Part shown: positions 1 through 33,354 of the stretch, piece after piece
Position numbering within the stretch: the stretch's first letter is position 1
Layout: every line of letters starts with the position of its first letter
Assembly: GCA_027604185.1 (NCBI GenBank)
Contig: JADGKB010000133.1
Span: 1 to 33,354 of the forward strand
From: Boothiomyces macroporosus
Taxonomy: Eukaryota; Chytridiomycota; Chytridiomycetes; Rhizophydiales; Terramycetaceae
DNA length: 33,354 nt
Direction: 5' to 3'
Notes under the pieces: generated by a model
What the model was told of the DNA's origin: nothing
The model's database searches: none
What the model saw: the letters and a program-made list of their open reading frames with translations, nothing else
Program-made: the position numbers and the translations under genes

Positions 1-1
1 T

Positions 2-346
2 CAAGAACCAAAACCAAAAAAGTACGTCCCAGGACTAAACACTGCATTTGTTTATACAACAGAATACTCTAAACAAAAAGTTTACGAACTGAATTGGCAG
101 AACGTGCCAGTGATGCGGAGAATATCTGATGATTATATGAATGCTTCAAATATATTGCAAGCTGCCAAAGTCCCAAAAGAAAAGAGAAAGAAAATAATCA
201 AGAAACTTTGTTCATTAGTGCCGTTTGAACGAATCGAAGAAGGATATTATAAATACCAAGGTGTTTGGGTTCCTTTGAAAGCTGCCAAGTCACTGGCGGA
301 ACGATGGAACGTATATGAATACATTAAACCAATTTTTGATAAATAA
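2..346 (+). CDS. APSES/KilA-N DNA-binding domain protein, 3' end (5' truncated by window)
   Basis: Reading frame 2 is open from the first bases to TAA at 344-346, so the start lies upstream of the window. The visible C-terminal ~114 residues carry an APSES/KilA-N fold. Seen in order are the strand leading to VPVMRR at about 104-121, the helix NASNILQAA, a basic stretch KEKRKK, then YYKYQGVWVPL, the alanine-rich helix AAKSLAERW, and a terminal YIKPIF. The W-[VI]-P-L motif followed by A..LA...N...Y is typical of the fungal family, which binds DNA as cell-cycle or developmental transcription factors. The domain ends the protein, unlike Mbp1/Swi4 where it is N-terminal with ankyrin repeats after it, so an Xbp1/Bqt4-like or solitary KilA-N protein is possible. 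AATAAA (342-347) overlaps the stop. The convergent neighbour's stop is only 8 bp away. Confidence 0.85.
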   Translation, partial: QEPKPKKYVPGLNTAFVYTTEYSKQKVYELNWQNVPVMRRISDDYMNASNILQAAKVPKEKRKKIIKKLCSLVPFERIEEGYYKYQGVWVPLKAAKSLAERWNVYEYIKPIFDK

Positions 347-354
347 ATGATATA

Positions 355-3241
355 TTAGGAAACTGAATTGATTGCTTCCTTGATCAGTCCAATGCCATCA
401 ATCTTCTTTTTAGCAATTAGTCTTTGACTATTGCCAAAGATTTTCAAATCAGTTTGTTCAAGGCCATTGCTCAATAACAAGTCTGTAACATTTCCTTGCA
501 TTTCATTGGGGCCAATGATCAATACGATTTGGGATTTGGATCTCGTGTAGTCCCATAAATCATTGAGCATCTTCTTTATAATATTTTCATCTATTCTACC
601 TCCAATACAATTCCCAAAGGTTTCTGATTGCTCGAGATCCTCTTTTGTGAGCAAGTGGAGAATGGAAAACTCTATTGGGTATGAAAGTAGAGCATGAGAT
701 ACGATATCTTTACCAAAAATATCCTTTTGACTTTTGCATGTGTTTAATACCGCCAATTTGGTGGGTGTGGGTGGGAATGTGATTGAGAGAGGGAACATTC
801 CCTTGTTGTTTGTGTTCATGTTTAAGCCATATGCCCAACCTTCTCCAATAATATGGTTGAAAACAACCACATAGTCTCCTCTTGAAATAAACAATTCATC
901 CCGCTGAGCAGGTATATATCCTTGCCATGCCTATATTAGCAACTAAATACCTGTAAAGGCACATTCGTTTGTAGAAAAAGTGATTGTATCAATGCTAAAG
1001 AGACTGTGAATCCAGAACCACCTGTGATGCACAATATGGAATCAAAATTAGCGAGATTGGAGAATCTAGTTTGGAATCCACTATAACCGCTAATAAGAGT
1101 CGATGTTTCACTAGCAGTGTCTTTGATGGAATAGTATGGATTGAATATTGGATCTCCAAAAGGACCGCTAATTTGGAATTGTCTTTTTCCAGGCTCTTGT
1201 TCAGTGAGGAATCGAGATACATTTCCTTCTGGATATGATTTCACATAAATTTCAAATGCATTCAAATCATTAGTGACTGGAGTATAATGGCACTGCTGAT
1301 ATTGCCTATTATAAAAGTATCTAATCAAAACAGATTGGCCAGGCAGGATTTGAGGCTGATGTGTTCGCCTTTCGAAAGGGTACAAGAGTGCAAACTTTAT
1401 CCTGTATATAGGATTAGATTGAGAAGAATTTTCCAATGTTTTTGAGACGATCGCGTATCTCCGATTTTCATACTTGTCAAATCTAGTTTCAGTTGTGTTT
1501 GTTGTGAGTTCCCCAACAATCATTTGAGATAGTTTCTTGATTGCAAGTCTGGAATGCACATGAGTTCTTCTGGCTTTTAATACAGCATCCCATTCAGACT
1601 TGCTAATCGACAGTGGTGCTTGCTCTTGTTCTGGAGTGTATTTTGGTTTCTTGTCAATGCTAATTCTCTTTTCTTGCTGACTTTCTTTGGTTGGGGTAAA
1701 AGTCCTTTTTCGAGGCAGTTGTTCTATAGTACGAGGAATGAAGCCCTCAATGTCGAATCCACTCTCGTTGAAATAATCAGGAGTAATATCAGTTCCAGCA
1801 ACAGAGCGTAGGATGATAGAACCGCCAGGATGGTTGTTTAACCAGCTATTGATTTGAATGACATATTTTCCTTCCGCGACTACTAGCAAATTGTCTTTTT
1901 CCATTTCTTCAGCAATATCTTTCCAAGTGTAAAACTTTGGTTTATCACTGATAACAGAAAGTACTGGATCTCTTTTGTTTTCAATTTTCTGCAACTTGTT
2001 TCCAATCCTTTTGTACTTGATGCCTGGCAATTCAAACCTGTATTTGCGATATAGCTCTGCTAGAACAAATAGCAGTAGCCAAAATATAGCATTGATAAAG
2101 TAGGTAATCCAGTATCCAACACCCCTAAATTTGAGTTCTTCCCACGGATAAAGCACTTGTAATCCCAGGGCAGCTTGAATGAAAGCAACAACTACAAGCA
2201 CCCTTCCTAGCCATCGATGCCCTCCTGTTATCCAAGCAATCTTTTTCGACTCAATCAGCTTGTTTTCAACAATCATTGACCTTCTATGGGCCATGCCCAA
2301 GAAACCTATTTTAAGGTTTATTTACCTTGCACGTATGTGAACGCAACAACAGTCAATCCAACAATAGAGTGTGGGCGCAAGACAGTTCCATACGCTGAAT
2401 TAGAAACACCGTTATCAGGCAGGGTTAAAATCATGTAGATTGCAGATGCAGCCATGCCTACATATGAGCCAATACTCTGAATACTCATGTGCATTGTGAT
2501 CCAACCAGTCAAAAATCTGAAATATCTCGTTACAAACAATGACATTGGGAATAAAAACATCCATATTATTGACATTGACAGTGCATGAACTTGCTTGGCA
2601 AAAAGACCATCTGGAACAGAATAATCAACGGTGGCCGTGTTGTAATTGATAAATGTTCTTCCTCTGTTGATTCCATGAGAAAACATCCATCCGTTTTTAC
2701 CTGCTGGATTTGGATCAGTGTTGAAAGCCCACAATTGCGCAACTTGCTCCATTTCTAAAACTCTATGCAGGTTGTCATTAACGTTGGTAACTCTTTTAAA
2801 TTCAACGATAGCAATGTTCCTATCCAAATCGCATGTTTGCTTCATGTTATCCAAGATGAAGACTTTGGAAAAAGGAGTGTTGACTGGAGGCTCGTAACCA
2901 CCAGTTGAGACTGACTCCATTACATTTGGAGTACTAGCGCCTCGTGGGCAGTGGGCAATCAAAAACTCTGCTGTCAACATTGATTTTCCAAAGCCTAATC
3001 CAAACCACATTCCAGTAATATTGGTATTGGGGAAAACGGACGAATGCTGAGTGCCATTAAAGACCAGTGCTCCATGAAGAGTTTCATTTGGTGTATCTGG
3101 ATCTTCAATTGACCAATAATACTGATAGCCTCTACCCAATGTGAACTTGTCAATTCCAAAGTCAAATTGCGATAGGAATGGGTCTGACGATAGGGAGTTC
3201 GCTGCTGCCACGGCTGCAACCAATGTGTTGATGATTATCAT
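355..3241 (-). CDS. DOMON-cytochrome b561-cytochrome b5-reductase protein with nested SH3 domain (paralogue A)
   Basis: Spliced model complement(355..930, 951..2305, 2326..3241) gives 948 aa with two 20-nt introns. The ATG at 3241 starts a signal peptide (MIIINTLVAAVAAANS); the longer frame above it opens only with TTG. Order: DOMON (about 25-185), b561 helices with haem-type histidines in QVHALSM, TMHMSIQ, RPHSIVG and GGHRWLGR, a cytochrome b5 core with HPGG (His 464), a basic linker, then the b5-like THVHS helix (His 556). After that come a ferredoxin-reductase FAD module (HYTPV, SGPFGDP) and an NAD module (TGGSGF) interrupted by an SH3 domain (about 758-810: RDELF, EGWAYG, GMFP). From family knowledge this should move electrons across a membrane from a cytosolic NAD(P)H/FAD side to an outer haem/DOMON side, perhaps as a ferric reductase; the substrate is inferred. 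It lies head-to-tail with paralogue B, with about 106 bp between them. No AATAAA follows the stop. Confidence 0.88.
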
Positions 3242-3347
3242 GGTTCTAATTCTATTTTTTTGAAAAACTGTTGTAGCCAAAATGTCAGGGATCTACTGCG
3301 CCGTAAAGGGTTCTCAATGGGTAGAATTAAGATTAAAACTCGTTTAT

Positions 3348-6195
3348 TCATTTTATCTCGTTTGAAAAAATTACAATATCTCTTTGGTCTACGCCAACCG
3401 AGAGTAGAAGATCGACTACTGTTCCCTGCATTGAGTTTGGTCCAACAACCACTATCTTTTGCCTTTGGGTTCTGTTAAAGTCCCAGAGATCAGAAACTAG
3501 TGCGCCAATGATATTTCTGTCTATTCGACCGTTTCCACACACGCCATAGGTTTCCAGTGAAGGTGGATAGGATTTTCTGGTAAATGTGTTCAGAATGGAA
3601 AGCTCGATAGGATAAGACAAAAGTGCATGAGAGGTGATCTCTTGGCCAAATATCTCTTCCTTCTTGCGGCAAGTGTTTAAAAGAGCTATTTTTGTAGCTT
3701 GAAGTGGGAATGTCACCGCAAGTGGGAATACTCCTGATTGATTAGTGGTCATGTTTAGGCCATAGCACCAGCCATCATAAAAGTGAGTGAATACCATCAA
3801 ATAATCACCGCTTGTTACAAATAGTTCATCACGATTTTCGGGGATGTAGTTTTGCCAGGTCTGCAATGGAATATTTGTTGGCAAGAGTAAAGAATGAATC
3901 AGTGCCAATGAAACGGAATACCCAGTACCACCCGTAATACATATAATTGTGTCATAGTTTGCATTCACCATGTTATGGAATGAAAGAGAGTTTCTATTAT
4001 CCATAGTGCTATATCGATTGAACGTATTGACGGAGCTACTTCTGTTATTATTAAGCGCAAGAGGCATGGCCGGATCAACTACTGGGTCGCCAAAAGGCCC
4101 GCTGATTTGGAATTGCCTATCGCCCGGCTCTTGATCACACAAGAATTTCGATACATTGCCATCAGCATATGCTTTGACAAAGATTTCAAAAGTATTGAGT
4201 TCAGAGTTGACTGGAGTGTAGTAATTTTGGTGGTACTTTCCATTCTTAAAGTACTTGATCAACACACTTTGGCCAGGCAGTATTTTTGGTTGATTAGCTC
4301 TGATATCAAACGGATATAGGATGGAAAACTTGATTCTGTATATGGGCGACTCTGATTTTGATTCCAGCGTTTTAGCGACTATCGCATATCTTCGTGGCTC
4401 GAAAACGTCAAATTTGATTTCATCCTTGTTGGTTGCAATTTCCCCTACGACTAATTGAGACAGTTTTTGAATTGCAATTCTAGAATGTACATGAGTTCTA
4501 CGAGCGCGTAACACATGCTTCCATTCAGATTCGGTGATCAAACTTGGATCCAAGTCAAAATCATGCTTAAATACTGGTCTTTGGCCCAAACTGGCGACAC
4601 TGCCTCTCTTTGTGACTTCAGAGCTAATAGGTTGATAGGCTTTCTTTTTGTTTGACTTTTGGATTGGTTTTGGAATAAATGACTCAATGTCAAACCCACT
4701 TTCGTTGAAATAGTCTTGAGTGATGTCTGTTCCTGCAACTGAATTTAAAATCAGCGCTCCTCCAGGGTGACTGTTGATCCATTTATCAATTCGAATTACG
4801 TACTTTCCTTCAGCAACCACTAACCAGTCTCCATTTTGCAAGGCTTCCCCGATTTCTTTCCATGTGTAAGACTTTAAGTTGTGCTCTTTTGGTATCAAAG
4901 GCTCAGCACTCCCATCAAGTTTCCTTAGGCGATTTCCTACTTTTTCGTACTTGAAACCCGGTAGCTGCAATCGATACTGTTTGTAGATTTCCGCCACTAC
5001 ATATATAATCACCCAGAAAGACAGGTCAATAAAATACAGAATCCATGCCAACAGTCCCCTGAATTTCACTTCCTCCCAAGGAAAGAGTACATTGAGCCCT
5101 AGTCCTGCTTGAACAAACGCGGCAAGTAAGAGTGCTCTTCCAAGCCAGTGGTGTACCGTTGATACCCACCAAAATCTACTTCTGTCAATGTTGATGGATT
5201 CAATCTTCAGGGAAAGTCGATTTGCAATACCAAAGAAGCCTTGAACGTAGGTAAATCCAACTATAAACAGACCAGTCAACGAATGCGGCCTTAATATTGT
5301 TCCATAGTAAGTATTTGAAATATTTTCGGGCAAGCTAAAGATTACATATAGAGCGGAAGCCATTACACCAATGAATGAACCAGCAGCTTGAATAAATACG
5401 TGAATCTTCATCCACCTAAAGTTAGAAAAATATTACTGATTGAGGAATTTAAAGTAACGAGTAACGAATATTGAAATTGGGAAAAGGAATAGCCAAATTG
5501 ATGCCATTGCTATAGCGTGAACTCTTTTTTCAAATAATCCATCAGGCACAGATAGATTGATATCAGAGGAGAGGTAGTTGATAAATGTCCGTCCTCTATA
5601 GATGCCATGCCAGTACATCCATCCATCTGAATTAGCAATCAAACTTACTTTTACCAGCCGGGTCAGGATTGAGATTAAACGCCCACAACTGAGGAATTCT
5701 TGTTACATCCAAATTTCGATGTAACCCGTCATTTGGACTGGTGATTCTAGTAAATTCAACGATTGCAACGTTTCTAGTAACATCACAAACTTGCGTCATT
5801 GTAGCCAAATTGAATACTTTGTTGTTTGGGGAGGGTATTGGCGGGGCATAACCTCCAGGATTAATGGCTTCAATCACAGTAGGTTTTGTAGCGCCTTCCT
5901 TACAGTAAGCTACCAAAAATTCCCCAGTCAGCATACTTTGTCCATATGCCATTCCAAACCAAATGCCTTCGACTGAGGTGTTTGGTGTGTCCAACGAATA
6001 CTGAGTGCCATTGAATACCATGGCTCCATGAATAGTCTCGTTCGGTGTCCCTAAATTCAGAACACTCCAGTAGAACTGATAGCCCAAACTGTCATCAAAA
6101 GTGTTTGCAACAAATTCAAACTTTGATAGCAGAGGGTCTGGATTGCTGTTTTTGATACAGAATATTAAACCTGCTAGTAGTAAAGTATATATCAT
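3348..6195 (-). CDS. DOMON-cytochrome b561-cytochrome b5-reductase protein with nested SH3 domain (paralogue B)
   Basis: Spliced model complement(3348..5415, 5437..5626, 5649..6195) gives 934 aa with introns of 21 and 22 nt. The ATG at 6195 begins a short signal peptide. Residues: DOMON about 22-185; b561 with candidate haem histidines 219, 251, 290 and 335; cytochrome b5 HPGG at 462; a lysine/serine-rich insertion; the second b5 helix THVHS with His 556; FAD module about 585-690 (YYTPV, SGPFGDP); NAD motif GGTGY at 741-745; SH3 about 764-816 (RDELF, GDYLMVF, DGWCYG, GVFP); then the remaining NAD strands ending in VVVGPNSMQ, the counterpart of the CGPPPM motif. The domain order matches paralogue A, but none of the four introns is shared between them. 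AATAAA overlaps the TGA stop. A TGACGTCA site lies 104 bp upstream of the ATG. The role is probably transmembrane NAD(P)H-driven reduction; the substrate is unknown. Confidence 0.9.
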
Positions 6196-6705
6196 GAATT
6201 ATAATTATGAAACTTTTTTGGCTTGGGGTTTTAAATGGATTTCTCCCAAGGCTGAATCCCACCCAAGTTGAAGGCGAAGTGGATGGTTGTACAGACAATG
6301 ACGTCACCAATTAACTCATCCACGAATGAAAAGAATGAGCGACTGAGATCTACAACCATCGCACGATTGCAAATATCAATTTGCTATAATTGCTTGCAAA
6401 TTGTTTTTTGATTTTGATTAATGCCCGCGGGCTCATTTTCTAAAATCTTTCGTGCACTTGCTGGGCTGGCGTAACCTAAAGAATGATACACCCGAGTTGT
6501 GCCAGGTGAACAGTGATGAAATTTCGAAACTCAAATACAGAATATCTCAAGGTCTGAAATATTTGTTTTCAATCGTGATGGCTTATTCATATCACTATGT
6601 ATTCTAAATTCTGGATGGGAGTGACCCAACTTTGAATTTAAAATGATCTATAATAGGTTTACACTCAAAGAATTTTTAACAACAAACAAACGCGTCATTT
6701 CAAGG
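6196..6705. promoter_or_regulatory. Divergent intergenic region between paralogue B and the CC2D2A gene
   Basis: These 510 bases separate two divergent start codons and should carry both promoters. A perfect TGACGTCA (CRE/ATF-type bZIP site) lies at 6299-6306, closer to the minus-strand gene. A related ATTAACTCATC occurs at about 6310-6320. I see no open reading frame with supporting motifs, no RNA gene and no convincing RFX X-box for the ciliary gene. Confidence 0.5.
6299..6306. promoter_or_regulatory. CRE-type bZIP site TGACGTCA
   Basis: A perfect palindrome 104 bp upstream of the ATG of electron-transfer paralogue B. It matches the Atf1/Sko1/CREB consensus. Regulatory use is inferred only from position and sequence. 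Confidence 0.4.
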
Positions 6706-9700
6706 ATGAATACACAGCGCCAACAACTGATAGATAGAGTGAGGCAGAGGCTTCGCGAACAAAAAGAAAGAGGATTAAGTGGAATTACTGAACTTGTAGC
6801 ACAGTATTAATCCAGGAAAAAGATGAAGCGGCAGAAATCAGATATAGAAGAACAAGTTTGATTGATAATCTGGCGAAAATACCTTCAGCTGCTCAAATTC
6901 CAACCCACCCACCTCCAGCTCATGAAGGGGACGATGTCATTACACCTTTACCACTAAAGGAACAAAGCAAAACCGTCAACCCAGTGGTTCAAAAGGCTCC
7001 ATCCTTTCAGATGAAACGAAACGTACTTGGAATTAACCAAAGGATTCGCATATATCTTCCGCCAGTTCAAATCTTAATTTAATGAGAAATGTATAAATTA
7101 TTAACCAAGAACTCTAACCGCAAACTAGTAGCTAGCAGAGTAAATACATACTAATCCAGTCATTGAATAAGTTATTGGAAAGAGGGGTGACACTTTGCGA
7201 CTATGCCTTCAATGGAGTGCAAATAATGCCATTGGTGCCAACGGTAGAGCCAGATATAGTCAAAAGGAGGAAAGCATTAATGAAAAAGAAAAAGAAAGGA
7301 AACAGTGTAGTATTTACTCTTGATGGTATTTGTTCTTTTACAAAGAACTCGAGGAAATCAATGAAATTGAAGAGCTTTATTCCCCAATGGGAATGACGGA
7401 ACTACAAAAATGGTCTCCAAACTCAACTTTTACATCTGAGCAGGTAATTTTATGCTAATGAGATTACCCCTTACACGTTTTACTATCCAACCCCATTAGA
7501 ACTGAATAAGGATGTGAAAACAATAGTGAATTTAAACTAATCCAGAAATCTAAGCGAGATGAAGGCTTTTACGAAGGTGATATACCTGTGATTAGCACAT
7601 GGAACTATGACAGACTTCTAAGACGATTGGCGATAACTAAGCACAACAGGTAATAATCGCTAATTTTTGCTCGTGGTTCACCAGTCCAGTGACTTTAAAC
7701 ATATTGCCTGATCCATTAAACTATATACACTATAAGGCTTTACCAGACTTGTCTCTTTGTGGAAATATCGAATCTGGACCAGGATTTTGCGAAACAGTAC
7801 TTACAAAAGCTTCATTGTCCAATGCTAACCAAGTACTTTCGGAAACCCTTATGCTTGTTGTTAATTTATCAAGCGTTGAATTTGAAAACCATCCATTAAT
7901 GCTCCAAGAAACAAAGCTGTGTATAAAACTAGAGAAATTAGTTCATGCATATCAGCAGCGAAAAAAGAATAACAACATTGACTATTTGACGGCAAAGATT
8001 GAAGCTATTAGGGCAACTTTAGCTGAAGAACACATGCATTTGGAAACTCTTCGCTACACTCCTTCATTATCAGATGAGAATCTTAGTCCACGGAAAGCTT
8101 CTCTTCGTCTGGGGAAAATGGAATCCGAGAGATCAAGGCTGGAGAAGAATCAAGAAGATAAAATCATCCAACTTTTAAAAGACATCTTTGCCCATCGAAA
8201 ACTCAGAGTAAATTTCTTTTATACAGGATTCTGAATGCAAAATCAATCGAGATTTGGAATACAAAATCGTAAAGTGCTGGGAGGATATAAAAGCTGCTCG
8301 AGCACACCAAGGATTTACTTCAAATGATTTGAAACTGTCAATCAAATTGAAAAAGAGAAAAAAGGTGCACTAAAAGTAACTGTAGAATATGATTTCGATA
8401 GACGTTGAGCTAGAAAATGAGCTAAGTGAATACAATGATTTGTATGAAATTGAATACCAACAGGAATTGCGAGAATATCAAAAGAAAGCTGGTACTAGCG
8501 GTATTTCGAAAGCTTCATCTTTAAAGCGAATTGACGAAGATGATGAAAAGAACTTTTCAGACTCTGATTTACTGATTAAAAAGGATGATTCAATAGGATT
8601 TATACACTCTAAATCCAGCTTGGGAATAGAGCCAACAAAGAAAACAGTTTCCAAATCAGTGAAATCGTCAATTATGAAGAGACTAAGAAAATCTCATCCC
8701 TCAAAAGATAGCCATATTCTTGATTTTACATTGGACCATTCGACACCAGTTACTATCCTTATGGAGTGCCCAGAGGTAGTTTAAACTAAAAATAGGCTGA
8801 ACAATTCCGTAGGAAAAGGCAAGAGAACACGTTTGTCCACGTTGTGCTAAAGTTCAACAACAAAACAATCACACAAACTGTGCCTAAGCAATTGCAAAAC
8901 GACTTTTTCATCAAGTTTAACGGAGTTTGTGATTTGGCAGACATGAAAAATACGATTGATGCTGAAAATGCGGACCACGGAACAGCTTTTTGCATTCAAA
9001 TACGTGAAGTACCAAGGTCAATGCAAGTGCACATTTATGAGACTGTAACTTATTATTGATACAATAGTCTACATTAGGAACGAAAGCAATCTGTAAAGTT
9101 GATGTGCCCTTGCCTGCAAAATCAGACTTTTCAACGGCACTAGATAGAGAATTAAATGAAATTGAATTTGCTGGCGATTCTTTTGAAGATCCGGCAAATT
9201 ATTCATTTTTAAGACACGGAAATGTCAGTGGATTGCTTTCTGCAAATGTTTCCTGGGGTGCGTCAGACGAACGAGAAGTAACCACAAAAGATTTGATGTA
9301 ACTCAATTATAACCTAGCCCTAAAAAGACTCACCCGCTTGGTGATCCTTTGAGCTTTCATGGGCCGGTTGGATTGCTAAACATTCCTAAAATGATTGAAT
9401 GGCTTGGGAAAACAGCAGTAGATCCGAATGATCCAAGAAATCAAAACCTATTACAGATTAAGCAATTATTTGATACTGTCTATGGTCACTCCAAAAGCGC
9501 TGTTCTACACAATTCGCCATGCTTTTTTAGAGAAAATATTCCAAATTGGCTTCATGAGCTAACCCTTGGTGTTGGGGTAATATTTCTTTGACCAAGGTTC
9601 AAATTACTTCAAATATTGCTAAAAGATTTCAAGTGTTAAGAGACAGGTTTGACAGAAAGATTGTGCTGGATCAACCTGTTCCCCTTCACTTTACTGATCA

Positions 9701-11779
9701 GGTAATTGAAGCCATTACTGTTCCAAATTCACAGCGTGATTTAACTGTAAGTGTTGCTTACTTTAGGAAGAAGAAACAGTGAAAAAGTGGAGTTCCAGAA
9801 GTAATTTGGAAAAGATTCATGATACACCAACAGATTTAGGTTTTCTCAAAAGAATCCGAGAACTCCAACTGATAAGAAAGCTTTCGTTGGAAAAACCAAA
9901 AACAGTTGACGATTATGTGCGAGAAGAGAGAATAGCCCCAGCTCCAGAAGCCGAATTTGACCTGTTTGCTCTATTTCGTCCTCTAAGACCGTTAAATCCA
10001 TACAGGAACAAAAAATCAAATATAACAACATCAAAAGTAGAGCACTGTATTATTTCTGTACAAATTTTGCAAGGATTAAACTTCCCAGCCCGGCAGCAAG
10101 AAATCCCAGAAGCAAATCATATCAAGCTAAAACCATTTATCGAAGTATCCTTCCAAAAGAATAAAATCAAGTCTAATGTAAGTGATGGAGAACAGCCACT
10201 ATGGAACCAAACAATGTTTTTGAAGGTTCAGGCACCAAATGGAGATTTCAGTCCAGAGGCGTTAATGGAAACGGATTTAGCAACTGAAATACTGTATATT
10301 AATATTTTTGATGAAATTACTGTGGATTTATTGGAAGACAAAAGGGATAGGGACAGAACAACTTATGTAAGAAGGGATCGTGTTTGGATAGGTAGTGTAA
10401 AAATTCCGTTTTGCTTCATTTGGGAAAGAGCAAGGGTAACTTTGTGTTTATACTAGATTGACGGATATTTCCCTGTATCTCATCCATGTACGCTTTTAGG
10501 ATATGAATTTAAAGACACTGAAGAATCTCTGCCTAGAGTAGAATTGATTCAAAGGAGCCAATTGCACATGTTCATTACTCTAGATCCGCCTTTGAATCAA
10601 CCAAGGAATTTGATATTCAAAGTATATATTGTTAACTCTAGTTCCAAACGGATGAAGACCCAAAGTTTTTAAAGCATTGCACTAGTTGGCAGGAAACCGC
10701 AAAGTATCCGGGGAGGCATGCGTTGGCAGTAACTCATGATATGGACGGAAAGACCACATTTATTTGCAAATACATCAGACCACAGAATCCCCCATCATCA
10801 ATGACAACTATTCCGCAAATCTTACGATTCGTTTCAATGATTCCATTTCTGCCAAATAGATCCGTTTTTGCAATGACATGCTATTTGTGGGCAACATCGG
10901 ATCAAATACTGAATATTGGGGCAGCGGATGCAATTGAGCACGCAATTCTATTGTGCAACTATTTTGTATATTTGGGTTACAACGCATGGGTAATATTGGG
11001 AAATGGTATTTTGGAAGGAAAGACAGCAGCTGTGATTGTTCAACAAGATAATATTGATGTTCCACTGAAAGAGCAAAAAGCAATGTACAGATTGTACCAT
11101 CCTATGTCTGGCAAGTCTTTCTACATTGACGACAAACTTTTCCCTCTAATGGAAATTGATCTCGTGTTTAATCATGAAAATGTAAGTTATAACTGACTCA
11201 GATTTGGCTCAATATTCAACAAGATTACTCACCTGACAAAGTCAAGTACAACTTTTCCGATGCAACTTGTTGGAGGGCATTCTTTGGACATGGATCACAT
11301 AGGCCTTCTCTGTCAAGCATTCAGGTATAGATGCGTTAATTCAGCCTCCATTGCTAAGTTATGAAGAGGTCTCAAAGAAATGGTGTTCAGATTTGGAGTG
11401 GAAACTCGAAAAGGCAATAGTATCCAAATTTGAAGAGTGGAGAAAGGGCAACGTAACTAGATGGAATAGGTTGTGCAGCAGATCCCTCAAAGCTTTAATC
11501 AGCCGCTTCGAAGAAAATATTTTGGGAGAAGTGCCTTTGTCGAAAATCATTTTAGACTCTAGCGAATTAAGCTCGATTGGTAAAGTATACAAGCTGAATG
11601 GGCATCCGATTAATTTACCATACACTGATATTCCTTCAGCGTGTGATGCAATATTCAACACAGAAATTCATACCAACGTGTCTCAAGGGGTGGAATTCGC
11701 CTTGGCAGTCCATGTGGATGGCTACACCTCCCATATAGCTAGCGTATGGATATTCTTGACTTCTCTCTTGAAAAAATAA
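6706..11779 (+). CDS. CC2D2A: CC2D2A homologue (ciliary transition-zone protein)
   Basis: Exons: 6706..6795, 6816..7022, 7043..7090, 7110..7139, 7160..7325, 7346..7443, 7463..7525, 7546..7649, 7685..8207, 8227..8364, 8386..8775, 8796..9044, 9068..9297, 9318..9576, 9597..9746, 9767..10435, 10457..10621, 10642..11181, 11202..11324, 11345..11779. They sum to 4677 nt (1558 aa), near the length of animal CC2D2A. Nineteen introns are 19-23 nt except 7650-7684 (35 nt). The N-terminus is charged with a coiled-coil character. HPLGDP lies near 9335. A C2 domain spans about 10030-10500 (FIEVSFQ, PLWNQT, NIFDE, WIGSVKIPF, IDGYFPV). A transglutaminase-like domain follows (EHAILLCNYF, LGNGILEG). The C-terminus contains RWNR, LPYTDI, VEFALAVH and SVWIFL. 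The family builds the MKS/transition-zone gate at the flagellum base. AATAAA overlaps the stop. Expression should track flagellated zoospores (inference). Confidence 0.93.
7650..7684 (+). other. 35-nt intron, length outlier
   Basis: This CC2D2A intron joins ...KHNS and PVTLNILPDP and keeps the frame. It starts GTAATAATCGCTAAT, so its branch-like CTAAT sits where a 20-nt intron would have it. No AG follows until position 7684. Every other intron placed in the window is 19-23 nt. Confidence 0.6.
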
Positions 11780-11863
11780 AAAGATCTGATTTTGATAGTA
11801 AACAATGTGTTGGTTACAATGTAAATGTTGTTGATCACGTCACATTCACTTTCCCTTTGACAC

Positions 11864-12883
11864 ATGGGAGAATTAGAAACTGTGCAGCATACACTGCCGC
11901 CCTTATCGCAGTCGATATTTCATGACTGGCCGACTGAACAGCTCTCACTTTCGAAACTAAAGCCAATGCTGATTTCTCAACTTCCATTCGTAATAACATC
12001 AAAGAAAAAGAAAAAGCAAAATCAAGATATAATTACCATGTACAAAACTATAAAAATCACTCCTGTTAATTCAGCAAAATCCAGGCAAAAAAAGGAAGAA
12101 ACGCTACCGAATATAACGGTAAAGAATACGACTTTGGCACTATCGAAAATCAACTCTGATTTTATGACAGCTGTTGGACAGAGCACAAAGAGATGGCATT
12201 CGCCAAAAGCGCTCCCAGAAAACACCATTCACCTTGTGTCGAAAAAGATGGGCAGCCAGTCACTGGTAAAACCTGTTCTGTCAGAGGCAATAAAAATGCC
12301 ACTGCTGCCTGAAGAAATACTAGAAAGAAATCATAAAGCAGAATCATTCTACAAACATCAAAAAAGTCCTAATTTATACTGTCATAATTATAATGAAAAA
12401 TCAAATCGGCTGGAGCCATGGAGGTGCTTACAGAAACAGCTCCTAATGTGGGAATGCGAATATTCTCCTTTACAAATGCATAAAAACTTTAAGGGAAATA
12501 ATCCAGAGACTGTTTATTTAAAGAAATTGGAAGAGTTTGAAAAGAAATGGAAACCGCCAGCCTTACCTGTCAAAAAGGATTCGTTAGGACCATATCCATA
12601 TCCATCCCGATTCCTTGCAAAGGAAGAAAGGATGCCGATAAAACCAGAAAAACCACCTGTGCAAGATGAAGGATCAGTCAGATTAGATTTGCTACTATCG
12701 ATTTCAGAACTTAATTACTGGGCTAAATATACAATCGAACAACTGGAGCAAATATTGGAAAAGGAAGAATCAGAAATCAGTAGAGAGAAACAAAAGAGAT
12801 ATAGAGAGTATATCCAAGAATTTAAAAGGAAGCATTGTTGCTTGGTTGCTAAAATGCTGAAAAAGAATGATTTAAAGAAATAA
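11864..12883 (+). CDS. Hypothetical basic protein with C-terminal coiled coil
   Basis: A single exon of 339 aa from ATG 11864 to TAA 12881-12883. I do not recognise a family. The N-terminal half is basic and probably disordered (KKKKKQNQD near residue 50, many K/T/S). The middle has tryptophan- and proline-containing segments (LEPWRCLQKQLLMWE, KKWKPPALPVKK, GPYPYPSRF). The last ~60 residues are strongly helical and charged (IEQLEQILEKEESEI, YREYIQEFKRKHCC). It starts 84 bp after the CC2D2A stop on the same strand, so a flagellar role is conceivable by proximity only. AATAAA (12879-12884) contains the stop codon. The convergent RPEL gene ends 40 bp away. Codon use matches neighbouring genes and the frame is intact, which argues for a real gene. 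Confidence 0.7.
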   Translation: MGELETVQHTLPPLSQSIFHDWPTEQLSLSKLKPMLISQLPFVITSKKKKKQNQDIITMYKTIKITPVNSAKSRQKKEETLPNITVKNTTLALSKINSDFMTAVGQSTKRWHSPKALPENTIHLVSKKMGSQSLVKPVLSEAIKMPLLPEEILERNHKAESFYKHQKSPNLYCHNYNEKSNRLEPWRCLQKQLLMWECEYSPLQMHKNFKGNNPETVYLKKLEEFEKKWKPPALPVKKDSLGPYPYPSRFLAKEERMPIKPEKPPVQDEGSVRLDLLLSISELNYWAKYTIEQLEQILEKEESEISREKQKRYREYIQEFKRKHCCLVAKMLKKNDLKK

Positions 12884-12923
12884 ATCATTTTGCATTTTTT
12901 TAAAACGAAATTTATAGCAATAT

Positions 12924-13867
12924 TCAAGCAGAATCTGCGGCACTGAGTACCTTTTGGATCTGTTCTTGGTCAGGTCTTTCGGCAATTTGCTTGCCCAACG
13001 AATCAGTCAGAATTGCTTTTTCCAATTTCAACTTTGTTTCTTGCAAGGCTGGTGAGACATTAGATTCTAAATTAGATATATAAACACCTTTTAGAATGTT
13101 TAATTCTTCCAGCCTGGTTACGGATGGTCTCTTGGCCATGTTCTTTTTCAATTCATCTGTTGCCAAAGATTTTTCCAGGTCAATCTGTGGTCCTAGTAAA
13201 GCAGGTGCCAATTTATCATAGTTTTCTGGCAAAATGTTTCTGTCAATCAGTGATTGGGCGTCTGGTCTACGTAACTGCGTTTGGTTGATCTTATCGACCA
13301 CAAGCGATTTTTCCAATTCCACAGTAGGCCCAAGCAATGCTGGAGCTACTTTTTCAGACATTTCTGGCAAGATGTTCCTATCAATCAATTCTGATTTTGA
13401 AGGTCTTCGTGATCTATTTAGCTTGTCCGCGACAATGGATTTTTCAAGATCAAGTGCAGTACCTAGCAAACTAGGCGAAATTTTATCATAGTTCTCTGGT
13501 AAAATGTTCTGGGCAATCAATTCTTTTTTAGAAGGTCGTCGGGTTTGGTTGAGTTTATCAGCCAAAAGGGATTTCTCCAACTCTTTCGCGGCAGCTTGTA
13601 ATTTCGGAGCAACAGGAGAATCAACGATAATGTTAATATTGACAAGGTCGGACTTTTCTGGTCTGCTTTCCAAGGAATTTTTGACGGCGAGGTTCTTTAG
13701 TGCGAGATCCAAATCGACCGCTTTTGATTGTAACCCTGGATCTACACTGTAATCTGCGTAAATAACCACTAGTACCTTTTAAGATGTTTTGATCAATCAA
13801 CTACTGATAAGCTTGTCCTTACCTGCTGAGTAGAAGGTCGGTTTTCGAGCTTTTCTTGCAAATCCAT
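12924..13867 (-). CDS. RPEL-repeat protein (putative G-actin-binding)
   Basis: Spliced model complement(12924..13753, 13776..13800, 13823..13867) gives 299 aa; both introns are 22 nt and the middle exon only 25 nt. The ATG at 13867 starts directly in the first repeat. Seven degenerate repeats of about 35-55 residues follow the pattern LEKSLxADKLN..RRPSK.ELI..NILPE. The clearest three (DKLNQTRRPSKKELI, DKLNRSRRPSKSELI, INQTQLRRPDAQSLI) match the RPEL consensus RPxxxEL. The first (LENRPSTQQLIDQNIL) is complete only after splicing, which supports both introns. The last copy is degenerate (AERPDQEQIQKVL). RPEL motifs bind monomeric actin in MRTF and Phactr proteins, and repeat-only fungal proteins of this kind are known. 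No AATAAA lies next to the stop. It is divergent from the 7TM array. Confidence 0.85.
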
Positions 13868-14250
13868 TTTCACCTTTTGGTCAGGAAAACTCGTGGATAC
13901 CACGATTCTATTAAAAAAGTGGTTCAATCAGACAAGAGTATAATTTCATCTCAAATTCGAAAATAATCATCTGCCAAAATTATGTACGAAGGCGGCAACC
14001 CGAGTACCCATTGAGAATTAGAGGGCAAAGTTTCCCACACGCAGTACAACAGTCTATAGATCAATTCCAGGCAGTGCCTGCTCAATCATGTTTCATCTAG
14101 TTACGTCAACAATGTACACAAGGCGAATCAATTGTTGTGAATAACGTCGGCCCCCATCGAGAACCTGAAACCAGAAAGTGCCACTCCAAGAAAGGAAACT
14201 CAACACCTGATCTTTTCACAAGACTTGAGCTTTTTGTTTGCAAATTTGAA
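13868..14250. promoter_or_regulatory. Divergent intergenic region, RPEL gene / first 7TM gene
   Basis: This 383-bp divergent promoter region holds TTACGTCA (14101-14108), a bZIP-like half match to the CRE. An open frame extends upstream of the 7TM start from a GTG at 14137, but it has no ATG and no counterpart in the two paralogues, so it is treated as untranslated. Nothing else is evident. Confidence 0.4.
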
Positions 14251-15147
14251 ATGAGTTCAAATTCAACAGTACCATTTCCAACCGCTTATTTGCAGACATT
14301 CACAAAAAAATCACTAGTGTGGACGGACTGCATAGGCTGCGTCCTTATTATTTACGGATACTTTATCTCCAACAGAAAGAACTTGTGGAAAGTGCTCTTG
14401 GCACTTGGCCTTACTGGGTTGTTTGGAACCACTATCGAAAACTTTTTCCAGGCAAAACAGACTTGCTGTCCCGACGAAAATTACAGCTTTTTGTTGGGAA
14501 TGAATGAATTAAACTGGACTGTGTTCGAAACCAGTTGTGTATTATACTCGCTGATCAAATTGGAAACTACAATTACATCCGTACAAGTCAAGCGAATTGT
14601 TAGAGCGCTGATGGGAATATTTCTTACTTGCTTTACAATCGGCAGATGCTTCATTGGATATTTAAGAGTGGAAAGGAACACGATAATGGATAGCGTAATA
14701 GGTAATCAATGTCTGACCCTAGGCAAGGCTCACGCTTATGCGTATATCTTTTGGTTTTTGTCCGACTTGCTGATTTTCGGTTTATTGATCCACAATACAA
14801 TGATTCACATGAAGAGCAAAAAGAAGGCTGTTACACTTCTGATGCGCAATCTGTTTAGATCCAGTATCCCTAGATTCCTGATAATATCCCTCAACACTTT
14901 CTGTATTGCGCTGCTGTCCTTTTCTGCACCAGAAGTATTTGTAGATTCAAGGTTGGTGCAAAATCCTGGTGATGTTACTCCACTCCAAGATCTTAGCGAC
15001 TTTTTGTGGGCAATGAAAGGCACATATCCGGTAATCTTGTGTTAACCATAGTTGATTCTCCTGTTTGATATCCACACCACAAAGTCATTGATTATGATGT
15101 CTGCAGAGAGCGAAATGGAAAAGAATGTAAACTTGAATGCTGCTTGA
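14251..15147 (+). CDS. Seven-helix membrane protein, tandem copy 1
   Basis: Exons 14251..14701, 14723..15030, 15052..15147 (284 aa; both introns 21 nt). The start was chosen at the ATG giving MSSNSTVPFPTAYL, because all three paralogues become alignable at FPTAYLQTFTK. Seven hydrophobic segments lie at roughly 24-40, 46-67, 80-102, 115-137, 155-176, 193-214 and 238-262, with a short charged tail. Motifs conserved with copies 2 and 3 are LFGT, IENFF, LLGMNE, LNWTVFE, LIKLETT, AHAYAYIFWFL, SSIPRFLI and DFLWAMKGTYP joined by splicing to LILLFDIHTTKS. I do not recognise a named family; a receptor- or channel-like role is possible but unproven. No signal peptide is seen. AATAAA lies about 14 nt after the stop. 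Confidence 0.85.
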
Positions 15148-15478
15148 GATTCCCTTTTAAATAAATTGTAATTTTAATGTGACATTGGTAGATATCTTTT
15201 TGCTTGGGCACTGCTTCCAAGATAGCAGTGTCTAGGACTTTTCTGGAGTAGGACGATGAGTGGAACTACTCCCGATTGCTCATCGCTATGACTTTGCAGC
15301 GACAAGTATCAACCATCACGCATCCGATAGTATATCAAAGTGCTGAGCATGAGATACCACGGGGCCACAGAATTGGTGACTTTTTTTCAAAAGTGAATCT
15401 AAATGAAAGATGAGCCACTCTTCGTCCTTATGTAACCAAAACCGGGCGAAACTGTTTTACCACAGACAACTTTCAGAA
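15148..15478. promoter_or_regulatory. Spacer between 7TM copies 1 and 2
   Basis: These 331 bases hold the 3' end of copy 1 (AATAAA near 15160) and the promoter of copy 2. A 7-bp inverted repeat CACTGCT/AGCAGTG (15209-15215 and 15224-15230) could form a small hairpin. GATTGCTCATC (15274-15284) is one base from an element found before PGM and HEM13. No gene is seen. Confidence 0.35.
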
Positions 15479-16359
15479 ATGAGTGTATCCTTTCCAACCG
15501 CTTATTTGCAGACGTTCACAAAGGACGGTTTAGTATGGGCAGACTGCGTTGGCTGTGCACTATTGATATACGGATACTTTATCTCCAACAGAAAAAACTT
15601 GTGGAAGGTATTACTGGCCCTTGGAATTACAGGACTCTTTGGAACTATTATTGAAAACTTTTTCCATGCAAAGAAGCTGAGTAGTCCGGATGAAAACTGG
15701 AGCTTCTTGCTTGGAATGAACGAAATGAATTGGACTGTGTTTGAAACTAGCTGCGTTGTATACTCACTGATCAAATTAGAAACTACACTCACTTCGCTTA
15801 AAGTCAAGCGGGCAGTTAGGTTCGCAATGGGTGTATTTTTGACATGTTTTGTGATTGGAAGATTCAACATTGGATATCTTCGAGTACAGCAAAATGCCAT
15901 CATGAATCGCACGATAGGTACTTTATATTGACACAAGGCCAAGCTCATGCTTATGCTTACATATTCTGGTTTCTTGCTGATTTGCTCATATTCGCTCTAC
16001 TGATATACAACACCATTATACACATGAACAACAAAAAGAAATCCGTTTCTTTGCTAATGAATAATCTTTTCAAGTCGAGTATTCCTAGATTCATGATTAT
16101 CACCCTCAACACCCTGTGTCTCACAATTGTTTCTTTCAGTTTTTCCGAGGTCTTTGTAGATTCATCAATCATTCAAGATCCCGCATCCGTTACTCCTCTA
16201 CAGGATCTCAGTGATTTTTTATGGGCCCTAAAGGGAACCTATCCCGTAATTTATGCTTAATTCTAGTTAATTCTATTGTTTGACATTCATACGACCAAAT
16301 CATTGATAATGATGGCAGCAGAGAATGAAATGGATACGCTAAAATTGAATAAACAGTGA
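15479..16359 (+). CDS. Seven-helix membrane protein, tandem copy 2
   Basis: Exons 15479..15917, 15938..16245, 16267..16359 (279 aa; introns 20 and 21 nt). An in-frame ATG at 15410 would add 23 residues, but homology begins at MSVSFPTAYL, so 15479 is preferred. The seven helices and their conserved motifs match copy 1 (LVWADCVGC, IENFFHAK, LGMNEMNWTVFE, AHAYAYIFWFL, SSIPRFMI, DFLWALKGTYP). Both intron positions and phases equal those of copies 1 and 3, so the introns predate the duplications. Unlike copies 1 and 3, no AATAAA is seen close to the stop, so its 3' end may lie further downstream or use a variant signal. Function unknown. Confidence 0.85.
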
Positions 16360-16627
16360 AAATTTTGAACACAGAGCTCCTTAAGGGCTCCACACTCCAC
16401 ATAATGATTCTAGAATTGAAAGAAAGAGTAAGGAAATTGCAAGAACGCCAATAGAGCCTTTCCCAGCTGTCACCGTACAGTATCATTGGCTATTGGAAAA
16501 ATTCAATCACAAGAATTTTCGGTGCTCTTTGCAAATTGTTTAGCCTGAATACCCAATCTGCTTTTTGGTGGCATGATCAAATTACAAAGGTATAAATTAC
16601 AAATGTAAATTATCTCCAAAATTGGAT

Positions 16628-17525
16628 ATGGATATATATACGTCATTTCCTACCGCTTATTTGCAGACCTTTACAAAAAAGGGCCTTGTATGGACGGACT
16701 GTGTTGGATGTGCACTCCTAATTTATGGATACTTTTTGTCCAATCAAAAGCACCTTTGGAAGATACTATTGGCACTGGGAATCACTGGCTTATTTGGAAC
16801 CATAATAGAAAACTTTTTCCAAGCCAAGCAAACTTGCTGCCCTAACGAAAACTATGCTTTTCTGCTGGGAATGAATGAACTGAATTGGATGGTCTTTGAA
16901 TCTAGTTGCGTGCTATACTCATTGATTAAACTTGAAACCACCATCACTTCTACTAGAATTAAACGAGTTGTGCGAATGCTGATGGCTTTTTGTTTGACAT
17001 GTTTTACCATTGGTCGAGTGAACATTGGGTATCTTCGGGTAGAGCATAATACAATCATGGATAGCACTATCGGTTAGTTTTGTTAATGTAGGTCAAGCGC
17101 ACGCATATGCGTACATTTTCTGGTTCCTGGCTGACTTTTTGATTTTCGGTTTGCTGATTTACAACACGTTTATCCATATCAAGAGCATGAACAAGGCAGT
17201 CACTTTGTTGGTTCATACCCTGTTCAAATCAAGCATCCCGCGATTCTTGATTATTACAATCAACACGTTCTGTATTGCAGTGATATCCTTTTTCTATGCT
17301 TCTGAAGTGTTTACTGATTCCAATGTAGCTCAAGATCCAAAGACAGTTACTCCAATGCAAGATCTCAATGACTTTTTGTGGGCGATTAAAGGGACTTATC
17401 CTGTAACTTATACTTGACTCTAGTTGATTCTGTTGTTTGATATTCATACCACCAAATCCCTCATAATGATGTCTGCAGAGAATGAGATGGAAAAAACCGG
17501 TGCCAACACACTTAGCACAAACTGA
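16628..17525 (+). CDS. Seven-helix membrane protein, tandem copy 3
   Basis: Exons 16628..17072, 17092..17402, 17424..17525 (285 aa; introns 19 and 21 nt). The ATG at 16628 gives MDIYTSFPTAYL; the longer frame above it starts only with TTG. The helices and motifs are those of copies 1 and 2 (LVWTDCVGC, IENFFQAKQTCC, LLGMNELNWMVFE, AHAYAYIFWFL, SSIPRFLIITINTF, DFLWAIKGTYP). One extra residue lies in the sixth-helix region (SFFYASEVF). Copies 1 and 3 share the TCCP loop after helix 2, while copy 2 has LSSP there. AATAAA follows about 8 nt after the stop and overlaps the 3' region of the convergent PGM gene, whose stop is 33 bp away. Function unknown. Confidence 0.85.
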
Positions 17526-17558
17526 TAGACATAATAAATTGAAGTAAGTTAAACTTTA

Positions 17559-19321
<1,763 letters not shown>

Positions 19322-19803
19322 TGCGCAAACAAATTCGGGAGCGCAAATGAATCTGAGCGATGATTACTCATCATGACTCATCTTTTAATTTAAATCAAAA
19401 AGGAAAAAGAACCTTTCAGAAAGCAACAAGGCTAATTGGATAGAGGATTTCCGTATCATTTATATTTGATTGGGTTACTTTTATAAAATCAAGAGTATTG
19501 CGATCATGTGATAAGATGCGGTCCTTCTCAAGAATGATAGTCAACTCTATCCAATGAATTACATTAATCAAGGCTTGTGTATTAGTATCGCAGCGCGCAT
19601 TTAATACGGGACCAAGCAGAGTACATGTCAGACATCATTCTATATTTCAGAGCTCTTTTTCAACTTGTATAATTGAAAAATACATTTTGAAGACAAGTCT
19701 TTAAATTTATTCATTACTCCAAGTCTTTAAATTTATTCATTACTCCAAGTCTTTAAATTTATTCATTACTCCAAGTCTTTAAATTTATTCATTACTCCAA
19801 GTC
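19322..19803. promoter_or_regulatory. PGM promoter region and 3' UTR of the oxygenase gene
   Basis: This 482-bp stretch holds the PGM upstream region (GATTACTCATC at 19362-19372 next to TGACTCA at 19374-19380, a Gcn4/AP-1-type site) and, at its other end, the minisatellite 3' UTR of the minus-strand oxygenase. No gene is seen. Confidence 0.5.
19362..19380. promoter_or_regulatory. Paired bZIP-like sites GATTACTCATC and TGACTCA
   Basis: About 40-60 bp upstream of the PGM start. TGACTCA is the Gcn4/AP-1 core. The same 11-mer GATTACTCATC recurs exactly at 22487-22497 before HEM13. The role is inferred. Confidence 0.4.
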
Positions 19804-19805
19804 TT
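19695..19805. repeat. 26-bp minisatellite in a 3' UTR, one AATAAA per unit on the minus strand
   Basis: Four identical 26-bp units (19695-19720, 19721-19746, 19747-19772, 19773-19798) plus a 7-base partial copy that runs into the oxygenase stop codon (19804-19806). Read on the minus strand, each unit contains TAATGAATAAATTTAAA, so the gene has at least four copies of the canonical poly(A) signal in a row. Confidence 0.95.
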
Positions 19806-21074
19806 AGAATCCTTGGAAACACAAGTCGTAATTGGGCAGCTCGTAGCTTTCAAGTTCGGTCCCATCTATATTTTGCCAAACACTCTTGATACCATTCACT
19901 GTTCCATCCTTCATTCTTCCCAGTTTTATATCTCCACCAGGCATGCTACCTCTGTATATTCTATTGGCGCCAGTAGTGTGCTGGTTACTAATTTCTATCT
20001 TATCCCAGTATCCGACCATAAAACTTATACGTCTCTTGTCGATATCAGCAGTACCTTTGCCTGGTACAACTCCATGGAGATACTTTGAATCAAAGAATAG
20101 CACTCTGTTTTCCTTGGGTTCAACCAACCATCCTCTGTCTGCTAAATCATCCCCTAATCTTTGATTAGTAAGTATAGTAGGGCCGCCAACACCTTCAGTC
20201 AAATAAAGCACAGATGACAGTAGTGGATGTCTGAGTTCTCCTTTACCTTCATTATCACTATCATAATGGAACTGATGACCCATATAATGAGGACGGCAAT
20301 GAGCCCTAAATGAAATAATACTTACCACCACTCTCCATATCTAATATTCTTGTATTTTTCTGGAAACACTTTTTCCAGTTGTTGATATTGCAGCTTAATG
20401 TATTGTTCAACTATATTGACAGGCTCTTTACTTAAATCATAGACAAACGAAAAGTAACCAGTGTTTTTGAATTCATGGTAACCAAATTCTTTCCAAAAAG
20501 CAGACTGCGACTTGAAAACGTTGAATAATTGATTGAAGGAATTCCAGTCCAAGAAATCATCAAAGCAAGCAGCATTAGGACACTCCAAAGGAATAGTAGA
20601 GCCATAGTCGAGCACATATGATGATAATCTGTGTGTGAAATTCATTTCGTCTAGTAGCTGATACGCCTTTTCATTCTTTCCCATTTGACAGTAAATTAAA
20701 CAAAGCTTTTCCCTGGCTCTTCCAAGAAACTCTTGTTCAGCTTCCAGTAAATGGCGAGGTAGTTTAGGGTTGACAGTCATCCCAATCGCTCTTTTCAATA
20801 TCTTGATAATCATGTTCAATTTGTCTGGTGTATTTGCTAGCGCATGCATCCTATCCGCCAATTTAAACCGAATCATCACAGATTCCTTGTACTGCTCCAG
20901 CGCCAATCTATTATATTTTGTACTTTTTTTGAATTCATAATCAGAGAAATAACAGTCTGCAATCAGGTGATATATTTCGTATTTCTGGATTGGATTGGCT
21001 GTTGGGATGAGCTGCTCTAGTGCATCAATTGGGTCGGGTTGGAATTGGGCCTTCTTTAGTTTAATCGAGAACAT
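19804..21074 (-). CDS. 2-oxoglutarate/Fe(II)-dependent oxygenase with helical N-terminal half
   Basis: Spliced model complement(19804..20305, 20326..21074) gives 416 aa with one 20-nt intron. The N-terminal ~200 residues are helical and resemble TPR-like repeats (LIPTANPIQKYEIYHLIADC, KLCLIYCQMGKNEKAYQLLDE). The C-terminal half carries a jelly-roll oxygenase: HxD in FHYDSD (His 263, Asp 265), the distal iron ligand in YLHGVVPG (His 327) and a candidate 2-oxoglutarate-binding Arg near 341-342 (KRRISFMVGYWD). SVLYLTEGVGGPT is typical of the prolyl-hydroxylase-like group. The substrate is unknown. The 5' region has TCACGTGA 39 bp before the ATG. The stop opens directly into an AATAAA minisatellite. 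Confidence 0.82.
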
Positions 21075-21112
21075 TGAAAAAAATTACATTTTGGAACTTT
21101 CAATTCAAATAG

Positions 21113-21120
21113 TCACGTGA
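21113..21120. promoter_or_regulatory. E-box palindrome TCACGTGA before the oxygenase gene
   Basis: It lies 39 bp upstream of the start at 21074. The identical 10-mer AGTCACGTGA occurs at 28811-28820 before RPL4. It matches Cbf1/bHLH-type sites. The role is inferred. Confidence 0.35.
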
Positions 21121-21280
21121 TGAATTGGATGCTTACTCACAATGATCAAAACTGCCGCTAAAAGAGTAATCCAACCGCTCCAGAACGTATTGTAACCGAG
21201 TGATAATCCACAATCTCAAAGACCTATCAAGTCGGATCAAAGATACTTTACAACAAAGATACTATACATTTCAAATATAT

Positions 21281-22428
21281 TTATTTAACCCATTCTCTAG
21301 GCTTGCGCAATACTTGCAATAACTCGTCTTCTTTGCTTCCAAGAATAGGAGAGTGCATGTACTGCCATCTAGCAGTTAAAGGCAAGCTCATCAACACACT
21401 TTCAATTCTTACACCTACATTAGAAACAGTTACCTGGAGTAACCAATCCAAACTTGGTGCCTCTGTCAATTACCAAATTAAATTCAACATATCGCCCTCT
21501 ACGAAGTTGTTGCCATTCTTTTTCTGCTTTTGTGTATGGCATATCTTTGCGCTTTGCAATAATAGGAAGATATTGGTGAACTAGAGCATGAGCACAGTCA
21601 TAAACAAAGTGATAAGTCTTTTTAGGATCAGTGTCCAAATCATCAAAGAAAATACCACCAACACCTCTAGCTTCTCCACGATGAGTAAGGAAAAAGTATT
21701 CATCACACCATTTTTTGAATTTAGGGTAGTAGGATTCGTCATGTTTATCGCAGGCTTCTTTAATCACCTTATGGAAATGCATTGCATCTTCAGGATAGAG
21801 ATACGATGGAGTCAAGTCAGTGCCTTTGTTAATTAATAGTACCTCCTCCAAACCATGAAGCTACACTTTCCTCTGACCCATCTTCTCTCAATTCAAAGTA
21901 TCTGTAATTTGCATGAAAAGTAGGAGCATGTGGATTTACAGGATGCATTACCATAGATACACCAGCTACAAACATATTGTACTTTTTGTTGTCATCCAAG
22001 TTCATTGGTTTCCTGGATCTCATGTGTTGCAACATTGGTTTGGGAGCTGGAGATGAAATAACAGAGAAATTGACTCCAGCCTAATATTAAATCTAAAGTA
22101 CTTTTTCAAAGACTTTGCCATCTTGCAACACAGCAGATACACCATACCCACCTTCCTTTCTTTTCCAGCTATCCAGCTCAAACTTTTTACCATCTGGTCC
22201 TTCAAACTGCTCTAATCCGCTAACCATCTCTCTCTGAATATCTTTGACCAACTGTTCCATCTTTACCGACAACGGGTATGAAGAAGCAACATCAGACTTT
22301 TCATTTTGAACGGATGGGATCAGTAATTTCTGTTCCGCCTTTACTTTTTGAATTGGGATTGCGGCAATAGTAACTCCTGCCAGGGAGCCTATTAGAATGC
22401 GGGAGGAAAGTCTGTTCAAGATTCCCAT
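21281..22428 (-). CDS. HEM13: Coproporphyrinogen III oxidase, oxygen-dependent
   Basis: Spliced model complement(21281..21414, 21434..21823, 21843..22080, 22102..22428) gives 362 aa with introns of 19, 19 and 21 nt. It catalyses oxidative decarboxylation of coproporphyrinogen III to protoporphyrinogen IX in haem synthesis. Signature segments are [30 protein letters not shown] (joined by splicing at 21824-21842), [34 protein letters not shown] and [17 protein letters not shown] (joined at 21415-21433), then PRMW-like PREWVK at the end. The N-terminus ([14 protein letters not shown]...AAIP) is basic then hydrophobic, suggesting mitochondrial targeting or intermembrane-space anchoring. AATAAA (21280-21285, minus) contains the stop. 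The product fits the haem-rich electron-transfer genes elsewhere in the window. Confidence 0.95.
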
Positions 22429-22939
22429 TATTTGTAAAACATTTTTTCTTTACCAGGTGATTTATACTCGCACGACTATGAATGAAGATTACTCATCGAA
22501 TGCAACCCATAGTCTAATAATTTGTCGAATCGCAGTCCTTATTGGGGTTCTAAGGTTGGTTTTTTCCTGTCTTTTAGTTTGCTGGGTTTATACATGAGTT
22601 AAGCAACTCGTTGATGCAACTATTATTCAAGTGAGTTTCTGGTACTGGCGATTAACTACAACTTGGGATCGTTAAAAAAGAAGTGTTGGGAAACCACTTG
22701 GCGTGCTAATAGAACAATTCAGAGAGAATTTTCATTCAGATTATAACAGCAGATGCCAACTACCAAATGCCAGCTACTCAGATTGAATTGCCCGATATGA
22801 AAGCGCATCCAATCAACTACAGAGGGGATTGCAAGACGTTGTTCCAACTAAGCAGTGAGAACCATCAGACAATAAACACTTTTTGAGGATAGGTTTGCTT
22901 GGACTTTGCTGACGGAGAAAAAAAAAGTTTACATCCCTA
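22429..22939. promoter_or_regulatory. Divergent promoter region HEM13 / Tma46
   Basis: These 511 bases lie between divergent starts. GATTACTCATC (22487-22497) is an exact copy of the element before PGM. A purine-rich run precedes the Tma46 start. No supported ORF or RNA gene is seen. Confidence 0.4.
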
Positions 22940-24106
22940 ATGCCTCCAAAGAGCAAGAAAGCAGCAATTGAAAGAAAGCAGAAAATTGTCGAGGATAAAA
23001 CCTTTGGATTGAAAAACAAAAACAAATCTTCCAAAGTCAAGAAGTACGTGGAAGAAGTGACAAAGCAGGTGCACATTGCTGGTAATTTATCTTGATACAG
23101 GCGACCGTAAACAGAGAGAAGCTCAGGAAAAAGCCAGACAAGACCAGCTGATGAGGAAAAAGATGGAGGAAGAGAAAAAGAAGGAAATGGCGGAGCTGTT
23201 CAACACTGTAATCATTCAGCAAAAAGTTCCGTTCGGAGTTGATCCAAAAACAGTTCTCTGTGCTCATTTCAAAGCCGGCAAATGTCAAAAAGGAGGTAAT
23301 TGCACTCTAAAAAGATCGTTGTAAATTCTCCCACGATTTGAATATCGAACGTAAATCTCAAAAAGCAAATATTTATCAGGATGTGCGTGAAGAATCAAAG
23401 GAAGACAAGGAAAAGGATACTATGGAAAACTGGGATCAAACCAAATTGGAAGATGCGATTAAGCAACGTGAATCTGGAAGGGAAAATCTCAACAAGGCAA
23501 CTGAAATTGTTTGCAAATATTTCATTGAAGCCATTGAAACACAAAAATGTACTTTTTTTAATTTAATGTAGACGGTTGGTTCTGGGACTGTCCTAATGGA
23601 GTTACTTGCAAATACAGACACGCCCTTCCACCTGGGTTTGTGCTGAAAAAGAAGGAAACTGAACAAGAGCGAAGAGAAAGGGAAGAGTACGAGAAAAAGA
23701 ATGAAATTACAATTGAAGAATTCTTGGAAAAAGAGGTAGACGTTCCTAATATTAGCGACATAGCCTAGGGCCAAACCTCACGCCTGTCACTGCAGAATCA
23801 TTCGCTAAATGGAAAGCAGAGCGTACCAAGCGTCAAGAATTAGTACTGGAAGAACAAAACAGAAGCAAAAAGGAAGCAATGGCAAGAATGAAAGCTGGCC
23901 AAAAGACTGGTATGAAATTCTCTGGAAAGGATATGTTTGACTTTAACCCTGATTGGGCTAATGAAGGGGATGATGATGCTATGGATGAATATATTATACA
24001 AGAACAAGATGACGAGATGGAAATTAGTAGAGGTGTTAGTGCTGCTAGTTTGGAGGATATCCAAGATGACCAAGATGAAATGCAAGTTGAAGACATTCAA
24101 GAATAA
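22940..24106 (+). CDS. TMA46: Tma46/ZC3H15 (DFRP1) translation-associated CCCH zinc-finger protein
   Basis: Exons 22940..23081, 23101..23295, 23315..23548, 23572..23735, 23756..24106 (361 aa; introns 19, 19, 23, 20 nt). The N-terminus [15 protein letters not shown] and [18 protein letters not shown] are diagnostic. Two CCCH zinc fingers are completed only by splicing: [19 protein letters not shown], then a second ending in [33 protein letters not shown] and FAKWKAER follow, then an acidic C-terminus (DFNPDW, many D/E). The family partners the GTPase Rbg1/DRG1 on ribosomes. AATAAA (24102-24107) overlaps the stop. The convergent NmrA-like gene ends 21 bp away. Confidence 0.94.
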
Positions 24107-24127
24107 AAATGAAATATTAATAAGACA

Positions 24128-24928
24128 CTAATTCTTTAAAAATCGCTTGAACAAGTATCCTATGCCAAACCCAGCCAATCCCAGTCCAAGTATCAATCGA
24201 GGGATGTACCGCTTCATTGCTAGTATCAACACACCTCTTGCTTCAGTGCGTGGGTCTGTAAATGAACCTAGACGCAAAGTAGAGTTAACTACCACAGTCT
24301 TATTGCTAAACTTGTGCTCCTTGATCTCTTGATAAACAATCCTTGCCAAATCCTCATACGTGATTTGATTAGAGTACTCTGCCAAGGGAGCACCATAAGT
24401 CTGTTCATAAACAACAACATCAAAAGTAGGATCAGTATTCCATATTTGAACCGGATGGAAAATAGTAAACTTGGTTCCATTTGTACAGAATTCCTTTAGC
24501 TTCTGTTCTGCTACTGCCAAATCTTGATAGTTGTTGTGTAAAAGGAAAGGATGGAGAACTACGCGGTAAAAGAAGGGTCTTTGAGAAGTGTCTGCTCCAA
24601 CACCGTTTGAAGAGATCAAGTACACATGTTTTAGAGAAGGGGTAGAGTGCTTGATTACTGCTTGTACCGAGTCTTGTACTATTGTAGTTGGATCAAGGGG
24701 TGGGGCAGCAGTAGCTACTAGAACCAATTCCGCATCAATTAGCAATTCCGATAATGCTTTTGAATCGTAAATATCACCTTTAACTAGAGTAAGATTAGGA
24801 TGTGCTTTCAAGTCACTGGGGAATTTTGATGGTGTACGAACAAGAGCGTATACCTTATGGTCATCTAACGCTCTTTTGATTACTGGTATTGCTGTTCTAC
24901 CTGTGCCTCCAATAACGGCTAATTTCAT
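24128..24928 (-). CDS. NmrA-like/atypical SDR NAD(P)-binding protein
   Basis: A single exon of 266 aa. The frame extends upstream to 25024 but only with a GTG, so the ATG at 24928 (MKLAVIGGTGRTAI) is chosen; it puts the dinucleotide motif GGTGRTA at the N-terminus as expected. YALVRTPSKF (Arg for phosphate of NADP) and a D of VKGDIYD mark the Rossmann core. VLVATAAPP, VYLISSNGVG and TIFHPVQIWN follow the family pattern. The C-terminal ~25 residues are hydrophobic (LILGLGLAGFGIGYLFK), suggesting a membrane tail anchor. The catalytic Tyr-x-x-x-Lys is not evident, as in NmrA/NAD(P)H-flavin reductase-like atypical SDRs. Substrate unknown. No introns. Confidence 0.82.
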   Translation of the reverse strand: MKLAVIGGTGRTAIPVIKRALDDHKVYALVRTPSKFPSDLKAHPNLTLVKGDIYDSKALSELLIDAELVLVATAAPPLDPTTIVQDSVQAVIKHSTPSLKHVYLISSNGVGADTSQRPFFYRVVLHPFLLHNNYQDLAVAEQKLKEFCTNGTKFTIFHPVQIWNTDPTFDVVVYEQTYGAPLAEYSNQITYEDLARIVYQEIKEHKFSNKTVVVNSTLRLGSFTDPRTEARGVLILAMKRYIPRLILGLGLAGFGIGYLFKRFLKN

Positions 24929-25555
24929 TTTTTGGTGAACAGTTTCGGTTGGAAAATTACTTGCACTCGGAAATACATCAACCAGGCTGTTTATTGAAAA
25001 GTTATAAGCTGTATATCTCGACACTTGTTAGCAAAATAGTGGCTGTAATTGGAAGAGGTATCGCCATGCAGCAAGTCCCGGTGCTTTACGTGTTTCTGTC
25101 CTTGGATCTACAAACTATCTAGAACAGCGGTTGAAATGACGTGTACACTATATCGGCAGCACTCAGCAACTAATCAGTTGCGTTCATATCATATATACCC
25201 GAGAACAATTTCTGTGTTGGATACCAAATCTTTGACCATAAATTCTATTGAAGCCTTCCTTATTAGTTCTTCCTGTGTCTGCTGTTACTGCAATTTTCAT
25301 TAGAAATAAGCGCCGAGCTTCTCAGTGCTGAAACTGGCATAGGGTTAACTCAGAGGTAACATGCTGGCTTTCTATTAGCTGCTTTTGGATAGATAAAAAC
25401 GCTGCTTCATATACCTACCATCATCCCTCTCTAATATCGGTGATTTCTCTTACTATCCTTTTGTGTTACTTTGTATCCATAATTTACTCTTTTGCTCAGC
25501 CACAGTATCCATCAACTCAAAGTTTCGCAAACAGCCACGACTTTCACAATCTGAA
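24929..25555. promoter_or_regulatory. Divergent intergenic region, NmrA-like gene / Sla2
   Basis: These 627 bases form the longest gene-free stretch. An 84-codon frame at 25049-25303 has no ATG-supported homology, is cysteine/serine rich and low in recognisable motifs, and is not called. A pyrimidine-rich tract near 25430-25480 may mark the Sla2 transcription start. Nothing else is seen. Confidence 0.4.
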
Positions 25556-28500
25556 ATGGCATACAATGACTATTCGTATGGGGGTTATGCACCAAAAGTA
25601 GGAAGTGAAAAGATGGAATTAGAATTAGCGCAGGCTATTAAAAAAGCTCTTTCTCCTGAAGAAACTTCACCAAAGCAAAAGCATGTAAGATCATGTATAT
25701 TGTACACTTGGGATATGAAGGGATCCGGATCGCTTTGGAATGCGCTCAAAGTATTCCCAATGTTGAGCGAAGATGTTATCGGATTCAAAGCCATGATTTT
25801 GATTCATAAAGTTGCAAGACAAGGACACCAAAATGTACTTGCTTTTAACCTAGGCATTGAAAGATCTTGTTGCTGAACACAACTGGCTGGATGGAATCGG
25901 AAGAGCGAGTAGTTTTCAAGGCTCTTATGCGCAGTTGATTCAAATGTACATTGCATTCCTCAAAAGCAAACTGCAATACCACAAATTCCACCCTTACTTT
26001 TCGGGAACTTTTGATTATGAGGAATACGTGTCTTTAAAGGGAATTGAAGATCCAAATGAAGGGTAAACTATTTTAACAAAGATATGAAACCATCTTTGAA
26101 TTATTGGGATTGTTGGAAAAAATCCAAAAGTTTCAAAAGCTCATCTTTTCAAACTTGAGATCGTATGGTGGTCACAATGAAGCTCGTATTGGAGCCTTGG
26201 TGCCATTGGTCGAGGAAAGTTATGGTATCTACCAATTCATTGTTTCAATGATGACTGCAATGCACACTAGTAATTGGGGTTTAATCATAGTTATTGGTTC
26301 GGTTGAAGTATTGGGCCCATTGCGCGATTCTTTCAAGACCCACCACTACGAATTGGTACAATTTTACGATGATTGTAACCAAATCCGATATCTCACTTCT
26401 TTGATTTCAATTCCAAAGCTCAGTAGCGAACCACCAAACTTTTTAGCCCAAGGCCCTCCAAAACAACAGCCTAGAAATGCTCAAAAGAACAATGACGCAG
26501 AAAAGGAAAAGGAGCGAGAAAGAGAGGTAGGCACAATACTAACGCAGCGTCAAAGAAAATTGGAAGAAGAACGGGAAATGAAGGAGCGTCAAAGATTACT
26601 TGAACAACAGCAAGAACAGTATGAAAGAGAGTTGCAGCAACAGCGCGAAGCTGAACTTAAAAGAATGCAGGAGCTGCAACTAAGAGAACAGGAACAGTTA
26701 CGTTTGCAAATGCAGCAACAGGAACAATATAATCTTGGCCAACAGCTTGAATTCTATCGCCAGCAATCACTCCGAGATAGGGAAACTTTGGGGCAGTATG
26801 AATTGGTAAAAAGATTCTTAGTTTAGAAAGTGAATCAATTGCAACAAGAACTGAATCGTGCCTTGCAAAATCAATCTGGCGATGCACAAAAAAATGAAAC
26901 TATCACTAGATTGACCAACGAAGTGGATCAATGGAAAACAAAATACGAAGCTTTGGCAAAGCTCTACGCGCAATTGCGAAAAGAGCATTTAGATCTATTG
27001 ACTAAATTCAAAGCTTTAAAAGACTCTGGAGCAAAAACATCTGAAGAAGCTCGCAAGAATCTAGAAAAGGCCCAAGCAGAATTGAAAGCTAAAGCAAACG
27101 AATTGACCGAAGTAATTGTTGAACGAAATCGCCTCAAAGGAGATACAGACAGGATTAGACTGCAGTACGAGGAGGAATTTGCACGCTTAAGAAAAGAATT
27201 GGAGCAAAGCAAAGCCGCTTTAACAGAAATGTCTCTTACTAGAGGTACAGAAGTCCAGTCTTTGGTGGCAAGATTTACCCAAGAACAACAGAATCTCGAA
27301 AATATTTTGCAAGGAAAACAAATGGAAATTGCTCAACTCACAAATCAGCTCCAGGATGTATTATCAGCAATGGAAAGGTCTAAATTGGTACTAGTAGTGT
27401 AATTTAGAACTATGAAGAAGAGACATCCGTTCTTCAAGCTGGTTTGGATCAAGCGTTGGAAATTCTTCGCCAGCACCAAATGGAGAGTGAATCTGGCATG
27501 GGAGCTAGAGATGAAAGAATCCAAATCTTGGAAGGGAAGCACCAGCAGCTTCTTGATCAAATGATGGGTATTGCGCATCTAATGTAGACAACGTACTCCA
27601 GACTTGTGTTACGACTGTCTCTGAATCCCTCTTTCAGTTGGATTCCATCGAAGAAGGCGCTAAAGTTTCGCCTGAATTTGTCCTTTCTTTGATTGAAAGG
27701 GCACAACAGCGATGCACTGAATTTTCCACTAGTTTTGTAAAGTTTGTGAATGTAATCTGATCTTAATGATAGGGCGGCGATCCAAAAGACGCTGTTACAA
27801 CATCCTCCGCATTTGCTCAATCTATCGCTGAATTACTTCGTAGCGGGAAAGCTGCCATTGGATTAGCACAGGAAGAATCGGACGGAGATGAAATCCACAA
27901 GTCTCTGGGGATGACTGGACAAGCAGCAATTCAATTCTTTGAAAAAGTAAAATCTGCAGTCCTCGCACAAGTTCCTGCACAAAAGAAACCGGAATACATT
28001 GTAAACATTTCACGGGAGACTCAGCAGCAAGTTAGCCGTGCAACGCCTTTATTGGAAAAAATTGCGGGATCCAAAAACAACAAAATTGAAGGTGACCTGG
28101 GAGATGCTGTTGAAAGTGCTATGGGTGCTGCATTCAGAGCGATCGAAGAAGCAGGTAAGCGTTTGGAAGCGCTTTTGCAAAGCCAAGGACCAAATCTCAA
28201 CGTCAATTCTGCAATTCTTCAAGCAGCCATTGCAATTACCACTGCTATTGCTAATTTGATCAAGTGTGCCACTGCATCCCAACAAGAAATCGTCGCCCAA
28301 AATAAAGGAAACGCAACCTCAACCGCCTTCTACAAGAAAAACAACAAATGGACCGAAGGGCTTATTTCTGCCGCTCAATCTGTATCTACCTCAACTGTGT
28401 ATTTAGTGGAAGTTGCTGATGGTCTGGTACAAGGCACAAAGTCTTGGGAACAGCTCGTCGTCGCTGCGCAGGATGTAAATGTATCTACTACTCAATTGGT

Positions 28501-28792
28501 TGCTGCTTCAAGAGTAAAAGCAACTCTTTACAGCAAAACTCAAGATCGCTTGGAAGCAGCAGCTGTCCAAGTTCGTGAAGCAACTAAATTGCTTGTAAAA
28601 GCAGCTAAAGACGCTTCTAAACTGTCCGCTGAACGAGATGCAAGAGAGCAGGTTGGCAAAATGTCCAAGCATGAGGCTAAGGTCAAGGAAATGGAACAAC
28701 AGGTCAAGATTTTGGAGCTTGAAAAGGAATTGCAAACTGCGCGCTATACCTTGGGTGAGATGCGCAAGGCTGGTTATCACGAAGAAGTTTGA
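25556..28792 (+). CDS. SLA2: Sla2/HIP1R endocytic adaptor (ANTH, coiled coil, talin-like THATCH)
   Basis: Exons 25556..25834, 25854..26062, 26082..26279, 26301..26526, 26548..26805, 26827..27387, 27408..27567, 27588..27751, 27773..28792 (1024 aa; eight introns of 19-21 nt). The N-terminal ANTH domain (about 20-290) has KKALSPEETSPKQKHVR, KAMILIHKVARQGHQN, FHPYFSGTFDYEEYVSLKGI, LVPLVEESYGIY and YLTSLISIPKL; it binds PI(4,5)P2. A long Q/E-rich coiled coil follows (about 310-690). The C-terminal I/LWEQ (THATCH) actin-binding domain fills the last ~250 residues (NKWTEGLISAAQSV, DVNVSTTQLVAASRVK), ending in a short coiled coil. The protein links clathrin coats to actin. The 26527-26547 intron is 21 nt and stop-free in frame. 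AATAAA overlaps the TGA stop. Confidence 0.95.
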
Positions 28793-28812
28793 ATAAAAGT
28801 ACACTTTGCTAG

Positions 28813-28820
28813 TCACGTGA
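28813..28820. promoter_or_regulatory. E-box palindrome TCACGTGA before RPL4
   Basis: It lies 85 bp upstream of the uL4 start, inside the short Sla2-RPL4 spacer. The flanks match the copy at 21111-21120. Cbf1-type sites are common in fungal ribosomal-protein promoters; its use here is inferred. Confidence 0.35.
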
Positions 28821-28904
28821 GACCGGAGAATTTTATTGGCTCACAAATGTCCAAAAAAAATGAAAAGCAAAAACTCACACTTGAATTTTTTACATTAAGA
28901 AGAA

Positions 28905-30017
28905 ATGGCTGCCAGACCAACTGTTACTGTATTCAACGTAAAAGGAGAACAAACTGCAACTGCAACTCTCCCAGCTGTTTTCACCGCTCCAATCAGATCC
29001 GACATTGTTCAATTCGTTCACACCAACGTTGCAAAGAACAAGAGACAAGCTTATGCTGTCTCTGTTGAAGCTGGTCACCAAACCTCCGCTATCTCCTGGG
29101 GTACTGGTCGTGCTGTCTCTCGTATTCCTAGAGTTTCTGGCTCTGGTACTCACAGAGCTGGTCAAGCTGCTTTCGGTAACATGTGCCGTGGTGGACGTAT
29201 GTTTGCTCCAACCAAGGTCTTCAGAAAATGGCACGTCAAGGTTAACCAAAACCAACGCCGTTTCGCCACTGCTTCTGCTTTAGCTGCTACTGCTCTCCCA
29301 TCCTTGGTTTTGGCCCGTGGACACAAGATTGAAGAAATTGAAGAAGTCCCACTTGTTGTTGCTAACGACGTTGAAAGCTACTTCAAGACCAAGAAGGCTG
29401 TTGCTTTCTTGAAAGCTATCAACGCATACGCTGACGTTGAAAAGGTCGTTGACTCCAAGAAAATGCGTGCTGGTAAGGGTAAATACAGAAACAGACGTCA
29501 CACCCAAAGACGTGGTCCATTGGTTATCTACAACCAAGACGAAGGTATCGTCAAGGCTTTCCGCAACATTCCTGGAGTTGAAACTGCTTCCGTCAACTCT
29601 TTGAACTTGTTGCAACTTGCTCCTGGTGGTCACTTGGGACGTTTCGTCATCTGGACTCAAGATGCTTTCGAAAAGTTGGACTCCATCTACGGAACCACCA
29701 CCCAAGTTTCTGAAGTCAAGAAAGACTACACCCTTCCACACTCCATCATCACCAACCCAGATCTTCCAAGATTGATCAACTCTGAAGAAATTCAATCCGT
29801 TGTTCGTGAAGCTGGACAAGCTATCGTCAAGAGACCATTCACTCAACGCAAGAACCCATTGAAGAACAATGGTGTATTGGTCAGATTCAACCCATACGCC
29901 CAAACTTTGCGTCGTCGTGAAATCTTGGCTGAAGAAGCCCGCAAAGCCGGAAAGACCGCCAAGAAGACTTCCAAGAAGGTCGTCAACAAGGAATTCATTG
30001 GTGCTTTGTTGCAATAA
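28905..30017 (+). CDS. RPL4: Ribosomal protein uL4 (60S L4)
   Basis: A single exon of 370 aa, full length for a eukaryotic L4. [15 protein letters not shown], the long internal loop motif [60 protein letters not shown] and the eukaryotic C-terminal extension ([12 protein letters not shown]) are clear. The extended loop reaches into the peptide exit tunnel. Codon use differs sharply from neighbours: ATC, GTC, AAG, TCC and GCC are preferred, as expected for a highly expressed gene. It is the longest of the few intron-free conserved genes here. AATAAA (30013-30018) contains the stop. It starts 112 bp after the Sla2 stop. Confidence 0.97.
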
Positions 30018-30124
30018 ATTGTCTGCGATTTTGCATGCTAATATAATATAGTTTATAATTCTCTAAAACATTTATCTGTCACATGACTTTGATGAAAGCC
30101 AACTTTGATTTTTCCCAATTACAA

Positions 30125-30669
30125 ATGCAGAGAGCAACCACCACAGCGCTAAGGAGACTAATGACAGAATACAAGGAACTCACTCTAAATCCACCAGAGG
30201 GTATCCAAGCCGGACCAGTATCAGAATCAAACTATTTTGAATGGGAGGCACTAATAAGCGGACCAGAAGGAACTCCATTTGAAAACGGAATATTTGTTGC
30301 TGAGCTGAAATTTCCCAAGGATTATCCGCTATCACCTCCAGTAATGAAATTCACAAGTGAAATATTCCATCCAAATGTTTATCCAGGTACTTTACACTAA
30401 CAAAGATGGAACAGTCTGTATATCTATTTTGCATGCTCCGGGAAATGATCCTAATGGATATGAGCATGCCAGTGAACGGTGGTCACCAGTTCAATCAGTG
30501 GAAAAGATTCTGTTGTCAGTTGTCAGTATGTTGGCAGGTAAAACTATACTAACAAGAACCAAATGTGGATAGTCCTGCTTCTGTTGAAGCTGCGAAAATG
30601 TGGAGATTGGATAGAAAGCAATTTGATTGTTTAGTCCAGGATTGTGTGAGAAAGAGTTTGGGATTGTAA
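30125..30669 (+). CDS. UBC7: Ubiquitin-conjugating enzyme E2, Ubc7/UBE2G2 type
   Basis: Exons 30125..30386, 30406..30537, 30557..30669 (168 aa; both introns 19 nt, gtactttacactaacaaag and gtaaaactatactaacaag). An in-frame ATG at 30083 would add 14 residues; 30125 gives the usual family length and N-terminus ([20 protein letters not shown]). The E2 core shows [16 protein letters not shown], with Cys as the ubiquitin thioester site. The acidic-loop insertion [20 protein letters not shown] after it is diagnostic of the G2 class, and [18 protein letters not shown] follows. The family works in ER-associated degradation with Cue1/gp78-type partners. The motifs spanning both splice joins are exact, which makes these introns among the best supported in the window. 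Confidence 0.96.
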
Positions 30670-30680
30670 GAATAAAACAG

Positions 30681-30799
30681 TGTGCAAATTCCAACTATGT
30701 GTTTATTAGGTGTGCAAATTCCAACTATGTGTTTATTAGGTTACAAATTCCAACTATGTGTTTATTAGGTGTGCAAACTCCAACTATGTATTTATTAGG
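30681..30799. repeat. ~30-bp minisatellite between Ubc7 and the carrier gene, AATAAA per unit on the minus strand
   Basis: Four units: 30681-30710 and 30711-30740 identical, 30741-30769 (29 bp, TTA for TGTG at its start) and 30770-30799 (two substitutions). Read on the minus strand each begins CCTAATAAA. The fourth copy supplies the stop codon (30795-30797) and first poly(A) signal of the carrier gene. Confidence 0.95.
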
Positions 30800-31713
30800 T
30801 ATTAGACTTTGAAAATGCATTGATTGATTCAAAAACAAATATGGCAGCCCCGTTTGTGGGAAATGAACGAAGGAAGCAAGGAACAAAGCCGCGATAAAAG
30901 CCTTTAATCCCTTCCGTCCTTAGAATATACTTGAAGCAGTTGTAAATATTTGTGTATGGTGCATTCACATCTGGTCTAGTCATTAGCCTGTTTTTAATGA
31001 CATCTACATTAGCATTAGATTACCGCAGGGAAAAGATATCGTCCAAAAAGTATTGGCTGCCAATCCACCAGCAAGGAACGGAATCATTGATTGATCAACA
31101 TACTTTGAGAGTTGCTGGGTGTAAATTTCATACGATCCCCACAATACCCAAAACCAAGATCTGAACAAAAGACATCCATCAAGCCCGCGATACAATCCTC
31201 TAATCCCGCTCTGGTTATATAACTGTTTGGCACAGTCGATTGGCCCGCTGTACCTTTTAGTTTCATACTGAATTTGAAGTTTAGCTTTTAGCAATTCAAT
31301 TGAAGTAGCTACAAAGGATACTACAAACCCAGCACCTAATCCGGCAATCGAATGTTGAGCTACAGTAAGAGGTTCATCTCCATTCTTTAATAATAGTCTA
31401 AAATTTGTAAGAGACCCTAGCTGAACAGAATCCATTAATGCCCAACCAAATAATGGCGGAGTAGCGCCTACATTAGATAATGCTACCTTTATACATTGCA
31501 GCGAAACCTTCTTTTCTTATAGTCGATATCAAACAATCCAGTGGGCCCTTAAAGCGTCCAAATCCGCCCTCAGTTTGCATGCGCACTTTAATAGTGTCTG
31601 GTTAGCGATTGAATACCAAATGGATGGCCGATTACTAGCTTTGTTGCTCCTGAAAATATTCCTGCAACGAATCCCACAAAGTTTTCCTTGTCCATTTTTG
31701 ACAAGATTTTCAT
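30795..31713 (-). CDS. Mitochondrial carrier family (SLC25) protein
   Basis: Spliced model complement(30795..31003, 31024..31467, 31487..31597, 31617..31713) gives 286 aa with introns of 20, 19 and 19 nt. A second in-frame ATG at 31695 (MDKENFVGF) is an alternative start. Three ~100-residue repeats with carrier signatures are seen: GHPFDTIKVRMQ (completed by the 31598-31616 intron), TSIELLKAKLQ, and SFPCDVIKNRLM (completed by the 31004-31023 intron). The Pro of the second signature is Ser. Glycine-rich GLYRG/GFYRG motifs follow repeats 2 and 3. The family exchanges metabolites across the inner mitochondrial membrane; the substrate is not assigned. The stop lies in the minisatellite. It is divergent from the formin-like gene, with 148 bp between starts. 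Confidence 0.9.
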
Positions 31714-31861
31714 CACCACAAAAATTGAGAATCGTTAGATGCGGTAATGAGAGTACCACTTGCTTTAAAGATATTCGTTTGATTTGTGGGTCAATATTGT
31801 GGCGCCAGTTTCAACCCTTTTGTGGCTTGAAAGTGCAAAAGCACTTTGCCAAAAACCTCAT

Positions 31862-33354
31862 ATGTCAAATATATTTGTTTTTACGTCAAAAGGAAGTGTA
31901 TTGATAAAGTATGAACCTGAATGTACAATTGAATGGTTACTGGAGAGTTGCACAGAACGTTTGACAACAAGAGGACTTGCAGAACCATTAACAACGGTAA
32001 AAACCGACGATGGAAGAACCGTCGACCCTGAAGAACTTATAGAAAAGATATCGCAGGAACACCCAGTACGTTTCCCTAACCTAGGCGCTATTATTATTGA
32101 CTAATACAGAACTTTCGAATTTACCAGTCGTCGCTAAAACATTCTTTTTGCCGAAGGTGTTGAAGCAGATGGAAAGCGATGCACTACAACGAGCTCAAAC
32201 CATTGCATCTGGGAAACCGGTGGAAGATGATTCACAAGCAGAGTTGTCAAAATTACGAAGTCAGACTTTGAAAAAATTTTCAACTGGAACTGGATTAACC
32301 AGGAGGGATGCAGCCAAACGGAGCACTAGATTTGGTCCATCTGCAGCCGCCCCTGAAGATGCTAAACTTAACCGTTTAAGTACTCTGTGGGATAAACTAA
32401 TGGTTGAAGATGAAGACGAATCTGTGGATCCTATGCATTCGGAAGAATCAATCAAAGGATTTTTAGACCGCTCGTCTCGTATGTCATCTAATTCCACAAT
32501 TAACATCGATGAAGAGGGTAATGAACCCCATAGAAGATCAAAATCTCATAGTAAATCTCCTTCAAGAGGAGCCTCGCCAGCAAGAGACAGAACTTCAATT
32601 CTAAAGAGAGACAGAAACAGAAACTCAAAGACAATGTCTACTCGTTCGGATGCTTTGGCAAACCAAATTGAGCAAATGCTTGACGATGTCAGCAAAGCAG
32701 AGGTACTAAATAGACTAACATAGAATGAAAACAAGGAGGAACGAGTAGAAAAAGTAGGCACTACTAATCATAGGAAACTGTCACTGTTACTCAAACCACT
32801 ACTGTTGTTACCCAAACTACAACTGTGGTGCAGGAAACAGTAGGAGAATGTTAACCCTAGGTTGTTCCAATTGTTCCTAGTGGAGGAAAGAAATTGCCTA
32901 AATGGCACCCTGACTATGGAAAGGATGAATCTTCAGTGCCAAGTGTACTTAGTAGTATTCCACCTCCTCCACCGTAAATTCTTTTTTTAATTTAGTCCAC
33001 CACCAGTAATTCCTATTGCTCCGTATAAATTATCTAACTCTAGTCCTCCACCTCCTCCACCACCGTATCTAGACCTTAACCCTAGACAGTAAAATAGAGC
33101 TAATCTGTAGACTGCAAGCTGTTGCAGGAGGACCTCCGTATTCTCTTACTAACGCTAGACCGTACAAAATAGTTAATCATAGACCGTAAGTATTTTCTTA
33201 AAGATAGACCACCTCCACCACCAGGAATGGGTATTCCACCACCTCCACCGTACTCGACTTACTAACTCTAGACCGTAAGTGTTTATTAATGATAGACCTC
33301 CAGGAATGGGCGGACCACCACCACCGTACTCGATTTACTAACCATAGACCGTAA
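31862..33354 (+). CDS. Poly-proline cytoskeletal protein, formin-like, 3' end beyond window
   Basis: Exons 31862..32065, 32085..32702, 32724..32753, 32774..32839, 32861..32973, 32996..33022, 33044..33064, 33086..33088, 33111..33137, 33159..33161, 33183..33185, 33208..33249, 33272..33274, 33296..33325, 33348..33350, then an intron leaving the window. The ATG at 31862 (MSNIFVFTSKGSV) opens a ~75-residue compact domain I do not recognise (DDGRTVDPEELIEKI). A charged linker with RS-rich segments (SHSKSPSRGASPARD) and a Thr/Val-rich repeat (TVTVTQTTTVVTQTTTVV) follow. Then comes poly-Pro with PPPPGMG repeats, as in formin FH1 regions that recruit profilin-actin. No FH2 is visible, so a WASP/verprolin-like protein remains possible. 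Confidence 0.6.
33138..33354 (+). other. Array of 21-22 nt introns separated by 3-nt exons
   Basis: Introns 33138-33158, 33162-33182, 33186-33207, 33250-33271, 33275-33295 and 33326-33347, plus one starting at 33351, are all GT-AG with a branch-like element. They fall in phase 2 after CC. Exons 33159-33161, 33183-33185, 33272-33274 and 33348-33350 are each just ACC, so each adds the last base of one Pro codon and the first two of the next. A further 3-nt exon (ACA) is at 33086-33088. Confidence 0.7.

Follow-up and report, generated by a model that had tools for sequence, protein, structure and literature searches.

Putative arrays of single-codon exons between micro-introns of about 20 nt in proline-rich regions of the chytrid Boothiomyces macroporosus

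The DNA analysed here, the window, is the whole of one contig (G000:C133, 33,354 bases) of the 15.2-Mb, 216-contig assembly of Boothiomyces macroporosus, a chytrid of the order Rhizophydiales, family Terramycetaceae. At its right-hand end lies a gene whose predicted protein was 100% identical, in a protein search, to the partial protein HK103_001344 of this species. The public HK103_001344 model (P0109) is spliced like the present model across four introns of 19–21 nt, and its protein terminates just upstream of a dense cluster of further micro-introns, here called the array. Because the contig ends where the window ends (33354), the array is truncated by the assembly. The features are as follows.

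31862–33354, plus strand: gene HK103_001344, 3' end missing; 333 aa in the public partial model and 397 aa, up to the contig end, in the present one
32066–32084, plus strand: ordinary micro-intron, 19 nt, read across alike in public protein P0109
32703–32723, plus strand: ordinary micro-intron, 21 nt, in agreement with P0109
32754–32773, plus strand: ordinary micro-intron, 20 nt, in agreement with P0109
32840–32860, plus strand: ordinary micro-intron, 21 nt, in agreement with P0109
32974–32995, plus strand: array intron 1, 22 nt, phase 2
33023–33043, plus strand: array intron 2, 21 nt, phase 2, frame open if retained
33065–33085, plus strand: array intron 3, 21 nt, phase 2, frame open if retained
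33086–33088, plus strand: predicted 3-nt exon ACA
33089–33110, plus strand: array intron 4, 22 nt, phase 2
33138–33158, plus strand: array intron 5, 21 nt, phase 2, frame open if retained
33159–33161, plus strand: predicted 3-nt exon ACC, one proline
33162–33182, plus strand: array intron 6, 21 nt, phase 2, frame open if retained
33183–33185, plus strand: predicted 3-nt exon ACC, one proline
33183–33354, plus strand: probable tandem duplication of a unit, introns included (alignment of 33183–33274 with 33272–33354)
33186–33207, plus strand: array intron 7, 22 nt, phase 2
33250–33271, plus strand: array intron 8, 22 nt, phase 2, sharing 19 of 22 positions with intron 10
33272–33274, plus strand: predicted 3-nt exon ACC, one proline
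33275–33295, plus strand: array intron 9, 21 nt, phase 2, similarity 0.82 to intron 7
33326–33347, plus strand: array intron 10, 22 nt, phase 2
33348–33350, plus strand: predicted 3-nt exon ACC, ahead of the cut intron
33351–33354, plus strand: start of an eleventh intron (donor GTAA), truncated at the contig end

A preliminary description of this DNA had listed ten complete GT-AG segments, a cut eleventh and five 3-nt exons between them. All were found where it had placed them: the complete segments have the form GTA...AG, five are 21 nt long and five 22 nt, all ten are in phase 2 as claimed, and four of the exons are ACC and one is ACA. It had also held that keeping any segment breaks the frame or brings in stops. 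This is wrong for four of the ten (those starting at 33023, 33065, 33138 and 33162), each of 21 nt, which leave the frame open when kept singly; the other six each introduce a stop. The intron likenesses it had pointed out are real, introns 8 and 10 differing at 3 of 22 positions and introns 7 and 9 being alike to the degree listed above. Its term FH1-like for the coding unit fits the composition, but a domain search of the 397 aa present (the contig ending within the array) gave no formin domain, and the closest relatives, the gene's own protein aside, are nameless or uncharacterised proteins. A formin assignment for the window gene is therefore unsupported. Elsewhere in the window, a gene resembling those for ubiquitin-conjugating enzymes has two introns of 19 nt (30387–30405 and 30538–30556), and just past it lie about four tandem copies of a unit of about 30 nt (30671–30800).

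A search for FH2 domains returned a gene on contig C103 (PF02181 at 1.9e-56) in which an array of about 1.1 kb, at C103:30200-31340, makes up the FH1 region. Once its 49 introns (38 in the array region) are taken out, one predicted diaphanous-type protein of 1221 aa results, consisting of an N-terminal region, an FH1 of repeated poly-proline and Gly-Met-Gly, FH2 and a tail. The 38 array introns enclose 27 single-codon exons, and the frame continues into FH2. A letter-identical protein came from a Viterbi model that was given the start ATG and whose splice signals had been learned from 102 introns outside the arrays. One match was a Globomyces protein carrying PF06371, PF06367 and PF02181 (68% identity, 40% of the query), and no named Boothiomyces protein was among the 52 formin matches. 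By its FH2, N-terminal DRF regions and proline-rich FH1, the C103 gene is classed as a diaphanous-type formin. A second formin, on C140 (locus L009, C140:6500-14500, at about 4826–4900), has an uninterrupted proline-rich stretch, so proline tracts are not split in every case; (CCN)8 without an intron was matched seven times at four loci in the genome, the C140 formin among them.

A third array lies in another C103 gene, on the strand opposite to the formin, which has 42 introns in a proline-rich region (the count depends on the parse, with 44 in a second and 37 in a first simple parse) and an SH3-like C-terminal end. The Pfam SH3 match of this gene was weak (E 0.00047; 20.1 bits where the cut-off is 22.9), Pfam showed no Abi domain, and its candidacy as an Abi homologue was dropped. 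Directly upstream, on the minus strand at about 6470–5360 of locus L043 (C103:1-9500), is a gene for a WW-FF protein (Pfam WW_TCERG1, FF, WW). PRP-40, a factor linked in worms to the splicing of microexons, is likewise a WW-FF protein; the neighbourhood is probably a coincidence.

Taken together, the three arrays contain 90 introns of 19–24 nt, 88 of them in phase 2, with 44 exons of 3 nt (ACC 38, GCC 2, CCC 2, TCC 1, ACA 1) and 8 exons of 6 nt. Every intron of the formin and window arrays is in phase 2 and every exon between two introns is a multiple of 3 (37/37 and 9/9, respectively), while the third array departs from this in 2 of its 42 introns and 2 of its 41 exons. With such phases and exon lengths, a donor could be joined to almost any later acceptor without loss of frame, and an error of skipping would mostly shorten a proline run.

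The segments were then compared with chance. In 32974–33354, TAGNNNGTA was counted 5 times, whereas 5000 dinucleotide shuffles averaged 0.20 and never exceeded 3; for two segments flanking a 3-nt exon the count was 4, with the shuffles averaging 0.006 and reaching at most 2. Genome-wide, the pattern CCGTAN{13,21}TAGNNNGTAN{13,21}TAG gave 41 matches, all 41 in the three arrays (24 + 13 + 4, the 4 being those of the window), and its backward control gave 14. The pattern TAGACCGTAN{13,21}TAG gave 38, 37 of them inside the three arrays and the remaining one on C21, with 27 in the control. Random matching as the source of the window segments is ruled out by the shuffles and the genome-wide pattern search.

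The size of introns in this genome was estimated from the distances between GTA and a branch-like motif plus AG, counted on both strands of 100 kb outside the arrays. An excess was present at 19–23 nt only (22, 39, 32, 9 and 7 at successive lengths), compared with a background per length of 6.06 (sd 2.6, maximum 13) over 41–200 nt. A gene finder run outside the arrays without a length prior proposed 167 introns, 107 of up to 30 nt, 11 of 31–60 nt and 49 longer than 60 nt; several of the long ones begin and end at good micro-intron sites and span two good micro-introns, and look like stretches that were skipped over. Later iterations of the gene finder drifted to long false introns, and only the array parse was used. 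From the run without a length prior, 102 ordinary introns of 18–24 nt were chosen for comparison. Since they were chosen by length, their lengths are no independent evidence, and the claim that introns are small here rests on the distance spectrum; since they were found via the frame, ordinary introns that are frame-neutral are under-counted among them.

Array introns closely resembled this comparison set in their donor, branch and acceptor signals. The weight-matrix splice score was 12.99 (sd 3.1) for the 90 array introns and 13.42 (sd 2.8) for the 102 ordinary introns, a branch-like motif was present in 77/90 and 81/102, and the array lengths of 19–24 nt fall inside the genome's own distribution, which peaks at 19–23 nt outside the arrays. 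The position is what sets the arrays apart: ordinary introns rarely follow CC (1 of 102) and their phases are mixed (50/34/18), so that the array context is special.

We consider it very probable that the arrays consist of ordinary spliceosomal micro-introns situated at CC|N in the proline regions of at least three genes, that these introns are excised singly with each NCC exon included, and that local duplication added copies. On this explanation the segments would be spliceosomal introns at the lower size limit (19–24 nt), in a chytrid whose introns appear mostly to be so small, and they would have accumulated at the CC|N of successive proline codons, leaving many one-codon (NCC) exons. Each intron of about 20 nt would be recognised as a unit, by intron definition, with no need for recognition across a 3-nt exon. 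The exons are indeed too short for exon definition, as had been proposed for the window, and intron definition would be required here. Two spliceosomes can hardly fit 3 nt apart, so removal would presumably be sequential, introns being excised one after another and every single-codon exon contributing one proline. Intron definition has been proposed for microexons (PMC8831610, PMC8378409), and in worms a very short upstream intron frees a microexon from its requirement for PRP-40 (PMC8378409). For the formin the expected product would have proline runs of 7–8, the commonest lengths among related chytrid formins.

As a 3-nt exon leaves the frame unchanged, the frame cannot separate inclusion from skipping, and proline-run lengths inside the window alone gave no discrimination between the two. 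The C103 formin allows a comparison. With the 3-nt exons kept, its successive proline runs are 7,8,8,7,8,7,7,7,5,5; with them skipped, they are 5,4,4,4,4,5,4,4,3,5. In the 35 best of the 52 hits (P0036–P0052, 17 of the 52 and including some plant and insect proteins, being left out), runs of at least 3 prolines between G or M numbered 181, with lengths of 8 in 104, 7 in 26, 5 in 26, 9 in 17 and 4 in 2. The final runs of the two closest relatives (P0001, P0002) are 5,5, matching the included form. The log10 likelihood of the run lengths, again from the 35 best of 52 hits, was −6.7 for inclusion and −16.4 for skipping, a ratio that is overstated since runs within and among related proteins are non-independent, so that its direction outweighs its size.

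NCC accounts for 43 of the 44 three-nt exons. Of those that depart from ACC, five do so at the 4-fold position, and only ACA does so in the CC. The introns that flank these exons are about as different from one another as unrelated introns, while the CC of the exon is kept.

Three-nt exons outside the arrays served as controls. Isolated 3-nt exons after AG gave 9 pattern matches against 35 in the backward control, so that the pattern by itself is no evidence, and three of the 9 that had branch-like motifs were examined further. In a UBE2S-like gene, an isolated 3-nt exon encodes the x of GPxGTPY. The product with the exon aligned over 90 residues with solved UBE2S chains without a gap, and its Pfam score was 99.2 bits, compared with 94.4 bits for the form lacking the exon, which is still far over the cut-off of 27. 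EF-hand loops usually have 12 residues, and in an EF-hand protein an isolated 3-nt exon completes a loop of that length; the EF-hand pair scored 36.1 bits against EF-hand_7 with the exon and 26.2 without, the cut-off being 30. Two consecutive 3-nt exons in other contexts gave 8 matches versus 9 for controls. Five of the 8 were simple or repeated-looking sequence or had no branch motif, and the other three make up a run in a POLD2-like gene (C172:5863-5972), in which four consecutive exons, ACA, ATG, AAG and ATT, lie between five introns of 19–20 nt. Keeping these four exons gave a better score with 31 of 41 POLD2 homologs, a worse one with 8 and an equal one with 2 (14 of 55 hits, scoring below 100, were excluded). 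The public POLD2 model begins inside the micro-intron run, and its N-terminus is thereby lost. On this body of sequence comparisons, the 3-nt exons of the arrays are probably included in the mRNA, and their size fits that of microexons (≤30 nt).

A different use of the arrays would be a frame-neutral lottery, in which partial inclusion yields a range of FH1 proline runs that tunes profilin recruitment and actin elongation. Any donor in the formin and window arrays can be joined to any later acceptor in frame, and small symmetrical exons are used in this manner in schistosome micro-exon genes (PMC4350168). However, the fully included formin runs are those that match the relatives, which suggests constitutive inclusion as the main form, and we regard the lottery as unlikely. 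Much less likely still is that each cluster is excised whole, as a longer intron that begins at its first donor and ends at its last acceptor, with the internal sites and the 3-nt 'exons' as leftovers. Such an intron would also keep the frame, given that all formin and window introns are in phase 2 and all their inter-intron exons are multiples of 3, and the 3-nt exons are below exon-definition size. But the distance spectrum has no excess at about 45–120 nt, and skipping would leave the formin with runs of 3–5 where its relatives mostly have 7–8; on these two grounds one long intron per cluster was rejected. In addition, internal splice sites and exon CC are intact although the intron interiors have diverged to the extent described above, and the isolated 3-nt exons suit conserved motifs of the UBE2S-like and EF-hand genes.

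How the arrays arose was approached through the similarity of intron pairs. In the formin array, two pairs of introns are identical and four more exceed all 5,151 pairs of ordinary introns. Pairs above the most similar of those 5151 numbered 6/703 in the formin, 1/861 in the third array and 1/45 in the window, 8/1,609 in total; 1/2396 between different arrays reached this level as well, whether by chance or not. The window pair has a similarity of 0.864, equal to that of the top cross-array pair, so that likeness alone is weak evidence. Introns on the two sides of a 3-nt exon were not clearly more alike than other pairs within the arrays (p = 0.058, 0.73 and 0.93), and head-to-tail copying of units of one codon plus one intron, at least in recent times, was rejected on this ground. 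The preliminary description had attributed the window array to a tandem repeat that carried its introns along. Locally this is upheld, since 33183–33274 and 33272–33354 align with both introns in order; it is visible for a minority of the introns only. The small number of similar pairs implies that most of the multiplication was old or independent: the arrays may be old, with introns that have diverged, or introns may have entered proline codons independently.

Introner-type mobile insertions could account for many introns being concentrated in a few places, and introns of different arrays are a little more alike than ordinary ones (median 0.636 vs 0.609; at least 0.75 in 144/2396 vs 238/5151 pairs). 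Yet a single one of the 2396 cross-array pairs surpasses the most similar ordinary pair, and in the three arrays plus about 100 kb no family of many near-identical introns at unrelated places was found; introners were dropped as the source and are, in our estimation, highly improbable. An assembly artefact or a decaying pseudogene at a contig end, suggested by the position of the window array and by the public model halting upstream of it, is the least credible reading of all, given that two further arrays lie inside C103 in genes whose frames both stay open as far as the C-terminal part (FH2 in one, a weak SH3 match in the other) and that most array introns differ from one another, unlike a collapsed or stuttered repeat.

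The CC|N position shared by the introns of three genes could reflect a preference during insertion, or else selection favouring exons of the form N|CC. Of six inserts in the proline-rich parts of relatives' proteins, picked by eye and judged from protein sequence only, three (one from Globomyces, two from another relative) admit a retained micro-intron, compared with 92 of 4000 random 13-mers. Proline-rich inserts in P0001 and P0110 back-translate to GTA..TAAY..AG introns of 22–24 nt, as if retained in the gene models. Such candidate retained introns hint, as a lead only, at an origin of the arrays predating Boothiomyces. A more speculative idea, which we hold to be possible though rather doubtful, is that in this lineage (CCN)n repeats are hot spots of intron birth, with a 20-nt intron per codon at CC|N; both the DNA and its splicing would then determine how long a profilin-binding proline run is, and, since every choice of donor and acceptor keeps the frame, splicing by itself might adjust or buffer the activity of the formin.

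The arrays share features with several known systems. Schistosome micro-exon genes (PMC4350168) have very small symmetrical exons whose skipping is frame-neutral, and the tiny symmetrical exons of Boothiomyces likewise keep the frame when skipped. In contrast to those genes, the exons here are single codons, the introns are about 20 nt long, only poly-proline is split and one of the genes is a formin. Nor do small symmetrical exons account for most of the coding region, as they do in micro-exon genes: the formin and the SH3-ended gene are split only in the proline-rich part, with larger exons elsewhere. Uniform micro-introns are listed in PMC10245619 for chlorarachniophyte nucleomorphs (18–21 bp), mikrocytids (16–17 bp) and heterotrich ciliates (15–16 bp), which have the same narrow size range near the lower limit; Boothiomyces differs from these in being a chytrid fungus with a 15.2-Mb assembly and in having arrays with 3-nt exons. 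Plant microexons go down to 1 nt, as in APC11 and VPS55 (PMC8831610), and PRP-40-dependent microexons occur in worms and mouse cells (PMC8378409). Like the array exons they are below exon-definition size, with intron definition as the proposed route, but in these accounts they stand singly or in twos, whereas Boothiomyces has up to 27 single-codon exons per gene. The 3-bp micro-exon of Drosophila homothorax (PMC7392893) matches in size, but is one alternatively spliced exon and no array. The literature searched, mainly open-access and seen in excerpts (including PMC13391722 and PMC9505925), contained no description of arrays of single-codon exons or of micro-introns in Boothiomyces. Single 3-nt exons and uniformly tiny introns were thus known already; what appears to be new, none having been described in that literature, is arrays of single-codon exons.

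Gene models fail at such places: the public protein of the window gene halts immediately upstream of the array and the POLD2 model starts within an intron run. If the proposed splicing is correct, a gene with up to 27 single-codon exons set between 20-nt introns would probe in the extreme how small an exon a spliceosome can handle, and would argue that intron definition alone can position splice sites 3 nt apart. Boothiomyces would then offer a fungal system for work on how small introns and exons can be, and on whether repeats seed new introns.
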